Part shown: one piece after another, positions 1 through 64,000 of the stretch
Numbering within the stretch: the first letter of the stretch is position 1
Layout of the letters: each line of letters begins with the position of its first letter
NCBI RefSeq assembly: GCF_001078055.1
Contig: NZ_CP010777.1
Coordinates: 1,324,408 to 1,388,407 of the forward strand
Reading direction: 5' to 3'
DNA length: 64,000 bases
Origin: Rufibacter radiotolerans
GTDB lineage: Bacteria > Bacteroidota > Bacteroidia > Cytophagales > Hymenobacteraceae
Made by a program: the position numbers and the translations under genes
Notes under the pieces: model-generated
What the model was told of the DNA's origin: nothing
What the model saw: the letters and a program-made list of their open reading frames with translations, nothing else
Databases searched by the model: none

Positions 1-15
1 TGCTGGAGGCCTAAG

Positions 16-53
16 CGTTTTTAGCCTACTTTTTGAAAAGCAGCCCTAAAACG
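16..53. repeat. 38-nt palindrome, copy 1
   Basis: This copy has a 17-nt left arm, 4-nt loop and 17-nt right arm. The left arm is diverged, but the right arm keeps the CTAAAACG end. It overlaps the terminator at 36-62, so its right half doubles as the terminator stem and loop. Confidence 0.7.
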
Positions 54-62
54 GCTGCTTTT
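36..62 (+). terminator. Intrinsic terminator of a gene upstream of the window
   Basis: A perfect 10-bp stem (36-45 with 53-62) has a 7-nt loop and is followed by a run of T. It would end plus-strand transcription entering from the left. The stem is built partly from the palindrome copy at 16-53. Confidence 0.8.
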
Positions 63-111
63 ATTTTTTGCACCTTTTCCCCGGCATTTTGCGGCCGAAC
101 TTAAATAGCGG

Positions 112-119
112 TACTTTTG
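112..119 (+). promoter_or_regulatory. TAnnTTTG -7 promoter element
   Basis: TACTTTTG matches the Bacteroidota -7 consensus TAnnTTTG and lies 24 nt before the start codon of the DUF3109 gene. No convincing -33 TTG was identified. Confidence 0.55.
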
Positions 120-143
120 TCTTTCTGCTGTAAGAAATAGCTC

Positions 144-728
144 ATGATTGTACTTCAAAATACCGTTTTATCTGACGACCTCAAAGACAAGTTCTTTGTC
201 TGCAACCTGGAGAAATGTAAAGGCGCCTGCTGCGTAGAAGGCGACCTTGGCGCTCCCCTGGACCTGGAGGAACTCCCTATCCTGAAGGAGGTGTACGCGC
301 ACGTAAAGCCGTATATGTCTGCGGAAGGCGTGCAGGCCATTGATGAGCAAGGGCTCTACGTAGAGGAATTCAACGGCGACTACAGCACGCCCACTATTGG
401 CAACCGCGAGTGCGCCTTCGCCATTTATGACGAGAACCTCACCCTCAAGTGTGCCATTGAACAGGCCTACCTGGACGGAAAGATCTCTTGGAAGAAACCC
501 ATTTCCTGCCACCTGTACCCCATCAGAATCACCAAGTATGACGGCTTTGAGGCCCTTAACTATGACCGCTGGGAAATCTGCAACGCCGCCTGCGCCTTCG
601 GGATGGAGTTGGGCGTGCCGGTGTACAAGTTCCTGCGCGAACCCTTGGTCCGGAAGTACGGCGAGGAGTGGTTCCAGGAACTGGAAGAGATAGTGGCCAC
701 GGAGAATGCTCCCAAGACATTAGCCTAA
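144..728 (+). CDS. DUF3109 family cysteine-rich protein
   Basis: This is a 194-residue soluble protein with the cysteine pattern of the DUF3109 family, which is related to YkgJ-type metal-binding proteins. Visible cysteines are C20, C25, C29 and C30 near the N-terminus, then single cysteines in [27 protein letters not shown] and EICNAAC. The spacing suggests a zinc or iron-sulfur site, but no function is established for the family. There is no signal peptide or membrane segment. The ATG start follows a TACTTTTG promoter element by 24 nt. The gene stands alone, converges on accC, and is separated from it by a palindrome copy and a long bidirectional hairpin. Family assignment is confident; the role is unknown. 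Confidence 0.85.
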
Positions 729-752
729 CTATTACCATAAACCAATGAACCC

Positions 753-790
753 CGTTTCGGGCCTGTTTTCTGAAAAACAGGCCCGAAACG
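753..790. repeat. 38-nt palindrome, copy 2 (perfect arms)
   Basis: The arms are perfectly complementary around the loop CTGA, and pairing extends three more C:G pairs on each side (750-793, 20-bp arms). The arm carries TTTC/GAAA instead of the usual TTTT/AAAA, a compensated change. It lies 22 nt after the DUF3109 stop codon. Confidence 0.9.
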
Positions 791-831
791 GGGTTATGAT
801 TTTAAGGGAAATCCACTCAATAGTATCCCTT

Positions 832-891
832 AAACAGCCTATAAACAGAAAAAGCAGCCAATAGGCTGCTTTTTCTGTTTATAGGCTGTTT
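832..891. terminator. Bidirectional hairpin terminator, 28-bp perfect arms
   Basis: Positions 832-859 and 864-891 are exact inverted repeats around the 4-nt loop AATA. The stem contains AAAAA and TTTTT runs. It separates the convergent DUF3109 and accC genes and ends 3 nt before the accC stop, so it probably terminates both. A 28-bp perfect stem is much longer than a usual intrinsic terminator. Confidence 0.85.
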
Positions 892-894
892 TTG

Positions 895-2238
895 CTAAAA
901 CTGCGTGAAATCGTAATTGTCAAGGTAACTGGTAGTGAAGTTACCGCTGTTAAAGTTCTCGTCTTCCATCATGGCCATGTGGAACGGAATGGTCGTTTTT
1001 ACGCCCTCAATCACGAACTCACTCAGCGCGCGCTTCATCTTTACAATAGCTTCTTCCCGGGTCTGCGCACTCACAATCAGCTTGGCAATCATAGAGTCAT
1101 AGTTGGCCGGAATGGTGTACCCCGCATACACGTGCGTGTCTACGCGGACCCCGTGGCCGCCTGGTATGTGCAATACCGTGATCTTGCCTGGGCTAGGGCG
1201 GAAGTTGGCTTTCGGGTCCTCGGCGTTGATGCGGCACTCAATGGCGTGCATCTGTGGGTAATAGTTCTTACCGGAGATAGGAATTCCGGCTGCCACCTTG
1301 ATCTGCTCCTTGATCAGGTCATAGTTCACTACTTCCTCGGTGATGGGGTGCTCCACCTGAATACGGGTGTTCATCTCCATGAAGTAGAAATCTTTGTGCT
1401 TGTCTACCAGGAACTCAATGGTACCCACGCCTTCATATTTGATGGCGGCGGCCCCGGCAATAGCGGCCTGGCCCATGCGCTCGCGCAGGTCGTCATCAAT
1501 GAAAGGGGAGGGGGTTTCTTCAATCAGTTTCTGGTGACGGCGCTGGATGCTGCAGTCACGCTCAGAAAGGTGACAAACCTTGCCGTACTGGTCGCCTACG
1601 ATCTGGATCTCAATGTGGCGGGGCTCCTCCACAAATTTCTCCAGGTACATGCCGTCGTTACCAAAAGCGGCTTTCGCTTCCTGGCGGGCATCGGCCCAGG
1701 CCTTGTCAAACTCATCTGCTGATTTGATGATGCGCATGCCGCGGCCACCACCACCGGCGGTGGCTTTGATGATCACCGGATACTTGATTTTGGCAGCCAG
1801 TTTCTTGCCTTGCTCCGCAGATTCCAGCAGACCCTCAGAACCCGGAATAGTAGGCACACCGGCTTTCTTCATGTACTCCTTGGCCGAAGACTTGTCACCC
1901 ATGGAGTTGATCATCTCTGGGCTGGCGCCAATGAACTTGATGCCGTTTTCAGCGCAGATTCTGGAAAAATCAGCGTTTTCAGAAAGGAAGCCGTAGCCTG
2001 GGTGAATGGCGTCTGCGTTGGTAATCTCTGCAGCGGCAATCAGGTTAGGGATGTTCAGATACGACTGAGAGCTGGGTGCAGGTCCAATACATACCGCCTC
2101 ATCCGCGAAGCGTACGTGCAGGCTTTCTTTGTCGGCGGTAGAATACACGGCTACCGTCTTTATTCCCATTTCTTTGCACGTCCGGATTACCCTTAGCGCT
2201 ATTTCGCCACGGTTGGCAATTAGTATTTTTTTGAACAT
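895..2238 (-). CDS. accC: Acetyl-CoA carboxylase, biotin carboxylase subunit
   Basis: AccC carboxylates the biotin on BCCP using ATP and bicarbonate, the first half-reaction of malonyl-CoA synthesis for fatty acids. The 447-residue protein opens with the typical [16 protein letters not shown] biotin-carboxylase N-domain. An ATP-grasp domain follows with the glycine-rich AGGGGRGMR loop, then the [11 protein letters not shown] motif that carries the catalytic Arg and metal-binding Glu. The length is normal for AccC. It is the last gene of the efp-accB-accC group. The 160-nt gap to accB is unusually long for an operon and carries inverted short-word repeats, so expression may be partly separate from accB. 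Confidence 0.97.
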
Positions 2239-2242
2239 GTGG

Positions 2243-2280
2243 TTAATGTGCTAATGTGTAAATGTGCTGATGTGCTAATG
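2243..2280. repeat. AATGTGCT short-word repeat, left arm
   Basis: About four imperfect 8-nt units (AATGTGCT and variants) lie directly upstream of accC. The segment at 2261-2276 is an exact inverted repeat of 2369-2384 across the accB-accC gap. Confidence 0.75.
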
Positions 2281-2365
2281 ATTCACAAAAATAATGTGCT
2301 GATAAGCCAATTATGGAGAGGTGGGAAACATAAGAATAAACTTAAAGGAAACCCGCCGTACCAAA

Positions 2366-2398
2366 ATCAGCACATCAGCACATTAAAGAATTAGCAAA
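2366..2398. repeat. AATGTGCT short-word repeat, right arm
   Basis: This is the inverted partner of 2243-2280. AGCACATCAGCACATT at 2369-2384 is a 16-nt exact match. The arm ends against the accB stop codon, so the two arms frame the accB-accC gap. In RNA they could pair into a long hairpin with a loop of about 90 nt. Confidence 0.75.
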
Positions 2399-2887
2399 TT
2401 AGCTAGGATCTACCAGGAACAACGGCTGATCATACTCTACCGGTGAGGAGTTGTCTACCAACACCTTCACAATTTTACCAGAAACCTCAGACTCAATCTC
2501 ATTGAAGAGCTTCATGGCTTCAATGATGCAGATCACCTGGCCTTTTTTCACCTCATCGCCTACGTTCACAAACGCCGGCGACTCTGGGTTGGCAGAGCGG
2601 TACAGGGTACCAATCATTGGGGCTTTGATGGTCACGTATTTGCTGCTTTCATCAGCGGCCGGGGCGGCTGGGGCAGCAGGAGCGGCCGCTACTGGAAGCG
2701 GGGCTGGCGCAGAATGGTGCGCTGGGGCCGGGGCCGACTGCTGCTGAGAAGACTCAGACACATACTTGGTTTTCTGGGTGGCTTCGCGCTGCACAGAGAT
2801 CTTGAATTCTTCAGTCTCAATGTCAACTTTGTTCAGGCCTGATTTCGCAATGAAATCAATCAGATCTTGGATTTCCTTAGCTTTCAT
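2399..2887 (-). CDS. accB: Biotin carboxyl carrier protein of acetyl-CoA carboxylase
   Basis: BCCP carries the biotin that shuttles CO2 between AccC and the carboxyltransferase. The protein has 162 residues: an N-terminal helical segment (about 1-45), an Ala/Pro-rich flexible linker (about 48-80) and a C-terminal biotinyl domain. The IIEAMKLFNEI motif places the biotinylated lysine at K126. This length and linker are normal for BCCP. The ATG lies 4 nt after the efp stop, which indicates co-transcription with efp. The downstream accC completes the biotin half of the enzyme; the carboxyltransferase genes are not in this window. Confidence 0.96.
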   Translation of the reverse strand: MKAKEIQDLIDFIAKSGLNKVDIETEEFKISVQREATQKTKYVSESSQQQSAPAPAHHSAPAPLPVAAAPAAPAAPAADESSKYVTIKAPMIGTLYRSANPESPAFVNVGDEVKKGQVICIIEAMKLFNEIESEVSGKIVKVLVDNSSPVEYDQPLFLVDPS

Positions 2888-2891
2888 AGTT

Positions 2892-3455
2892 CTATTTTAC
2901 TCGTTCGGCGTAAGTGTAGGTACGCGTGTCTACCTTTATTTTCTCGTCTTGGCCAATGAAGAGAGGCACAGAAATAGTGGCCCCTGTTTCTACCGTGGCT
3001 GGTTTAGAGGCATTGGTGGCGGTGTCACCTTTAATGCCGGGTTCTGTATACGTAATGGTAAGCTCTACATACGTAGGAAGTTCAGCCGTTAACGGGGTTT
3101 CCGTCTCAGCATGGAACAAGATAGTCACTTCCTGGCCTTCTTTCATCAAGTCAGCAAACGGGACCATTCTCTCTTCCAGGGTTACCTGCTCAAAGGTGTT
3201 GCTGTCCATGAAGTTATAGCCGTAGTCATCTTTGAAGATAAACTGGTGCGGACGCTGCTCCACCCGGGCCGTAGTCACTTTTACACCGGCGGTGAAGGTA
3301 TTGTCTACTACTTTGCCGGTTTTGATGTTCTTAAGTTTAGTGCGGACGAAGGCGGGGCCTTTACCTGGTTTCACGTGCTGAAACTCAGTAATGATCCAAA
3401 GGTCGCCGTTAAATTCAATGCAAAGCCCGTTGCGGAAATCAGCGGTAGTTGCCAT
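2892..3455 (-). CDS. efp: Translation elongation factor P
   Basis: EF-P binds ribosomes stalled at polyproline stretches and promotes peptide-bond formation. The 187-residue protein has the three beta-barrel organisation of the family. The exposed loop HVKPGKGPAF puts the usually modified lysine at K32. A conserved family segment near the C-terminus reads EPGIKGDTA. The epmA/epmB modification genes are not seen nearby, so the state of K32 cannot be told from this sequence. It is first in the efp-accB-accC group. A terminator with a candidate promoter in its loop lies 56 nt upstream. Confidence 0.97.
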   Translation of the reverse strand: MATTADFRNGLCIEFNGDLWIITEFQHVKPGKGPAFVRTKLKNIKTGKVVDNTFTAGVKVTTARVEQRPHQFIFKDDYGYNFMDSNTFEQVTLEERMVPFADLMKEGQEVTILFHAETETPLTAELPTYVELTITYTEPGIKGDTATNASKPATVETGATISVPLFIGQDEKIKVDTRTYTYAERVK

Positions 3456-3510
3456 AGCTTTGTGTGTGTTTCGGTTTAAAATGTCTGTCGGGTTTTTCCC
3501 AATTTGACAT

Positions 3511-3544
3511 AAAAAAATTCGGCCAAAGATAGCCGAATTTTTTT
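3511..3544. terminator. Terminator between fabH and efp
   Basis: The 13-bp perfect arms (3511-3523 and 3532-3544) contain AAAAAAA and TTTTTTT runs with an 8-nt loop. It ends the minus-strand DUF177-rpmF-plsX-fabH transcript 36 nt after fabH. Confidence 0.88.
3524..3531 (-). promoter_or_regulatory. Candidate -7 promoter inside the terminator loop
   Basis: Read on the minus strand, the terminator loop is exactly TATCTTTG, a perfect TAnnTTTG box. It lies 69 nt upstream of the efp ATG. No clear -33 TTG was found, so the call rests on the -7 match alone. Confidence 0.45.
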
Positions 3545-3579
3545 ATTGATTTCAGAAATATACCTTAAAAACAAGGTGA

Positions 3580-4578
3580 TTACTTAGGGTCATAGGCCCA
3601 TTTGAGGTACATGGCACCCCAAGTAAAGCCCCCGCCAAATGCGGCCAAGATCACGTTGTCTCCTTTTTTCAATTGGTTTTCATACTCCCAGAGGCACAAC
3701 GGAATGGTTCCGGAGGTGGTGTTGCCGTATTTCTGGATGTTGATCATCACTTTCTCCGGGCCCACGCCCACGCGGTTGGCAGTGGCGTCAATAATGCGTT
3801 TGTTGGCCTGGTGGGGCACCAGCCAGGCAATGTCCTCAGAGGTAAGGTGGTTGCGCTCCATTACTTCGGCGGCCACGTCGGCCATACCTTTCACGGCAAA
3901 CTTGAATACCTGCTGGCCTTCCTGGAACGCATAGTGCTCACGTCTGGCCAACGTCTCTGCGGTGGCCGGTCTGCGGCTTCCTCCGGCCTTCATGTGCAGG
4001 AACTGGGCACCGGTACCGTCAGATTTCAGGATGCTGTCCTGTACGCCTAAACCCTCTGTGTTGGGCTCCAGCATGACGGCGCCGCCGCCGTCCCCGAAGA
4101 TAATGCAGGTAGCCCGGTCTGTGTAGTCTACAATGGCAGACATCTTATCAGCGCCCACCACAATCACTTTCTTGTACTTGCCGGTCTCAATAAACTGGGC
4201 GCCGGTTGCCAGCGCGAACAGGAAACCAGAGCAGGCGGCTTGCAGGTCATACCCAAAGGCATTTACCGCGCCAACCTCGGCACAGATAATGTTGGCCGTG
4301 GCCGGGAACACGAAGTCTGGGGTGGTGGTGGCGCAGATAAGCAGTTCTACTTCCTCTGGCCGGGTGTTGGTTTTTTTAAGCAGGTCCAGAACGGCCGGAA
4401 TGGCAATGGCCGAGGTGCCCTGGTCTTCACCCTTGAGAATGCGTCTTTCCTTGATGCCCGTGCGGCTGACAATCCATTCGTCATTGGTCTCTACCATGGT
4501 CTCCAACTCTTTGTTGGTCATGATATACTCGGGGGCATATCCGCTCACTCCGGTGATCGCGGCGGTAATTTTGCTCAT
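3580..4578 (-). CDS. fabH: Beta-ketoacyl-ACP synthase III
   Basis: FabH starts fatty-acid synthesis by condensing a short acyl-CoA with malonyl-ACP. In this 332-residue protein the catalytic triad is visible: C116 in [14 protein letters not shown]256 in VPHQANKR and N286 in YGNTTSGT. The thiolase-fold glycine motif GDGGGAVML is also present. The length is normal. It follows plsX by 37 nt, as in many bacteria where plsX and fabH share an operon with rpmF. Whether it prefers acetyl-CoA or branched primers cannot be read from the sequence; branched chains are common in this phylum. Confidence 0.96.
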
Positions 4579-4615
4579 ATCGTTAAGAAGGAATGTCTGG
4601 TGAAGGGCCGCGCCA

Positions 4616-5557
4616 TTACGCGCTGAAGTATTTTCTCAGTTTATCTGCCATGTGGGTCTCTGCCATTTTATTGGCCAGGTGCAGCATGTTACAGATAGCA
4701 GTAGGGCTAGATACGCCGTGTCCAATGACAGCATTGCCATTAACTCCCAAAATTGGGCTGCCGCCTACCGCCTCATAATTGAAACGGTCAAAGAAAGGAT
4801 CCGTGATTTTTTTCTCATGGAGGATGTCATAGATTGACTCCGCCAGTTTTAAGACAACGTTACCGGTAAATCCGTCACATACAATCACGTCGGCCTTGTC
4901 ATTGAACAGGTCGCGTCCTTCTATGTTCCCGATAAAGTTGATGCCTTTGTTTTCTTTGAGGAGTTTGTAGGCGGGTTGGGTCACCATGGTGCCTTTGCCT
5001 TCTTCCTCGCCCAGGTTCATGAGACCCACTTTGGGGTTCTTGATGTCTAGCAGGTATTGTGCGCAGATTGAGCCAATCTCGCCAAACTGTTCCAGAATCT
5101 CTGGCTTGCAGTCTGCAATGGCGCCTACGTCCAGCATAATGGCCATGCCGCCCGAAACCTTGGGTACAAAGCTGGCCAGGGCTGGCCGAAGGATACCCTC
5201 TACCTGTTTCACGCTGAAGACAGCGCCTACCAGCATGGCCCCGGTGTTACCGGCACTGCAGAAGGCGTCTACCTTTTTGGTGGCCAGCATGCCGTAACCT
5301 ACCGCAATGCTGGAATCTGGTTTCTGGGTAAGGGCTTTAGTAGGGTGTTCACCCATCCCAATCACTTGAGATGCGTGAACAACCTTTACTCTGGAACCGG
5401 TATAACCGTGCTTTTGAAGAAGGGAATGGATTTGGTCTTCATCTCCTATAAGGAAAATCTCCACCTCATCCGTCAAAGTCTTAGTCGCCAAAAGTGCGCC
5501 TTCTACAACTGCGTCGGGGGCGAAGTCGCCGCCCATTGCATCCAGAGCTATTTTCAT
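4616..5557 (-). CDS. plsX: Phosphate acyltransferase PlsX
   Basis: PlsX converts acyl-ACP to acyl-phosphate, the donor for PlsY in glycerophospholipid synthesis. The 313-residue protein begins [14 protein letters not shown], the PlsX signature, and contains the conserved [14 protein letters not shown] and [13 protein letters not shown] segments. It acts as a peripheral membrane enzyme. It sits between rpmF and fabH in the classic rpmF-plsX-fabH order, so membrane lipid synthesis and ribosome-protein supply are co-transcribed. The length and start are normal. Confidence 0.96.
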
Positions 5558-5621
5558 GTAAAGCGTATTACGTAAATTATCCTACAAGTAACTAAAATAA
5601 AGCCTGACTGAGCAAGCTTTA

Positions 5622-5816
5622 TTAGGCAACAGAGGTATAATTTTTGATGGCCACTTTACCCTTGTGGTATAAATCGCCGTCTACCACGTAAGCTCTGTGG
5701 TATTGGTGCACCTCACCGGTGTTAGGGCAGATAGAAATCGCCTTAGGAGTAATTTTGTCGTGCGTTCTTCTCTTATCTCTTCTGGTTTTGGAGATTTTTC
5801 GCTTTGGATGTGCCAT
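5622..5816 (-). CDS. rpmF: 50S ribosomal protein L32
   Basis: This is a 64-residue basic protein beginning [17 protein letters not shown], typical of L32. One cysteine (ICPNTG) remains and no paired CxxC zinc ribbon is present, so this looks like a zinc-independent form. That last point is an inference from the missing cysteines. It lies between the DUF177 gene and plsX with short gaps (33 and 64 nt). Confidence 0.96.
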
Positions 5817-5849
5817 CTCAGGTAATTATTACAAAATTGGTTTAGAAAC

Positions 5850-6398
5850 TTATTTTAACTTTTTAAGGGCGGCAAATCGGGGGTCCACCGGACCGTCCTC
5901 ATCATCGTCCTCTTCTTCATCGGCTGCGCCGGTAGAGTAAATCAAAAGGCCTTCTGCCTCTGGGTTGTCCTCTAGTTGCTGGTCTTCCTCCACAAACCGG
6001 GGGTGCAGCTTTTTCATGGGCAGTGCCAGGCCTATGTAATCATACAGGTGCTGGGCAATGTTGATGTACTGCGTCTCCGGTACTATCTGCAGCACGTTCA
6101 CGTCCAGTTCCTGGTCTTCAGGGCCGTAGCGCACGAGCAGCGTCTGTTCCACTTCCAGGGGGTGCTCAAATTCCTCTAAGCTCCGGTCACAGGTCAGACG
6201 GACCGTTCCTGTGATATGGAAGTAAAGCTGCAAAAGAAGCTCAGACTTGTGCAGCTCTACCACCGCTTTCAAGTTGCCGCCCAGGACCAGGTCCTGCTCA
6301 AACAACTCAAAGAAGCGGTCATCCAACTCAAACTCATAGCTGTGGCTCTTGTTGCCAAGCTTCACGAGGTTGATATCGTATTTCTTAATCTCCTTCAC
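5850..6398 (-). CDS. DUF177 (YceD-like) protein
   Basis: DUF177/YceD proteins are encoded next to rpmF in most bacteria and have been linked to 23S rRNA maturation. This one has 182 residues from a GTG start (VKEIKKYDINLVKL). I chose this start over an upstream in-frame ATG because AGAGG precedes it and a TAATTTTG promoter box lies 24 nt upstream. The cysteine in LTCDRSLE is kept as in the family. The C-terminus has a very acidic stretch (DEEEDDDEDG) followed by DPRFAALKKLK. It is probably the first gene of the rpmF-plsX-fabH operon. Confidence 0.85.
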   Translation of the reverse strand: MKEIKKYDINLVKLGNKSHSYEFELDDRFFELFEQDLVLGGNLKAVVELHKSELLLQLYFHITGTVRLTCDRSLEEFEHPLEVEQTLLVRYGPEDQELDVNVLQIVPETQYINIAQHLYDYIGLALPMKKLHPRFVEEDQQLEDNPEAEGLLIYSTGAADEEEDDDEDGPVDPRFAALKKLK

Positions 6399-6421
6399 GT
6401 TGCCTCTTTTTTTGCAAGTCG

Positions 6422-6429
6422 CAAAATTA
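6422..6429 (-). promoter_or_regulatory. -7 promoter box for the DUF177-rpmF-plsX-fabH operon
   Basis: Minus-strand TAATTTTG matches TAnnTTTG, 24 nt before the GTG start. This would give a leader of about 20 nt. A TTTG lies about 25 nt further upstream, slightly too far for an ideal -33 element. Confidence 0.5.
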
Positions 6430-6590
6430 GCAAGAATATTCGGTAAATAAAATACAAATGCCCTTTTTTGCGCCCGCCGGTGAATACCTGTTTTGGGTAT
6501 GTTTTGGCAGAAACAGTGCAAAAACAGTAGTGGTTCATTTACAGCAGAATACCTTATATAAATGAATTCTCTACTTTAAAATACAAAATG

Positions 6591-6628
6591 CGTTTTAGGC
6601 CCCTTTTTCTGAAAACAAGCCTAAAACG
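6591..6628. repeat. 38-nt palindrome, copy 3
   Basis: The loop is TCTG and the outer pairing extends into AAATG/CATTT flanks (about 6587-6632). It lies between the pdxA stop and the promoter region of the DUF177 operon. Confidence 0.88.
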
Positions 6629-6658
6629 CATTTCTATATGCCAACGCTTGGCAGGGTG

Positions 6659-7666
6659 TTACCCTTCGGCGCGGGCCTTGAGAATATCTACCGCCGCAAA
6701 CAGCGCCTCTCTGAAAGAGGTCTCATCTGCCTTATTCTGCCCGGCAATGTCATACGCGGTGCCGTGGTCTGGCGAGGTGCGCACAATGGGCAGGCCCGCG
6801 GTAAAGTTTACGCCGCGCTCAAAGGCAATGGTCTTAAACGGAATCAGCCCCTGGTCATGGTACAGCGCCAGGGTGGCGTCAAACTTGAGGTAACTCCGGG
6901 TGCCAAAGAAACCATCGGCGGGGAAGGGGCCAAACACCAGGTTGCCCTTGTTCTTGAGCTGCTCAATCACGGGCAGCACAATCTCGGTCTCCTCGGTGCC
7001 CAGCAACCCGTTCTCGCCGGCGTGTGGGTTGAGGCCCAAAACGGCAATCTTAGGTTTCTGAATCCCGAAGTCCTTACGCAGGGAAGCGTCCAGAATGGCC
7101 AGCTTCCGCATCAGTAATTCAGCGGTCAGGACATTGGCTACTTCTTTGAGCGGCAGGTGACCGGTAACAGTGGCTACCCTAAAACCTTCGGCCACCAGAA
7201 ACATGAGGCTTTCCGGCGCATCAAAAAACGTGGTGAAGAACTCGGTATGGCCCGGGAACTGGAAGCCTTCGCCCTGGGTGTTGTCTTTGTCAATGGGGGC
7301 CGTCACTACCGCCTGTATGTGTCCGTCTTTCAGGTCTTGGGCGGCACGCAATAAAGCAGTACGGGCCAGGGTGCCAGTGGCGGGGGTAGGGCTGCCAGGG
7401 GTAAATTCGATCTCTTCCTCCAGGCAGTTGATCACGTTCACCTTCTTGGGGTGCACCTGGTCAAAGGCCGTTATTTGCTGAAAACTGAAGTTTTCCAGGT
7501 CCAAGAGCTTGCGGTACTTGTTCACCACTGAGGCCATACCATAGATCACCGGCGTGCAGTAATGCAGCACCCGGCTGTCCGCTAAGGTTTTCAAAACTAC
7601 CTCCGGACCAATGCCGGCAATGTCTCCAATGGTGATTCCTATGCGGGGCTTTGTCTTTTGCTCCAT
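6659..7666 (-). CDS. pdxA: 4-hydroxythreonine-4-phosphate dehydrogenase
   Basis: PdxA oxidises 4-phosphohydroxy-L-threonine in the DXP-dependent route to pyridoxal phosphate. The 335-residue protein begins RIGITIGDIAGIGPEV, the PdxA signature. It has the metal and substrate motifs VVTAPIDKD, FPGHTEFF, NPHAGENG and LYHDQGLIPFK, with their conserved histidines and lysine. The length is normal. It starts 3 nt after the pepA stop, so the two genes form an operon. PLP made here would serve several PLP enzymes in the window (HemL, the decarboxylase, the DegT aminotransferase), though that link is only general. Confidence 0.95.
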   Translation of the reverse strand: MEQKTKPRIGITIGDIAGIGPEVVLKTLADSRVLHYCTPVIYGMASVVNKYRKLLDLENFSFQQITAFDQVHPKKVNVINCLEEEIEFTPGSPTPATGTLARTALLRAAQDLKDGHIQAVVTAPIDKDNTQGEGFQFPGHTEFFTTFFDAPESLMFLVAEGFRVATVTGHLPLKEVANVLTAELLMRKLAILDASLRKDFGIQKPKIAVLGLNPHAGENGLLGTEETEIVLPVIEQLKNKGNLVFGPFPADGFFGTRSYLKFDATLALYHDQGLIPFKTIAFERGVNFTAGLPIVRTSPDHGTAYDIAGQNKADETSFREALFAAVDILKARAEG

Positions 7667-7669
7667 GGC

Positions 7670-9106
7670 TTACGCGGTAGCTTGTGAAGAGAGGAAATGG
7701 TACAGCAGGCGTACGCTGCTGCCGGTGGCGTGCTTACCGCGGTAAGAGTCTGGGCTCAACAGGTAGGCCGTACCGGCGATGTCCAGGTGCATCCAGGGAT
7801 AATTGGTGAAGAACTCCAGGAACTTGCCCGCCGAAATGGCGCCCGCCTCGGCTCCGCCAATGTTCTTCAGGTCCGCGATCTCAGATTTCAGGTGCTCCTG
7901 GTACTCATCCCACAGCGGGAACTCCACCAGGCGCTCGTGCGCCAACTCGCCGGCCAGTTTCAGGTCGGTTTTCAACATGTCATCGGCGGTACCCATCATG
8001 GCAATGCCTTCGCGGCCAATGGCGCGGGCGGCAGCCCCGGTGAGGGTGGCAATGTCAATGACCAAGGCCGGGTTGTAGCGTTTGGCAAAATGCAGGGCGT
8101 CGGCCAGAATCAGGCGGCCCTCCGCGTCGGTGTTCAGCACTTCCACGGTGTGGCCGCTGTGCATGGTAATCACATCGCCGGGGGCGAAGCCTTTACCGCT
8201 GATCAGGTTGTCGGTGGCTGGGATCAACCCGATGACGTGCAGGGGAATATTATTCTTAGCCAGGGCGTACAGGGTACCGGCCACGGCGGCCGCGCCCGAC
8301 ATGTCTGACTTCATGAAATCCATGGAGTTGGGGGTGGGCTTGATGCTCAGTCCGCCGGTATCATACACCACGCCTTTGCCTACCAGCACCACCGGTTGGG
8401 AGTTGGCCGGTTTCTCGGGCTTCCATTCCAGGATATTAAAGGTAGGGGCTTCATCTGAGGCCTGGTTCACGGCCAGCAGGCCGCCCATCTTCAACGACTG
8501 TATCTGCACAAGGTCCAGCACCTCCAGCTTCACGCCGGTGCCTTCCAGCAACTCGCCTAACTGCTCGCTCAGCATCACGGCGGTCTGCATGTTGTGCGGG
8601 GTATTGATGAGGTCGCGGGTGTGGCAAACGGCGTCCAGCAGGTTCCCAAGTTCGGTAACCTGCGTTTGGGAGATGCCAGCCCCAGTGATGCTCACGGTCT
8701 TTAACCCGGGAGGCGTGGCTTTCTCGGTCTTATAGCGCTGAAACGAGTAGTTGGTCAAAATCAGGCCTTCGGCTACGTAAAGGGCAGATTCTCCGTCGGC
8801 TCCGTCAAGCAGCACCACGTGGTCCACCTTGTCAGCAGCCAGGCGCTGGTGCAGGGCGTTGCCTGCCTTGCGGAGCGCTTCCTGGGTTTGGGTTTCCTTG
8901 CGCTGCGGCTCGGTGGCCACTACATACAGTTGGTGCGTGAATTTATTGATGGTGACCAGGGTGCTTTTCAGGTCCAGTTGGCGGGTGATATATTCCTGCT
9001 CCTCTAAGGAGAAAAGCTCCCCGGGAATTTGCTCGCGGCCCGCCACCAACACGGCGGTGCTGGTATTTGCGGGTAATGTTGCAGCGTAGGTCAGTTCAGT
9101 GCGCAT
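7670..9106 (-). CDS. pepA: Leucyl aminopeptidase, M17 family
   Basis: This is a cytosolic di-metal exopeptidase that removes N-terminal residues from peptides. The M17 signature NTDAEGRLILADAL is present. So are the metal and active-site segments VGKGVVYDTGGLSIKP and MDFMKSDMSGAAAV, which supply the catalytic Lys and metal-binding Asp. The protein has 478 residues from the ATG at 9106 (MRTELTYAATLP). A TTG 8 codons upstream would extend it but has no support. It is co-transcribed with pdxA and diverges from rsmA. Confidence 0.94.
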   Translation of the reverse strand: MRTELTYAATLPANTSTAVLVAGREQIPGELFSLEEQEYITRQLDLKSTLVTINKFTHQLYVVATEPQRKETQTQEALRKAGNALHQRLAADKVDHVVLLDGADGESALYVAEGLILTNYSFQRYKTEKATPPGLKTVSITGAGISQTQVTELGNLLDAVCHTRDLINTPHNMQTAVMLSEQLGELLEGTGVKLEVLDLVQIQSLKMGGLLAVNQASDEAPTFNILEWKPEKPANSQPVVLVGKGVVYDTGGLSIKPTPNSMDFMKSDMSGAAAVAGTLYALAKNNIPLHVIGLIPATDNLISGKGFAPGDVITMHSGHTVEVLNTDAEGRLILADALHFAKRYNPALVIDIATLTGAAARAIGREGIAMMGTADDMLKTDLKLAGELAHERLVEFPLWDEYQEHLKSEIADLKNIGGAEAGAISAGKFLEFFTNYPWMHLDIAGTAYLLSPDSYRGKHATGSSVRLLYHFLSSQATA

Positions 9107-9114
9107 AAGATGTG

Positions 9115-9122
9115 TATCTTTG
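9115..9122 (+). promoter_or_regulatory. -7 promoter box for rsmA-mgtE
   Basis: TATCTTTG lies 40 nt upstream of the rsmA GTG start in the divergent gap with pepA. Confidence 0.55.
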
Positions 9123-9162
9123 AGCTGCAATATAGCCTTAACAAACGGAAAACCGAAAACCA

Positions 9163-9945
9163 GTGAAGCCCGTCCAGCCCAAGAAACACCTGGGTCAGCA
9201 TTTCCTGACTGACCTCAATATTGCCCAGCAGATTGTGGATGCTCTGCGCCTGCCCAACGGCGTGCAGGACGTGCTGGAGGTGGGCCCCGGCATGGGCGTG
9301 CTTACCCAGTATCTGGTGCAGCACCCTGAGTACAAGACCACTATCGTGGACATTGACCGCGAGTCCATTGCCTGGCTCAACGAGCATTTTCCGCAACTGG
9401 AAGGCCGCGTGCTTTTAGCCGATTTTCTGAAAACCGACCTTAAAACGCTTTTTGCCGGTCCGTTTGCCGTGATAGGGAATTTTCCGTACAATATATCCAG
9501 CCAGATTTTGTTCAAGGTACTGGACCACCGCGACCAGGTGCCCGAGGTGGTGGGCATGCTTCAGAAAGAAGTTGCAGAACGCATTGCCGCCCCCCACGGC
9601 TCTAAAACCTACGGCATCATGAGCGTGCTCCTGCAGGCGTTTTACACCATAGAATACCTGTTCACGGTGCATGAGCACGTGTTCAACCCACCGCCTAAGG
9701 TAAAGTCTGCGGTTATCAGGCTCACCCGAAATGAAGTAACAACCTTACCTTGTGATGAGAAGCTGTTTTTTAGAGTAGTGAAGACTAGTTTTGCCACCCG
9801 CCGTAAAACCCTCCGGAACTGCCTCAAGCCGTTTAACCTACCGGTAGAGGTAACCCAGGACGTATTGTTTGACAAGCGGGCCGAGCAGCTTTCAGTGAAT
9901 GATTTTATTAACCTGACCCTTCTGATCCAGCAGCATGCAGTCTGA
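9163..9945 (+). CDS. rsmA: 16S rRNA dimethyladenosine transferase
   Basis: RsmA (KsgA) dimethylates the two adjacent adenosines of the 3'-terminal hairpin of 16S rRNA during 30S assembly. The protein has 260 residues from a GTG start (MKPVQPKKHLGQHFL, a typical RsmA N-terminus). Motif I VLEVGPGMGVLTQYL binds SAM and GNFPYNISSQ is the NxPY-type catalytic motif. Residues LLADFLKTDLKTLF are encoded by DNA that resembles the 38-nt palindrome (9411-9447), but this segment also fits the family, so the match may be chance. The stop overlaps the start of mgtE by 11 nt, indicating translational coupling. Confidence 0.96.
   Translation: MKPVQPKKHLGQHFLTDLNIAQQIVDALRLPNGVQDVLEVGPGMGVLTQYLVQHPEYKTTIVDIDRESIAWLNEHFPQLEGRVLLADFLKTDLKTLFAGPFAVIGNFPYNISSQILFKVLDHRDQVPEVVGMLQKEVAERIAAPHGSKTYGIMSVLLQAFYTIEYLFTVHEHVFNPPPKVKSAVIRLTRNEVTTLPCDEKLFFRVVKTSFATRRKTLRNCLKPFNLPVEVTQDVLFDKRAEQLSVNDFINLTLLIQQHAV
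9411..9447. repeat. Palindrome look-alike inside rsmA
   Basis: Arms resembling the 38-nt family (TTTTAGCC and GACCTTAAAACG) flank a 3-nt loop. The length is 37 nt instead of 38. The encoded residues fit the RsmA family, so descent from the repeat is uncertain. Confidence 0.3.
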
Positions 9946-11287
9946 AATCACCCGTGAGTTCATTGACCAGATAGAGGACGCCATTGAGCGCCGCGACACG
10001 GAGTTTATCCTCTCCAACATGGAGGAGATGTACGCCGTGGACATCACCACCGTTTTGTACGAGCTCAACACCGAACAAAGCAAATACGTGATGGATGTGT
10101 TGCCCTCAGACGTGGGCGCCCAGATCCTGAGCGACCTAGACTCTGACGTACGCACCAATTTCCTGAAGAACTTCACCACCGAGGAGATTGCCCGCTATAT
10201 AAATGAGATGGACTCTGATGACGCCGTGGATTTGCTCAATGAGCAGCCCGTACAGCGCAAAGAGGAGATCATCGCCCTGCTGGAGGACCAGGAACACGTC
10301 GCCGACATTATTGACCTGCTGCACTATGACGAGGACTGCGCCGGCGGTCTCATGGCCAAGGAGTTGATCAAGGTGAACATCAATTGGCGGGTAGGGCAGT
10401 GCATTGAGGAGATAAGGCGGCAGGCCGAGGACGTGGAGAAAGTCTATGCCATTTACGTGGTAGATGACCGTGACAAGTTGGTGGGCCGCCTGGGCATGAA
10501 GACCCTTATCCTCACCAATGACAACACGCCTATCTCTGAGGTCTATGAACCAGACGTGATCTCCATAGAGTCTTACAAAGACGAGCAGGAAGTGGCCACC
10601 GTCATGCAGAAATATGACCTGGACGCCATTCCCGTGGTCAACATCCAGGGGCGTCTGTTGGGCCGTATCACCATTGATGACGTCATTGACGTGATTCAGG
10701 AGCAGGCCGAACTGAGCCGCCAGTTGATGACCGGTATCACCGAGAACATTGAGGAAGACGACAGCGTGTTTCGTCTCTCCAGGGCCCGGTTGCCCTGGCT
10801 GATGGTAGGCATGGTGGGTGGTTTGTTGGGGGCCCGTTTCATTGGGCTGTTTGAGGGTGATATCGCTATTATTCCGGCCCTGGCTATGTTTACCCCGCTA
10901 ATCACCGCTACCGGCGGAAACGTGGGCATTCAGTCTTCGTCCATCATCATCCAAACCCTGGCTAACAAAACCATCATGTTTGACAATTTCACCTCCCGGA
11001 TTATCAAAGTCCTGCTGGTGGCCATTATCAACGGGTTAGTGATGTCTGGCTTAGTCTTGGGTTTCAATGTGCTGTTTGGCGTAGAATTGACCTTGTCTAT
11101 TGTGGTGGCCGTGGCTTTATTTAGTGTGGTGCTGCTGTCTTCTTTTATGGGAACGGTCACGCCCATGATCCTGGATAAATACGGGGTCAACCCGGCCGTG
11201 GCCGCGGGCCCGTTTATCACCACCGCCAATGACCTTCTGGGGCTTGGGGTGTATTTTATGGTGGCCCACATGCTCTTAACCCTTTAA
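9935..11287 (+). CDS. mgtE: Magnesium transporter MgtE
   Basis: MgtE is a dimeric Mg2+ channel of the inner membrane gated by cytosolic domains that sense Mg2+. The 450-residue protein shows the expected order. An acidic N domain (about 1-130, with TEEIARYINEMDSDDAVDLL) is followed by a tandem CBS pair (about 135-255) and a C-terminal membrane domain of about five helices (about 275-450). The membrane domain includes the conserved ATGGNVGIQSSSI pore segment. It overlaps rsmA by 11 nt. Pairing with rsmA is unusual functionally but clear from the overlap. Confidence 0.95.
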   Translation: MQSEITREFIDQIEDAIERRDTEFILSNMEEMYAVDITTVLYELNTEQSKYVMDVLPSDVGAQILSDLDSDVRTNFLKNFTTEEIARYINEMDSDDAVDLLNEQPVQRKEEIIALLEDQEHVADIIDLLHYDEDCAGGLMAKELIKVNINWRVGQCIEEIRRQAEDVEKVYAIYVVDDRDKLVGRLGMKTLILTNDNTPISEVYEPDVISIESYKDEQEVATVMQKYDLDAIPVVNIQGRLLGRITIDDVIDVIQEQAELSRQLMTGITENIEEDDSVFRLSRARLPWLMVGMVGGLLGARFIGLFEGDIAIIPALAMFTPLITATGGNVGIQSSSIIIQTLANKTIMFDNFTSRIIKVLLVAIINGLVMSGLVLGFNVLFGVELTLSIVVAVALFSVVLLSSFMGTVTPMILDKYGVNPAVAAGPFITTANDLLGLGVYFMVAHMLLTL

Positions 11288-11326
11288 TCACGAGGCCCGG
11301 CTTTTGGCCGCTGGACCATTTTGCTT

Positions 11327-12292
11327 ATGCCTACACTACCTGTTTCCCCCTTCCGTTGCCTGGTGGTTGACCTCATGCACGAGAGCCTTATGCCTATGCT
11401 CCAGGCAATGGGGGTAGAGGTGACCTATGTGCCCGACATCAAGAAGGAGGAGGTGCCTGCGTTATTGCCCCAATACCACATGCTGGTGGTGCGCAGCAAG
11501 ATGCGCATCACCGCAGAGCTGCTGACCCACGCCCCTAACCTGCAGGTGCTGGCCCGGGCCGGGGCCGGCGTAGACAACATTGACGATGGCGTTTTGGAGG
11601 CCCGCAACATTACCTTGATCAACGCCCCCGAAGGCAACCGCGACGCCGTGGGCGAGCACACACTGGGGCTACTGTTGACCTTGTTCCGGAAGATCAACCA
11701 GGGGGACCGCCAGATACGGGAAGGCCAATGGCTGCGCGAGGATAATAGGGGCGAAGAGTTAGGCGGGAAGACGGTGGGGTTGATTGGTTACGGCCACATG
11801 GGCAAAGCCTTTGCCAGGCGACTGATGGGGTTTGACTGCGAGGTGTTGGCCTATGACCGCCAGCCGGTAGAGAACCCTTTCGCGCACGTGCGCCTTACCT
11901 CCCTGGAAGAAATCCAGGAAAAAGCCCAGGTGCTGAGCCTGCATATTCCCTATACAAAGGAGAACCACCATTTTGTAGACGCTAGGTTGCTGGCTAGCTT
12001 TGCACACCCCCTCTGGCTCTTAAACACCGCCCGCGGCGAAGTCCTGGACCATGAGGCCCTGGTAGAGGCCATGAAAACCGGCCATGTGCTGGGAGCTGCC
12101 CTGGACGTGCTTGAAAATGAAAAGCTGAAAGCGCTCACGCCACCCCAACAAGAAAGACTGGACTACCTCCTGCAACATCCCCGTGTGATCCTTACCCCCC
12201 ACATTGCCGGCTGGACCCACGAGTCTTATGTGAGGATAAATGAGGTGCTGGTGCAGAAACTGCAAGCGTATTTGGCTTCTCAAGAGAAGTAA
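11327..12292 (+). CDS. D-2-hydroxyacid dehydrogenase (SerA-like)
   Basis: This 321-residue NAD-dependent dehydrogenase belongs to the D-3-phosphoglycerate/D-lactate dehydrogenase superfamily. A catalytic-domain N-terminus is followed by VLARAGAGVDNID and the Rossmann segment GLIGYGHMGKAFARRL. The catalytic Arg is in NTARGEVLD and the catalytic His in ILTPHIAGWTHES. There is no C-terminal ACT domain, as expected for a short form. It could be a phosphoglycerate dehydrogenase for serine synthesis or act on another 2-oxo acid; the sequence does not decide. The ATG at 11327 is preferred to a TTG two codons upstream. It follows mgtE by 39 nt. Confidence 0.88.
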   Translation: MPTLPVSPFRCLVVDLMHESLMPMLQAMGVEVTYVPDIKKEEVPALLPQYHMLVVRSKMRITAELLTHAPNLQVLARAGAGVDNIDDGVLEARNITLINAPEGNRDAVGEHTLGLLLTLFRKINQGDRQIREGQWLREDNRGEELGGKTVGLIGYGHMGKAFARRLMGFDCEVLAYDRQPVENPFAHVRLTSLEEIQEKAQVLSLHIPYTKENHHFVDARLLASFAHPLWLLNTARGEVLDHEALVEAMKTGHVLGAALDVLENEKLKALTPPQQERLDYLLQHPRVILTPHIAGWTHESYVRINEVLVQKLQAYLASQEK

Positions 12293-12294
12293 TC

Positions 12295-12332
12295 TATTTA
12301 GGGGCTGTTTTTAAGAAAACGCCTCTAAAACA
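12295..12332. repeat. 38-nt palindrome, copy 4
   Basis: This copy begins 2 nt after the dehydrogenase stop codon. Its left end is degraded (TATTTAG) but the 17-4-17 spacing is kept. It abuts the terminator that follows. Confidence 0.75.
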
Positions 12333-12334
12333 GA

Positions 12335-12379
12335 AAAAGGAGGTCCGATGAAATTTAACCTTTCGCCGGACCTCCTTTT
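12335..12379. terminator. Terminator between convergent genes
   Basis: Perfect 13-bp arms (12335-12347 and 12367-12379) with A and T runs at the outer ends surround a 19-nt loop. It lies between the dehydrogenase and the T9SS plug-like gene and probably serves both strands. Confidence 0.8.
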
Positions 12380-12399
12380 CTTTTAAATAACGAGCAATC

Positions 12400-13731
12400 T
12401 TACCGCTGCGGATTAAAGGTGATGGTGGAATAACCAATAATTAAATCTGCCCGGGTTCCCGGCGGACGGTAATAGACCAGCACGTCATACACGTTCTCCG
12501 TCCCAAAATGGCTGCCTTCAAAATATCGGGCATCGGCCTGGCCGCTGGCGCCTTTCACCGCAAAGTAATAGTTGTAGTACCCTTGCTTTAACAGGGCAGT
12601 TCCGGTGTAGAGTTGTTTCTCAGGATCATAAGTGAGCTTGAACAGTTCCTGCAATTGCCAGTCAGAGAGGCCACCAAAGACATAGACCGGGCCAGGCGCG
12701 GGTTCAGGGGAGAAAAGCTGGAAGGTGACCTGCTGGTAATCGGCGTTGAGGGGGGCGTTGCCGTACTCTCGGCTCCCGAAGAGGAACTTGCCGTTGGCGT
12801 CAGGTTGGGTGCTGTACACCTGCTGCGCGCGGCTTTTGCCAGTAAGGGCGTAGACTCGGTCAGGGGAAGTGGAATTGTCGCGGCGTTCCACGCCGATGCC
12901 GCTGAAGCGCTCGCTTCGGGTATCTAGGGCCCGGAACTCATTCAGCCCAAAGAACGTCTGCTCTGGTTCAAACAATTGGTACTCCAGACGGCGCTGGGCT
13001 TCTTGGATGTAAGTGGGCCGGTTGAAGTACTTGGCGTTGTCCCAGCGATGGTTCTGGCGCAAAACCACCTTGATTTCCTGCGCAGGGTTTACCAGAGGGT
13101 AGCTGGCGTAAAATACATTGAAGTCCAGTTGCTGGCGGGCGTTGCGGTCCCCGGCACCGGGCGTGGCCACCGGCCGAAGGGCCACGTTCACCTGTTCCTC
13201 AAACACCACAAACCGTCGGCTTAGCAAGCGATTGCCGCCTTCCTCGGTCACTTCCAGCAGATAGTTGCCACTTAGCTTCACGCGCGGCACCTGGAACCGG
13301 TAATGCCAGTAAGGCACCTTGGTCCCCGCCGAGGGCTCTACTTCCATGATAAAGAATTCATTGTAATCCTGCACAAACTGCAGGGGCTGCAGCTGCGACG
13401 GTCGCCAGTTGATATCACAGTGCTGCAACTTGACCAACGCCCTTGCCCTCGGCGCCGACATCCGGTCAAACTCCAGAATTAATGGGCTGGATTGCTCCAA
13501 AGACACTACCGGCGGCGCCAGCACATCTCCCACGCTATAACTTCTGGAATAAAGCTGCACCGACTTAACGTCGGCCGCATACACAGCATCTTCATAGCGT
13601 AAATCTGCGCTGGAACTGGAACCGCCTGTACTGCCAGAACCCGTGCCTTCCACAGGCACGCAGCCTGTGAAGGAGGTAGCCGCTACGGCAAAGGTGAGAA
13701 GTACTTGTTTCCAGGAAGTAGGAAGTGGCAT
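12400..13731 (-). CDS. T9SS plug-like protein (DUF5103), lipoprotein
   Basis: The protein resembles DUF5103 proteins, now linked to the Plug subunit that seals the SprA translocon of the type IX secretion system in Bacteroidota. It has 443 residues from the ATG at 13731, chosen because it starts a lipoprotein signal (hydrophobic core LLTFAVAATS, lipobox FTGC). A Ser/Gly/Thr linker follows (about 30-45), then beta-rich domains containing LVKLQHCDINWRPSQLQPLQ and SGNYLLEVTEEGG. The lipidation signal is uncommon to my knowledge for this family. It lies far from other T9SS genes. The family call is fairly confident; the Plug role is inferred from the family. Confidence 0.78.
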   Translation of the reverse strand: MPLPTSWKQVLLTFAVAATSFTGCVPVEGTGSGSTGGSSSSADLRYEDAVYAADVKSVQLYSRSYSVGDVLAPPVVSLEQSSPLILEFDRMSAPRARALVKLQHCDINWRPSQLQPLQFVQDYNEFFIMEVEPSAGTKVPYWHYRFQVPRVKLSGNYLLEVTEEGGNRLLSRRFVVFEEQVNVALRPVATPGAGDRNARQQLDFNVFYASYPLVNPAQEIKVVLRQNHRWDNAKYFNRPTYIQEAQRRLEYQLFEPEQTFFGLNEFRALDTRSERFSGIGVERRDNSTSPDRVYALTGKSRAQQVYSTQPDANGKFLFGSREYGNAPLNADYQQVTFQLFSPEPAPGPVYVFGGLSDWQLQELFKLTYDPEKQLYTGTALLKQGYYNYYFAVKGASGQADARYFEGSHFGTENVYDVLVYYRPPGTRADLIIGYSTITFNPQR

Positions 13732-13821
13732 AGGATATATATCTGGTAGCAAGATGTATCTTTTAAGAAGAAGAGGCAACAAGATTTGGTTAGGACCAGT
13801 GTCATTCTTTGCCGCGAAGTG

Positions 13822-13859
13822 CGTTTTGAGGCTATTTTCCGGAAAACAGGCCTAAAACG
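13822..13859. repeat. 38-nt palindrome, copy 5
   Basis: The right arm AAAACAGGCCTAAAACG is the family consensus; the left arm has a few mismatches. The loop is CCGG. It is fused directly to the terminator of the ABC-F gene. Confidence 0.9.
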
Positions 13860-13861
13860 GA

Positions 13862-13894
13862 AAACCTCACAGGTCTTAATGACTTGTGAGGTTT
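13862..13894 (-). terminator. Terminator of the ABC-F gene
   Basis: The 14-nt arms (13862-13875 and 13881-13894) have one G:U-type mismatch, a 5-nt loop and TTTT on the minus-strand 3' side. It begins 9 nt after the gene's stop codon. Confidence 0.85.
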
Positions 13895-13903
13895 AACTTT
13901 ATT

Positions 13904-15835
13904 TTATCTCAATTGGTTTTCCAGCTCGTCGGCTTGTTCCATGAGGCTTTCCCAGGAGGTTTGCTCTTTATCCAGCTGGGCCTTTATCTTATTGAACTGC
14001 TGGGTAGCCTCGTGCAGGGCGTTAGGGTCGGCGTAGGTGCTGGGGAGGGCAAGTTTGTTTTCGCAGTTCTTTAGCTTGCTTTCCAGCTCGTTCACCAGGC
14101 CTTCCACCTGCTTCAGTTTCTGGTTCACCTTTTTCAGTTCCTGCTCCAGTTCCTGTTGCTGGCTGGCGGTCGCCTTGGGTTTGGGCTGCGCTTTGGGGGC
14201 GTTGGCCGCGGCCGCTGGGGAGGTGCGTTTGCCGGTTTTCTCTTTCTGCTCCAGCCAGTACTCATAGTCATGGTAGGTGCCGGGATATTCCTTCAATTCA
14301 TGGTCCTCAATGTACCAGATCTTGTTGGCCACATTCTCCACGAAATATCTATCGTGGGAAATCACCACAAACGTGCCTTCATACTGCTCCAGGGCCTGAA
14401 TGAGGATGTTCACACTCTGCATGTCCAGGTGGTTGGTAGGCTCATCCAGCAGCAGGAAGTTGGCCTCAGAGATCAGCGTTTTGGCCAGGGCCACGCGGCT
14501 TTTCTCGCCCCCGGAGAGGACCTTAATCTTCTTGAACACCGTGTCGCCAGTGAAAAGGAAGGAGCCTAACACGCCGCGAAGTTCCATTTCGGTACGGCGA
14601 CTGCCGGCCTGCACCATTTCCTGCAGGATTTCATTCTCCACGTTCAGGCTCTCTAATTGGTGCTGGGCGTAAAAGGCCATGATCACGTTGTGGCCCAATT
14701 GGCGCTCGCCTTTGATGGGTTCATCGCCGGCAATAATGCGCATGAGCGTAGATTTACCCTTCCCGTTGGCCCCAATCAAGGCAATCTTGTCGCCGCGCTC
14801 AATGTTCACGTGGGTTTTCTGGAAGATGAGTTTCTCGCCGTAGGCTTTGCTCACGTTCTCCAGGCGCAGGATGTTGCGGCCGGGCTGTACGGTGAACTGG
14901 AACTTGAAGTTCACGACCGGGGCGTCGCCGGCCACGTCTTCAATGCGCTCCATTTTGTCCAGGGCCTTCATGCGGCTCTGGGCCTGCTTGGCCTTGGTGG
15001 CCTTAGCCTTGAAACGGGCGATGAACTGCTCAGCCTGCTTTATCTGGGCCTGCTGGTTCTCAAAAGCGCCTTTCTGAATCTCGTTCCGTAGTTCTTTCTC
15101 CTCTAAATAGAAGCTGTAATTACCGGCATACACGTTCAGTTTACCGCCAGAGACCTCTACGGTGACATTGGTGGTTCTGTCCAGGAACTCGCGGTCGTGG
15201 GAAACAATCACCAGAGCACCTTCATAGGCGGCCAGGTAATTCTCAATCCATTTGATGGAAGGTAAGTCCAGGTGGTTGGTAGGCTCATCCAGAAGCAGGA
15301 GGGAAGGTTTCTGCAACAAAATCTTGGCCAGCATCACGCGCATGCGCCAGCCCCCCGAGAACGTCTTGAGCGGCTGCTGCAGCTCCTCGGTAGAAAAGCC
15401 CAGCCCTTCCAGAATCTCCTCGGCCTTTACCTGTATGTTGTAGCCGTCCAGGGCCTCAAAGTGCTCCTGCAGCTTGGCCAGCTTGTCAATGTGCTCGTCC
15501 TGGTAATTGGTTTCCATCTCATGCAGCATCTCGTCAATCTTATGCTGAATCTGGATGGCCTCCTCAAACGCCTGCATGGCCACCTTCAAGATGCTCTCAT
15601 GGGTGTCATAAGACAGCAAATCCTGGTTTAGGAAGCCCAGCGTGGTCTCGCGGCTCATCTGGATACTGCCGCCGTCTGGCTTGTACTCGCCCACCAGCAG
15701 GCGCAGCAACGTGGATTTTCCGGTCCCGTTCAGGCCTACTAGTCCAATTTTGTCTTTAGGCTTGATGTGCAGGTTGGCGTCATCGTACAGGGTGCGGCTC
15801 CCGAAATGGAAATTGAGGCTATTAATGGAAATCAT
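13904..15835 (-). CDS. ABC-F family ATP-binding protein (Uup/YdiF-like)
   Basis: This 643-residue soluble protein has two fused ATPase domains and no membrane segments, as in ABC-F ribosome-associated factors. Walker A motifs are GLNGTGKST (first domain) and GANGKGKST (second). Signatures are FSGGWRMR and LSGGEKSR, and both Walker B segments read LLLDEPTNHLD. A lysine- and glutamine-rich linker joins the domains. The last 90 residues form a predicted coiled coil (ELEQELKKVNQKLKQVEG) like the Uup C-terminal domain. The start MISINSLNF at 15835 is chosen over a TTG 8 codons upstream because a TACCTTTG promoter lies 22 nt before it. Substrate-specific role (resistance or stalled-ribosome rescue) is undetermined. 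Confidence 0.92.
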   Translation of the reverse strand: MISINSLNFHFGSRTLYDDANLHIKPKDKIGLVGLNGTGKSTLLRLLVGEYKPDGGSIQMSRETTLGFLNQDLLSYDTHESILKVAMQAFEEAIQIQHKIDEMLHEMETNYQDEHIDKLAKLQEHFEALDGYNIQVKAEEILEGLGFSTEELQQPLKTFSGGWRMRVMLAKILLQKPSLLLLDEPTNHLDLPSIKWIENYLAAYEGALVIVSHDREFLDRTTNVTVEVSGGKLNVYAGNYSFYLEEKELRNEIQKGAFENQQAQIKQAEQFIARFKAKATKAKQAQSRMKALDKMERIEDVAGDAPVVNFKFQFTVQPGRNILRLENVSKAYGEKLIFQKTHVNIERGDKIALIGANGKGKSTLMRIIAGDEPIKGERQLGHNVIMAFYAQHQLESLNVENEILQEMVQAGSRRTEMELRGVLGSFLFTGDTVFKKIKVLSGGEKSRVALAKTLISEANFLLLDEPTNHLDMQSVNILIQALEQYEGTFVVISHDRYFVENVANKIWYIEDHELKEYPGTYHDYEYWLEQKEKTGKRTSPAAAANAPKAQPKPKATASQQQELEQELKKVNQKLKQVEGLVNELESKLKNCENKLALPSTYADPNALHEATQQFNKIKAQLDKEQTSWESLMEQADELENQLR

Positions 15836-15856
15836 GGAAGAATGCGTATCAAAACG

Positions 15857-15864
15857 CAAAGGTA
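15857..15864 (-). promoter_or_regulatory. -7 promoter box for the ABC-F gene
   Basis: Minus-strand TACCTTTG, a perfect TAnnTTTG box, lies 22 nt before the ATG at 15835. Confidence 0.55.
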
Positions 15865-15912
15865 CTGATTTTGAATAGAAACCTCACTGCTTACGGCTTT
15901 AGGGAAAAAAGG

Positions 15913-15950
15913 CGTTTTGGGGCCGTTTTTAGAAAAACAGGCCGAAAACG
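15913..15950. repeat. 38-nt palindrome, copy 6
   Basis: The arms are close to consensus and the loop is TAGA. It sits directly beside the terminator at 15954-15996. Confidence 0.9.
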
Positions 15951-15953
15951 GAA

Positions 15954-15996
15954 AAGGGCTCCTGCATTTTACTTATGGTAAACCGCCGGAGCCCTT
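15954..15996 (-). terminator. Terminator of the DMT-type membrane protein gene
   Basis: The 9-bp arms AAGGGCTCC (15954-15962) and GGAGCCCTT (15988-15996) enclose a 25-nt loop, with a short U run on the minus-strand side. The palindrome copy follows immediately. Confidence 0.65.
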
Positions 15997-16022
15997 GCCT
16001 CCTGACTTTTAAAAAGCAAGCC

Positions 16023-16472
16023 CTACACCTTCCTTAACAAGAAAACGCCGGCCAGCAGAAGCACCACCCCCAGCACCTTGCTCCAGTTGATAGGCTGCAC
16101 CGGAAACCCCAGCCAACCAAAATGGTCCAGCACAATGGCCATCAGTAATTGCCCGGCCACAATAATGCCCAGGGTGTTGGCGGCGCCGATGCGCGGGGCG
16201 GCCAAAATGACCGCAGTCACATACAGCACGCCCAAAAGCCCGCCGGTTAGTTTCCAGGAGCTAATGCCCTGCAATTGTTGTAGGGAAGGGAATTCCTGAC
16301 GGTAAGAAATAAGCACTACCGCCAGCAAGACCACCGTGCCAATGCAAAAGGAGAAGAGCGCGGTAATGACCGGGTTACCCACCGCTAGTTTCAGTTGGGA
16401 GTTTACGCCCGCCTGTATGGCTACGGCTACGCCCGCGGAAAGCGCCAGTAAATAATATAATTCTTTGCCCAT
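16023..16472 (-). CDS. DMT-type membrane protein (DUF606/YdcZ-like)
   Basis: This 149-residue, very hydrophobic protein has about five predicted membrane helices (around 5-25, 35-57, 72-92, 95-115 and 130-147). Length, pattern and motifs such as AIQAGVNSQLK and NTLGIIVAGQLLMA match the DUF606/YdcZ group of the drug/metabolite transporter superfamily. These are half-size and probably work as dimers or with a partner. No substrate can be assigned. It is a single gene with its own terminator. The pair of short hydrophilic loops fits an inner-membrane transporter. Confidence 0.82.
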   Translation of the reverse strand: MGKELYYLLALSAGVAVAIQAGVNSQLKLAVGNPVITALFSFCIGTVVLLAVVLISYRQEFPSLQQLQGISSWKLTGGLLGVLYVTAVILAAPRIGAANTLGIIVAGQLLMAIVLDHFGWLGFPVQPINWSKVLGVVLLLAGVFLLRKV

Positions 16473-16654
16473 GGTAAAAGGAATAATCTTCGCAAAGTAC
16501 GCACATCCCTTTTAATAGTGAATGGCCGGTTCAGTAGTTTAAGGGAAATAAGGAAGAATCAGGATTTGGGCACGGGTATGGTACTTAATTGACCCGGAGA
16601 AACAAAAAGGTGCTTTTTAGGTTCTTTAAGTAGACTTTTTCAAGTGATTATCGG

Positions 16655-16692
16655 CGTTTTCAGCCTATTTTCTGAAAAACACGTCTAAAACG
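16655..16692. repeat. 38-nt palindrome, copy 7
   Basis: The loop is CTGA and the right arm reads ACACGTCTAAAACG. It lies 17 nt upstream of the 2H phosphoesterase start codon, in the likely 5' leader or promoter region. Confidence 0.8.
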
Positions 16693-16709
16693 GTAAACGT
16701 ATTATTACT

Positions 16710-17291
16710 ATGGTAGCCATTGTTTCTTTGCTTGATGCAGAACACTCAGATAAACTGAATGAGATCACTTATCAGTTGGAAAAGGAGTTCGGGTTAAAGG
16801 AGGTGCAGGCGACGCCTTTTCCCCATTTAACCTGGCTTACGGTCAATGACGGCAGCCTGCACAACCTGCAGGAAACCCTGGGCAATGCCGCCGGGCTCTG
16901 TTGCCGGTTAAAAATCACCACCGCCGGCCTGGGAATCTTCACCGGAGCTAACCCGGTGCTATACATTCCGGTGGTGCGCTCGGCGTTTATTACCCGGTTT
17001 CACAGACAGTTACATGACGGGGTCAACCTCATCTGCAAGGAAATTGGCCATCATTACAGCCCTTCCATCTGGATGCCCCACCTTTCCCTGGCCTTGGGAG
17101 ACACCACGCCAGAATTGGTGGCCGAAGCCTTCCTCTACCTGAACCAGGAGAGTTATAACTGGACGGTAGAACTGGACAACCTCACCCTACTTACCAAACA
17201 CGGCGACCTTTTCCTGAAAGACGGCGTCTTCCCTTTGGTAGGGGTAGAAACCAAGGATGCCTTTAAGCAGAATGTGGTTGATTTAGACTAA
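16710..17291 (+). CDS. 2H phosphoesterase / 2'-5' RNA ligase-like protein
   Basis: The 193-residue protein carries the two H-x-T/S motifs that define the 2H phosphoesterase superfamily: H39-L-T41 (FPHLTWL) and H124-L-S126 (MPHLSLAL). They lie about 85 residues apart, as expected for LigT/CPDase folds. Family members hydrolyse or ligate 2',3'-cyclic phosphate or 2'-5' bonds in RNA or nucleotides; the substrate here is unknown. The ATG start lies just after a palindrome copy. The stop codon overlaps the convergent decarboxylase stop, leaving no room for a terminator between them. Confidence 0.82.
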   Translation: MVAIVSLLDAEHSDKLNEITYQLEKEFGLKEVQATPFPHLTWLTVNDGSLHNLQETLGNAAGLCCRLKITTAGLGIFTGANPVLYIPVVRSAFITRFHRQLHDGVNLICKEIGHHYSPSIWMPHLSLALGDTTPELVAEAFLYLNQESYNWTVELDNLTLLTKHGDLFLKDGVFPLVGVETKDAFKQNVVDLD

Positions 17292-18742
17292 TAGCGTTCA
17301 ACGCTCGCCTTTACAGCAGCCTGTTCTTCCAACGCTGCCGCCTTTTCCTGCAATACCTGTAAAGCGGTGTCAATGGTGTCTTGGTGGGTCCTGAACGAGA
17401 GGATGGCCATGCGCAGCATATATGCCTCCCCCAGTTTGGTAGAAGACATGAAAACCCTGCCGTCTTGCTGCACCTCATGGATCAGGTTTTGGTTAAAGGC
17501 GTTGGCCTCTATCCCTGCCTTGGGCTTGTACCGGAAAATGACTACCGACAAGGCCGGGGCCACCGGGGTTTCAAATCCGGGCATGTACTGCAACTTGTTG
17601 TACGCGTACTGCGCCAGGAATAATTTTTCTTCCAGAGCTATTCTAAAGGCTTTCACCCCATGCAATTGTAGCGGTAACCAGATCCTGAGTCCCCTGAAAT
17701 GCTTGCTGAGTTCCGGAGAGACATCGGCGGGCGAGACCTCCCCCAGGGAGGAGAGGGTGTCCTGCATGTAATTGGCCTGGTAATGGTGCGTCTCGCCTAG
17801 TTGTTTGGCGTTTTTGATAAGCACCGCCCCGGAGCCATACGGAATAAACAGGCCTTTATGCGGGTCCATCACCACGGAGTCTGCCAGCTCAATTCCTTTC
17901 AATTTGGCCTTTCCCGATGCTGCCAAGGCGAAAAATCCGCCGTAGGCGGCGTCTACGTGGTACCATAGCCCGTGCTTCTTAGCCAGGTGCGCAAGGTCCT
18001 GCAAAGGGTCTACTGCGCCCACATCTGTGGTTCCCGCCGAGGCGATCACCAGCCAGGGGGTTAACCCGGAGGCCTTGTCTGCCAGAATCGCTTTCTCCAA
18101 CGCCTGGGGAGACATACGGTAGGCGGCATCCATTTCTATGTGACGTACTGGGCACTCGCCTAAACCGGCAATGCGCAGGGCTTTGTCCAGGCAATGGTGG
18201 GCGTGGGCGGTCATATACACCACCGCGTCTGGGATCATGCGGGAGGTGATTTTCTGGGCATCGCGGGCGGTGGCCAGAGCAATGAGGCTGGCAATGCTCC
18301 CACCAGAGGTAAGGTTACCGGCGGTGTCCTCCGGAAAACCTATCATACCCGCCATCCAGCGCAGCAACATGTTCTCCATGCGCACCGCCCCAGGGGCCGA
18401 AAAGAAAATGCCGGCGTATTTGTTGGTGACCGCGGCCAGGTAATCGCCCAAGGCGGAAGTATAAAGACTGCCGCCCGGAATGTAACCCAAGTGGTTACCC
18501 GACGCGGAATTGATGCCGGGAGTGTCTACCTGCTTTTGGAGGAGCTGTAAGGCCTCTTCTATGGCAATAGGTTCCTCCTGGATGGGGGCCTCCAATAGAC
18601 CGGCGCCCATGTCAGGCTGGGCTACAAAGGCCGGAAGCGTGGGCAGTTGCTGAATGAAACCTTGGGCGTATTGTTCAACGGCTTGCTGCAGGCGTAGTCG
18701 TTCCGTTTCATCAGGCTCTAAGAGGGAGCGAAAAGCATCCAT
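17288..18742 (-). CDS. PLP-dependent group II amino acid decarboxylase
   Basis: This is a 484-residue aspartate-aminotransferase-fold decarboxylase of the aromatic-L-amino-acid/glutamate/diaminobutyrate group. The PLP lysine is K296 in DPHKGLFIPYGSG. The PLP-stacking and Asp region is LWYHVDAAYGGFF, and GNLTSGGSIASLIAL binds the phosphate. N-terminal residues SASGNHLGYIPGG fit the family. Substrate is uncertain: aromatic amino acids, aspartate or 2,4-diaminobutyrate are possible. It overlaps the 2H phosphoesterase gene tail-to-tail by 4 nt. No transporter is adjacent, which argues mildly against an acid-resistance antiporter system. Confidence 0.88.
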   Translation of the reverse strand: MDAFRSLLEPDETERLRLQQAVEQYAQGFIQQLPTLPAFVAQPDMGAGLLEAPIQEEPIAIEEALQLLQKQVDTPGINSASGNHLGYIPGGSLYTSALGDYLAAVTNKYAGIFFSAPGAVRMENMLLRWMAGMIGFPEDTAGNLTSGGSIASLIALATARDAQKITSRMIPDAVVYMTAHAHHCLDKALRIAGLGECPVRHIEMDAAYRMSPQALEKAILADKASGLTPWLVIASAGTTDVGAVDPLQDLAHLAKKHGLWYHVDAAYGGFFALAASGKAKLKGIELADSVVMDPHKGLFIPYGSGAVLIKNAKQLGETHHYQANYMQDTLSSLGEVSPADVSPELSKHFRGLRIWLPLQLHGVKAFRIALEEKLFLAQYAYNKLQYMPGFETPVAPALSVVIFRYKPKAGIEANAFNQNLIHEVQQDGRVFMSSTKLGEAYMLRMAILSFRTHQDTIDTALQVLQEKAAALEEQAAVKASVERY

Positions 18743-18843
18743 GAGGGGTAAAATGTATATGGGTCAATGCGGACCCGAAGGTACAAATTACTCGCAAATG
18801 TCTCGGTTTCTAAAGAAGATAAAATTGTCCGAAAACAGGTAAG

Positions 18844-18881
18844 CGTTTCGGGGCTGTTTTTAGGAAAACCGCCCCGAAACG
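18844..18881. repeat. 38-nt palindrome, copy 8
   Basis: The outer pairs extend to AAG/CTT (18841-18884). Compensated TTTC/GAAA changes resemble copies 2 and 23. It lies between the DUF4136 lipoprotein gene and the decarboxylase start. Confidence 0.88.
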
Positions 18882-18916
18882 CTTAGTCAAAGTTTTTAAC
18901 CCTTACGGTTAACTGC

Positions 18917-19510
18917 TCAGTTGGAGTTGGAATGGTCCCTCAGGTAGCCTTTCCGGAACACACGGTATTGGTCAAATATGGTGCGTACGGCCCGGTTAAG
19001 GTAAGCGGTGCTTTCAGAGGAGGGATCTGCCATCACCCCGGAGGTATAGCCTTGCCATACGGCATTCTGTTTTTTATGGTCTAACAAGGTCACCAATAAG
19101 GTGCCCTGGGTCATGTATACTTTAATGGGACGGTACGCCTCATGCTCGGCGGTGGGTTCTTCATTGTTGACCAACCAGATGTCAAATTCCTCCTGCTCAT
19201 ACCCCTTCATGTTGAGGTCATTGTAGTAAATGTAATAGCTCACCAGAAGGTCGGGCTTCTGTTCACTGTACTCATACCCCTGCATTTCCAGGCGTTCCCT
19301 TATGTACTTTTTGATCACCTCATAATTCTGCAGGGTGGCAGAGTCATTTTCTGAGGCGTGGGTGATAAAATTGAAAGTCTTGTACTTGTGGAAGGCACCG
19401 GAGTAACTATAATCAGAACCAAATTTATGGTTGCCAAATCCAAGGCAACTACTTAGGGTGCCTGCCAAGAGCAATAAAAACAGATGTGATAGATAGTACC
19501 GATTTTTCAT
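18917..19510 (-). CDS. DUF4136 family lipoprotein
   Basis: The 197-residue protein has a lipoprotein signal: MKNRYYLSHLFLLLLAGT followed by lipobox LSSC. The mature part has the DUF4136 pattern, with YKTFNFITHA near the start, DLLVSYYIYY in the middle and AVWQGYTSG near the end. DUF4136 proteins are small periplasm- or outer-membrane-facing lipoproteins of unknown function, common in Bacteroidota. It is a single gene. The upstream 379-nt gap probably holds its promoter, but no clear box was found. Confidence 0.85.
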   Translation of the reverse strand: MKNRYYLSHLFLLLLAGTLSSCLGFGNHKFGSDYSYSGAFHKYKTFNFITHASENDSATLQNYEVIKKYIRERLEMQGYEYSEQKPDLLVSYYIYYNDLNMKGYEQEEFDIWLVNNEEPTAEHEAYRPIKVYMTQGTLLVTLLDHKKQNAVWQGYTSGVMADPSSESTAYLNRAVRTIFDQYRVFRKGYLRDHSNSN

Positions 19511-19889
19511 TTTTTCTTCAGTTTTAATGTCCTGTCCCTCCAGTATTTACGGGTTAACATTCTGAGAAGATTTTAAAAATTTATAAAAAAATGAAAAAAA
19601 GTATTTCTACTATGTCAAGGGATATTTGAGTTACCGGCAGAGGACCAGACAGATTCCATTAGACCCTTTCCCTGGGCCGGAATCAGGGGATTAAATAGAG
19701 TATAAACCTCCTTTTTAGTGGTGAAGAGGAAAATGTAAATCAGGCCGATGAAATATAGCTGAGGTAGACAGTTCTTAGTGTGTGCTTAGAAAAGGTTAAA
19801 CGAAAATAAATATTGTTATATTGTGGAAAGGGCAATAAAAAAGAGCGAGACAATTTGCCGCGCTCTTTTTTTATGGTATTCAGGAAGGT
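19511..19889. other. Intergenic gap, 379 nt
   Basis: This AT-rich gap lies between the DUF4136 lipoprotein and the deoxyhypusine-synthase-like gene. Apart from the terminator at 19837-19871, no gene, palindrome copy or convincing promoter box is visible. The lipoprotein promoter should lie here. Confidence 0.6.
19837..19871 (-). terminator. Terminator of the deoxyhypusine-synthase-like gene
   Basis: Perfect 11-bp arms AAAAAAGAGCG (19837-19847) and CGCTCTTTTTT (19861-19871) enclose a 13-nt loop. It begins 18 nt after the stop codon. Confidence 0.85.
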
Positions 19890-20861
19890 CTATTTGTCTA
19901 GCACTATCGCAAAGATCAACGGTGCCACAATGGTAGCGTCAGACTCAATCACGTATTTAGGCGTGTTGACGCCCAGTTTCCCCCAAGTGATTTTCTCATT
20001 CGGCACCGCGCCGGAGTAAGACCCGTAGCTGGTAGTAGAGTCTGAGATCTGGCAGAAATAGCCCCATAACGGAACCCCAGTGCGCTGTAAATCCTGGTGC
20101 AGCATAGGCACCACGCAGATAGGGAAGTCACCGGCAATTCCACCGCCAATCTGGAAGAAGCCAATGGTTGACTCGTCTTTAGCGGTGGCGGTATACCACT
20201 CGGCTAACTCCATCATGTACTCAATACCGGTGCGCACGGTGTGCACGTTCTTGATGTCGCCGCTGATCACGTGACCGGTGAAGATGTTACCCAAGGTAGA
20301 GTCTTCCCAGCCAGGTACGAAGATAGGAAGGTTCTTTTTGGCCGCTTCCAGCATCCAGCTGTTCTTAGGGTCAATCTGGTAATGCTGCTCCAGGTCACCG
20401 GAGTTCAGGATCTGGTAGAAGAACTGGTGCGGGAAATACGCCTCGCCGGCCTGGTCGGCTTTCTGCCAGTACTTTAATACGGTGTGCTCCAGGCGGCGCA
20501 TAGCCTCTTCTTCTGGAATACAGGTGTCGGTTACCCGGTTCAGGTGACGGTTCAGGAGGTCCTGCTCGTCCTGCGGGGTAAGGTCACGGTAGTTAGGGAT
20601 GCGCTCATAGAAGTCATGGGCCACCAGGTTGAAGATGTCTTCCTCCAGGTTGGCACCGGTACAGGTAATGGCCTGCACCTTGTCTTCTCTGATCATCTCA
20701 GCCAGAATGATGCCCAACTCGGCGGTGCTCATAGCGCCTGCCAGGGTGATCATCATCTTTCCGCCGTCATTTAAATGTAGTTTATAGCCTTCAGCCGCGT
20801 CAATAAGGGCAGCTGCGTTAAAATGCTTATAATGGTCTTTCAGGAACTGGGTTACCTTCAT
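19890..20861 (-). CDS. Deoxyhypusine-synthase-like enzyme
   Basis: The 323-residue protein belongs to the deoxyhypusine synthase superfamily, which moves an aminobutyl group from spermidine to a lysine or amine using NAD. The family lysine that carries the enzyme-imine intermediate is present as K295 in ITWGKLGVNT. Other kept segments are ITLAGAMSTAELG and FQIGGGIAGDFPI. Bacteria lack eIF5A, the usual protein substrate, and EF-P at 2892-3455 has a normal bacterial loop. A homospermidine-synthase-type activity or another polyamine transfer is therefore more likely; this is inference. Single gene with its own terminator. Confidence 0.85.
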   Translation of the reverse strand: MKVTQFLKDHYKHFNAAALIDAAEGYKLHLNDGGKMMITLAGAMSTAELGIILAEMIREDKVQAITCTGANLEEDIFNLVAHDFYERIPNYRDLTPQDEQDLLNRHLNRVTDTCIPEEEAMRRLEHTVLKYWQKADQAGEAYFPHQFFYQILNSGDLEQHYQIDPKNSWMLEAAKKNLPIFVPGWEDSTLGNIFTGHVISGDIKNVHTVRTGIEYMMELAEWYTATAKDESTIGFFQIGGGIAGDFPICVVPMLHQDLQRTGVPLWGYFCQISDSTTSYGSYSGAVPNEKITWGKLGVNTPKYVIESDATIVAPLIFAIVLDK

Positions 20862-20957
20862 GCTATGCGATGGTTATTTTAATGGATGTGATAAGGTTGT
20901 TAAAACGGAATCCTTGGGTAAAAGATATTCCGGGAGCTAAACCCCTAAAAAACAAGG

Positions 20958-21497
20958 TTAGTTAGGCTTTTCAATGATGAAATTATGGTTGGTGTAAATG
21001 CAGATATCTGCCGCAATGGTCAGGGCCTCCCGCACCATTTCCTCGGCGGTCAGGTGGGGCGCATGTTTCTTCAGGGCCAGGGCCGCAGACTGGGCATAGG
21101 TGCTTCCAGACCCGATGGCGGCAATCTGGTGGTCTGGCTCCAGCACGTCGCCAGTGCCCGAGATAATGAGCAGTTCCTCTTTGTTGGCCACCACCATCAT
21201 GGCTTCCAGCTTGCGCAGGTACTGGTCTTTGCGCCAGTCCTTGGCCAACTCAATGGCCGCCCGTTTCATGTTGTTGCCGTAAGCGTTCAGTTTTTCCTCA
21301 AAACGCTCCATCAGAGTAAAGGCATCGGCGGTGGAGCCGGCAAAACCGGTAATGATTTTCCCGTCCTGCAGCTTGCGTATCTTTTTGACGTTGCTCTTGG
21401 CAATGTATTTATCCATGGTTGCCTGTCCGTCGGCGCCAACGGCCACTTCTCCATTATGGTAAACTCCAAGCACGGTGGTTGAGCGTATTTTTGGCAT
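20958..21497 (-). CDS. hslV: ATP-dependent protease subunit HslV
   Basis: HslV is the proteasome-like peptidase of the HslUV (ClpYQ) complex. The start is set at the ATG at 21497 (MPKIRSTTVLGV), giving 179 residues. After a short propeptide the catalytic threonine is T7 of the TTVLGV segment. The family segments GEVAVGADGQAT and ITGFAGSTADAFTLMERFEEKL follow. Reading further upstream in frame would add 95 residues of non-homologous sequence that includes a translated palindrome copy, so the longer frame is not real. The ATPase partner hslU is not adjacent and must be elsewhere. Confidence 0.94.
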   Translation of the reverse strand: MPKIRSTTVLGVYHNGEVAVGADGQATMDKYIAKSNVKKIRKLQDGKIITGFAGSTADAFTLMERFEEKLNAYGNNMKRAAIELAKDWRKDQYLRKLEAMMVVANKEELLIISGTGDVLEPDHQIAAIGSGSTYAQSAALALKKHAPHLTAEEMVREALTIAADICIYTNHNFIIEKPN

Positions 21498-21687
21498 AAT
21501 CTTCCTTTCTAAAATATATAAGACGTCTTCCAAAGCCTTTGGCCGCGAAAGTACAACAACTTTACGTAAATGACGAAGAGTTGTCCAACGGGAGCAATAT
21601 ATGGCCAATCCAAGCCTTTGAAACTGGGTGTTGCAAAAAGGCAGGTGCATTTTAAAAGAAGCCTTCCCAAAGCAAATCAGGACCATC

Positions 21688-21725
21688 CGTTTTAAACCTG
21701 TTTTTGGAAAAACGGCCTTGAAACG
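21688..21725. repeat. 38-nt palindrome, copy 9
   Basis: The spacing is 17-4-17 with loop TGGA. Read in the frame continuous with hslV it gives FRFKAVFPKTGLKR, the same peptide pattern seen in the menF copy, but here it lies outside the real gene. Confidence 0.85.
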
Positions 21726-21877
21726 GAAATGAGAAATTAAAGGGTAAGATCTATCGGGTTTCCATGAAAGCAGAAATTCCAAGGTGCTTCTGAGTCACGC
21801 CATAGCTGGGAAACAAGCATAAAACTAGGGGTAACTATGACTTTATAAAAAAAATAAAAAAGTTTTTTACTTTAAAA

Positions 21878-21907
21878 TTTGCGCTTTGCCCGGTCTTTAT
21901 ACCTTTG
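21878..21907 (+). promoter_or_regulatory. Complete -33/-7 promoter for nagB
   Basis: TTTG (21878-21881), 18 nt, then TACCTTTG (21900-21907) forms a near-ideal Bacteroidota promoter. The ATG follows 36 nt later. Confidence 0.7.
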
Positions 21908-21943
21908 CTATTTCCATACAAGGTATAACTAGCTAACCCCACT

Positions 21944-23866
21944 ATGAGTCGTTTAAATCTCCTTGAAGAAACCCGTTTCGAGAAACTCCCCGTTACCGTA
22001 TACCCAGATCAGCATGTAGCCTCGCAGACGGTTGCCCGCCGTATTGCAGATCTGATCAAAAGAAAACAGCAGAACGGTGAGAAAACTGTGTTAGGCCTGG
22101 CCACGGGGGCCACGCCGGTAGGCGTGTACGCCGAACTGGTGCGCCTGCACAAAGAGGAGGGGCTGAGCTTCAAGGACGTGATCACCTTCAACCTGGACGA
22201 GTACTACCCTATGCAGCCCACGGCCGTGCAGAGCTACGTCACGTTCATGAACGAGAACCTGTTTGACCACATTGACATAGACAAGAAGAACGTCAACATC
22301 CCGGACGGCACCCTGCCCCTGGAGGAGATTCCGGCGTTCTGCCTGGCTTATGAAAAGAAGATAGAGGAATTGGGCGGGCTGGATTTGCAGGTGTTGGGCA
22401 TCGGCCGTACAGGCCACATTGGTTTCAACGAGCCCGGCTCGGCGCCCAACTCGGGTACCCGGCTGGTCACCCTGGATGACCTGACCCGCCGTGATGCCTC
22501 CCGCGATTTCGGGGGAAAGGAGAATGTGCCCACCAAGGCCATCACCATGGGTATTGGGACCATCTTCAAGGCCCGCGAGATTATCCTGATGGCCTGGAAC
22601 GGGAAAAAAGCCTCCATCATTAAGAAAGCCGTGGAAGGGGAGATCTCCTCTGAGGTGCCCGCTACCTACCTGCAGCTCTCTGACAACGTGGAGTTCGTGC
22701 TGGACCAGGACGCGGCCTCGGCGCTCACCCGTTTTGACACCCCTTGGCTCACCCGCGACTGCCTCTGGGACGAGGCCCTGACCAAGAAGGCGGTGATCTG
22801 GCTGTCTAACACCGTTAAGAAACCCATCCTGAAACTCACTGACGAGGACTACAATGCCCACGGCATGGCCCAGCTGGCCGTGGACCGCGGCCCGGCCTAC
22901 AACATCAACATTGATATCTTCAACAAGCTGCAGCATACCATCACCGGCTGGCCCGGCGGAAAGCCCCACGCCGATGATACTGACCGGCCGGAGCGTGCTA
23001 CCCCGGCGCAGAAGCGGTCGCTTATCTTCTCCCCGCACCCAGATGATGACGTGATCTCTATGGGCGGTACGTTCATCAGGTTGGTGGACCAAGGACATGA
23101 CGTGCACGTGGCCTACCAGACCTCGGGCAACACCGCCGTGTGGGACGACGACGTGCTGCGGTACATGGAGTTCGCGATTGACTTTAAGGGCAGCATAGGC
23201 GATGATAACAGCCGCCTAAAGGCCATCTACGAGGACATGCGCCAGTTCATTGAGCAGAAGCAGCCTAACCAGATTGATACGCCTGAGATCCAGAACGTGA
23301 AAGCCTTCATAAGGAAGAGTGAGGCCTTGGCCGGGGCGCGTTACGCCGGCCTGCAGGATGACCATATCCACTTCCAGGCCTTGCCTTTCTATGAGACCGG
23401 CAAGACCCGCAAGAATACCGTCTCAGACCTGGATATCCAGCTGACCATGGACCTGATGCAACGGGTGAAACCCCACCAGGTGTTTGCCGCCGGTGATTTT
23501 GAAGACCCCCACGGAACGCACATTGTCTGCTTCAACATTATCATTGAGGCCCTGAGGAGACTCAAAAACGCCGGTGAAAGCTGGGTGGATGATTGCTGGC
23601 TCTGGATGTACCGCGGGGCTTGGCACGAGTTTGCCACCCACGAGATTGAGATGGCCGTTCCGCTTTCACCTATGGAGGTGGAGCGCAAGAAAAACGCCAT
23701 CTTCAAGCACCAAAGCCAGAAAGACCGCCCTGTGTTCCCGGGTGACGACGAGCGCGAGTTCTGGGTACGCGCCCAGGAGCGCAACCGCGAAACCGCCCGC
23801 CACTATGACCGCCTGGGCTTAGCGGATTATGAAGCCATGGAAGCCTTCGTGCGATATCATTTCTAA
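21944..23866 (+). CDS. nagB: Glucosamine-6-phosphate deaminase fused to a PIG-L deacetylase domain
   Basis: This 640-residue two-domain protein has an N-terminal NagB half (about 1-270) with LATGATPVGVYAEL, FNLDEYYPM and LGIGRTGHIGFNEPGS. It converts glucosamine-6-phosphate to fructose-6-phosphate and ammonia. The C-terminal half (about 355-600) is a PIG-L/LmbE-type deacetylase domain: H365-P-D-D in SPHPDDDVISMGG and a second metal region DFEDPHGTHIVCF. The fusion could in principle deacetylate and then deaminate a GlcNAc derivative, but whether the second domain is active is unknown. This long form occurs in Bacteroidota. It has a clear promoter and terminator and stands alone. Confidence 0.93.
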   Translation: MSRLNLLEETRFEKLPVTVYPDQHVASQTVARRIADLIKRKQQNGEKTVLGLATGATPVGVYAELVRLHKEEGLSFKDVITFNLDEYYPMQPTAVQSYVTFMNENLFDHIDIDKKNVNIPDGTLPLEEIPAFCLAYEKKIEELGGLDLQVLGIGRTGHIGFNEPGSAPNSGTRLVTLDDLTRRDASRDFGGKENVPTKAITMGIGTIFKAREIILMAWNGKKASIIKKAVEGEISSEVPATYLQLSDNVEFVLDQDAASALTRFDTPWLTRDCLWDEALTKKAVIWLSNTVKKPILKLTDEDYNAHGMAQLAVDRGPAYNINIDIFNKLQHTITGWPGGKPHADDTDRPERATPAQKRSLIFSPHPDDDVISMGGTFIRLVDQGHDVHVAYQTSGNTAVWDDDVLRYMEFAIDFKGSIGDDNSRLKAIYEDMRQFIEQKQPNQIDTPEIQNVKAFIRKSEALAGARYAGLQDDHIHFQALPFYETGKTRKNTVSDLDIQLTMDLMQRVKPHQVFAAGDFEDPHGTHIVCFNIIIEALRRLKNAGESWVDDCWLWMYRGAWHEFATHEIEMAVPLSPMEVERKKNAIFKHQSQKDRPVFPGDDEREFWVRAQERNRETARHYDRLGLADYEAMEAFVRYHF

Positions 23867-23888
23867 TCTTGTAGTTTAAGAATAAATA

Positions 23889-23932
23889 CAGCAAAGCCGC
23901 TTCTTGAAAAAGGAGCGGCTTTGCTGCTTTTA
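23889..23932 (+). terminator. Terminator of nagB
   Basis: Perfect 13-bp arms (23889-23901 and 23914-23926) enclose a 12-nt loop and are followed by CTTTTAT. It lies 22 nt after the stop codon. Confidence 0.85.
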
Positions 23933-23940
23933 TGGGTTTC

Positions 23941-23978
23941 TGTTTTGGGCCTGTTTTGCAGAAAACGGCCCCAAAACG
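23941..23978. repeat. 38-nt palindrome, copy 10
   Basis: Near-consensus arms surround the loop GCAG. It lies 14 nt after the nagB terminator stem. Confidence 0.9.
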
Positions 23979-23989
23979 CAATAGCGGAG

Positions 23990-24026
23990 TTCCTTCTCCC
24001 TTAGGGAGAAGGGTAGGATGAGGGGA
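23990..24026. repeat. CTCCCTTAGGGAG-type intergenic repeat
   Basis: A short palindrome with a core of TCTCCCTTAGGGAGA is followed by AGGGTAGGATGAGGGG. The same wording is a familiar dispersed intergenic repeat in many unrelated bacterial genomes. It occurs once in this window. Confidence 0.6.
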
Positions 24027-24125
24027 GTGGGAACCAATTCCTGAACAGCGTTATTTTCCTTGGCCTGTCCCCTGACAGTCCAAATAATATCCCTTTCCAA
24101 AGGAATGGAACCGCGGGCAGAAGAA

Positions 24126-24174
24126 GGGGATTGCAAATCCCCTTTTCGGAGCTTCCGGATTACAAATCCGGAAG
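24126..24174. repeat. Paired CAAATCC hairpins
   Basis: Two small hairpins lie side by side: GGGGATTGCAAATCCCC (24126-24142) and a 23-nt one reading CTTCCGGAT-TACAA-ATCCGGAAG without dashes (24152-24174). The shared CAAATCC core suggests related units of another repeat family. Confidence 0.5.
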
Positions 24175-24325
24175 AGCGGATAGGAGGCACTTTCCTTTGC
24201 TTCTATTATACCGCATGCTCCCAAGACCTCGTAGCGTCCGGAGGACTTGCGAGCGTCTGCGCCAATGCCTATCCGCTTCTCCTTACCCTCCAGGGAAAGG
24301 CAATACCCATAAATAATGCTGCGGA

Positions 24326-24363
24326 CTTTTTGGGGGTGTTTTCTGCAAAACAGCTCCAAAACG
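24326..24363. repeat. 38-nt palindrome, copy 11
   Basis: The loop is CTGC and the left arm is degraded at the end (CTTTTT). It is joined directly to the terminator at 24365-24396. Confidence 0.82.
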
Positions 24364-24364
24364 G

Positions 24365-24396
24365 AAAGAGCCGGTGGAGAAATCCACCGGCTCTTT
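24365..24396. terminator. Terminator after pdhC
   Basis: Perfect 14-bp arms (24365-24378 and 24383-24396) close a GAAA tetraloop. A T5 run follows on the plus strand. It lies between convergent nagB and pdhC and may act on both strands. Confidence 0.8.
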
Positions 24397-24447
24397 TTAT
24401 AATACATTCGTCCACTAAAAACGAACAACTAATCACTAACAACTACA

Positions 24448-26166
24448 TCAAACCAGCATGGTCACAGGGTTCTCCAGGAAGCCTTTCAGGGTCTGCAGGA
24501 AGGCGGAGCCTACGGCGCCGTCAACTACGCGGTGGTCGCAGGAAAGGGTTACTTTCATCACGTTACCTATCTGGATCTGTCCGTTTTTCACTACCGGCGT
24601 TTGCTTGATTCCGCCTACGGCCAGAATACAGGCGTCTGGTGGATTAATGATGGCGGTGAACTCGTCAATTCCGAACATACCCAAGTTAGAGATGGTGAAG
24701 GTGCTTCCTTCCCAGTCTGAGGGCTGCAGTTTCTTTGTTTTGGCTTTTCCGCCCAGGTCTTTCACCTCCGCAGAGATGGTAGACAGAGACTTCTGGTCGG
24801 CGTTGCGCACCACTGGTACCAACAGACCGTCTTCCACAGCAACTGCTACCCCAATGTTCACCACGTTGTTGTAGCGGATCTTATCGCCTAACCACGAGGA
24901 GTTCACGGCGGGGTGCTTGCGTAAGGCGGCAGCGGCGGCTTTAATCACCATGTCATTGAAAGACACTTTTACTGGCGCTACTTCATTCATCACCACGCGG
25001 GCTTCCATGGCTTTGTCCATGTCAATTTCCATGGTCAGGTAGAAGTGCGGCGCGGTGAACAAGCTTTCTGCCAGACGGCGGGCAATCACCTTGCGCATCT
25101 GGGTAACCGGAACTTCGGTGAAGGCTTCGCCAGCTTGGGCCGGAGCTGCGGCAGGTGCTGCTGGGGCAGCGGCCTGAGGAGCCTGTGCTTTTGGAGCAGC
25201 GGCAGCAGAAGGGGTGAAGTTCTCCACGTCGCGCAGCACAATGCGGCCGTTCTCGCCAGATCCCTTGATCTGAGATAGGCTAACGCCTTTTTCCTGGGCT
25301 ACTTTCTTGGCTAACGGTGAAGCCAGTACGCGGCCTTGGTTCTCACCAGCGGCAGCAGGAGCAGTGCCCTGGCCTGGTACCGGAGCACCAGCAGCCTGAT
25401 TCACGCCGTCACCTGACTGGGACTGGGCTTCAGTTTTATGTTCTTCTACACGGGTGGCTTGTTCCTGAGAACCGGCTTGGGCTGGGTTGGTGTTGCCGCC
25501 CCCGTTCAATAAAGCTTTGTAATCGGCTCCTTCTTCGCCGATAATGGCCAGAATACCATCTACCTGCACAGAGGCACCAGCTTCTACGCCTATGTACAGC
25601 AGGGTTCCGTCTTCATAAGACTCCAGTTCCATGGTGGCTTTGTCGGTTTCCACCTCGGCCAGCAGGTCACCGGATTTCACTTTGTCGCCCACCTTTTTGT
25701 GCCAGGCCACTATGGTGCCTTCCTGCATGGTGTCGCTCATTTTAGGCATGCGTACCACTTCGGCTTTCACGTTGGCGGCGGCAGGCTGGGCAGCAGGGGC
25801 GGCTTCTTGGGCAGGTTCTTCTTTTTTAGGCTCGGCCGCGGGGGCTTCTTCTTTCTTAGGTGCTTCGGCCTGAGCTGGGGCAGGGGCGCTTCCGCCGGCC
25901 TCGGCCATCAGGCCAGAAATATCTTCGCCTTCTTTCCCAATAATGGCCAAAACGCCATCTACCGGTACAGATTCTCCATTCTTTGGTCCAATATATAATA
26001 AGGTGCCATCTTCATAAGACTCCAACTCCATCGTTGCCTTATCGGTCTCTACTTCGGCAAGAACGTCCCCAGATTTTACAGAATCACCAACTTTTTTTAA
26101 CCATGAGGCAATGACTCCCTCGGTCATAGTGTCGCTCATCTTGGGCATTCGGATGATTTCAGCCAT
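24448..26166 (-). CDS. pdhC: Pyruvate dehydrogenase complex E2 (dihydrolipoamide acetyltransferase)
   Basis: E2 transfers acetyl groups from lipoyl-lysine to CoA and forms the core of the pyruvate dehydrogenase complex. The 572-residue protein has two lipoyl domains with lipoyl lysines K43 and K176, both in ETDKATMELESYEDG. Ala/Pro/Glu-rich linkers separate them. A peripheral subunit-binding domain (about 279-315, LASPLAKKVAQEKGVSLSQI) precedes the catalytic domain, which has H545 and D549 in SCDHRVVDGAVG. The two lipoyl domains are near-duplicates. The call as pyruvate rather than 2-oxoglutarate E2 rests on the MPKMSDTM-type lipoyl start. E1 and E3 genes are not here. Confidence 0.93.
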   Translation of the reverse strand: MAEIIRMPKMSDTMTEGVIASWLKKVGDSVKSGDVLAEVETDKATMELESYEDGTLLYIGPKNGESVPVDGVLAIIGKEGEDISGLMAEAGGSAPAPAQAEAPKKEEAPAAEPKKEEPAQEAAPAAQPAAANVKAEVVRMPKMSDTMQEGTIVAWHKKVGDKVKSGDLLAEVETDKATMELESYEDGTLLYIGVEAGASVQVDGILAIIGEEGADYKALLNGGGNTNPAQAGSQEQATRVEEHKTEAQSQSGDGVNQAAGAPVPGQGTAPAAAGENQGRVLASPLAKKVAQEKGVSLSQIKGSGENGRIVLRDVENFTPSAAAAPKAQAPQAAAPAAPAAAPAQAGEAFTEVPVTQMRKVIARRLAESLFTAPHFYLTMEIDMDKAMEARVVMNEVAPVKVSFNDMVIKAAAAALRKHPAVNSSWLGDKIRYNNVVNIGVAVAVEDGLLVPVVRNADQKSLSTISAEVKDLGGKAKTKKLQPSDWEGSTFTISNLGMFGIDEFTAIINPPDACILAVGGIKQTPVVKNGQIQIGNVMKVTLSCDHRVVDGAVGSAFLQTLKGFLENPVTMLV

Positions 26167-26192
26167 AGTTTTTTAGCTCGGTTTTAAGACCT

Positions 26193-26200
26193 CAAAAATA
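26193..26200 (-). promoter_or_regulatory. Candidate -7 promoter box for pdhC
   Basis: Minus-strand TATTTTTG lies 26 nt upstream of the pdhC ATG. It matches TAnnTTTG but sits in AT-rich DNA, so a chance match is possible. Confidence 0.4.
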
Positions 26201-26237
26201 GAGGCAAAAATGGTGTAATACAAATAAGGGCGAAGGA

Positions 26238-26275
26238 CGTTTTTACCCTTTTTTCAAAAAAACGGCGTAAAAACT
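26238..26275. repeat. 38-nt palindrome, copy 12 (degenerate)
   Basis: The outer CGTTTTT and GTAAAAAC ends and the 17-4-17 length are kept, but the inner arm has lost GGCC on the left. It lies between pdhC and the histidine phosphatase stop. Confidence 0.6.
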
Positions 26276-26281
26276 CAAATA

Positions 26282-26908
26282 TCATCGGTTTACCTCTGCC
26301 AGGTGTGAAACATCTGCAAAGCGCTCCACCCAGAACATAGTGCCCGTGAACTGCAACTGGTACAGGCAAAGGTTGGAGTGGATAAACTGGTCCATCTCCT
26401 GCAGCGGGTAGTGCAGCAGTTGCGCCAGCAGCATGCGCATGGCCCGGCCGTGCATGCAAATCAAAATGGTTTTCTCTTCTGGCCTGGACAGCATCAGGTC
26501 TATGACCGGGCGCTGCCGGGCCGCCACCTGCACCGGGCTTTCACCCCCCTCAACGGGTAAGTCAATCTCGCCTTCCTGCCAGCGCCGAAGCACCTCAAAA
26601 TAGTAGGCGTCTTCCTCGGGGGTGATGCGGGTGCCCTCGCGAGTACCCCAGCTGATCTCATTCAGGCCGGCGTGTTGCTCATGGGGTATGCCCAGGTCAA
26701 TGAACCCCTGCACCGACTGGATGCTGCGCTGCAGCACCGAGGTGTAGACTTTGTCAAACGCGATGTCTTTGTAAGCCTGGAAGAATTTTTCGGCTTGCCA
26801 GTGGCCGGTCTCATTTAGCGGGCTGTCAATGCCGCTGCCCTGCACAATGCCCTGCAGGTTAAGGTCGGTCTGGCCGTGGCGAATAAGGTAGATTTTTTTG
26901 AGGCTCAA
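26282..26908 (-). CDS. Histidine phosphatase family protein
   Basis: The 208-residue protein has the RHG motif of the phosphoglycerate-mutase-like superfamily at R10-H11-G12 (YLIRHGQTDLN). The second catalytic histidine is in ILICMHGRAMRMLL, and the acid residue region is LNEISWGTREG. These are broad-specificity phosphatases or 2,3-bisphosphoglycerate-dependent mutases; the lack of long mutase insertions favours a phosphatase. The substrate is unknown. It is divergent from the thioesterase gene that opens the menaquinone block, with a 52-nt gap. Confidence 0.85.
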   Translation of the reverse strand: MSLKKIYLIRHGQTDLNLQGIVQGSGIDSPLNETGHWQAEKFFQAYKDIAFDKVYTSVLQRSIQSVQGFIDLGIPHEQHAGLNEISWGTREGTRITPEEDAYYFEVLRRWQEGEIDLPVEGGESPVQVAARQRPVIDLMLSRPEEKTILICMHGRAMRMLLAQLLHYPLQEMDQFIHSNLCLYQLQFTGTMFWVERFADVSHLAEVNR

Positions 26909-26960
26909 TTTTACGCTAATTTGCAGGCCCTAAGTTAGGCCATAATTACGAGAACTACGG

Positions 26961-27383
26961 ATGAAAAGACGCACAGATGTCACCCTGGAACAATTGAACG
27001 CCTGGAACAAGAATACGTTAGGCGAGCACCTGGGGATGGAATATACCGAGATTGGCGACGATTATCTGGTAGGCCGCATGCCCGTAGACCACCGTACGCA
27101 CCAGCCCCTGGGCCTGCTGCACGGCGGCGCATCTGTGGCCCTGGCCGAGACACTGGGAAGCGTGGGCGCCACCATGTTCCTGGACCTGGACAAACAGTTT
27201 TGCGTGGGCCTGGAGATCAACGCCAACCATATTAAAGCGGTGCGCAGCGGGTATGTATATGGGAAGGCCACGGCGGTGCATGTGGGGCGCAAGACTCAGG
27301 TCTGGGAAATACGTATTACCACAGAATCTGGCGGGCTGGTATGTATCAGTCGTATTACCATGGCCGTTATAGATAAGATCTAA
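26961..27383 (+). CDS. menI: Hotdog-fold thioesterase, likely DHNA-CoA hydrolase
   Basis: This 140-residue PaaI-type hotdog protein has the HGG motif at H54-G55-G56 (LGLLHGGASVALAET) and the catalytic glutamate at E63. In characterised DHNA-CoA thioesterases this Glu and motif have the same layout. The gene lies just before menF and menD in a menaquinone block, which supports release of 1,4-dihydroxy-2-naphthoate from its CoA ester. The family also includes phenylacetyl-CoA thioesterases, so the symbol rests on context. It starts 79 nt upstream of menF. Confidence 0.75.
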   Translation: MKRRTDVTLEQLNAWNKNTLGEHLGMEYTEIGDDYLVGRMPVDHRTHQPLGLLHGGASVALAETLGSVGATMFLDLDKQFCVGLEINANHIKAVRSGYVYGKATAVHVGRKTQVWEIRITTESGGLVCISRITMAVIDKI

Positions 27384-27462
27384 GCAAGGAGAAAAGCTGT
27401 AATGCGGCCTTTTTGACCAGTTCCCTTAAATATCATATCTGCTGTCTGCGTTCTATACCTAC

Positions 27463-28683
27463 ATGTCCCAGGAGAGTCCTTCGTTTTTACCCCCGGTTTC
27501 GTTAGTTACCTCGGCAGAGGAAACCGCCCATACCCTATTTACTGCCGCCCTTGCCGCCGAACTGCCTGTAGCTCTCTGGCGGCTACCCTTTACCCAGGAG
27601 GTGCAGGTACTGGTGGCCAGCCGGGTGGAACCGGAGTTACCGCCCCTGGAAGGCCCCCAAAAAGGCTTCGCGTTTTGCCCTTTCAGCATCTCAGCCACTT
27701 CTCCCATTAATTTCCTGCCCGCAGACCTTTATTTTTCCGGCAAAGCCGATGCGGAACTTGAATTTGGGAATAACCTCTTGCCTGCCCGTTTTAAGCCCGT
27801 TTTTCAGAAAACAGGCTCAAAACAGAAACAGGAGCAAGCCTGGCCCAGCCACCCAGATGGCCTGCCTAAAGCCATTACCCGCGATGCCTTTGAGCAGACG
27901 GTGGCCACCGCGGTAAAGGCCATGCAGGCCGGCTGTCTGGAAAAGGTGGTGCTGTCCCGCACCAAAACGCTGTCCTTGTTTGAAGGGTTTGACCTGTTGT
28001 CTGCCTTTACCCAACTCACCCAGCTGTACCCCAACGCTTTTATCTCTTTGGTAGCCATTCCGGGCGTGGGTACCTGGCTGGGCGCTTCGCCGGAGGTGCT
28101 GGTACAGATAGACCGGCATCATGTCTTTAAAACGGTGGCGCTGGCAGGAACCCAACCCCTCACCGATGGCCTGACGCCCGCCGATGCCATCTGGCGGCAA
28201 AAGGAGATTGAAGAGCAGGCCCTTGTGCAGCGCTACATCATTAGCTGTTTCAAACATTTGCGCCTGCGCGATTACGTGGAGATGGGGCCGCGCACCATGG
28301 CGGCGGGAAACCTGCTACACCTGCGCACCGATTACAGCGCCGCCATGGAGGAAGTGGGTTTCCCTGAACTAGGTACCCAAATGCTGGAACTTTTGCACCC
28401 CACCTCGGCGGTTGGTGGCATGCCCAAAGCCTCTGCTCTGCATATGATCCAGGAACTGGAACTGCATGACCGCCGCTACTACAGTGGTTACCTGGGACCG
28501 GTCCAACTGGGCCAGGAAACCAACCTTTTCGTGAACCTTCGGTGCGTGGAGCTGGGTCAGGACACGGTGACCGCCTACGCGGGGGCCGGCATGACCCCAG
28601 ATTCTAACCCGGCCAAGGAGTGGCAGGAAACCGAACTCAAAATGCAAACCGTGCTCCGTCTTTTTCAAGCTTCAGAATCATGA
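27463..28683 (+). CDS. menF: Isochorismate synthase with a translated palindrome copy
   Basis: MenF converts chorismate to isochorismate, the committed step to menaquinone. The 406-residue protein carries the chorismate-binding fold in its C-terminal two thirds: GTWLGASPEVLV, FKTVALAGTQP, LLHPTSAVGGMPK and AYAGAGMTPDSNPAKEW. Residues 109-121 (RFKPVFQKTGSKQ) are encoded exactly by a full 38-nt palindrome copy. They lie in the variable N-terminal region just before the conserved domain, where an insert could be tolerated. The stop overlaps the menD start (ATGA), indicating coupling. Chorismate enzymes of this fold can be confused with salicylate synthase; menD next door settles the role. Confidence 0.93.
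   Translation: MSQESPSFLPPVSLVTSAEETAHTLFTAALAAELPVALWRLPFTQEVQVLVASRVEPELPPLEGPQKGFAFCPFSISATSPINFLPADLYFSGKADAELEFGNNLLPARFKPVFQKTGSKQKQEQAWPSHPDGLPKAITRDAFEQTVATAVKAMQAGCLEKVVLSRTKTLSLFEGFDLLSAFTQLTQLYPNAFISLVAIPGVGTWLGASPEVLVQIDRHHVFKTVALAGTQPLTDGLTPADAIWRQKEIEEQALVQRYIISCFKHLRLRDYVEMGPRTMAAGNLLHLRTDYSAAMEEVGFPELGTQMLELLHPTSAVGGMPKASALHMIQELELHDRRYYSGYLGPVQLGQETNLFVNLRCVELGQDTVTAYAGAGMTPDSNPAKEWQETELKMQTVLRLFQASES
27787..27824. repeat. 38-nt palindrome, copy 13, inside menF
   Basis: A full 17-4-17 copy (loop TCAG, right arm AAAACAGGCTCAAAACA) is read in frame as menF residues 109-121. A 38-nt unit is not a multiple of three, so a simple insertion would need one extra base or a small rearrangement to keep the frame. 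Confidence 0.9.
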
Positions 28684-30392
28684 TTTTACAGTCTGTCATA
28701 GATATTGCCGAAATATGTGCCCGCAAGGGAGTGCAGGATGTGGTGCTGTCCCCGGGATCCAGGTGTGCGCCGCTCACGCTGGCCTTTGCCCGCCACCCAC
28801 AGTTGCGCGTGCGCACGGTACCAGATGAGCGCAGCGCGGCCTTTATTGGCTTGGGCATCGCGCAGCAGACTGGTAGGCCGGTGGTGCTGGTGTGTACCTC
28901 GGGAACGGCCGCCTATAACTATGCTCCTGCCATTGCCGAGGCTTTTTACCAGAACATTCCGCTGTTGGTACTCACCGCCGACCGCCCACCAGAATGGATT
29001 GACCAACTGGACGGGCAGACCATTCGGCAAACCCATATCTATGGCGGCCACGTAAAGCGCAGCCTTGATTTCCCGGTGGATACTGCCCATGCAGATGCCA
29101 AGTGGTTCGCCTCCCGGTTGATCAATGAAGCCCTGAATGAGGCCACGGCCTTCCCGGAGGGCCCGGTACACGTGAACGTGCCGCTGCGGGAGCCTTTTTA
29201 CCCAGAGCCGGGGGAGGAGTTTGCCTATAAAGCCGACGTCAAGATTATTGAGGAACTGGCCTCCGGATTTGGGTTGCCAAATCAACAATGGGAGACACTA
29301 CGTCAGGAGCTTTCCGCCTTTAAGCGGGTGTTGGTGGTGGCGGGCCAGGGGAGAAAAGACCAGGCATTGCATGAGGAGATTGTGGCGTTCTGCCGGGCCA
29401 CCGGGGCCGTTTTGGTGACAGACACTATCAGTAACCAACAGAAGGCCGGCGACAGCATAAACTTCCATGACGTTTTTCTGGGAGCCAAACACCTGCACGG
29501 GGAGGAAGCCCTGCGGCCAGATCTGTTGATCACCTTCCATAAATCCTTGATCTCCAAAAACCTGAAACTGTTCCTGCGCAAACAGCCAGGTATGCGGCAC
29601 TGGCACGTGCAGCCCGCCGGGCAGGTGGCCGACACCTTTCAGGCCCTTACCCGCATTGTCAGAACCACGCCGCAGGCCTTTTTCCAGGAGATAGGCAAAG
29701 GGGAAAAACCCTTAATGGTGACGCCCGCCTTTACCCAGGCCTGGCATGAGCTGGAACACCAGGGCAAGTCAGTTTTGGCCCGTTTTCAGGAAAACAGCCC
29801 TTTTTCGGAATTTATGGCCTGTTACCAGACCCTTAGAATGCTGCCGGCCAACAGCGTGCTGCATCTGGCCAATAGCATGAGCGTGCGCTATGCCAACCTT
29901 ATCGGAGTAGCCGAGGTGGAGGGCCTGGAAGTGTTTGCCAACCGGGGCACCAGCGGGATAGACGGCAGCACCAGCACGGCCGTAGGGGCGGCGCTCAGCA
30001 CCGACAAACTGGTTACGCTCATTACCGGCGACATGGCCTTTCTTTATGACCGCAACGCGCTCTGGCACAATTACCTGCCCCAGAACCTGCGCATTTTAGT
30101 GCTCAATAACCACGGTGGCGGCATCTTCAGGATGATAGAGGGGCCAAGGTCACAGCCGGAACTCAGACCATTCTTTGAAACAGAACAAATGCAGACGGCG
30201 CAGGCCACTGCCCAGGAAATGGGATTTAACTATGTTAGGGTTGCAGATGCAGCTTCTTTAGAAACCCTGTTTCCTGCCTTTTTCAACCCGGCTACGGGGC
30301 CTCAGTTATTGGAGGTTGAGACGGTCAGTGCCGAGAATTTTGCCGCATTTGAGTCCTTTAGAGACCAGGTGCGTAGCAACATTTGTTTATAG
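28680..30392 (+). CDS. menD: SEPHCHC synthase (menaquinone biosynthesis)
   Basis: MenD is a thiamine-diphosphate enzyme that joins 2-oxoglutarate-derived succinic semialdehyde to isochorismate. The start is the ATG overlapping the menF stop (MILQSVIDIAEICA), giving 570 residues. The ThDP-activating Glu is in VPDERSAAF. The ThDP/Mg2+ motif region is ITGDMAFLYDRNALWHN with NNHGGGIFRMIEG after it. SPGSRCAPL is the MenD N-terminal signature. Around residues 365-376 the DNA resembles a degraded palindrome copy (LARFQENSPFSE). It is followed by the first DoxX gene after 107 nt. Confidence 0.95.
   Translation: MILQSVIDIAEICARKGVQDVVLSPGSRCAPLTLAFARHPQLRVRTVPDERSAAFIGLGIAQQTGRPVVLVCTSGTAAYNYAPAIAEAFYQNIPLLVLTADRPPEWIDQLDGQTIRQTHIYGGHVKRSLDFPVDTAHADAKWFASRLINEALNEATAFPEGPVHVNVPLREPFYPEPGEEFAYKADVKIIEELASGFGLPNQQWETLRQELSAFKRVLVVAGQGRKDQALHEEIVAFCRATGAVLVTDTISNQQKAGDSINFHDVFLGAKHLHGEEALRPDLLITFHKSLISKNLKLFLRKQPGMRHWHVQPAGQVADTFQALTRIVRTTPQAFFQEIGKGEKPLMVTPAFTQAWHELEHQGKSVLARFQENSPFSEFMACYQTLRMLPANSVLHLANSMSVRYANLIGVAEVEGLEVFANRGTSGIDGSTSTAVGAALSTDKLVTLITGDMAFLYDRNALWHNYLPQNLRILVLNNHGGGIFRMIEGPRSQPELRPFFETEQMQTAQATAQEMGFNYVRVADAASLETLFPAFFNPATGPQLLEVETVSAENFAAFESFRDQVRSNICL
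29771..29808. repeat. Degraded palindrome-like segment inside menD
   Basis: The left half GTTTTGGCCCGTTTT and loop CAGG match the family, and AAAACAGCCC matches the start of the right arm. The right end is then lost (TTTTTCGG). The left arm is one base short. It is probably an old copy, but chance cannot be excluded. Confidence 0.45.
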
Positions 30393-30470
30393 ATATGGCG
30401 CGTTAAAAAATCTGAAAAATATTAACTTAATCTTTACTTACTTAACATAAAATATGACGTAAATAAGGTA

Positions 30471-30499
30471 GGAGACGCTAGTTTAACGGCGTTAGTATT
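30471..30499 (+). promoter_or_regulatory. Shared DoxX leader motif, copy A
   Basis: The 29 nt before the first DoxX gene begin GGAGACGCTA and contain the perfect palindrome TAACGGCGTTA. The same layout precedes the second DoxX gene at identical distance from ATG (23 of 29 bases identical). It may be an operator or an RNA control element. Confidence 0.6.
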
Positions 30500-30988
30500 A
30501 TGAAATTCACAAATAAAGTAGAAAAATGGCAGCACAAACATCATCCGGTGCTGTATGACTATGGCAGAATAGCATTAGGGGGCTTTCTATTATTTAAGGG
30601 TGCTTCCTTTCTGTTTAATATAACACCCCTGGTGCAGATCTTGCTGGATAGCAGGCTTTATTCTGTGGCAACTTACCTGGCATACTTTATTGCTTTGGTA
30701 CACGTGATAGGTGGGGCCATGATGATGGTAGGGTGGCATACCCGGTGGGCAAGTATTGCACAGATTCCAATTGTGCTGTCTGCTTTGTTATTTTTCACCC
30801 CAGCCCATGACCTTTTCTCTATCTACTCACCTTTTGCGGTGGCGGTATATACCGTATTACTTCTTGTTTTTTATGCCGTAGGCGGTTCTGGATTCTATTC
30901 CTTTGACCACCGGTTTTATATCCATGAAAGGAGAGAGCATAAAATGAAAAAATCTCATGTGTTAGATAGAAACCTGCATCACTCCTAG
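30500..30988 (+). CDS. DoxX family membrane protein
   Basis: This 162-residue protein has four predicted membrane helices (about 22-42, 55-75, 78-98 and 110-135) and a charged, His-rich C-terminal tail. It matches the DoxX family, whose founding member is part of a thiosulfate:quinone oxidoreductase; most bacterial members have no known substrate. The N-terminal HHPVLYDYGRIALG segment is shared with the paralogue at 31417. It sits between menD and menB, so a quinone-related role is possible but unproven. No strong Shine-Dalgarno is seen; the conserved leader may set its translation. Confidence 0.8.
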   Translation: MKFTNKVEKWQHKHHPVLYDYGRIALGGFLLFKGASFLFNITPLVQILLDSRLYSVATYLAYFIALVHVIGGAMMMVGWHTRWASIAQIPIVLSALLFFTPAHDLFSIYSPFAVAVYTVLLLVFYAVGGSGFYSFDHRFYIHERREHKMKKSHVLDRNLHHS

Positions 30989-31024
30989 GGTGAGGCTATT
31001 AGGCCGAATTCCCTGGATCACCTT

Positions 31025-31053
31025 GCCCTCCTGTTTGCTTGGGAGGGGCTTTA
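31025..31053 (+). terminator. Probable terminator after the first DoxX gene
   Basis: GCCCTCC (31025-31031) pairs with GGAGGGGC (31042-31049) with one bulge, followed by TTT. It is weaker than the other terminators here. Confidence 0.5.
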
Positions 31054-31387
31054 ATTCCATCATTACTAAAAAACAGTTTTCCTTACCCTTAAGATTTAGT
31101 AGAAAGTAACGCTTGAAAATCTGAAAGGCTTATAAATACAGGATAACTCTCCCTTCTTTCCCCCGAAGCAAAATCTTACCTCATCCACCTAATTGAACGG
31201 AACCCAAGGCAGCGGAAATGCCATTCTCCCTTCCGCTGTAGGGCCGTTTTTTTATGCGTCTCCTCAGTCACCTGACTATCAACAGGGTCTTACGCCTGAG
31301 GTTCCCTATCCAAAAAAATGAGCTAGCACCAGGTAAATTAACTAGTATTTAAATTATAAGATGTTGGCACCCAACGTATAATACCAT

Positions 31388-31416
31388 GGAGACGCTACTC
31401 TAACGGCGTTAAGAAA
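31388..31416 (+). promoter_or_regulatory. Shared DoxX leader motif, copy B
   Basis: GGAGACGCTA is followed after 3 nt by TAACGGCGTTA and 5 nt before the ATG, exactly as at 30471-30499. The sequence further upstream is not obviously similar, so the short block itself seems to be conserved. Confidence 0.6.
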
Positions 31417-31884
31417 ATGTCTTGGGTACAAAAAATTGATGCGTGGCAAAACAAACACCACCCGGTGTTGTATGACTACGGCCGTATCTTGCTGGGCCTC
31501 TTTATTCTATATAAGGGACTCATGTTCATTTCTGATACTTCGGGCCTGGCCCAGATCCTGGAAAACAGCCAGTTTAGGTTTGTGGCCTTCGGGTTGGCGC
31601 ACTACGTGGCCTTTGCTCACCTGGTGGGTGGTATTCTGATCGCCATTGGCTTGATTACCAGGGTAGCCATTGCGTTCCAGATACCAATTCTAATAGGTGC
31701 GATTTTCTTCTCTACTCCGGGTCAGGGCTTTTTCTCTAATGAGACCCAATTGGTGATCTCAATTATCACCTTAATTGCGTTGATCTTTTATTTTATTGGG
31801 GGCTCTGGCTATTATTCCGTTGACCACAGGTTTGAGGCCAATGAGCGCCGGCTACACGAGGATAACCGCCACGCCATGCCGTAA
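31417..31884 (+). CDS. DoxX family membrane protein (paralogue)
   Basis: The 155-residue paralogue of the preceding DoxX protein shares the segments KHHPVLYDYGRI, the GG pair in AHLVGGILIA, and GGSGYYSVDHRF near the C-terminus. Four membrane helices are predicted. Sequence between the two has diverged well beyond a recent duplication, but the 29-nt leader has stayed similar. It lies 99 nt upstream of menB. A role tied to quinones is suggested only by location. Confidence 0.8.
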   Translation: MSWVQKIDAWQNKHHPVLYDYGRILLGLFILYKGLMFISDTSGLAQILENSQFRFVAFGLAHYVAFAHLVGGILIAIGLITRVAIAFQIPILIGAIFFSTPGQGFFSNETQLVISIITLIALIFYFIGGSGYYSVDHRFEANERRLHEDNRHAMP

Positions 31885-31914
31885 GATTTTTAACCGTAGA
31901 TCCAATTCACCGTT

Positions 31915-31922
31915 TACCTTTG
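31915..31922 (+). promoter_or_regulatory. -7 promoter box for menB
   Basis: TACCTTTG, a perfect match, lies 61 nt upstream of the chosen menB ATG. Its presence suggests that menB-menE is transcribed separately from menF-menD. Confidence 0.5.
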
Positions 31923-31983
31923 CATAATCTTGTAAGGGCTGATTACCTTTATGCCCTCATTGTTTCAAACTAACAAAAGGTTC

Positions 31984-32808
31984 ATGCAAAGCAGATATAA
32001 CTGGACTACGCTCAAAGAATACCAGGAAATCCTTTTCCAATTTTACAACGGAATCGCCAAGATCAGCATTAACCGGCCGCATGTGCACAATGCCTTTACC
32101 CCGCGCACGGTAGCCGAGATGATTGACGCCATGAACATCTGCCGTGACAACGCAGAGATTGGCGCCATTATCCTGACCGGCGAAGGCGGCAAGGCGTTTT
32201 GCTCGGGCGGTGACCAGAGTGTGCGTGGCCATGGTGGCTACATTGGCGAAGATACTGTTCCCCGCCTGAACGTGCTGGACCTGCAGATGCAGATTCGTAG
32301 AATTCCCAAGCCAGTCATTGCCATGGTGGCGGGTTGGGCCATTGGCGGCGGGCATGTGCTGCATGTGGTGTGTGATTTGAGCATTGCCGCCGAAAACGCC
32401 CGTTTTGGCCAAACAGGCCCTAAAGTAGGTTCCTTTGATGGTGGCTTCGGGGCCTCTTACCTGGCAAGGGTAGTAGGCCAGAAGAAAGCCCGCGAGATCT
32501 GGTTCCTCTGCGATCAGTATGACGCCCAGGATGCCCTTCAAATGGGCTTAGTGAATAAGGTAGTGCCGTTGGTGCAGTTAGAGCAAACCACGGTAGAATG
32601 GTGCGAGAAAATACTGGAGAAAAGCCCGCTGGCCCTGCGTATGCTCAAAGCCTCTTTCAACGCCGAGCTGGATGGCCAGTCTGGTATCCAGCAACTGGCT
32701 GGTGACGCCACCTTGCTTTACTACCTCTCAGATGAGGCCAAAGAAGGCAAAAACGCCTTCCTTGAGAAGCGGAAGCCAGATTTCTCTAAATTCCCTAAGT
32801 TTCCTTGA
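31984..32808 (+). CDS. menB: 1,4-dihydroxy-2-naphthoyl-CoA synthase
   Basis: MenB cyclises o-succinylbenzoyl-CoA to DHNA-CoA. The protein has 274 residues from the ATG at 31984 ([16 protein letters not shown]), chosen for the AAAGG ribosome site before it; an ATG 11 codons upstream is less likely. The crotonase-fold oxyanion segments are [11 protein letters not shown] and [12 protein letters not shown], and the MenB-specific [12 protein letters not shown] is intact. A GC-rich inverted stretch at 32398-32425 looks like the 38-nt palindrome but only encodes this conserved segment. It is followed by menE. Confidence 0.94.
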
Positions 32809-32810
32809 TT

Positions 32811-32837
32811 AGTATCAAGTAGCAGGTATCAGGTACC
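32811..32837. repeat. AGTATCAAGTA short-word repeat, left arm
   Basis: 27 nt starting AGTATCAAGTAGCAGG, immediately after the menB stop, form an imperfect inverted repeat with 32981-33007 (about 21 of 27 positions). Confidence 0.65.
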
Positions 32838-32876
32838 AGGATTTCTGGTACGGGTTTAAGAATTACAGTCTAAATG

Positions 32877-32917
32877 CGGAGCAGTTCTAGGTGAAAACTC
32901 AAGAGCTGCTCCGTTTC
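32877..32917 (+). terminator. Hairpin inside the menB-menE gap
   Basis: CGGAGCAG (32877-32884) pairs with CTGCTCCG (32906-32913), followed by TTTCTT. It is nested inside the short-word inverted repeat. Confidence 0.6.
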
Positions 32918-32980
32918 TTGTTAAAGCTTTCTGTTTCTTTGCGTATAGTAATGAAAATTTCAGGACAGTATTGCTGTCTT

Positions 32981-33007
32981 GGTACTTAATACGCCCTACT
33001 TAATACT
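32981..33007. repeat. AGTATCAAGTA short-word repeat, right arm
   Basis: Inverted partner of 32811-32837, ending 3 nt before the menE ATG. The two arms bracket the whole intergenic gap. Confidence 0.65.
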
Positions 33008-33010
33008 CTT

Positions 33011-34102
33011 ATGGACCATCTGCTCCTCAACGGCAAGAAATTCTATCTAGATGAGATTCAGCACTACTCTTTCCGGGAGAGCATTCCTTTGAATGGCTAC
33101 GAGGCCAAGACGTTGGAATTCTGTAAAAACTGGCTACAGGGGGTGCAGGAGTTTCCGGTACAGACTTCGGGCAGTACCGGTGCCGCCAAGATGATGGAGT
33201 TAAAGCGGGACCGCATGGAGTCCAGCGCTAAGCGTACTCTGCGCATCTTTGCCCTGAAGCCCGAAGACCGGGTACTCGTATGCCTGAATACCGAGTATAT
33301 TGCCGGTATGATGATGTTGGTGCGGGGCTTTGTGGGGCACCTGCACATGACCATTATTGAACCGGTGGGTAACCCATTAGCCAATGTAAACCCTGAATTA
33401 GATTTTGACTTTGTGTCAATGGTGCCGCTTCAGCTCCAAACCATACTGGAACAGACCCCTGAAAACGTAGAAAAGCTGAACCGAATGAAGGCCGTGTTGC
33501 TGGGTGGGGCCGCCATTGGAAGAAGATTGGAGGAATTGGTGCAGGAGCTGGGCGTGCCGGTGTACCAAAGCTACGGCATGACAGAAACCATTTCGCACGT
33601 GGCGGTCCGGCGGTTGAACGGGCCAAAGAAAACAGATTTCTACGTGGCTCCGCCGGAAGTAACCCTGGGTCAGGATGACCGCGGCTGCCTCACTATCTCA
33701 GCTGAAGTAACGGGAGGCGAGACCCTGGTCACCAATGATCTGGTGGAACTGATGGGCAACAACTCCTTTAAGTGGGTAGGGCGCGCCGATAACACGATCA
33801 ACTCAGGTGGGGTGAAGGTGCAGTTAGAAAAAGTAGAAGCAGCCCTGGAAACAGCATTAGCCACCTTTGGCATGCATCGCCGTTGCTTTGCCGCCGCCCT
33901 GCCAGATGAGTCTCTGGGAGAGCGCCTGATTGTGGTGCTGGAAGGAAGCCCGCTCACAGAGGAGGAGGAAATCAATCTCAAAGGAAAACTAGGGGAGTTG
34001 CTTGGCAAATATGAGCTGCCCAAACAGTTCGGTTACTTGCCTCGCCTGCCGGAGACGGCCACCGGTAAAATTGACCGCCGGGGAGGGATAGCCTTGATTT
34101 AG
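33011..34102 (+). CDS. menE: o-succinylbenzoate-CoA ligase
   Basis: MenE activates o-succinylbenzoate with ATP and CoA. The 363-residue protein is a short adenylate-forming enzyme with the P-loop-like QTSGSTGAAK (residues 51-60), the YGMTETISH motif and the C-terminal catalytic lysine K353 in ATGKIDRRG. The N-terminal part is reduced compared with the usual 450-500 residue ligases, as is usual for Bacteroidota MenE. Its place directly after menB supports the assignment. The TAG stop is followed at once by palindrome copy 14. menA and menC are not in the window. Confidence 0.9.
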   Translation: MDHLLLNGKKFYLDEIQHYSFRESIPLNGYEAKTLEFCKNWLQGVQEFPVQTSGSTGAAKMMELKRDRMESSAKRTLRIFALKPEDRVLVCLNTEYIAGMMMLVRGFVGHLHMTIIEPVGNPLANVNPELDFDFVSMVPLQLQTILEQTPENVEKLNRMKAVLLGGAAIGRRLEELVQELGVPVYQSYGMTETISHVAVRRLNGPKKTDFYVAPPEVTLGQDDRGCLTISAEVTGGETLVTNDLVELMGNNSFKWVGRADNTINSGGVKVQLEKVEAALETALATFGMHRRCFAAALPDESLGERLIVVLEGSPLTEEEEINLKGKLGELLGKYELPKQFGYLPRLPETATGKIDRRGGIALI

Positions 34103-34140
34103 CGTTTTGGGCCTGTTTTAGCGAAAACAGACCCAAAACG
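34103..34140. repeat. 38-nt palindrome, copy 14
   Basis: The first base follows the menE stop codon directly. The arms have one mismatch and the loop is AGCG. Confidence 0.92.
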
Positions 34141-34233
34141 GGAATTTCCAAAAACGGCATAATGACGAAGGAACGGTGCTATAGACAAAAGAATTGCTCA
34201 AAACACCGCCCCTTCATTTGAATAATAAGAACC

Positions 34234-36900
34234 TTAATTTTTAACCACTCTGGTCACAAAAGCCCGGTCCCCCAGGGTTACTTTCACCAGGTACATACCG
34301 GCTGCCTTGGGAAGAACTATTTTGGAAGTCTTCTGCTTAATAGTCCCTTCCTGCAGCACCTGGCCCTGGAGATTGAGTACCTGCACCACCGCATTTCTGA
34401 AATTAGCCTTTTCTCCGTAGGAAAGGAAAACTTCCCCGTTGGCGGTAGGGTTAGGGTAAAGCCGAAGCTGCCCGGAAGCAAACTCCTCCACGCCACTCAC
34501 CAAACTGAAAGCAAACGACCCTGAGATGGCACAGCCACTGGCCTGGCTTACTTCTACCATGTAGTTGCCAGAGGCAGCAGGGGTGATCTCTCGGGTTGTA
34601 AATGCCAATTCCTGCCCGTTCAGGTACCATTTAAAACTTAGGCCTTCAGAGGCCATCAATTTATTACCGTTCTGGGTAATGGTGGCAGGACCGCCCGAAG
34701 AAAGTTGAATAGTCACCGGTACGGAGGTGGCGGCTGGGTATTCCCCGTTTTTGCTGATCACTTTGTATACGCCCGGCTCAGTGGCGGTATAGGTGGCGTT
34801 GTTAGCCCCGGAAATGGGTTGGTCATTCTTGAGCCATTGAAACGTGTACCCAGGCACTGAAAAAGTGGAAAGTGCGGTACTAACTGTGGCCCCGGCACAG
34901 TAACTGGTTTTGCCGTTAGCCGTGATGCGGGCAATGGAGTTCTTAAAGGGCTTTACATTTTCCAGCACATAGCCGGTCATGCCATTAATGGCCACTAAAT
35001 CTGTATCACCATCCAGGTCAAAGTCACCGGCTCTGAACCCTGCTCCGGCGGCAAAACCGGCTGGCAACAGGTGTGTCATGTCCTGGAAAGAGCCTCCGTG
35101 GTTCAGGAAAAGCTTACTGGGCACATTGTTCCCTTTGGTGATCAGGTCCATCCAGCCGTCTTTATTTATATCTACGGTGTCTACCCACACTACCCATTCC
35201 TGACTGGTGGTATTCTGGGAATAAACGGCAGGGAGAAGGGTGGAGTGATCAGTAAAGCCGCCGGTCCCATCATTCAGGAGCAATTGCAGAAAGGCTCCTT
35301 GGTAAAAAGGGTTACCCCGGGTGTTATTACTGATAAGGTCTAGGTCACCGTCATTATCAAAATCCGCGACGGCTACGCCCACGCCAATCCAGGTGTTGTC
35401 TGGCAGTTTATTGAGTCGGCTTTTGGCGGTTATCTCAAATTTGCCCTGCCCATTGTTAAACAGGATCAGGTTTTCGCCGGCGCGTTCATCGGCCCCCAGA
35501 TAAAGGTCCAGATCCTGATCCTTGTCAAAATCCACCAGAATGCTGGAAGTGAAGACCTTGCTTCGGTTCACTACCTCAGCGGGTAACGTATTGGTCTGGA
35601 CCGTAAAGACTCCAACCCCGTTGTTAATTAAAAATCTTGGTCCATTGGTGCCACCGCCAATGTTAGCAAAGTAAATATCCAGATCGCCGTCCTTATCAAT
35701 ATCACCCACGGTTACATGGTGCGTGAAATCATTGGCCGCCGGCAAACGGGTGGCGGTTTCATCTCGCAAGGTACCGTCCGGTTGCTGCATAAAGATACGG
35801 CTCTGCTCGCCAGGGAAGGGCAGAACATCGGTGCCATGCCCAATCAGGATAAAGTCATTCAGGCCATCGCGGTTAAAGTCTCCCTGGGCAGAATGGCGGG
35901 CGTGTACTATCTGCGGAGCCCCTGGCAGCATCTCAGTGGTCTTTACCTTAACCTGGTTATTTTCAACGGCCAGATACTCAATGGGCCGGGAAGCCCCAGG
36001 AGGGGGTGAGGGTGGCCATTGGATGGAAATACCCACAAAGGCCGGACCTTGGGCAGCGCTTTTCTGGTAAGGAAAGATCTCATTTAACCCATAAGGGATG
36101 GCCAACTGATTTTGATGGAGCGTGAAGAAAGGCCCCTGGTTGAAAATGAAATTGCTGGTCCAGGTGGGGTCCTGGGGATCTGCTAAGGCCGATGTACCTA
36201 ACTGCAGGGTAATGTTGTTGGTCGATAAGTCGGCCACGGTCTGGCCACTGCCTTCTGCCATCTTCCAGAAGGAGATGAGTCCGGCTGCACTAGCGGCAGG
36301 GGTGGTCTGGGCCAGGGCGCTAATCTCAGAGGCTGTAAGGGCTTTGCTCCAGACCGATGCCTGCATTAGGTTCCCCATCATGCCGCAGCAATAATTGCCA
36401 CCGTCCAGGCCGCCGCCAATGGCAAAGGGAACTTGGTTTACCGGCGGGTTGCCAGCGCTGGCAGAGGAACCCAATTCCTGGCCATTGATAAAAAGCCGCA
36501 TGGTTCCGTTTTGCAGGGTGGCCGCCACGTGGGTCCAGGCGTTTAAGGGCGCATCGGTGGGGGCTGTCACGGCCCGGTAACTGCCCGCGGCACCCGTGGT
36601 AAGGACAAACTCCAGCCGGGCACCGCTTTGGCTCCAGCCAATAGTGTAGCTCATATATGGGTCTTGCCCCCGGTTAGGAGCCGGTTTCCCCATTATAATG
36701 GCATACGGCACCCTTGCCGACGGATTTACCCAGCAGCTCATGGTAAAGGCGTCGCCCAATTTTAACTGATCATTGACCGGGGCCAGAAGAAATTGGTTGT
36801 TGAACTGCAGGGAATAATCTTGTCTGGCAGGGACTAACTGCCCATGGGTCTGTTGCAGAATTCCGGCCAGCAATAGTAAAAGGAGTAATTGTTTCTTCAT
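34234..36900 (-). CDS. Secreted FG-GAP repeat protein with T9SS sorting domain
   Basis: This is an 888-residue exported protein. A signal peptide (MKKQLLLLLLLAGILQQTHG) precedes a LamG/concanavalin-like domain (about 25-215). Six FG-GAP/VCBS calcium-loop repeats follow (about 335-680), for example DIDKDGDLDIYFAN, DFDNDGDLDLISNN and DFDLDGDTDLVAIN. Two Ig/PKD-like regions come next. The last 75 residues are a type A T9SS sorting domain (LRLYPNPTANGEV to FVTRVVKN). It is probably secreted by the type IX system and kept on the surface or released; the ligand is unknown. The start at 36900 is set by the signal peptide, because an upstream in-frame extension lacks one. Confidence 0.9.
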   Translation of the reverse strand: MKKQLLLLLLLAGILQQTHGQLVPARQDYSLQFNNQFLLAPVNDQLKLGDAFTMSCWVNPSARVPYAIIMGKPAPNRGQDPYMSYTIGWSQSGARLEFVLTTGAAGSYRAVTAPTDAPLNAWTHVAATLQNGTMRLFINGQELGSSASAGNPPVNQVPFAIGGGLDGGNYCCGMMGNLMQASVWSKALTASEISALAQTTPAASAAGLISFWKMAEGSGQTVADLSTNNITLQLGTSALADPQDPTWTSNFIFNQGPFFTLHQNQLAIPYGLNEIFPYQKSAAQGPAFVGISIQWPPSPPPGASRPIEYLAVENNQVKVKTTEMLPGAPQIVHARHSAQGDFNRDGLNDFILIGHGTDVLPFPGEQSRIFMQQPDGTLRDETATRLPAANDFTHHVTVGDIDKDGDLDIYFANIGGGTNGPRFLINNGVGVFTVQTNTLPAEVVNRSKVFTSSILVDFDKDQDLDLYLGADERAGENLILFNNGQGKFEITAKSRLNKLPDNTWIGVGVAVADFDNDGDLDLISNNTRGNPFYQGAFLQLLLNDGTGGFTDHSTLLPAVYSQNTTSQEWVVWVDTVDINKDGWMDLITKGNNVPSKLFLNHGGSFQDMTHLLPAGFAAGAGFRAGDFDLDGDTDLVAINGMTGYVLENVKPFKNSIARITANGKTSYCAGATVSTALSTFSVPGYTFQWLKNDQPISGANNATYTATEPGVYKVISKNGEYPAATSVPVTIQLSSGGPATITQNGNKLMASEGLSFKWYLNGQELAFTTREITPAASGNYMVEVSQASGCAISGSFAFSLVSGVEEFASGQLRLYPNPTANGEVFLSYGEKANFRNAVVQVLNLQGQVLQEGTIKQKTSKIVLPKAAGMYLVKVTLGDRAFVTRVVKN

Positions 36901-37428
36901 AAGGTTATGATAGGTGCAAACGCATCTGTCTGAGTTAAACATAAAGGACAGTAACCAGGAAAGTGCCGGATTGCTAGGAGACTGACCCAAAGCAAAGGCG
37001 GTTGCGGCATTCTAAGGGTAAACTCAGTGAGGTAATAAAGATGAAACGGGTGCTGGTGTAACAAGCAAAATTAAGCAGGAAGCCAAAGGTGGAAAATACT
37101 TAGTGGTAAGTATTTTCGTGGGAACGAATGAGTAGAAGAAATCTTGGATTTAAAAAGTTATATGACCAACTGATTGGTTGGGTCAGGTGAACGCTGACGT
37201 CTATAGAATTTACATGTTTTGGTACAAAACTGGGCTAGTAGTAAAGTGTTGTAAAATAAGGTATTATTTAAAAAAAATGTATAGTAAAGCAAAAGATTAA
37301 GGACATGTTTGGGTATTCTCATAAGTGAGTATTTTTAAGGGCCTATGTTGAAATATTGCAAATATTAACACTCGTTAAAAGTTGTAAATCGTAAAATTAT
37401 AGTGATAGCCACTTTAAATTTTACCACT
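36901..37428. other. AT-rich divergent gap, 528 nt
   Basis: No gene is visible. The gap contains one perfect hairpin at 37092-37117 and long A/T-rich stretches. It must carry the promoters for the FG-GAP protein (minus) and originally for the lipoprotein pseudogene (plus), but no clear TAnnTTTG box stands out. Confidence 0.5.
37092..37117. repeat. Perfect 11-bp hairpin with GTGG loop
   Basis: GAAAATACTTA (37092-37102) and TAAGTATTTTC (37107-37117) are exact inverted repeats. It lies about 190 nt upstream of the FG-GAP gene start. It could be a regulator site or a remnant terminator. Confidence 0.5.
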
Positions 37429-38053
37429 ATGAGACGTTTTTTGATTAGTACTTGTATAGGGCTGCTCTTGCCTTTTCTTTTAGCTTGTGAAAAGGAAGAT
37501 GTGAAGCCAAATGACCCTACCGTCACCCAAACCAAACCCGCGGCCACAGCCAGTTGTCCCAATTACCGGTATTTACAGAAAAGAGGAGGAGTGGTGAATT
37601 ATGGCCAACCCAGGGGCGATCTGGTGCTGGTGGGGTTTCTGGAAGGAATGTCCCAGGGATCAAGGGGACAAGTCTTAAGTTAGTACCCAGAATTCCAGGG
37701 CCTGGAAGAGGAAGTTGGCCTGGACTCTGGGATAATAACCTTGGTTGGGCTAACGGAGGGACTTACACCATAGACGTAGAAACCTTTTTCCTCAACTCCT
37801 GAAAGAATCTTCTGTTTTGTTTGCGTACCCCAGATTTGGGGATGATACCACTAAAACCGAGTATGTGTGGTACGGTCTTTCCAATGAGTTTATGGTGTCT
37901 ATTGAGGGCACTGGAACAATGCAACCTCTGCCAAACAGCTTAAAAGATGACCTTTCTAGTAGGCTTAGAGCACTAGTATTTAAAAGTCTGTTTCCCTGCT
38001 TTTTCTGTTTAAGGATACATGGAAAGCCTGCTTTTCCTATGAAACTCTCCTAA
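37429..38053 (+). pseudogene. Broken lipoprotein gene, paralogue of 38305-39000
   Basis: The reading frame starts MRRFLISTCIGLLLPFLLAC, a lipoprotein signal like that of the downstream gene (MRKSLSVACLALCLPFLMSC), and both continue EKED. It then hits TAG at 37681-37683. Beyond the stop the same frame still matches the intact paralogue: YPEFQGLEEEVGLDSGIIT against YPEFIKVESEFSTETSLIT, so the stop replaces a Gln codon. Further on, similarity shifts to another frame (LFAYPRFGDD and ..NEFMVSIEGTG against KFALPAFDNG and TDELLVGIEPT). It therefore has at least one nonsense mutation and one frameshift. Confidence 0.82.
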
Positions 38054-38304
38054 GGCTTTATGAGAGCAGGATCGCTCTGCATAGTGGGGTTAAATAGCTG
38101 CTTATTTAAATTGTTATAAAAATACCCCTGTGTTGAAATTAAGAATACACCCTAATAATTTTTAAATAAACCCTGAAATATATAAAACATTGGTCAAAGG
38201 AAAGTAGTATGTATGGTTTTCCGTTAAAAAATTGCAAAAACGAATAAGCTAAAAGATGTTTTGCAAATAACATACAGGAGTAATTTATATACTATTTATA
38301 CAAT

Positions 38305-39000
38305 ATGAGAAAATCTTTATCGGTTGCCTGCCTTGCCCTTTGTCTCCCATTTTTAATGTCTTGTGAAAAAGAAGACATTGCCCCCAATAACCTATCTGTA
38401 AATCAGCTTCAACAGGCCAGGGAAACGGGCACCTGCACCGCTTACTTCTATGCTACCAAAGACGGAAGTACTGTTTCCTACGGCGTTGCATTAGGGGACG
38501 TGGTCCTGGTTTCCTTTGTGGAGGGTACCCCTGCAAAAGACATAAAGAAAATTCTGTCACAGTACCCTGAGTTTATAAAGGTGGAAAGCGAGTTCTCTAC
38601 CGAAACCAGCCTCATCACCGTGCTGCGCCTTACTCCAAACACCACCTGCTTTGCGGCGGAGCAGATGATCGCTAGCCTTGAAACCAAGCCAGAAGTAAAG
38701 TTTGCCTTGCCCGCTTTTGACAATGGGGTAGACGAGCAAAAAAACCGGCGCCTGCTGGCCATGACCGATGAATTACTCGTAGGCATAGAACCTACCCCAG
38801 AGGCTTTGGCTCAACTGCAGGCTTTTGTGGCTTCTACCAACAGTAAAATAGTCTTTTCTTATTCAGAAGAGTTTCACCTGCTGAGCGTAGACAAAACGTC
38901 CTCAGGTAATAGTTTCGAACTCACTACATTATTGAACCAGCAGGGCTATGTCACCGGGGCAGACCCAAGCCTGGTGGTACAGGCGCTAAAACCTCTTTAA
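38305..39000 (+). CDS. Lipoprotein of unknown function (intact paralogue)
   Basis: The 231-residue protein has a lipoprotein signal (lipobox LMSC, cleaved before C20) and an acidic start to the mature part (EKEDIAPNN). I do not recognise a named domain. The segment KDIKKILSQYPEFIKVESEF and what follows has an alternating pattern that could be one or two small alpha/beta units, as in protease propeptides, but this is only an impression. The upstream gene is a decayed copy, so the pair arose by tandem duplication. It is likely to sit in the outer or inner membrane facing the periplasm. Confidence 0.75.
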   Translation: MRKSLSVACLALCLPFLMSCEKEDIAPNNLSVNQLQQARETGTCTAYFYATKDGSTVSYGVALGDVVLVSFVEGTPAKDIKKILSQYPEFIKVESEFSTETSLITVLRLTPNTTCFAAEQMIASLETKPEVKFALPAFDNGVDEQKNRRLLAMTDELLVGIEPTPEALAQLQAFVASTNSKIVFSYSEEFHLLSVDKTSSGNSFELTTLLNQQGYVTGADPSLVVQALKPL

Positions 39001-39244
39001 GTCTATAGCCGCTTTTCCTACGGTAAGGGTGGTACCAACTTCCAGCTGCTGACTGAGAGAAACCCACCATGGAAACTCTCTGCCAGCAGCTTTTTTATAG
39101 GCATACCGGCTTGCAGGGGCAATTTTTGATGGCAACGGGGCTATAACCTTAAGGCTGAAGGGCTAGCCGAGAAGAACTGCTTTATAAATTGGTTTTCCTT
39201 AAAACAAATCAGGCCGGAGCCGTAGGAAAAAATCCATTTTTGGT

Positions 39245-39252
39245 TAACTTTG
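39245..39252 (+). promoter_or_regulatory. -7 promoter box for dnaN
   Basis: TAACTTTG lies 36 nt before the dnaN ATG. A good -33 TTG at the correct distance was not seen. Confidence 0.5.
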
Positions 39253-39288
39253 CCAGGTAAAACGACCTTATCCAAACCAAAATAAAGG

Positions 39289-40413
39289 ATGAAATTTATT
39301 GTATCTTCTACGGCGCTGCTAAAGCAGCTTACCAGCATCAACGGGGTAGTGGCCAACAACCCGGTGGTGCCGATTCTGGAGAACTTCCTGTTCGAGATAA
39401 ATGATGGCGTTCTGACCATCACTGCCAGTGACCTGGAGACATCCATGATCACGGAGATACATGTGGAAGCCCGCGAGAATGGCCGTATTGCCGCGCCGGC
39501 CCGTATCCTGATTGATACCCTTAAGAACCTCCCTGACCAGCCGGTCACCTTCACCATTGACGAAGAGACCTACACCATTGAGATCAGCTCTTCCAACGGC
39601 CGTTACAAGCTGTCTGGCGAGAACGCGACTGATTTCCCTAAGGTACCGGTTGTGCGCGGCGGCAACGCCATTGAGATCCCGTCAAATGTATTGAGCCGGG
39701 CCATCAACAAAACCATCTTCGCTGTAAGCAATGATGAACTTCGTCCGGCCATGACGGGTATTTTTGTGCAGCTGAACAGTGATAACATCACGTTTGTGGC
39801 CACAGACGGTCACCGCCTGCTGCGCTACCGCCGCCAGGACGTGACCAGCGAAAATGCCGCCTCCATCATCATCCCTAAAAAAGCCTTCAACCTGCTTAAG
39901 TCCACCTTGCCAAGTGAGGCCACGGCGGTACGCGTAGAGTTTAACACCTCCAATGCGTTCTTCAGCTTTGACAACATCAGAATGATCTGCCGCCTGATTG
40001 ATGAGCGTTACCCAGATTACGAGAACGTGATTCCGGTGCAGAACCCTAACAAACTCACCATTGACCGGTATGATTTCCTGAGCTCAGTGAAACGTATCTC
40101 TATCTACTCCAACAAGACCACGCACCAGGTTCGCCTGCGCATTACGGGCAGTGAACTGCAGATCTCAGCCGAGGATCTGGATTTCTCCAATGAGGCCAGC
40201 GAGCGCCTTACCTGCCAATATGACGGCGAGGACATGGAGATTGGTTTCAATGCCAAGTTCCTCACGGAGATGCTCAGCAACATGGATTCTGATGAGATCA
40301 CCCTGGAGCTTTCAACCCCTAACCGAGCCGGATTGCTTATTCCGTCTACCAATGATGAAGAAGAAAGCATCCTGATGCTGGTAATGCCGGTAATGCTCAA
40401 CAACTACGTATAG
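39289..40413 (+). CDS. dnaN: DNA polymerase III beta subunit (sliding clamp)
   Basis: DnaN forms the ring that tethers DNA polymerase III to DNA. The 374-residue protein begins MKFIVSSTALLKQL and has the three-domain clamp pattern, with domain starts near 1, 125 and 250. Conserved segments are NPVVPILENFLFEI, RPAMTGIFVQL and FVATDGHRLLRY. It is a single gene with its own promoter and terminator. dnaA, recF and gyrB are not next to it, so this is not the classic replication-origin cluster, as is common in Bacteroidota. Confidence 0.97.
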   Translation: MKFIVSSTALLKQLTSINGVVANNPVVPILENFLFEINDGVLTITASDLETSMITEIHVEARENGRIAAPARILIDTLKNLPDQPVTFTIDEETYTIEISSSNGRYKLSGENATDFPKVPVVRGGNAIEIPSNVLSRAINKTIFAVSNDELRPAMTGIFVQLNSDNITFVATDGHRLLRYRRQDVTSENAASIIIPKKAFNLLKSTLPSEATAVRVEFNTSNAFFSFDNIRMICRLIDERYPDYENVIPVQNPNKLTIDRYDFLSSVKRISIYSNKTTHQVRLRITGSELQISAEDLDFSNEASERLTCQYDGEDMEIGFNAKFLTEMLSNMDSDEITLELSTPNRAGLLIPSTNDEEESILMLVMPVMLNNYV

Positions 40414-40434
40414 GCTTTTAGGCCCAAAATATAG

Positions 40435-40472
40435 ATCCTGCCTGGCTTCTTTGTCAGGCAGGATTTTTTTTT
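40435..40472 (+). terminator. Terminator of dnaN
   Basis: Perfect 10-bp arms ATCCTGCCTG and CAGGCAGGAT (40435-40444, 40455-40464) are followed by a run of nine T. The stem starts 22 nt after the stop. Confidence 0.92.
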
Positions 40473-40528
40473 GCCTGGTCGGGTTTGTTCCTGCTTGCGC
40501 CGAAGATCCAATAAAAGATAGGTAAACC

Positions 40529-40566
40529 TGTTTTAGGGCCGTTTTTCAGAAAACAGGCCCAAAACA
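40529..40566. repeat. 38-nt palindrome, copy 15
   Basis: T/A replaces C/G at the outer pair on both sides, a compensated change. The loop is TCAG. It lies between the dnaN terminator and the gldC promoter. Confidence 0.92.
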
Positions 40567-40616
40567 GCGGGAACAGGAAGGAGCGGTATTTAGCTGCAGA
40601 ACTGCCAAAAACGTTT

Positions 40617-40624
40617 TACCTTTG
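40617..40624 (+). promoter_or_regulatory. -7 promoter box for gldC
   Basis: TACCTTTG lies 38 nt before the gldC ATG at 40663. Confidence 0.55.
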
Positions 40625-40662
40625 TGCTTTCGCAAACTGGCGCTGAAGGGCGCTGTAGAACA

Positions 40663-41025
40663 ATGAAACAGATGAAAAAATCAGAGATACACTTTAGCAT
40701 TGCCCTAGACGACCAACGCGTGCCTGAAGCCATTAGCTGGACCGCCACCGACGCCGGTACCGATATCCACTTCGCCAAGGCCATCAACATTGCCCTTTGG
40801 GACCGCAATGACTCTGGAACCATGAAGATTGACCTCTGGACCAAAGACATGCCCGTTGATGAGATGAAATACTTCTACATTGATACCATGGGTGCCATGG
40901 CACAAAGCATTGAAACCGCTACCAATGACAAGTTGATGGCTGAGAAGATGCGGAACCTGTGCCAGGAATTGATGCAGCACGTAGAGGAGCAGCAGAAGCG
41001 TAACGCGGCCCAGAACCCACAGTAA
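40663..41025 (+). CDS. gldC: Gliding motility protein GldC
   Basis: GldC is a small cytoplasmic protein found in gliding and type IX secretion-bearing Bacteroidota. The 120-residue sequence has the family pattern KSEIHFSIALDDQRVPE, then IALWDRNDSGTMKIDLWT and KDMPVDEMKYFYID, and a C-terminal helix. The start at 40663 (MKQMKKSEI) is preferred because the promoter box lies just upstream; a second ATG 3 codons later is possible. It is monocistronic and not near other gld genes here. Its exact role in gliding is not defined. Confidence 0.88.
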   Translation: MKQMKKSEIHFSIALDDQRVPEAISWTATDAGTDIHFAKAINIALWDRNDSGTMKIDLWTKDMPVDEMKYFYIDTMGAMAQSIETATNDKLMAEKMRNLCQELMQHVEEQQKRNAAQNPQ

Positions 41026-41043
41026 AAGGAAATTTAATTGCAT

Positions 41044-41080
41044 AAAAAAAGCCGCTCTACAGAATAGAGCGGCTTTTTTT
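41044..41080. terminator. Bidirectional terminator, 16-bp perfect arms
   Basis: Positions 41044-41059 and 41065-41080 are exact inverted repeats with A7 and T7 ends and a 5-nt loop. It lies between gldC and the convergent gene ending at 41097. Confidence 0.93.
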
Positions 41081-41096
41081 ATGTGTTGTGTTTATA

Positions 41097-41567
41097 TTAG
41101 TTTTTTAAAGAAGTCTCTTTAATAACGGCGGCCTTAGGAGCCGGGAAGCTACGTTTGGCATCTGTTTTATCCTGGGCTACCAAGGTGCTGGCCACTTTGG
41201 AGTCCTGACGTCTCTGCTTCATGGCGTACTCACGGTCATAAGAGTTCAGGGTTTTCCGGAAGCTGTAGTACTGAGAGTACTGGGCAGTGCTCAGCAGGTT
41301 CTCCAACTGTACATCACGCTCCTTACAAACGCCATTGATACATTTCTCCAGCTCAGAAGGGTTGTTGGCATGTTTAGCCTCAAACGCCATCATTTTCTGG
41401 GCATTTTTCAGGTTAATCTCTCTTATTTTCCGCGACTGGTAATTATTCAACTGCAATTCACGAATCATCTTATCAGATAAGTTCTTTGAACGTTCTTCCG
41501 CTGATTGGGCAAAGCAGCAAAAAACTCCAAAAAATAATATTGCCAAAGTGCTCATTAAAGTTTTCAT
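41097..41567 (-). CDS. Small exported protein of unknown function
   Basis: The 156-residue protein has a clear signal peptide (MKTLMSTLAILFFGVFCCFAQ). The mature part is helical and highly charged. The segment LSDKMIRELQLNNYQSRKIREIN is followed by a helix and a short Cys pair (KCINGVC), then QLENLLSTAQYSQYYSFRK. The layout resembles the Spy/CpxP-like periplasmic chaperone-type families, but the LTxxQ motifs are not clear, so this is only a suggestion. The start at 41567 is set by the signal peptide. It is a single gene. Confidence 0.72.
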   Translation of the reverse strand: MKTLMSTLAILFFGVFCCFAQSAEERSKNLSDKMIRELQLNNYQSRKIREINLKNAQKMMAFEAKHANNPSELEKCINGVCKERDVQLENLLSTAQYSQYYSFRKTLNSYDREYAMKQRRQDSKVASTLVAQDKTDAKRSFPAPKAAVIKETSLKN

Positions 41568-41803
41568 AGTTTTCCAGTTTTTGTTAGTAAGTACTAGACA
41601 ATTCCCGTGCCATCTTTTCCATAACACAGTTCAAGGAAAAATAGTTGACTTTCCTGTAAAAAAAATAACGTGCCTCCTACCAGATAGTTTCCCTTTGTGG
41701 GTAACTAACTCCCTCATTTTGCATTCTCTTGGCGTACTCCTAATGGCTTGTGAGATTCATCCTATTTCCTGAAAAACGCTTCTGTAAAAAGCTGGGCTTA
41801 TCC

Positions 41804-42340
41804 CTAAAACTTGTTTTTCCACATCATAGACTCCACGGGGTACACCGTGCGGTCATTGTATTTGGCATTGCTTTTTTTGTTGTAATAATTCTCAATGCCG
41901 CCGTTCACCACAAAGTAAATCAACTGCCCAATAGGCATGTTATGGTAGACCCGTACCTTCTGGCTGACCGAGATTTCCAAGGTCCAGTGGTTACAGAAGC
42001 CTACGTCTCCTTTGCCGGCGGTGGCGTGTATGTCAATACCCAGTCGGCCTACGCTAGATTTTCCTTCCAGGAACGGCACGTGGGCGTGGGTCTCGGTATA
42101 TTCCTCGGTGACGCCCAAATACAGTTTGCCCGGCTCCAGCACATACCCTTCCTCAGGAATCTCAAAAACGGTGATTTTGTTATGCTGGCGGGCGTCCAGC
42201 ACCTCGTCATTGTAGGTGGCCAGGTACTTGCCTAAATGAACATCATATGAGTTGGTGCCAAGGCAAGTGCGGTCATAGGGCTCTATTAAGATGGTGCGTT
42301 TCTCTATCTCTTCCAGAATCTGACGGTCGGTAAGGATCAT
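41804..42340 (-). CDS. dcd: dCTP deaminase
   Basis: Dcd deaminates dCTP to dUTP in the pyrimidine deoxynucleotide pathway. The 178-residue protein (start at 42340, MILTDRQILEEI) has the family core FLEGKSSVGRLGIDIHATAG and TLEISVSQKVRVYHNMPIGQ. The trimer-forming jelly-roll pattern is intact. An in-frame extension to 42463 would add 41 residues that include translated palindrome DNA and is not supported. It is monocistronic. Whether it also makes dUMP (bifunctional type) cannot be read with confidence. Confidence 0.93.
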   Translation of the reverse strand: MILTDRQILEEIEKRTILIEPYDRTCLGTNSYDVHLGKYLATYNDEVLDARQHNKITVFEIPEEGYVLEPGKLYLGVTEEYTETHAHVPFLEGKSSVGRLGIDIHATAGKGDVGFCNHWTLEISVSQKVRVYHNMPIGQLIYFVVNGGIENYYNKKSNAKYNDRTVYPVESMMWKNKF

Positions 42341-42418
42341 GCGGGTAAGGGGCTTTTTGTTACGCCTGCAAGGTACGGGTAAAATCCGGTTCTTGCCATG
42401 GGTGGGAGGCCATGATGC

Positions 42419-42456
42419 GTTTTGAGCCTGTTTTTGAGAAAACAGGCTCAAAACGA
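42419..42456. repeat. 38-nt palindrome, copy 16 (perfect arms)
   Basis: Seventeen perfectly paired positions on each side surround the loop TGAG. GAG/CTC replaces GGG/CCC in the arm, a compensated change. It lies 78 nt upstream of the dcd start. Confidence 0.93.
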
Positions 42457-42544
42457 CTTTCAAGAATAGAATCTTAAAATGCTGCTACCCTTTTTGAGGA
42501 AGATACTGGATTAAGCAAGCCTTGCGGAATAAGTAAAGGGACAG

Positions 42545-43213
42545 CTAAAAGCCCTTACCCACTACGGCCACACACCTAAAGCCCATGTAGGGGTGAGGCT
42601 CACTGTACGTGCTGGTCTTCAGGAGGGCTTCTGAAGCGGCATCGCCATTCAGTTTATACAGATCATAGTTGTTCAACCCCATGGCTACCCCTTTTTTTGA
42701 GGTCATTTCAGAGACGTTATCCATTAGGTGGTAGAGCTTTTCTTTGGGGTTTTCAGTAGTTAGCAAGGTATAGGCGCCATCTCTTTTTGCCATCATTTTC
42801 TGGGTGTCTTTGAGGTCTTTTTGGGCCTGGCTTGCCTCTGAGATGAGGAGTTCCTGGGCTATTTCCTGCCATTCCTGCGGAGTTGGAAGCCGGTAGGTGA
42901 TTTTCCGGTTGTAGCGTTTGCTCACCACTTCAGACCGCCATTGGCAGTATTCCAAGGCCTGTTCATAAGTAATGAGCACCACGGGCTTGAACCTGTTCTC
43001 TGGCAAGGAATAGACCTGGTTGGGGGTATAGGGCAATAGCAGAGTGACCTCATCTGGGGTTAGGTCTTTACCTTTCAGCCGCACGTATTCGTCCCAGTGC
43101 ACGTTCAGTATCTCTGTCTTGTCAACGTAATAGTCTTTCACCTTAATGGTGCCGGCCGGAGGGGCAGATGCCGCCACGAAAACAAATAATACCTGTAGTA
43201 ACCCGATTATCAT
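42545..43213 (-). CDS. Exported SUMF1/GldK-fold protein (short form)
   Basis: The 222-residue protein has a signal peptide (MIIGLLQVLFVFVAASA). The mature part resembles the formylglycine-generating enzyme/C-type-lectin fold also used by gliding proteins GldJ and GldK. Recognisable pieces are YYVDKTEILNVHWDEYV (the VTN.EY-like start), ITYEQALEYCQWRSEV, YRLPTPQEWQ and YMGFRCVAV at the C-terminus. The catalytic cysteines of true sulfatase modifiers are not obvious, so a structural rather than enzymatic role is more likely. It is shorter than most family members and single. Confidence 0.72.
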   Translation of the reverse strand: MIIGLLQVLFVFVAASAPPAGTIKVKDYYVDKTEILNVHWDEYVRLKGKDLTPDEVTLLLPYTPNQVYSLPENRFKPVVLITYEQALEYCQWRSEVVSKRYNRKITYRLPTPQEWQEIAQELLISEASQAQKDLKDTQKMMAKRDGAYTLLTTENPKEKLYHLMDNVSEMTSKKGVAMGLNNYDLYKLNGDAASEALLKTSTYSEPHPYMGFRCVAVVGKGF

Positions 43214-43250
43214 ATTCTAATGTACCAGCGGTGGAGTAATTGGTTTTGCC

Positions 43251-43652
43251 CTACAACAACTTTAACACATCGTCCTCAATCCTTTTGGGGCGCATAGTTT
43301 TAGCATCCAGCAAGCACCAGGTGGTTTTGGCGGAGGCCAACAGTTCCTCACTGCCGGCCCTCTGCAGCGTCACGAAGCGCTCAAACTTGGCTCCATGATG
43401 TTCTCCCACCCAGGTAGAGCCCTTTATGATATCGTTTCGGAAGGCGGTTTTATGGAAATCAATCTCATGCCGAAGCACCACCCACAGGTATTTCTCCTGT
43501 AATTCCGGAGGGGCAGCCGCCGCCCAATGCGCCGCTGATACCTCCTGCACCCACCGCAGGTACACTACATTGTTCACGTGGCCCAGGGCATCAATATCTG
43601 CCTCATGTACTTTTATCTCAATACTGAACTTATCTGAGGGGAGGGAAGGCAT
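43251..43652 (-). CDS. Acyl-CoA thioesterase, hotdog fold (4HBT)
   Basis: The 133-residue protein has the 4-hydroxybenzoyl-CoA thioesterase pattern: DIDALGHVNNVVYLRW, with likely catalytic D21 and H25, then a central helix and the beta sheet. Members hydrolyse small or long acyl-CoAs (YbgC, FadM); the substrate is unknown. It lies 37 nt upstream of the SUMF1-fold gene on the same strand, so the two may be co-transcribed although their functions differ. Confidence 0.85.
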   Translation of the reverse strand: MPSLPSDKFSIEIKVHEADIDALGHVNNVVYLRWVQEVSAAHWAAAAPPELQEKYLWVVLRHEIDFHKTAFRNDIIKGSTWVGEHHGAKFERFVTLQRAGSEELLASAKTTWCLLDAKTMRPKRIEDDVLKLL

Positions 43653-43681
43653 TGTGGCTGGTATTAAGGAATTTGAACACC

Positions 43682-43719
43682 TGTTTTAAGCCCCTTTTAC
43701 GGAAAAAAGCCCCAAAACA
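43682..43719. repeat. 38-nt palindrome, copy 17
   Basis: The outer pairs T/A are compensated, the loop is ACGG, and inner positions have lost the GTTTT start. It lies just upstream of the thioesterase start. Confidence 0.85.
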
Positions 43720-43811
43720 GAGAGGTACCTACAAAGTAAATCAGGGAACTTCCTTCCGCTTTTCATTTCCTCCTCCTCCTTGGCTTATTTTTCTGTCCAA
43801 AAGACTATCCG

Positions 43812-44510
43812 TTAATTCTTGATGCTGGAAATGCCTCCGTCCACGTGCAGAATCTGGCCCGTCATCCAGGAGGATTTCTCTGAGAGCAAGAAGATAGCCG
43901 CTTCGGCAATGTCAGAAGGGGTGCCAATTCTTTTCAGGGGGTGTTTCTGGGCATTGGCTGCTTGTTTTTCCTGGGTATTGAGGAATTTGGCTGCCAGCGG
44001 AGTATCTGTGATGGAAGGGGCAACGGCATTGACCCTTATTAAAGGGGCAAGTTCAGCAGCCAGGGAACGGGTGAGGCCTTCCAGTGCCCCTTTAGAGGCC
44101 GACACCTGCGCATGAAAGGTAAACCCGGTCTGAACGGCTACAGTGGAAAAGAAAACCACCGAGGCCTTTTGGGAGGCTTTCAGTTGTGGCAACGTGGCTT
44201 GCAAAACCTTTACGGCACCTACCACCTGCAACTCAAAATCTCTGGTGAAATCAAGGGGCTTAATGCGGGCAAAGGGAAGTAAATTGATACTTCCGGGGCA
44301 ATAAGCCAAACCATCTATCATATTGGGCAGAAAAGACAGATCTACCGTCTCTGCCAGCACATCTAACGGGAAATAATGGACTCTTGGTATTTCCTCCTCC
44401 GGAGGATGCTGAAAGTAGGTGGCATACACCTGATGCCCCTGCCGGGCCAGTAAATGCACCAATTCTTTCCCTATACCCGATGACCCGCCTATAACCAAGA
44501 TATTTTTCAT
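43812..44510 (-). CDS. SDR-fold protein without the catalytic tyrosine
   Basis: The 232-residue Rossmann protein has the SDR cofactor motif GGSSGIG (residues 8-14) and the S122 region VVFFSTVAVQ. At the YxxxK position it reads V136-S-A-S-K140, so the usual catalytic Tyr is replaced by Val while Ser and Lys are kept. The codon is GTG and unambiguous. Classical SDR reduction would be impaired, so the protein may use another residue (H133 nearby) or bind cofactor without standard catalysis. The C-terminus ILHVDGGISS is typical of FabG-like SDRs. The start is at 44510 (MKNILVIGG). Confidence 0.85.
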   Translation of the reverse strand: MKNILVIGGSSGIGKELVHLLARQGHQVYATYFQHPPEEEIPRVHYFPLDVLAETVDLSFLPNMIDGLAYCPGSINLLPFARIKPLDFTRDFELQVVGAVKVLQATLPQLKASQKASVVFFSTVAVQTGFTFHAQVSASKGALEGLTRSLAAELAPLIRVNAVAPSITDTPLAAKFLNTQEKQAANAQKHPLKRIGTPSDIAEAAIFLLSEKSSWMTGQILHVDGGISSIKN

Positions 44511-44616
44511 GTGCCTGAATGTATATATGTAAAGACAGATAACACGCCAAAGAAGCACTTGTTTTAATAAAGGGAGCGAAGCAGGTAGGTGCCTTGAATT
44601 GTAAAAAGGCGTTCAA

Positions 44617-44660
44617 GCAGAAAGCGGCCTCAGAGAAAATCCTCAGAGGCCGCTTTCTGC
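44617..44660. terminator. Hairpin after hemL, 15-bp arms
   Basis: GCAGAAAGCGGCCTC (44617-44631) and GAGGCCGCTTTCTGC (44646-44660) are exact inverted repeats. It lies 21 nt beyond the hemL stop. The U run on the minus strand is not immediate, so termination strength is uncertain. Confidence 0.7.
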
Positions 44661-44681
44661 CTGCCAATTAGCTAGTGAAGG

Positions 44682-45980
44682 TTAGGCGTGAATAGCCTGC
44701 AGGGCTTCCAGGTTGGCCGCCAGATAGGTGTCAGCTAGTTCTTCGGTAATAGCGGCAGAAACGAAAAGGGTCTCAAACTGGGAAGGCGCCAAATAGATGC
44801 CGCGTTGCAGCATCTCATGGAAATACTTGCCGAATAACTGCAGGTCTGAGGTTTTGGCCGACGCGAAATCAGTGATTTCCTGCTCTGTGAAAAACAGGCT
44901 GTACATAGACCCCACCTGGTTTATGGTATAGTTGAGGCCCAATTGAAGCAGGTTGTTTTTCATGCCATCCACCATCCTGTCTGACACCTGCTGAAGGCGG
45001 GTGTACACCTGAGGGTTGTCATTGAGGTAAGACAAGGCTGCTATTCCCGCCGACATGGCGATAGGGTTGCCCGAAAGGGTGCCTGCCTGGTATACAGGCC
45101 CGGCAGGAGCCACGGCATCCATAATGTCTTTTCGTCCGCCGTAGGCGCCTACGGGCATGCCGCCGCCAATGATCTTACCCAGGGTAGTCATGTCTGGGGT
45201 GACCCCGTACAGTTCCTGGGCACCACCTTTGGCTAGCCGGAAGCCCGTCATCACTTCGTCAAAAATGAGCACTATTCCTTCCTTGGTACACAGGTCACGC
45301 AAGCCCTCCAGAAAACCCGGGGCAGGAGGGACCAGGCCCATGTTCCCTACCACCGGTTCCAGAATGATGGCCGCAATCTGGGCAGGGTTGGCGTCTATCA
45401 ACGTCTGTACGGCGGCCAGGTCATTGTAGGGAGCGGTAAGGGTGTCATTGGCCACTCCTTTGGTCACGCCCGGGCTGTCTGGAACACCCAGGGTAATGGC
45501 GCCGCTGCCGGCGGCAATCAGGAAAGAGTCGCCGTGGCCGTGATAGCAGCCTTCAAACTTGATCATCTTGTCACGGCCGGTAAAACCACGCGCCACCCTA
45601 ATGGCCGACATGGTGGCCTCGGTACCGGAGTTCACCATTCTCACTTTCTCAATGCTGGGCACCATGGAAATGATCAGTTCGGCCATCTCCACCTCGCGGC
45701 GGGTAGGGGCCCCGAAGGACAAGGAACCAGGCAATGCCTCGCGCACCGCCTTTTCAATGACCTCATGGGCGTGGCCCAGGATCATAGGGCCCCAGGAGTT
45801 GATCAGATCCAGGTACTGGTTATCATCTTCGTCATAAAGAAAAGCGCCTTTAGCGGCTTTCAGGAACAGGGGCTGACCGCCTACTGCCCGGAACGCCCGT
45901 ACCGGCGAGTTGACCCCACCCGGGATAAGATGCTGCGCGCGTTTGAAAAGCTCCTGACTGGTGGTATGGTTTAGTGACAT
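44682..45980 (-). CDS. hemL: Glutamate-1-semialdehyde 2,1-aminomutase
   Basis: HemL makes 5-aminolevulinate in the C5 tetrapyrrole pathway. The 432-residue class III aminotransferase has K269 in TTLGKIIGGGMPVGAYGG as the PLP lysine, D241 in IFDEVMTGFRLA binding the PLP nitrogen, and the HemL-type N-terminus LIPGGVNSPVRAFRAVGG. The length is normal. The gap upstream carries inverted TGATTGA-type repeats. Confidence 0.96.
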   Translation of the reverse strand: MSLNHTTSQELFKRAQHLIPGGVNSPVRAFRAVGGQPLFLKAAKGAFLYDEDDNQYLDLINSWGPMILGHAHEVIEKAVREALPGSLSFGAPTRREVEMAELIISMVPSIEKVRMVNSGTEATMSAIRVARGFTGRDKMIKFEGCYHGHGDSFLIAAGSGAITLGVPDSPGVTKGVANDTLTAPYNDLAAVQTLIDANPAQIAAIILEPVVGNMGLVPPAPGFLEGLRDLCTKEGIVLIFDEVMTGFRLAKGGAQELYGVTPDMTTLGKIIGGGMPVGAYGGRKDIMDAVAPAGPVYQAGTLSGNPIAMSAGIAALSYLNDNPQVYTRLQQVSDRMVDGMKNNLLQLGLNYTINQVGSMYSLFFTEQEITDFASAKTSDLQLFGKYFHEMLQRGIYLAPSQFETLFVSAAITEELADTYLAANLEALQAIHA

Positions 45981-46000
45981 GTTTTTGGATGGAGTGATGG

Positions 46001-46034
46001 AGAGATTGAATGATTGAGAGAATAAGTGAATGAG
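46001..46034. repeat. GATTGAATGA short-word repeat, left arm
   Basis: Repeats of GATTGA, GAATGA and GAGAGAATA-type words lie directly upstream of hemL. Inverted copies follow at 46051-46084, bracketing a 16-nt centre. Confidence 0.7.
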
Positions 46035-46050
46035 GGAAGAGAGATAAATA

Positions 46051-46084
46051 TTCTCTCAATCTATCAATCATTCATTCTCTCAAT
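46051..46084. repeat. GATTGAATGA short-word repeat, right arm
   Basis: Inverted partner of 46001-46034 (TTCTCTCAATCTATCAATC is typical). It ends 3 nt from the stop codon of the upstream TPR/PBP1 gene. Confidence 0.7.
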
Positions 46085-46086
46085 AA

Positions 46087-47775
46087 TTAAAATACAGGGT
46101 TCACGACCAATAGGCGGCCGTTATCCAATTTAAGAATTGGCAGGTACTGGTTATCCTGCAGCTGTTTGGTGCTGGAATTGTTCATGAAGCCAATGCCCTG
46201 GTAGAAAGTGCCGGGCTGAATACCACTGAGTTTAGGCGGGGCCGAATAGCCTTTCTCCTGTAACTGGCGCCCGAAATACTGCATCAACTCAAACCCGGCG
46301 TAAGTGAAGGTGGAAGGAGGCAGCTTATAACGGGTGGTATAGGCCCGCTTGAATGCCTGCACATTTGGATTCTCGGTGTCTACAAACTTGGGGGCCATAA
46401 AGTACACCTCCAGGAAATCTAGCTGCGAAAAGCCGATTTGTTGGTTTTCAAGCCAGGTGTAGGGCACCATCACCGGCACCTTTGAGGCGCGCTGCTCCAG
46501 AAAGCTCACCGTACTGGAGGCAATGTTCTGGGCTGCGGACCTGACCACCACCACACCCGTCTCTTTCAGGTTTACCGGTCCTAAAACCCCACCAACGCTG
46601 CCGCTGGTCTTGGAGTTGATTTTCTGGAAGACCGTCACCTTGCCGCCCAGGGCCATATAGGTCCGCCGGAAGTTACCGGCAAACGTGGTGTCATCTTTCT
46701 GGCTGTCAAAAATGATAACGGCCGTTTTCTTAGGGAACGTCTGGTAGGCGAACGCGGCCGCCCTTTGCCCCTGGGTAGCCACGCTGGTCTCCATCAGGTA
46801 CAGGTACGGGTTGCCCTTGGCGATGTCCGCGTCATCTGAGAAGGGGTTCACCATGTTCAAGTTCCGCTGCTGCGCTATTCTGGCGGCCAGGGCGCTGTTG
46901 TTTTTATAGACAGGTCCAATGAGCAGGTCCATGCTGCCCAATTCTGGCTGCTGCATTATTTGCCGCACTATAGCCGAGTCATTCTTGGTGTCATACGGGT
47001 ACAGGTTCACCCGTACGCCCTGCTTCTGGAGGGAGTCCTGGGCAGAGAGAAGGCCCGCATAGAAATCTGTGATGAAAAGGTTCTTCTTGTCTATGCGCAC
47101 GCCCTGGTCTGCCACGTTGAAGGGTAACAGAACGGCAATGTTATACTCTGGCTTCTTAAGGGAGGCAGACCGTTGCAGGTAGCTTCTGTCCAGGTTAAAT
47201 TGACGCACCAAGGCTTCCAATTGCGGACGGTCCTGCTCTGTGAACCAACCGGCCACTAATTTATCGGCGTACGCCTTGCCCAGGGTCGCATCCTCGGGGA
47301 GTTGGCGCAGAAGGTACTGGAACGTGGTTTTATCCGTGAGCTGCATCATGTAATGGCGCTTCATGGCTGCCACCTCATCTTGCAGGTCTTTGCTCTGGAT
47401 AGGGGTGAGGGCGTTTAAGGCCCGCAGGTATTCTTTTTTCTCAAACAGCACTTGACCGTGCAGAAATTGCGCGTCTTCCAGCCCACCCCATTTGGCATGG
47501 TCAGCGGTGAGTTGGGTAAGCATGCGGTCTGCCTCGGTCCATTTTTTCTGGCGGGCGGCGGCCACGCTATACAGGAAGGCCGCGTCTGGGGCATAGGCTT
47601 TTCCCGAACCGGAGCTGGTGATAGGAAGGAGCTCGGCCATAGCTAACTCATACTTCTGCTGGTCTACCAGAAGGCGTCCGTTCTGCAGACGGGTATTCAG
47701 TTCTGCATTGGTCTGGGCCTGCACATTCCAGCACAGGGCCAGACCCGCAACCGCAAGTACTATTCGTTTTTTCAT
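46087..47775 (-). CDS. LpoA-like exported protein: TPR plus PBP type I fold
   Basis: The 562-residue protein has a signal peptide (MKKRIVLAVAGLALCWNVQAQ). Its N-terminal helical region (about 22-200) shows TPR-like repeats such as LLVDQQKYELAMAELL and LFEKKEYLRALNAL. A periplasmic-binding-protein type I domain follows (about 210-555, with NIAVLLPFNV, LLIGPVYKNN and TAVIIFDSQKDD). This is the architecture of LpoA, the activator of a peptidoglycan synthase, although an amino-acid-binding role is also possible. The signal peptide has no lipobox. It lies 26 nt downstream of guaA, so it is probably co-transcribed. Confidence 0.8.
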   Translation of the reverse strand: MKKRIVLAVAGLALCWNVQAQTNAELNTRLQNGRLLVDQQKYELAMAELLPITSSGSGKAYAPDAAFLYSVAAARQKKWTEADRMLTQLTADHAKWGGLEDAQFLHGQVLFEKKEYLRALNALTPIQSKDLQDEVAAMKRHYMMQLTDKTTFQYLLRQLPEDATLGKAYADKLVAGWFTEQDRPQLEALVRQFNLDRSYLQRSASLKKPEYNIAVLLPFNVADQGVRIDKKNLFITDFYAGLLSAQDSLQKQGVRVNLYPYDTKNDSAIVRQIMQQPELGSMDLLIGPVYKNNSALAARIAQQRNLNMVNPFSDDADIAKGNPYLYLMETSVATQGQRAAAFAYQTFPKKTAVIIFDSQKDDTTFAGNFRRTYMALGGKVTVFQKINSKTSGSVGGVLGPVNLKETGVVVVRSAAQNIASSTVSFLEQRASKVPVMVPYTWLENQQIGFSQLDFLEVYFMAPKFVDTENPNVQAFKRAYTTRYKLPPSTFTYAGFELMQYFGRQLQEKGYSAPPKLSGIQPGTFYQGIGFMNNSSTKQLQDNQYLPILKLDNGRLLVVNPVF

Positions 47776-47801
47776 TCTTCTTTATAAGCTAGCCCAAATA
47801 T

Positions 47802-49331
47802 CTATTCCCACTCAATGGTAGCGGGTGGCTTTGAGCTAATGTCATAGACTACGCGGTTAACCCCACGCACTTTGTTAATGATCTCGTTTGAGACGTCTGC
47901 CAGGAACTCATACGGCAAATGGCACCAGTCGGCGGTCATGCCGTCAATACTGGTTACGGCCCGCAAGGCTACCACCCGCTCATAGGTACGCTCATCACCC
48001 ATCACCCCCACGCTTTGGATAGGCAGCAACATGGCGCCGGCCTGCCAAACCTGGTCATATAGCCCCGTTTTTTTCAGCGAAGAGATGAAGATGTGGTCTA
48101 CTTCCTGTAAGATAGCTACTTTTTCCGGGGTAATATCGCCCAGGATTCTGATGGCCAGACCAGGTCCGGGGAACGGGTGACGTCCGATGATGTTGTCTGA
48201 GATGCCCAGCGTTTTGCCTACCAACCGTACCTCGTCCTTAAACAAGGTCTTGAGCGGCTCCACCACCTTCAGTTTCATGAAATCTGGCAGACCGCCCACG
48301 TTGTGGTGCGACTTGATGGTAGCCGAAGGGCCTTTCACCGACACCGACTCAATCACGTCTGGATAAATGGTGCCCTGGCCCAGCCATTTGGCGTCTTCTA
48401 CCTTATGTGACTCCTGGTCAAAAACATCAATGAACACCTTGCCAATGGCTTTGCGTTTGGCTTCGGGGTCAGAAAGGCCGGAAAGGGCAGTGTAGAACAA
48501 GTCTTTGGCGTCTACACCTTTTACGTTCAGACCCATATCTTTATAGGAGTGAAGCACGTCTTCAAACTCGTTCTTGCGCAGCAGGCCGTTGTCTACAAAA
48601 ATGCAGTAGAGGTTCTTACCAATGGCCTGGTGGATGAGCATGGCCGCCACCGAGGAATCCACGCCGCCCGAAAGGCCCAGGATCACTTTGTCAGTGCCAA
48701 TCTGGGTGCGCAGCTCTTCAACGGTGCTTTCAATGAATTGGTCTGGGGTCCAGTCCTGGGAGCAGCCGCAGATATGTACCACAAAATTGCGGAGCAGGGT
48801 CTTGCCTTCGGTGCTGTGGGTTACCTCTGGGTGGAACTGGATGCCGTAGGTTTCCTGGCCTTTGATCTTATAGGCCGCCACCTGCACAGAGTCTGTACTG
48901 GCGATGATCTCGTAATTGTCCGGTATCTGCTTGATGGTGTCGCCGTGGCTCATCCAGACCTGGGAGTCCAGAGAGATTTCCTTAAGTAGGCGGTTGTGCT
49001 GGTCTACGTGGCTGAGTTTGGCCCGGCCGTACTCCCTGATGGTGGAAGCAATTACCTCGCCCCCGCCTTCCTGGGCCATGAGCTGCGCGCCGTAGCACAC
49101 GCCCAATACCGGCAGATGCCCTAAAAACGCGCTGATGTCTGGGTTAGGGTAGTTCTTTTCCCGTACAGAGCAGGGGCTGCCAGAGAGGATCACCCCTTTC
49201 AGGTCTGGCGTGAATTCAGGAATCTTGTTGTACGGATGAATTTCACAGTAAACGTTGAGCTCGCGAACGCGACGGGCAATCAGCTGGGTGTACTGAGACC
49301 CAAAGTCAAGGATGAGTATCTTTTCTGGCAT
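47802..49331 (-). CDS. guaA: GMP synthase (glutamine-hydrolysing)
   Basis: GuaA aminates XMP to GMP. The 509-residue protein has an N-terminal class I glutamine amidotransferase domain with C79 in [10 protein letters not shown] and FHPEVTHS, an ATP-pyrophosphatase domain with the PP-loop [12 protein letters not shown], and a dimerisation domain ending NPPATIEWE-like (KPPATIEWE). The start is the ATG at 49331 ([16 protein letters not shown]), which matches the family. The TACCTTTG box ends only 3 nt before this ATG, so the mRNA would start at or next to the start codon. Confidence 0.97.
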
Positions 49332-49334
49332 GTG

Positions 49335-49342
49335 CAAAGGTA
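49335..49342 (-). promoter_or_regulatory. -7 box abutting the guaA start codon
   Basis: Minus-strand TACCTTTG ends 3 nt before the ATG. By comparison, the ffs box at 50365-50372 is followed by the RNA start 5 nt later, so this promoter would give a leaderless guaA mRNA. A more distant promoter cannot be excluded. Confidence 0.45.
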
Positions 49343-49545
49343 CACGGGCTAGTTAAAAGTTGAAAGTGAAATATGAAGAACTAATTACCGGCGTAGGGGT
49401 GAAGGGCTTGCTTACGGTCTAGAACATAACCTATTTCTAAATATTTATTTAATTTAATATTCAATTTGTCCGCCTACCGCTAAAAGAGGCACATTATTTG
49501 TAACTCAGCTTACAACTGAAATTACGTCCCGCAAAATTTAAACTG

Positions 49546-50193
49546 ATGAAAAAAGCTCTACTCCTGACATTGCGTAACTTAACCCTGGCTTTGGCTATGC
49601 CCTGGTTTATGGCCTCCTGTGAAAGCGACCCTTCGGAGCCTACGCCTGTAGCCGGACCCACCACCACTGAATTCTCCATGGTAGATAGCATAAAAGTTGA
49701 TGCCTATTACCAAAGCTCTAACCCCGAGGCGTACCAAAAGTACCAGGGCAAAACCTATCAGGTTACCTCCCAGAACAAGGTGGAGACTTTCTTCCTGCAG
49801 GAAAACAATGACCTGATTCTTTATTTCAAAGAGGTCTCTACTGAAAAGGAGCAGCCTTGGATTACTATCACCTTAAAGAACAGGGCGGTGCAGAATCTGC
49901 CGCTTACCTTGTCATTAAAAGGCGAGGCGCTGGTTTGTGTGCAGCAGGGGCAAAACTTTAAAGACGGAACGGCCGCGCTTTCACCAGGCTGCGTGAAGGT
50001 CTTGGACGGCACGGTATCACTGGATTATAACCCAGCCACCAAAGTAATCGGTGGGGCTTTTTCTAAACTTAAGTTTGGGGTGGACTTTTACGTGCCAGAT
50101 TACGCGTTCCCTAACCGCGATGGTAACATTTTAAGGGCCAGCGGGTCTTCCCGTACCCTTTCGGTTTCCTTTGAGAACGTGAAGCGGAAGTAA
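49546..50193 (+). CDS. Lipoprotein of unknown function
   Basis: The 215-residue protein has a lipoprotein signal (hydrophobic LTLALAMPWF, lipobox FMASC). A Pro/Thr-rich segment (about 25-42) is followed by beta-rich sequence with LPLTLSLKGEALVCVQQG and LKFGVDFYVPDYAF. I do not recognise a named family. It is probably exposed in the periplasm or on the cell surface. It is a single gene followed by a terminator. Confidence 0.75.
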   Translation: MKKALLLTLRNLTLALAMPWFMASCESDPSEPTPVAGPTTTEFSMVDSIKVDAYYQSSNPEAYQKYQGKTYQVTSQNKVETFFLQENNDLILYFKEVSTEKEQPWITITLKNRAVQNLPLTLSLKGEALVCVQQGQNFKDGTAALSPGCVKVLDGTVSLDYNPATKVIGGAFSKLKFGVDFYVPDYAFPNRDGNILRASGSSRTLSVSFENVKRK

Positions 50194-50221
50194 GGAGAAA
50201 GGAATGGAAGAGTAACACAAG

Positions 50222-50245
50222 AGAGGGGAGATTCCCCTCTTTTTC
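50222..50245 (+). terminator. Terminator of the lipoprotein gene
   Basis: AGAGGGG (50222-50228) pairs with CCCCTCT (50234-50240), loop AGATT, followed by TTTT. It starts 29 nt after the stop. Confidence 0.78.
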
Positions 50246-50302
50246 GTTTAATCCCTTTGGGAAGCCTGGTATAGCTAACTTTCTTAGCCTCAGGCCCACA
50301 GC

Positions 50303-50340
50303 TGTTTTTTGCGTGTTTTGAGAAAAATAAGCTTAAAACA
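50303..50340. repeat. 38-nt palindrome, copy 18
   Basis: The inner arms are diverged (TTGCGT, AAGCTT) but the GTTTT blocks, AAAACA end and 17-4-17 spacing are kept; loop GAGA. It ends 25 nt upstream of the ffs -7 box. Confidence 0.7.
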
Positions 50341-50342
50341 GC

Positions 50343-50372
50343 TTGCCCTGAAAGAAAGGCTTCGTATCTTTG
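50343..50372 (+). promoter_or_regulatory. Complete -33/-7 promoter for the SRP RNA
   Basis: TTG (50343-50345), 19 nt, then TATCTTTG (50365-50372). The RNA begins 5 nt later, which calibrates the -7-to-start distance for other promoters in the window. Confidence 0.75.
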
Positions 50373-50376
50373 CAAC

Positions 50377-50467
50377 GGCAAATCGGTACGGCCAGCTCCT
50401 GCTGAACTCCCCCAGGCCCGGAAGGGAGCAAGGGTAGGTGGTTGAGCGGCGCGATACTCGATTTGCC
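50377..50467 (+). ncRNA. ffs: Signal recognition particle RNA (4.5S type)
   Basis: The sequence folds as the small bacterial SRP RNA. The ends GGCAAATCG (50377-50385) and CGATTTGCC (50459-50467) pair. Inside is the conserved domain IV with CAGGCCCGGAAGGGAGCA, whose GGAA tetraloop and flanking internal loop bind Ffh. The length is about 91 nt and a T-run terminator follows. It has its own promoter. The protein partner Ffh is encoded at 63314 onward. Confidence 0.96.
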
Positions 50468-50528
50468 ACTTTTTTTTTGCCCCTACCTCAACGGATTTCC
50501 TTCCGAACCCTATTTAAACCCACTTTTC

Positions 50529-50566
50529 TGTTTTAGAGCCGTTTTCCTGAAAACAGGCCCAAAACG
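50529..50566. repeat. 38-nt palindrome, copy 19
   Basis: Near-consensus right arm AAAACAGGCCCAAAACG; loop CCTG. It lies 62 nt after ffs. Confidence 0.9.
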
Positions 50567-50770
50567 CATTTTGTCTTATGCGGGGAATGGGTTTCTAACC
50601 CTTTTGGTATCGCTTTTCTCAACCCAGCAAATCCCACTTCCGCTTTTTTAAGTTACGCCATCGACTATGCCGGAAATAGTCAGATAGGGGCCAGGAGCTT
50701 GCGAGCGCAATTTTTCCAGATCCTGTTCAAAATACTTCGGTTGCCGGTTCGGTTTTAAGGGAGATTGGGC

Positions 50771-50778
50771 TAGATTTG
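50771..50778 (+). promoter_or_regulatory. -7 promoter box for the transaldolase
   Basis: TAGATTTG lies 29 nt before the ATG at 50808. Confidence 0.5.
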
Positions 50779-50807
50779 TGTTTCCTAACTATTTCAGCTA
50801 TTCTGCT

Positions 50808-51467
50808 ATGAAATTTTTCATTGATACCGCAAATCTAAACGAAATCCGCGAGGCGTATGACCTAGGCGTGTTGGACGGTGTAACCACTAACCCTTCTCTT
50901 ATGGCCAAGGAAGGCATTGTTGGCTATGACAATGTCATGAAGCATTACAAAGACATCTGCGAGATTGTAGATGGCGACATTAGCGCCGAAGTAATTGCCA
51001 CCGATTTTGAGACCATGGTGAAAGAAGGGGAGGAGCTGGCTCAGCTACACCCTAATATTGTGGTAAAGGTACCTATGACCAAAGACGGCGTAAAAGCCAT
51101 TAAATATTTCACAGACAAAGGCATTAAAACCAACTGTACGCTGGTGTTCACCGCAGGTCAGGCTTTATTGGCCGCCAAAGCCGGTGCTACCTACGTGTCT
51201 CCGTTTGTGGGCCGTTTAGATGACATCGCTACAGACGGTATTGCCCTGATTGAGCAGATCAGACAGATCTATGACAACTACGGGTACCCAACTGAGATCT
51301 TGGCTGCCTCTGTTCGTCACGTAATGCACCTGTTGCAGTGCGCTGAGATTGGTGCCGATGTGGTGACCTGCCCATTGAATGTGATCACTGCCCTGTTGAA
51401 CCACCCCTTAACGGATAGCGGCCTGGCCAAATTCCTGGCTGACCATAAGAAAGCAAACAGCCTTTAA
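50808..51467 (+). CDS. Transaldolase / fructose-6-phosphate aldolase (short type)
   Basis: The 219-residue protein (start [13 protein letters not shown]) matches the small transaldolase subfamily that includes fructose-6-phosphate aldolase. The Schiff-base lysine lies in [23 protein letters not shown] and [24 protein letters not shown] are family signatures. It either transfers a dihydroxyacetone unit in the pentose phosphate pathway or cleaves fructose-6-phosphate; sequence alone does not separate these. A GTG 10 codons upstream is in frame but lies inside the promoter. Confidence 0.92.
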
Positions 51468-51500
51468 TTAAGAATTAATAATTAAGAATTAAGAGTTAGG
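51464..51500. repeat. AATTAAGAATTA short-word repeat, left arm
   Basis: Tandem AATTAAGAATT-type words begin at the transaldolase stop codon. Inverted copies follow at 51517-51546 across a 16-nt centre. Confidence 0.7.
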
Positions 51501-51516
51501 AGCGGTCATCATCATT

Positions 51517-51546
51517 CCTAATTCTTAATTCTTTATTCCTAATTAT
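51517..51546. repeat. AATTAAGAATTA short-word repeat, right arm
   Basis: Inverted partner (CCTAATTCTTAATTC and following) ending just before the start of the 67-residue gene. Confidence 0.7.
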
Positions 51547-51552
51547 ATATCG

Positions 51553-51756
51553 GTGTACATTATCAAAGTCAAAGGCAAAGCCAAGATTCCGGATTACATT
51601 CAGCTGCGCGATGAGAATTTCGTGCTGATTGCCTATTTCCGGGCAGACCGTCCGCTCAAGAACATAGACCGTTATGGCCTGGAGGGAAAAGAGGATGCCT
51701 TGGCCAGCGTGATTGAGGGCCTGGAGTTCGGGAAATTGCAGAAGCTTGATATTTAA
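51553..51756 (+). CDS. Small protein of unknown function
   Basis: The 67-residue protein has a GTG start (MYIIKVKGKAKIPDYIQLRD), no signal peptide and no membrane segment. The sequence alternates strands and a helix (DALASVIEGLEFGKLQKLDI), suggesting a small alpha/beta fold. No named family is recognised. It precedes the FtsE-like gene by 86 nt on the same strand. Its start is less certain than most because it is GTG with a weak ribosome site. Confidence 0.65.
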   Translation: MYIIKVKGKAKIPDYIQLRDENFVLIAYFRADRPLKNIDRYGLEGKEDALASVIEGLEFGKLQKLDI

Positions 51757-51842
51757 GCTTTGTCGTGGTAAAGCCTCTTGATTAACTTTTTAGGATAGTC
51801 CTAATACTTGTGTCTTGATACCTGTGTCTTTTACAAATTGCT

Positions 51843-52553
51843 ATGGAATTCTCTTCTAACCCAGTGGTCTTGCTGCACAACGTTTCCATCTTCCAGGATG
51901 TGAACACCATTTTAAGTGACGTGAGCTTTACCATAGAGAAAGGGGAATTTGTGTACCTGGTGGGCCGAACCGGCAGCGGGAAAAGCTCTTTGCTCAAAAC
52001 TCTGTACGCCGACCTTCCCCTGAAAGTGGGCACCGCGCAGGTAGCTGGGTTCAATATCCATACCCTTACCTGGAAACAGGTGCCGTTCCTGCGCCGCAAG
52101 ATTGGCATTGTATTCCAGGACTTTCAGTTGCTCAATGACCGCACCGTGGCAGACAACCTCAAGTTTGTCTTAAAAGCCACCGGCTGGAGCGATAAATCAA
52201 AGATCAAGAACCGTATCTCAGAGGTGCTCATGCGTGTGGGCTTAGACGCCGTGGCCAACAAGATGCCCCACCAGTTATCTGGCGGCGAGCAGCAGCGTGT
52301 GGTCATTGCCCGGGCCCTGCTCAATGAACCGGTGATCTTGTTTGCCGATGAGCCTACCGGTAACCTGGACCCCGATGTGACCCACGGCATCATGGACCTG
52401 TTCCAAGAGATCAACAACAGCGGGACGGCCGTGCTCATGGCCACGCACAACCACCACATCCTAAAACGCTACCCTCGGCGCATTCTCAAATGTGACAGAG
52501 GCCGTGTGCTGGATTCCGCCCGCGAAGAATTCACGCTGGTAGATGGTTTCTGA
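51843..52553 (+). CDS. ftsE: FtsE-like ABC transporter ATPase
   Basis: The 236-residue ATPase has Walker [10 protein letters not shown] (residues 41-49), signature LSGGEQQR (146-153) and Walker B LFADEP (D170-E171). Overall similarity is to FtsE, which with FtsX controls cell-wall hydrolases at division. No ftsX is adjacent; the next gene is a glycosyltransferase that overlaps it by 11 nt. In many Bacteroidota ftsE and ftsX are separated, so this remains the best call, although another lipoprotein-release-type ABC ATPase is possible. Confidence 0.8.
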
Positions 52554-53430
52554 GATTTCCATTCTCATTCCCGTTTATAACCAAAACGTTTCTGCGTTAG
52601 TAGATAACCTGCTTTCCCAGGCTTCCCAGTTAGCTATTTCCTTTGAGATTAGGGTGTATGACGATGGCTCTTCCCCGGAAACCTTGGCGAAAAACCAATC
52701 ACTCGGCCAACGACCAGGCGTCATTTACCGCGAACTGCCCGAGAACCTGGGCCGTTCCCAGATCAGGTATCTTATGGCCCAGGAGGCCAAATACAACCAA
52801 CTTCTCTTCCTGGACAACGATGTGCTGCCCCGGTACCCGGACTTTCTGAGCCGATACCTGCAGCAGTTTAACGGGCAGGTAACCGTAGGCGGAGTGGCCT
52901 ACCAAAAGAAGGTCCTGGCCGGCACAGAACTGCGCTGGAAATACGGGAAAGCCCGCGAAGAAGCCCCCGCTGTGCAACGGCAGAAAACCCCTTACCAGCG
53001 CATTTTTTCCAGCAATTTTTTAGTGGACCGGTCCCTGTTTCTTACCTATTTCCCGAGGAAGGAAGTACGGGGCTATGGACATGAAGACACTTTGTTTGCC
53101 CACCGGTTACAGGAAAATAAAATTCCCGTTATGCACATTGACAACCCCGTGTGGCACCTGGGGCTGGAGCCTGCTCAATTATTCCTGCTTAAAACCAATG
53201 AGGCCATTCTCAACCTAGCGCGGTTAAATCAGCAAATGAATTTGGGGCAGGAGAGTAGGCTATACAAGCTTTACCATTCCTTGAAAAAGTGGAAAGCAGA
53301 CGTATTTCTGAAAGAGAACAGTAGCTGGCTATTGCCCATGATCAAGCGTAATTTGGTTTCTAGAAACCCCAGCCTATACCTCTTTGATTTGTACCGGCTA
53401 CTGTTGCTGGACCGCTACCTGCGGAAGTAA
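52543..53430 (+). CDS. Glycosyltransferase family 2
   Basis: The 295-residue enzyme starts ISILIPVYNQNVSALVDNLL, the GT2 nucleotide-sugar fold. The metal-binding DxD-type motif is LFLDNDVLPRYPDF. The acceptor-side motif VRGYGHEDTLFAHRL resembles the GxGxED region of chondroitin-polymerase-like GT2 enzymes. Sugar donor and acceptor are unknown. The start overlaps the FtsE-like gene by 11 nt, so translation is coupled. It begins the surface-glycan region that extends to 63 kb. Confidence 0.85.
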   Translation: MVSEISILIPVYNQNVSALVDNLLSQASQLAISFEIRVYDDGSSPETLAKNQSLGQRPGVIYRELPENLGRSQIRYLMAQEAKYNQLLFLDNDVLPRYPDFLSRYLQQFNGQVTVGGVAYQKKVLAGTELRWKYGKAREEAPAVQRQKTPYQRIFSSNFLVDRSLFLTYFPRKEVRGYGHEDTLFAHRLQENKIPVMHIDNPVWHLGLEPAQLFLLKTNEAILNLARLNQQMNLGQESRLYKLYHSLKKWKADVFLKENSSWLLPMIKRNLVSRNPSLYLFDLYRLLLLDRYLRK

Positions 53431-53433
53431 ACC

Positions 53434-53471
53434 TGTTTTAAGCCCGTTTTCCGCAAATCAGACCTAAAACA
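53434..53471. repeat. 38-nt palindrome, copy 20
   Basis: It starts 3 nt after the glycosyltransferase stop. The loop is CCGC; the right arm has AAATCAGACC. It runs into the terminator of the convergent lipoprotein gene. Confidence 0.85.
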
Positions 53472-53475
53472 AAAA

Positions 53476-53497
53476 AGCCCCGTCATCTGACAGGGCT
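53476..53497 (-). terminator. Terminator of the Thr-rich lipoprotein gene
   Basis: The 10-nt arms (53476-53485, 53488-53497) have one mismatch and a 2-nt loop; the minus-strand 3' side is a run of six T. It is joined to palindrome copy 20. Confidence 0.75.
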
Positions 53498-53527
53498 CTT
53501 TGCGCTCTTACAATTGGGGGATTGCTA

Positions 53528-54385
53528 CTAATTGTCTTTTTTATCGTCTTTAAAGACTTCGCCTACTTTCTGACCGGCTTTTTTAGCAGTGTTACCCACG
53601 GCTTTTCCGGCGTCTTTGGTGGCTTCGCCTACTTTGCTGTTAGAGACGTCTTTTCCAACTTCTTTCACGTCAGACCCAACGTTGCTGGCGGTGTTACCGG
53701 TTTTGTTGCCGGCTTTCATGGTGGTATATTTGGTTTTTGCCTTGGCAATTTCCCACTTGTCTTTGTCGCTTAATTGGCTCTGTATGGCGTTTTTACGGTC
53801 ATCCAGCTGACTCCAGTATTTGTCTACAATTTTCCAGTCATCATTGCTGAAGTTAGCTTTGTTTGCCTCTACGTGCTTTACAAAATCCTCATAAGCCGTT
53901 CTGATGTTGGTAGCGGTATAAGATGGGATTTTGCTTTCATTATAAACCGACATGTCTACTTTAGAGACAGAACCGGCTCCCTGGTGCGTCTGGCGCCAGG
54001 TATTGTATTGCTGCTCACGGGCAGCCCAGGCAGTAGAGTATCTGGTTTGCAGGGAATCATACTCCCGACGGCGGTTCTCATCAAAGTCCCCTTCATACTG
54101 GGCCACGGCCGAACGTCTGGTCTCATAGTCGTTTTTCCACTGCGTCATGCGTTGGTCCGCATCAGTAATGGTGGTATCCCAGCCACGCTCCACGTCAGAC
54201 TCCAGGGTGGTGACATAGTTCTTGTAGTCATCGTAGGCCTGGTCTTTGGTCGTGGTGGTCGTGGTGGTGGTAGAGGTAGTGGTGTCGGTTTTCTCTGTTT
54301 TGTTACAGGCGACCTGCGTAAAGGCCAGAGAAACTGTAGCGGCAGCCAATAAGGTGCTTTTCTGGAATAAATTAGGCATTTTCAT
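53528..54385 (-). CDS. Thr-rich lipoprotein with a hydrophilic tail
   Basis: The 285-residue protein has a lipoprotein signal (LLAAATVSLAFTQ, lipobox QVAC). A low-complexity stretch (DTTTSTTTTTTTTKD, about 34-48) follows. A long helical, charged region containing YEDFVKHVEANKANFSNDDW comes next. The C-terminal 70 residues repeat GKDVSN, GKAVGNTA and GQKVGEVF-type motifs, a pattern seen in hydrophilic stress-type proteins. I do not recognise the family. It is probably outer-membrane or periplasmic, and single. Confidence 0.75.
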   Translation of the reverse strand: MKMPNLFQKSTLLAAATVSLAFTQVACNKTEKTDTTTSTTTTTTTTKDQAYDDYKNYVTTLESDVERGWDTTITDADQRMTQWKNDYETRRSAVAQYEGDFDENRRREYDSLQTRYSTAWAAREQQYNTWRQTHQGAGSVSKVDMSVYNESKIPSYTATNIRTAYEDFVKHVEANKANFSNDDWKIVDKYWSQLDDRKNAIQSQLSDKDKWEIAKAKTKYTTMKAGNKTGNTASNVGSDVKEVGKDVSNSKVGEATKDAGKAVGNTAKKAGQKVGEVFKDDKKDN

Positions 54386-54479
54386 AGTTTAGGGATTGGG
54401 TTAAATTATTACGTACTATAAAAAGTAATACGCACTTTACAGGTTACTTGAACGGGGGCATACTTATAATGTTGCAATT

Positions 54480-54487
54480 CAAATGTA
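54480..54487 (-). promoter_or_regulatory. Candidate -7 box for the Thr-rich lipoprotein gene
   Basis: Minus-strand TACATTTG lies 94 nt upstream of the ATG at 54385. The long leader makes it less certain. Confidence 0.4.
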
Positions 54488-54606
54488 ACCTGGCTTTTTA
54501 AGCCGGGTATTATTGACCTTTTCCGGGAAAGGCTAGGATGGGAATTAAGCCGGAAGCATTCATCAATTACCAGGTCCTGCCGCATCAGGATACCAATTCA
54601 ACTGCC

Positions 54607-54614
54607 TATATTTG
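54607..54614 (+). promoter_or_regulatory. -7 promoter box for the DegT gene
   Basis: TATATTTG lies 17 nt before the ATG at 54632. Confidence 0.5.
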
Positions 54615-54631
54615 TCTTTTCATTTGTGCCC

Positions 54632-55762
54632 ATGAACCAGTTCCAGATGGTAGACCTGAAAGGTCAATACCAGCGCCTGAAATCCGCCATTGACGCCGCC
54701 ATGCAAGCCGTGGTGGACAGCACCGCCTTTATTAACGGGCCTGAGGTGAAGACCTTCTCAGAGAACCTGGGCCAGTACCTGCAGGCAGCGCATGTCATCC
54801 CGTGCGGTAACGGCACAGATGCCCTGCAGATTGCGCTCATGGCCCTGGATTTGCCCGCCGGCGGCGAAGTACTGGTGCCGGCCTTCAACTACGTGGCTAC
54901 CGCCGAAGTGATTGCGTTGCTGGGCCTGAAGCCGGTGTTTGTAGATGTGTTACCAGACACCATGTGCCTGGACCCGGCCAAGGCCCGGCTGGCCGTGACG
55001 GAGAAAACGGTAGCCATCATGCCAGTGCATCTCTTTGGGCAATGCGCGCCCATGGAAGAAATCATGGACCTGGCCCTGGCGCAGGAACTGTTTGTAATTG
55101 AAGACAACGCCCAGGCCATTGGCGCCCAATACGTAGACGCTGAGGGCGGCACTACCTTTGCCGGAACCATCGGGCACGTAGGCACCACTTCATTTTTCCC
55201 TTCTAAGAACCTGGGCTGCATGGGCGATGGCGGCGCCATCTTCACCCAGGAAGAAGAACTAGCCAGCATCATCCGGCAGATTGCCAACCATGGGCAGCAG
55301 AAGAAATACCACTACTCGCGCATAGGCGTGAACTCCAGACTAGACACCCTACAGGCAGCCCTGCTCAACGTGAAGCTGCAGCATCTGGACGATTTCATTC
55401 TGCGCCGGCAAAAGGCCGCAGCGTTCTATGATGCCCATTTTGCCGAGGTAGATCAGATCAAGATCCCGGCCCTGGCCCCGTACAGCAGCCATGTGTTTCA
55501 TCAATACACCCTGCAGGTTCCGGCAGACCAACGAGATGCCTTGAAAACCTACCTGCAGGAAAAAGGAATCCCGAGCATGGTGTATTACCCGGTGCCACTG
55601 CACCTGCATGAGGCCTATGCTTATCTGGGCTACAAGACCGGTGATTTCCCGGTATCTGAAAGCCTGTGCGAGCGGGTGATTTCCCTGCCCATGCACACTG
55701 AACTCACTGAAGAACAGCAAACTTTGATTGCTGAGGCGGTCATCAGGTTTTTCAAAGCCTAA
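54632..55762 (+). CDS. DegT/DnrJ/EryC1 family sugar aminotransferase
   Basis: The 376-residue PLP enzyme adds an amino group to a nucleotide-linked keto-sugar. The PLP lysine is in TSFFPSKNLGCMGDGGAIFT and the cofactor Asp region is FVIEDNAQAIGAQY. IPCGNGTDALQIALMAL is the family start. With the Gfo/Idh oxidoreductase gene just downstream it resembles the WbpE/WbpB pair that makes 2,3-diamino-2,3-dideoxy sugars such as ManNAc3NAcA precursors. That product is inference from the pairing. The ATG at 54632 is preferred to a GTG two codons upstream. Confidence 0.9.
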   Translation: MNQFQMVDLKGQYQRLKSAIDAAMQAVVDSTAFINGPEVKTFSENLGQYLQAAHVIPCGNGTDALQIALMALDLPAGGEVLVPAFNYVATAEVIALLGLKPVFVDVLPDTMCLDPAKARLAVTEKTVAIMPVHLFGQCAPMEEIMDLALAQELFVIEDNAQAIGAQYVDAEGGTTFAGTIGHVGTTSFFPSKNLGCMGDGGAIFTQEEELASIIRQIANHGQQKKYHYSRIGVNSRLDTLQAALLNVKLQHLDDFILRRQKAAAFYDAHFAEVDQIKIPALAPYSSHVFHQYTLQVPADQRDALKTYLQEKGIPSMVYYPVPLHLHEAYAYLGYKTGDFPVSESLCERVISLPMHTELTEEQQTLIAEAVIRFFKA

Positions 55763-55781
55763 CGCAGTATCCTTAGATTCC

Positions 55782-55819
55782 TGTTTCAGGGGCGTTTTCT
55801 AAAAAACAGGCTTAAAACG
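55782..55819. repeat. 38-nt palindrome, copy 21
   Basis: Loop CTAA. It occupies the gap inside the presumed aminotransferase-oxidoreductase operon and ends 15 nt before the next ATG, close to the ribosome-binding region. Confidence 0.85.
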
Positions 55820-55834
55820 AACAAAAGACAGTAC

Positions 55835-56857
55835 ATGTCAGAAAAGATAAAATTTGCAGTGATAGGGGCGGGCCACATTGGCAAGCGCCACGCTACCATG
55901 GCCCAACGCCACCCAGAGGGAGAATTGGTAGCCATGGTAGACACGGACCCCACTCGGCGCGATGAGGTGGATATTTACGGCGTGCCGTTCTTTTCCAGTA
56001 TGGAAGAGTACCTGGCCAACGGCCCGAAGGCTGATGTGATCTGCGTATGCACTCCCAACGGGTTCCATGCCGAGCAAGCCATGCTGGCGCTGGAGGCTGG
56101 TTGCCACGTGGTGTGTGAAAAGCCCATGGCCCTGACAAAAGCCGACTGCGAACGCATTATCTACAAATCACTTCAGACCTCCAAACTGGTGTTCTGCGTG
56201 ATGCAGAACCGCTACAGTCCGCCGTCCTTATGGTTGAAAGAAATGGTGATGGAGAATCGGCTGGGCGCTATTCATCTGGTCCAGATCAATTGCTATTGGA
56301 ACCGCGACGAGCGCTACTATAAACCCGGCACCTGGAAAGGAAACCAGCAATTAGACGGAGGTACGCTGTTCACCCAGTTCAGCCATTTTATTGATATCAT
56401 GTACTGGCTGTTCGGCGATATCAAGAACATTACCGGCCGGTTTATGGATTTTAACCACCAGAACCTGACGGATTTTGAAGACAGTGGGTTAGTACAGTTT
56501 GAATTTATGAACGGTGGGGCCGGAACGCTCAATTACTCCACCGCCGTCTGGGACACCAACCTGGAAAGCAGCATCACCATCATAGGCGAGAAAGGCAGCA
56601 TAAAGGTAGGCGGACAGTATATGAACGAGGTGGAATATTGCCACGTGCAGGATTACATAATGCCCCAGTTACCACCCAGCAACCCCGCCAATGACTACGG
56701 CCACTACAAAGGCAGCGCCGCAAACCACCACCACATCTTTGAGAACGTGATTGACACCCTCAAAGGCAAGACCTTCGCTACTACCAATGCCCTGGAAGGC
56801 CTGAAAGTGGTGGAGATTATTGAACGCATTTACGCTTTGAAACCCGTTAAGAATTAG
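55835..56857 (+). CDS. Gfo/Idh/MocA family oxidoreductase (WbpB/WlbA-like)
   Basis: The 340-residue NAD(P)-dependent enzyme has the Rossmann motif VIGAGHIGKRH near the N-terminus. The catalytic-lysine motif is VVCEKPMALT, and the C-terminal half includes LDGGTLFTQFSHFIDIMYWLFG with conserved His. Similarity is to the WlbA/WbpB class that oxidises UDP-GlcNAcA to the 3-keto sugar, the substrate of the preceding aminotransferase. The substrate is inferred from context. It starts 72 nt after the DegT gene. Confidence 0.88.
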   Translation: MSEKIKFAVIGAGHIGKRHATMAQRHPEGELVAMVDTDPTRRDEVDIYGVPFFSSMEEYLANGPKADVICVCTPNGFHAEQAMLALEAGCHVVCEKPMALTKADCERIIYKSLQTSKLVFCVMQNRYSPPSLWLKEMVMENRLGAIHLVQINCYWNRDERYYKPGTWKGNQQLDGGTLFTQFSHFIDIMYWLFGDIKNITGRFMDFNHQNLTDFEDSGLVQFEFMNGGAGTLNYSTAVWDTNLESSITIIGEKGSIKVGGQYMNEVEYCHVQDYIMPQLPPSNPANDYGHYKGSAANHHHIFENVIDTLKGKTFATTNALEGLKVVEIIERIYALKPVKN

Positions 56858-56953
56858 GATTAGTATTGGCAGAAAAGGGAAAATCCACCGGGCATTTTCT
56901 TGATATGCCAAACAAACCACCAATTCTAAATTTCTAATTATTAATTACCAAAT

Positions 56954-57640
56954 ATGGCCGTTTCAGACTTTTACGACGAATATACCGAACAGCAGTTCCA
57001 GAAAGGCATTCATATCCGGCACCGGACCATTCTCAAGAACCTGAAGGATGCCGGTTTGAAAGCCAATTCAAAGGTGCTGGAAATTGGTTGCGGCATAGGA
57101 ACTGTTACGCACCTTATTGCCAAAGCTACGCCGCAGGGCAAAGTTCTGGCCGTTGACATCAGCCCGAAGAGCATTGAGATGGCTCGCAAGTTCAATCTGC
57201 AGTTTAATCACCTGGAGTTCCTGGTCTCTGACATGACGGATTTCCGGCGTCCCGAGAAGTTCGACTTTGTGGTGTTGCCTGACGTGATTGAGCACATTCC
57301 GCTGGAGCAGCACCCGCACCTTTTTCAGGTACTGGCGCAGCATCTTCATGAGAATTCGGTCATTGCTATCAACATCCCGCACCCGCTTTATCTGACCTGG
57401 GTACGGGAGAACCAGCCTGAATTACTGCAGGTGATTGACCAGCCCATCCACACCGATGAGCTGCTGCGCAACACCTATGCCGCTGGCCTGTACCTGCATA
57501 AACTGGAAAGCTATTCGCTTTTCTCGCAGGTAGAGGATTACCAGTGGATTCTGCTCAAGCAGCGGATTGTGCCTAAAAACGTGCAACCCAAATCTAGGGT
57601 AGACCTCAAACTGCAGGATCTTTCCTCTAAGTGGCTGTAA
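56954..57640 (+). CDS. Class I SAM-dependent methyltransferase
   Basis: The 228-residue protein has SAM motif I VLEIGCGIGTVTHL and motif II LAVDISPKSIEMAR, followed by the Asp-rich VVLPDVIEH segment. The N-terminus FYDEYTEQQFQKGIHIRHRT is typical of methyltransferases in polysaccharide loci. It probably methylates a sugar or lipid-linked glycan; the substrate is unknown. It lies 96 nt after the oxidoreductase and 21 nt before the next glycosyltransferase. Confidence 0.87.
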   Translation: MAVSDFYDEYTEQQFQKGIHIRHRTILKNLKDAGLKANSKVLEIGCGIGTVTHLIAKATPQGKVLAVDISPKSIEMARKFNLQFNHLEFLVSDMTDFRRPEKFDFVVLPDVIEHIPLEQHPHLFQVLAQHLHENSVIAINIPHPLYLTWVRENQPELLQVIDQPIHTDELLRNTYAAGLYLHKLESYSLFSQVEDYQWILLKQRIVPKNVQPKSRVDLKLQDLSSKWL

Positions 57641-57661
57641 GCCGATAGATTTACTTCTACT

Positions 57662-58723
57662 ATGCCTGCCCGCAAACCCGTTCTCCTGTATTTTTACCCG
57701 GCGCAGTCGTCCTTCGTAGTGAAGGACCTGCGGCTTATGGAGCGGGAATATAAGGTGCGACACCAGGGTTTTATGCCCGCCAAAAAATGGCAGACGCCGC
57801 TAGTCTGGCTAGGGCAATTCTGGTTTCTGTTGCGCCACATTTGGCAAGCCGAAAAACTGGTCTGCATGTTCTCGGGCTACCATTCCTTCTTTCCGGCTCT
57901 TTTCGGGAAAATAGCCTCAAAACCCTGTCTGATCGTGGCTGGCGGTACCGATTGCGTGGCGTTTCCCAGCATTGGCTACGGCTGCTTCGCGAAGCCTATT
58001 TTAGGGAAGTTTACCCGCTGGTCGTATAAATTGGCGGCCCATATTGCCCCGGTGCATGAGAAGCTGGTGTGGCAGGACTATTCCTATCAGCCCAATGATT
58101 TCCCGCACCAAGGGTTCCACTATCATTGCCCTGGCCTGAAGACGCCGCACACGGTCATCTACAATGGCTATGATGCCCATTTCTGGCAACCAGATACAAC
58201 TATTGCCCGCCTACCTAACTCCTTCCTGACAGTTTGTGCCGGCCTTGACATGCGGTTTACCCAGCGATTGAAAGGCGTGGACCTGATTATGGAAGTGGCT
58301 AAAAAATTGCCGGAAGCCACGTTTACCATTGTTGGAGCTCCCGCCGGGTTCGCTTTTCCAGGGCAGCCATCTAATGTGAAGTTGTTGCCCAAGATGCTCT
58401 TGGCTGATTTGAAAGCCGTCTACAGCGCCCATGCGTTTTACCTGCAACTGTCAATGTCTGAGGGGTTCCCGAATGCCTTAAGTGAAAGCATGCTATGTGG
58501 CTGCGTGCCCGTGGTAAGCAACGTAGGGGCCATGCCCGATTTAATTAACGGAAGCGGTTTTGTTTTGGAGAAGCGGGACGTAAGTTTATTGGAAAATGTG
58601 CTGCAGGAAGCCATGGTCGCAGACATGGAAAAGCTTGGCGCACAGGCACGTAATTTAATAGCCCAGCAATACCCGGAAGAAAGGCGGGAGCGGGAGTTGT
58701 TGCAGCTTTTAAAGAAGCTGTAG
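57662..58723 (+). CDS. Glycosyltransferase family 4-like protein
   Basis: The 353-residue GT-B enzyme carries the C-terminal donor-site pattern LQLSMSEGFPNALSESMLCGCVPVVSNVG (given here as a region around residues 260-290), with the conserved EGFPNAL and E-S-M-L-C-G-C elements. VIYNGYDAHFW in the middle is the usual linker region. Near residues 75-87 the DNA partly resembles the 38-nt palindrome (57886-57924). Donor and acceptor are unknown. It ends the plus-strand glycan genes and converges on the flippase gene. Confidence 0.85.
   Translation: MPARKPVLLYFYPAQSSFVVKDLRLMEREYKVRHQGFMPAKKWQTPLVWLGQFWFLLRHIWQAEKLVCMFSGYHSFFPALFGKIASKPCLIVAGGTDCVAFPSIGYGCFAKPILGKFTRWSYKLAAHIAPVHEKLVWQDYSYQPNDFPHQGFHYHCPGLKTPHTVIYNGYDAHFWQPDTTIARLPNSFLTVCAGLDMRFTQRLKGVDLIMEVAKKLPEATFTIVGAPAGFAFPGQPSNVKLLPKMLLADLKAVYSAHAFYLQLSMSEGFPNALSESMLCGCVPVVSNVGAMPDLINGSGFVLEKRDVSLLENVLQEAMVADMEKLGAQARNLIAQQYPEERRERELLQLLKKL
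57886..57924. repeat. Possible degraded palindrome inside a glycosyltransferase gene
   Basis: TTTTCGGGAAAATAGCC and CTCAAAACC recall the inner loop and right arm of the 38-nt family. The left arm is poor. The translation fits the surrounding protein, so this is only a candidate. Confidence 0.25.
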
Positions 58724-58753
58724 ATCTTAAGGTTCAGGATGCTAGTAATCTTC

Positions 58754-60253
58754 CTACAGCCATTTTACATCAGGCAGGCCAAACCGCACCAGGGTTTTCC
58801 TGATGCCGTTATTCACCTCCGGCGACACTTTGAACGCCACCAACAAGCCCCCATAAACTGCAGTAATCAATACCGACCTTACCGCAATATCCAGCAGCAG
58901 GTGCGGCAATTGGGGCAGTAACCAAGAGGCGCCAAAGGCTACTATAGAAATCACCACTATCTGTAGGGAGTCCCAGCCGAAGGGCTGCATCTTGAAGAAC
59001 CTGGCCACCAGCACCACCCGGAAAAAGTTGTAAATGATGAAGACCACCATAGAGGCGAAGGCCGCGCCGCTGATGCCGTAATCCGGGATGAGCAGGTAAT
59101 TGGTATAGGCCACCAGAGCCATCATTAATAAGTTGAAGTAAAGGTCGTAGCGGTATTTGTGGGAGGTGAGCAGAATCATGCCATTGATCCCTGTGGCCAA
59201 GTCAAAGAGCCGGGATAGCCCCATGAACAAAATCACATAGCGGCCCTGGCTGAAGTCTTTGGGCATGAGCGCGAATATATTGTCCACGTTGCACCAGATG
59301 CCCAGAAACAGCAGAAAGCCCACCACCATGTTCACGCGGGTCATGTTCTTGTACAACCGGCCCAAAGCCTTAAAATTACCGGCCTTGAAATAATCCGCAA
59401 CCTGCGGCGAGGCAATCTTGTTCAAGCCCCTGGAGGGCACCATAATGGCCGAGGTGATAAAGTAGCCGGTGGTGTAATAAGCCACGCCGTCCAGGCCCAG
59501 GTAATGCGCAATCATGGCCTGGTCTATAAAACTGATCACCGACGAAGACACATTCCCCAGGAAAGAATACAGGCCATACTGCACCACCTCCTTCATGGGC
59601 ACCACCTGGAACATGTTTCGGTTAGGCGTCACAAAGAATTGCCGCAACCACAGCAGGTACACAATACTGATGAACGAAATAGCCGAGTTGGCCCCGATGA
59701 AGAGGACCAGAAACCACTTGAAATCCACCCAGCCCCAGGCGTAGCAAACCACCGACACCAGCATGAGTACCCGCTCCAGAAAATCCTTCAGGAAAGACTG
59801 TACCACCGTCTTGTAGAGAGACCGCAGGTAGGCGTCCAGGAGCATGAATAGCAGCGTGAAGAAACTGAGCGGGATGATGTAGTAATAGTATTCCACCGCC
59901 AGGGGCGAGTTCTTTCCGAAATAGTCTACCACCGCCGGCTGCAGGAGCACAAAAAGCAGGGTCACTACTGCAAAGCCCGCCAGCGGAATAATGAGCATCA
60001 GGAAAAGGAAGCCGTTGTGCTCTTTGTCGCGGTTTCGGAAATAGGGGAAATAACGGGCGCTGATGTTGGTGAAACCCAGGGCCGCAAACTGCGAATAGAT
60101 TGCTGCCACGGCGACCAGAAAACGGGTCAGACCCAGCTCGTTAGGGTCTGTGATGAGCACCGGAAACAGGAGCACCAGGTTTACATAGCCAATCACCATT
60201 CCGGCGTACGAAATGATGGTATTCAGAAGACCCTGCTTGCGGATGACATCCAT
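58754..60253 (-). CDS. Polysaccharide flippase (Wzx/MATE-type)
   Basis: The 499-residue protein has about 13-14 predicted membrane helices spread over its whole length, starting at residues 10-32. The N-terminal MDVIRKQGLLNTIISYAGMV and the C-terminal reentrant pattern match the oligosaccharide flippase group of the MOP superfamily. It likely moves lipid-linked glycan across the inner membrane for the surrounding glycosyltransferases. It is third in the minus-strand run after the GT4 and deacetylase genes. Confidence 0.88.
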   Translation of the reverse strand: MDVIRKQGLLNTIISYAGMVIGYVNLVLLFPVLITDPNELGLTRFLVAVAAIYSQFAALGFTNISARYFPYFRNRDKEHNGFLFLMLIIPLAGFAVVTLLFVLLQPAVVDYFGKNSPLAVEYYYYIIPLSFFTLLFMLLDAYLRSLYKTVVQSFLKDFLERVLMLVSVVCYAWGWVDFKWFLVLFIGANSAISFISIVYLLWLRQFFVTPNRNMFQVVPMKEVVQYGLYSFLGNVSSSVISFIDQAMIAHYLGLDGVAYYTTGYFITSAIMVPSRGLNKIASPQVADYFKAGNFKALGRLYKNMTRVNMVVGFLLFLGIWCNVDNIFALMPKDFSQGRYVILFMGLSRLFDLATGINGMILLTSHKYRYDLYFNLLMMALVAYTNYLLIPDYGISGAAFASMVVFIIYNFFRVVLVARFFKMQPFGWDSLQIVVISIVAFGASWLLPQLPHLLLDIAVRSVLITAVYGGLLVAFKVSPEVNNGIRKTLVRFGLPDVKWL

Positions 60254-60266
60254 GGAGTGCGCGGGG

Positions 60267-60304
60267 CGTTTTGGGGCTGTTTTCCAGAAATCAGGTCTAA
60301 AACA
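60267..60304. repeat. 38-nt palindrome, copy 22
   Basis: Loop CCAG; right arm AAATCAGGTCTAAAACA. It lies 13 nt upstream of the flippase start, between two genes of the same strand. Confidence 0.85.
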
Positions 60305-60372
60305 GCCTTCGCCCGAAAGACAAAAATAGCAGCTTCTCCGGTGGCTTCCGCTATGTTGCTAAAGGAGAACCG

Positions 60373-61698
60373 CTAAATCTTTTGCACCTGGTCTACGGCC
60401 TGGGCAGCGGTAAAGAAAGAGGTGTCTTTCTCCTGCACATATTCGGTGATTTCCCGGAAGAGCTGCAGGCCAGCTTCCATGCCGTAGGAGCTGAAATTTT
60501 CATTGTGCCAGAGCAGCGTGAAAACCCCATGGAACTTCACAATCTCCTCCAGCATGGGCATGAGGGCTGGCAACACCTCTGCGGGGGAAAGCTGCAGGTA
60601 ATTGGGGTGGTTGAGGGTGACGTCCATCAAATTCAAGGGCAGTTCCCAGACGCTGGTCATTTGCCGTTCCTTGAAATTGAACAGCCTGAACGGATGACAA
60701 TAGCTGTTTCTAAACCCAAAGCGCTCAGGAAAGCCCAGGCTGCTGTCATAGGCAAACCCCAGTTCCTCCAATAGGGCAGGGGATTTTACGGGGTCAAAGC
60801 GCAGGTAGTGGAACCGGTTTCCTGCCACGGAGGCGGGCAGTTTCTCTTTTTCGGTTCTAAGTTGGCGCGCCTTAAGGCCGCTTCCGTGGCTACCGTGCAA
60901 CCCTATCTCATGCCCGGCCGCAGCCAACCGACTGATTTCCTTTTGTAGGGCAGGGGAAGCAACGTCATAATCGGCGTTTGGGTGGCCTTCATAAGGGGCG
61001 GTTTCCGGAAGAAAATAGAAAGTGCCCAGGGCGTTGAGTTTTTTCAGTTCCTTTTCCACCTCCGGCAGGTTAAACCAGGCGTCTTTTCCCGTAAACTTCT
61101 GCAGTGCCAATTGCAGGAACAACTTGAGGTTGCCTTTTTGCAGGGCCGGTTTGCCAGCTACTTTCCAGGCGCTTTGGCAGAAGTCAATGTCATGGGTGAG
61201 GCAGGTGGCAAAGGGTTTTCCGTCCCAGAGCCTTGGCGCTAGTGGTTGCCCATAGGCCTTTGCCACCGCTTCGCGCAGCACCTCAAAATAGTAGTTCACC
61301 AATGGTTTGGTCAACATCCGGTGCCTTGACTGCTGCGAGGCCCGGTACGGGAACCGGCCCAGTGGGTCGCGGTCCTTGCCGTAATATTCTTGCCAGCCGC
61401 TTAGAAGGTAAAAAGCTGAGGCCACCAAGTCATACTGGAGAATGATGTTCCCGTCATCGTCCTGAGTAAACCACGGCTGTTCCGTGGCCTCGTCAAAGAA
61501 AAGGGGAAGCTTATGGCCGTGCCATTCTTTCCAGACCACCTGCACGGGGTGCGGCTGCTGTCTTTCAAAAAAGGTGCTTTGGGTGGGGGTAATCTGTACC
61601 CGGCTTTTTCCATCTAGTCCGTAGCTTACCTCCAGGGCAGAGGGCAAATGGTACAGTTTGTGGAAATGAAAAAGGACGTAATCAAAAATGCTATTCAC
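60373..61698 (-). CDS. Polysaccharide deacetylase family protein
   Basis: The 441-residue protein has a C-terminal NodB-type carbohydrate esterase 4 domain (about 165-400): the metal/Asp motif ATCLTHDIDF and the His motif GHEIGLHGSHGSG. An N-terminal domain of about 150 residues precedes it; it is beta-rich with many aromatic residues and is probably a family-specific extension. It may remove acetyl groups from a surface glycan or peptidoglycan-linked sugar. There is no signal peptide, so it acts in the cytosol or on lipid-linked intermediates. It is second in the minus-strand glycan run. Confidence 0.85.
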   Translation of the reverse strand: MNSIFDYVLFHFHKLYHLPSALEVSYGLDGKSRVQITPTQSTFFERQQPHPVQVVWKEWHGHKLPLFFDEATEQPWFTQDDDGNIILQYDLVASAFYLLSGWQEYYGKDRDPLGRFPYRASQQSRHRMLTKPLVNYYFEVLREAVAKAYGQPLAPRLWDGKPFATCLTHDIDFCQSAWKVAGKPALQKGNLKLFLQLALQKFTGKDAWFNLPEVEKELKKLNALGTFYFLPETAPYEGHPNADYDVASPALQKEISRLAAAGHEIGLHGSHGSGLKARQLRTEKEKLPASVAGNRFHYLRFDPVKSPALLEELGFAYDSSLGFPERFGFRNSYCHPFRLFNFKERQMTSVWELPLNLMDVTLNHPNYLQLSPAEVLPALMPMLEEIVKFHGVFTLLWHNENFSSYGMEAGLQLFREITEYVQEKDTSFFTAAQAVDQVQKI

Positions 61699-61733
61699 GG
61701 GTTGAAAACGAAACTCTTCCGGATTATTATATA

Positions 61734-61771
61734 CGTTTCGGGGCTGTTTTTTGAAAAACAGCTCCGAAACG
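61734..61771. repeat. 38-nt palindrome, copy 23
   Basis: TTTC/GAAA compensated change as in copies 2 and 8; one mismatch in the arms; loop TTGA. It lies between the GT4 gene and the deacetylase gene of the same strand. Confidence 0.9.
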
Positions 61772-61780
61772 CCTTTGGTT

Positions 61781-63100
61781 TTATGACAGAACCAGCTTGG
61801 AAAGTTGCTCTGTAAGCGATCTACGCGAGTATTGGGTGTAGTTGATGATAGGCAGGTCCAGGTTAGGATTTATGGTCCAGGTTTTACTCATCTGCATCAA
61901 ATAATCCAAGATCAACTCGTAACCAGAATAATGGAAAACCCGTCCGGCGCCGCACTCATCCAGGATTTTGTCCACGTCGCCGTGGATGGGCCCAATGCAG
62001 ATAATGGGCTTGTTGGCCGCCAGGTACTCAAATAGTTTTCCGGTCAGAATCCCGAAGTTATTGGCCACATCCGGTATCGCCATGAACAGCACCGTGCTGG
62101 ACATGAGGTACTTAATGGATTCATCATGGGGCACGTAGTCAATGTATTCAGTGACCAGCGGCAAACCTGCTTCCTCAATCTGTTTTCTAATTTCCGCGGA
62201 CACCTTGCCCACAAACCGCAACTTGTAGCGCATGAGGGGGTTGCGGGTCATGGTTGCGCAGAGTGCCTGGAAAAACGCCTCCACGTTATAGGCCTCGGTA
62301 AGCGTGCCGGTGTACGTGATCACAAACTCCTCAGAAGACGGCTGCGACGGGTGCACGAAATCGGCCTCGTCATACCCGTTGGGGATCACGTGTATTTTAT
62401 CTGGCTTCAGGTCCGGGGACTTTTGCAGGAACAGGCGCTTCATGTCATCGCTCACCACCAGCACGGCATCTGCATTTTCCAGAACCTCGCGCTCGTATTT
62501 GGCATCCAGCTTTTGGGCCAGGGCGGTGTGGTTCAGGTCTTGGTAATAATAGATGTCAGTCCAGGGGTCGCGCATGTCGGCAATCCATTTCACACCCAGT
62601 TGCTTTTTGAGCTTCAGCCCGATGAGCTGCGTGGAGTGGGGCGGGCTGGAGGTAATAATCGCTTTTACGGGTTGTTGCTGAATGGCTTTCTTGGCAGCGG
62701 CCAACGCAAACCGGTTCCAGCCTATCCGCGGGTCTGGGATGAAAAGATTGCCCCTCAGGAATTTGAACAGCTTCTGTTTCCAGCTCTCCTGGCCGGTGTT
62801 AGCAAAGCCACCGAACGGAATATCCTGCTTACCGGTCAGTTTCTTGTAAAACTCAAAGGGCTCACGGGTGGAGGTCCTGATGACGTTCACCTCCTTAGGA
62901 ACCTCAGCTAGCAGGGAGGTATCAAGGATAGGGTAGGAGGCCTGCTTATCATCTACGGTAAGCACGGTGGGCTGCACCCCAAACTCGGGCAGGTGCTTCA
63001 CAAACTTGAGGCAGCGCTGTACGCCGGCCCCACCCGAAGGCGGCCAGTAATAAGTGATAAGCAGAGCGTGTTGGGGCGTAGGTACTTCAGGAGCTTTCAA
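61781..63100 (-). CDS. Glycosyltransferase family 4-like protein (start uncertain)
   Basis: The GT-B enzyme has a clear N-terminal acceptor motif ITYYWPPSGGAGVQRCLKF and a C-terminal donor region (FVITYTGTLTEAYNVEAFFQ; FEYLAANKPIICIG). No ATG lies near the expected start. I chose the TTG at 63100 (MKAPEVPTPQHALLITYYWP), giving 439 residues. An ATG at 63292 would add 64 residues, including translated palindrome copy 24 (FRPVFLKTPQKQF), and would sit in the ffh promoter region; this is less likely. It is first in the minus-strand glycan run. Confidence 0.8.
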   Translation of the reverse strand: MKAPEVPTPQHALLITYYWPPSGGAGVQRCLKFVKHLPEFGVQPTVLTVDDKQASYPILDTSLLAEVPKEVNVIRTSTREPFEFYKKLTGKQDIPFGGFANTGQESWKQKLFKFLRGNLFIPDPRIGWNRFALAAAKKAIQQQPVKAIITSSPPHSTQLIGLKLKKQLGVKWIADMRDPWTDIYYYQDLNHTALAQKLDAKYEREVLENADAVLVVSDDMKRLFLQKSPDLKPDKIHVIPNGYDEADFVHPSQPSSEEFVITYTGTLTEAYNVEAFFQALCATMTRNPLMRYKLRFVGKVSAEIRKQIEEAGLPLVTEYIDYVPHDESIKYLMSSTVLFMAIPDVANNFGILTGKLFEYLAANKPIICIGPIHGDVDKILDECGAGRVFHYSGYELILDYLMQMSKTWTINPNLDLPIINYTQYSRRSLTEQLSKLVLS

Positions 63101-63140
63101 AGGCGTACTTCTTTCTTGTGAAGATGAAACGAACAGAAAC

Positions 63141-63178
63141 TGTTTTTGAGGTGTTTTCAGGAAAACAGGCCTGAAACA
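63141..63178. repeat. 38-nt palindrome, copy 24
   Basis: Outer T/A pairs are compensated, with loop CAGG. It lies in the divergent gap between the GT4 gene and ffh. Confidence 0.9.
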
Positions 63179-63259
63179 CACCGGCGGAAACAACAGTATA
63201 GTTACCGCCGAATATACGCAGGTCTGGCTAAAAGATGCTGAACTTCCGCAATTTCTGCG

Positions 63260-63267
63260 TATTTTTG
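63260..63267 (+). promoter_or_regulatory. -7 promoter box for ffh
   Basis: TATTTTTG lies 46 nt before the ffh ATG. No convincing -33 TTG was identified. Confidence 0.45.
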
Positions 63268-63313
63268 TCTTTGTTAGTCTTAGAAAAAACATTCACTCAG
63301 TCATATACCACAC

Positions 63314-64000
63314 ATGTTTGAGAATTTAAGTACCAAGCTGGACCGCGCCTTCAAAACCCTGAAGGGCCAGGGCAGCATCACCGAAATCAACGTTGCCCAA
63401 ACCATTAAAGAAGTTCGCCGTGCCTTAGTAGACGCCGACGTGAACTACAAGGTGGCTAAGACCGTGACCGATAAAATCAAGGACGAGGCCATGGGCCGCG
63501 ACGTGCTGATTGCCGTGTCACCGGGCCAACTGATGGTGAAGATTGTACACGAAGAGCTCACCGAGTTGATGGGTGGTGAGAAAAAAGACATCAACATCAC
63601 CGGTTCTCCGGCCATTATCCTGATTGCCGGTCTGCAGGGATCTGGTAAGACTACCTTCACGGGTAAACTAGCCAACTACCTTAAAAAACAAGGCAAAGGC
63701 GTTCTGGTAGCAGCCTGCGACGTGTACCGTCCGGCGGCTATTGACCAGCTGAGCGTGCTGGCCGAGCAGGTGGGCGTGGAGTTCTTCGCGGAGCGCGAGT
63801 CTAAGGACCCCGTTTCAATTGCCCGCAACGCCGTGGAGCACGCCAAGAAAAGCGGCAAGAAAGTAGTCATCATTGACACCGCCGGTCGTCTGGCCGTGGA
63901 TGAGGCGATGATGAAGGAAATCTACGACATCAAGGAGGCCATCAAGCCGACAGAGACCTTGTTTGTGGTTGACTCCATGACAGGCCAGGATGCCGTGAAC
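63314..64000 (+). CDS. ffh: Signal recognition particle protein Ffh (partial, 5' part)
   Basis: Ffh binds SRP RNA and signal sequences and delivers ribosomes to the membrane with FtsY. The window holds the first 229 codons, which cover the N domain (MFENLSTKLDRAFKTL, about 1-90) and most of the G domain. The GTPase motifs are G1 GLQGSGKTT, the DVYRPAA motif and G3 DTAGRL. The gene continues past the window edge; the M domain is not visible. It pairs with ffs at 50377. Confidence 0.97.
   Translation, partial: MFENLSTKLDRAFKTLKGQGSITEINVAQTIKEVRRALVDADVNYKVAKTVTDKIKDEAMGRDVLIAVSPGQLMVKIVHEELTELMGGEKKDINITGSPAIILIAGLQGSGKTTFTGKLANYLKKQGKGVLVAACDVYRPAAIDQLSVLAEQVGVEFFAERESKDPVSIARNAVEHAKKSGKKVVIIDTAGRLAVDEAMMKEIYDIKEAIKPTETLFVVDSMTGQDAVN

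Follow-up and report, generated by a model that had tools for sequence, protein, structure and literature searches.

On balance, we lean towards reading the palindromic segment translated within the menF gene of the Rufibacter genome studied here as belonging to an ancient family of DNA sequences with dyad symmetry that is passed on vertically, evolves in place, and is likely bound by a protein, and not as an insertion of the Rickettsia type. The window, i.e., the whole 64-kb stretch of DNA that was analysed, corresponds to positions 1324408-1388407 of a genome (G000) consisting of a single contig of 4.82 Mb; the coordinates of the features are collected in Table 1.

The Palindromic Segment of menF

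The menF gene is the sole close match to itself in G000, where two distant matches share 25-28% identity with it. Its product matches the Pfam family Chorismate_bind at residues 140-393, and its best NCBIfam match is isochor_syn, with 218 bits, slightly below the cut-off of 224.75; the closest named relatives retrieved by the MenF search belong to Rufibacter species and to Sabulibacter ruber. A preliminary description of this DNA had placed a full palindrome copy at 27787-27824, encoding residues 109-121 (RFKPVFQKTGSKQ) of an otherwise normal protein. The copy is indeed there, at 27788-27823 (the wider interval adds one unpaired base per side), and the gene of 406 aa that carries it is intact, with the Chorismate_bind match starting from residue 140. 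In G000, the segment matches 28 out of 28 core positions and 20 out of 20 fixed bases of the family, and forms 14 out of 16 arm pairs. The AlphaFold2 model of MenF has a mean pLDDT of 87, and the predicted helix encoded by the palindrome (residues 110-117) falls in a stretch with a pLDDT of about 75. Judging from the intact reading frame, a member of a dispersed palindrome family would be read in frame within MenF, as had been proposed; the accompanying suggestions of an insertion and of a likeness to the Rickettsia elements were not supported, for the reasons given below.

The same description had pointed to a peptide pattern shared with copies 9 (21689) and 24 (63142). Both copies lie upstream of gene starts and are noncoding. 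For the former, which lies upstream of a proteasome-family (HslV-like) gene, 14 relatives align from residue 66 at the earliest and the Pfam match begins at residue 101; for the latter, the copy would correspond to residues 39-51, ahead of both the Pfam match, which begins at residue 94, and the called start at 63001 (about residue 98). Moreover, the three coding copies that were followed, i.e., those of menF, of a gene for a ComEA-like helix-hairpin-helix protein, and of a 519-aa ORF, are alike in behaviour and occupy three different reading frames, so that the shared peptide is meaningless by itself. On the sequence evidence, it arises where one and the same DNA motif is translated in a given frame, and a repeat at the peptide level was rejected because of the three frames. 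Two further candidates for coding members were discarded as chance resemblances, one at 9411 in the gene for an RrnaAD protein (9/16 pairs) and one at 29771 in the gene next to menF, read as menD (8/16 pairs).

The Palindrome Family in the G000 Genome

The consensus of the family in G000 is GTTTT-N6-GTTTT-N4-AAAAC-N6-AAAAC, that is, a dyad-symmetric sequence of 36 bp with 16-bp arms and a 4-nt centre, in which roughly one helical turn separates the two T tracts of each arm. A search of the 4.82-Mb genome gave 589 instances of the exact core, against 0 of the reversed control; thus, the menF copy is not due to chance. When a copy was defined by at least 17 of the 20 fixed bases and at least 10 of the 16 pairs, 258 copies were counted in 864 kb of G000, corresponding by extrapolation to about 1,400 per genome, and they were evenly distributed (21-39 copies in each 100 kb of the first 800 kb). 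According to gene calls obtained with a simple codon-usage caller written for this analysis, seven of these 258 copies overlap called genes (about 97% being outside), though 77% of the DNA is coding. The seven are the menF copy, two at gene stops, those of the ComEA-like gene and of the 519-aa ORF, and two at G000:C1:309586 and 551801, with 11 and 10 pairs, respectively. Among the 109 exact copies of the 864 kb, that of menF is the only one overlapping a called gene.

As far as gaps of more than 60 nt are concerned, the family occupies 51 out of 80 convergent, 141 out of 325 tandem, and 26 out of 86 divergent ones; between tandem genes, the median copy lies 47.5 nt past the upstream stop and 122.5 nt ahead of the next start. 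An extragenic location, mainly in tandem or convergent gaps, is a feature by which REPs are recognised, and it was found in the Rufibacter family. Both the short distance from the upstream stop and the occupancy of the three types of gaps, together with covariation at three inner pairs (5, 6, and 8), are also what would be expected of RNA hairpins at the 3' ends of transcripts, serving as terminators or stabilisers, the menF copy being incidental. We regard this explanation as very unlikely, since on the sense strand A-C mismatches outnumber G-U ones (157 vs. 112, p=0.007), the T run of a terminator (five or more T among the 8 bases past the arm) is present in 7% of 160 tandem copies, and Rfam at its gathering threshold gave no match at the palindrome sites, matching only SRP RNA. 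The covariation at pairs 5, 6, and 8 does leave room for hairpins to form. At pairs 7, 9, and 10, no covariation was detected among the G000 copies, the half-sites varying independently there. The independence of the half-sites, the spacing of the T tracts, and the lack of both a G-U excess (GT 112, AC 157) and a downstream T run favour recognition of the sites as duplex DNA, as far as motif statistics can tell.

A Probably Ancestral Segment Rather Than an Insertion

The preliminary description had proposed that a clean gap at residues 109-121 in the MenF of relatives would prove insertion. Such a gap is absent: the segment is ungapped in all 16 genomes of the genus set (the Rufibacter group, including G000), in which it matches 19 to 28 of the 28 core positions in the best register. 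Measured from the LPAD motif up to a Trp that hardly varies, the linker is 43 aa long in 13 and 45 aa long in 4 of the 17 genus MenF rows (two of which are the window sequence); in the 75 outgroup MenF sequences, it ranges from 39 to 62 aa, with a mode of 43 and a length of 42 or 43 in 44 of them. On the basis of both the ungapped alignment across the 16 genus genomes and the similar linker length in the 75 outgroup sequences, insertion into menF was rejected, although a compensating deletion of the same size, on the long stem of the genus, may have masked one. If nothing was inserted, the puzzle previously seen in a length of 38, not a multiple of three, vanishes. In each of three outgroup genomes (G069, G065, and G073), the menF match crosses one stop codon.

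The second coding copy, that of the ComEA-like gene, likewise shows no extra length, the linker being of 36-42 residues in the genus and of 36-53 residues in the 22 outgroup sequences that were measurable (24 outgroup genomes were searched, two of which had broken copies). In-frame stops were observed in this gene in the outgroup genomes G052 and G088.

Concerning the palindrome itself, when counted in the codon register, the menF segment forms 15 pairs in G007, 14 in G000 and G010, 13 in G015, and 12 in G014, G012, and G008, that is, at least 12 out of 16 in seven of the 16 genus genomes; in the remaining nine, it is weaker (6-11 pairs). The best pair counts within the MenF linker overlap between the genus (9-15) and the outgroup (7-12). 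The palindromy of menF increases with the palindrome density of the genome, as a weak trend (Spearman 0.56, p=0.025). Because G000 branches off first within the genus, we infer that the menF palindrome was well formed in the ancestor of the genus and then decayed in one clade; this position of G000 comes from a 36-gene tree, with the root split placed by MenF only (support 0.906).

Distribution of the Family and Shared Positions

The exact core was retrieved from all 16 genus genomes, with 3 to 642 copies each. Of 291 genomes sampled from the order, 287 lie outside the genus, and the core is absent from every one of these. This pattern corresponds to the way in which G000 spells the site and gives too low a count for other dialects (4 copies in G014); for this reason, palindromes were also counted with only the outer GTTT/AAAC fixed. 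With at least 12 pairs, the 16 genus genomes gave 164 of them over 946 kb (8 in the reversed control), against 0 over 354 kb of outgroup loci and 0 over a further 91 kb. The counts were restricted to motif-anchored palindromes, since sequence reversal preserves motif-free ones and thereby voids that control. Within the DNA searched, the family was found only in the Rufibacter-group genus.

The sites tend to be shared by position. For the 11 gaps with a G000 palindrome, a mean of 47% of the comparable relatives have one in the same gap, vs. 10% for the 19 gaps without. Of 15 relatives, 12 have a gap of 144 bp upstream of menF (site 26239); the best 36-mer lies at offset 99-100 in 14 of the 15, and nine pass the palindrome threshold. 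Moreover, 80 comparisons, which are not independent of one another, could be anchored in seven close genome pairs examined in both directions, and a further 48 sites were not anchorable. Out of these 80, 74 align through the palindrome, where the identity is 78% (flanks: 65%); of the other six, four are partial and two are gaps forming part of larger indels. No clean insertion or empty site was found among the 80.

The density of the palindromes ranges from 3 to 7 per 100 kb of syntenic stretch in G001, G015, G002, and G005 up to 28 to 34 per 100 kb in G000, G014, G010, and G008, and the sparse genomes give the impression of a system decaying in a number of lineages. In G014, the first 80 kb of the plasmid-sized second contig (155 kb) harbor three palindromes, none of which is in the G014 dialect, vs. 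45 in 159 kb of the chromosome; this paucity suggests a chromosomal family.

These data bear on the possibility that the family represents atypical REPs, i.e., small hairpin elements mobilised by a Y1 (RAYT) transposase, with the menF copy being an old insertion trimmed to length. Size, abundance, post-gene position, and the presence of copies in genes are REP-like (as REPs are portrayed in PMC3733652), and Y1_Tnp matches occur in 15 of the 16 genus genomes. Four such matches are present in G000:C1 (1170853, 3033190, 3845507, and 3917586), two of which have copies within 400 bp, at 176 and 355 bp from the match at 3033190 and at 236 bp from that at 3917586; the Y1 neighbourhoods in G000 show no consistent pattern. 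However, G012 harbors 100 exact copies without any Y1 match, and the GTAG and CGTC tags are not enriched, being found within 10 nt of the ends of 12 and 11 of the 258 copies, respectively, vs. 44 and 22 when stretches at a distance of 200 nt served as controls. The lack of clean insertions in the anchored comparisons, the similar length of the outgroup linkers at the two coding sites of menF and the ComEA-like gene, and the tendency of orthologous sites toward the spelling of their own lineage also speak against mobility of this kind, and we deem this origin quite unlikely.

Lineage-Specific Spelling and Codon Choice

Among the genomes with enough copies, the spelling of the palindrome differs, as exemplified by the inner CATTT arm of G014 and the outer GTTTAG arm of G003; an abundant motif with lineage dialects, as is sought in uptake sequences, was thus present in the Rufibacter family. 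The dialects were tested in 11 of the 16 genomes, each with at least six sampled palindromes, using matrices that exclude the tested site. The fit of the menF segment to the dialect of its own genome was above all 20,000 permutations (11 genomes), with p=0.0001 in the seven genomes having at least 12 copies. The own dialect ranked first in G000, G011, G014, G010, and G008 and second in G012; the rank was low in G003 (4), G009 (6), G007 (6), G013 (7), and G004 (8). The other two coding copies also beat the permuted dialects, in the 11 and in the seven genomes, respectively, with p=0.0025 and 0.0058 for the ComEA-like copy, and with 0 out of 20,000 permutations and 0.00045 for that of the 519-aa ORF. 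Five out of seven intergenic sites fit their own dialect (p<0.01), the other two being not significant (p=0.083 and 0.21).

Since these permutations ignore the relatedness among the genomes, the comparison between the sisters G014 and G010 matters. At index 24, which was picked after the G014 dialect was known, G014 has G at all nine sites compared, three of which are coding; in G010, the base is C at every one of the five comparable sites, including these three coding ones. In the other genomes, G fills 16 of the 115 cells, chiefly those of the 519-aa ORF and of four intergenic sites. At index 11, the C of the dialect is present at nine out of nine sites in G014, at one out of five in G010, and in 25 of 115 cells of all the other genomes pooled. 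In these comparisons, as well as for the intergenic sites and for the orthologues of the other coding copies, the best-scoring 36-mer of each interval was used, which favours palindromes but not any given dialect, and the ComEA-like row covers 14 of the 16 genomes, G006 and G001 being dropped because their best 36-mer was in another register.

Furthermore, the codons of menF favour the DNA motif beyond the needs of the peptide in most genomes. When the 13 residues were back-translated by synonymous draws at the codon usage of the genome, none of 200,000 draws reached the motif score of G000. The test gave values of <0.001 in 10 of the 16 genomes and of 0.004-0.05 in G006, G001, G002, and G011 (the last being marginal), and it was not significant in G004 and G015; a pooled matrix was used for the scoring of G006, G005, G002, G015, and G001. 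The 549 control windows taken elsewhere in the G000 menF behaved as chance predicts, with 3.8% below 0.05 and 0.2% below 0.001.

In the orthologues of the other two coding copies, a motif-like 36-mer is found at the same place in all 16 genomes. The palindromy of these copies, taken as the best in the interval, is modest (9-13 pairs in the ComEA-like gene and 7-12 in the 519-aa ORF), and the copy of the 519-aa ORF sits in a linker that is otherwise poorly alignable.

Ordinary protein evolution, in which a linker helix would resemble the repeat by chance, could account for the ancestral length of the linker, for the predicted helix, and for the modest palindromy of most genus genomes. It is hardly credible in the face of the exact match in G000, the group-wise fit to the dialects, and the codon bias toward the motif.

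Comparison with Known Systems and Possible Explanation

REP families carry a GTAG or CGTC tag at one end, and those with GTAG are associated with a tyrosine transposase. REPs are described in PMC3733652 as short, high-copy palindromes found mainly after genes and sometimes within them, with stems of 5-13 and 8-9 bp according to a table therein. The Rufibacter family is similar to them in having short and abundant palindromes in a post-gene position with some in-gene cases; it differs in the lack of tag enrichment, in the symmetric 16-bp arms around a 4-nt centre, in the lack of a clear link to a transposase, and in the many fixed orthologous positions, the lineage dialects, and the parallel change in place. 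The palindromic elements of Rickettsia (RPEs) keep the reading frames and occupy the same place in orthologues; they are 100-150 bp long and are inserted relative to the orthologues of other bacteria (PMC3767692). The Rufibacter coding copies are also in frame and at the same place in orthologues, whereas the site is of 36 bp and no length change against the outgroups is observed in menF and in the ComEA-like gene.

A third comparison is with DNA uptake sequences. The site might label a cell's own DNA for natural transformation; recombination after biased uptake could then spread the current spelling at homologous positions. At 36 bp, the Rufibacter site is long for a DNA uptake sequence. The uptake sequences of the Neisseriaceae are abundant, are spelled differently from lineage to lineage, and include inverted pairs between genes as well as copies in coding sequence, and the same source offers counterparts for the dialects, the high copy number, the indel-free change in place, the permissive linkers, and the dyad or inverted arrangements (PMC3630211). 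The palindrome-poor second contig of G014 would also agree with such a drive. On the other hand, intragenic uptake sequences are common according to that source (PMC3630211), whereas the Rufibacter site is a single 36-bp dyad lying outside genes in about 97% of cases. Taking these points together, and by analogy, we hold an uptake-like signal to be unlikely; a literature search on uptake sequences and natural transformation in Bacteroidetes retrieved no such signal by title. The Rufibacter family combines features of REPs, RPEs, and uptake sequences without having all the testable defining features of any of them. Within the scope of a literature search on Rufibacter palindromes, no paper on such repeats was found by title.

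Returning to the protein-bound family that we favour, the site would be recognised as double-stranded DNA by a putative protein, probably a dimer. The preference of this candidate protein would drift, and the sites, including the coding ones, would be pulled in place toward the current spelling; most of them lie just after genes, and the menF copy would persist where the linker helix tolerates the residues encoded by the motif. The common shift of dialect could reflect either selection for a drifting binding protein or an uptake-like drive. In its widest form, the proposal would be that, throughout the genus, over a thousand chromosomal dyad sites form a network that co-evolves with a candidate recognition protein, their spelling shifting in parallel and overriding the protein sequence in permissive linkers such as that of menF, so as to represent a novel, concerted, non-mobile, dialect-bearing system distinct from both uptake sequences and REPs; we advance it tentatively, and it must be considered somewhat doubtful.

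The contrast of bases between G014 and its sister G010 points to a DNA-level signal shaping a protein sequence, and the family provides a testable system for coordinated change among hundreds of dispersed sites. It also calls for caution, in that a repeat read within a gene is not necessarily inserted.

Sites of the Window

Table 1. Genes and palindromic sites considered in this work (window coordinates unless a contig is given).
Position	Strand	Feature	Arm pairs	Comparable relatives with a palindrome in the same gap
27463..28683	+	menF, isochorismate synthase, 406 aa, intact, containing a coding palindrome copy		
27788..27823		Palindromic site in menF, residues 109-121; predicted helix 110-117 before the chorismate-binding domain	14/16	
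17..52		Site at the left edge of the window	12/16	
754..789		Intergenic, convergent genes	16/16	7/9
877..912		Weaker, overlapping a gene end	11/16	
6490..6525		Weaker, same gap as 6592; a first-ATG ORF spans the site, the called gene ends at 6398	11/16	
6592..6627		Intergenic, offset variable among relatives		12/13
12296..12331		Intergenic, weak here	10/16	10/14
13823..13858		Intergenic		
15914..15949		Intergenic		
16656..16691		Intergenic, between divergent genes		
18845..18880		Intergenic	15/16	9/14
21689..21724		Copy 9 of the preliminary description, upstream of the HslV-like gene, noncoding		
23942..23977		Intergenic		
24327..24362		Within a small ORF without a match in the relatives' stretches and without a Pfam match; taken as intergenic		
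26239..26274		Intergenic, upstream of menF		
34104..34139		Intergenic, immediately past a stop codon		
40530..40565		Intergenic		
42419..42454		A first-ATG ORF spans the site, the called gene starts at 42340; taken as intergenic	16/16	
43683..43718		Intergenic		
50304..50339		Intergenic, left of the SRP RNA gene		
50530..50565		Intergenic, right of the SRP RNA gene		
53435..53470		Intergenic, 5 nt past a stop codon		
55783..55818		Intergenic		
57888		Candidate site, one homologue among the relatives' stretches	11/16	
60268..60303		Intergenic		
61735..61770		Intergenic		
63142..63177		Copy 24 of the preliminary description, upstream of a glycosyltransferase gene, noncoding		
G000:C1:545309-546262		Gene for a ComEA-like helix-hairpin-helix protein (name read from the sequence) with a coding copy		
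G000:C1:209628-211187		519-aa ORF with a coding copy		

The small SRP RNA gene of the window (50370-50471, Rfam RF04183) has a palindromic site on either side.
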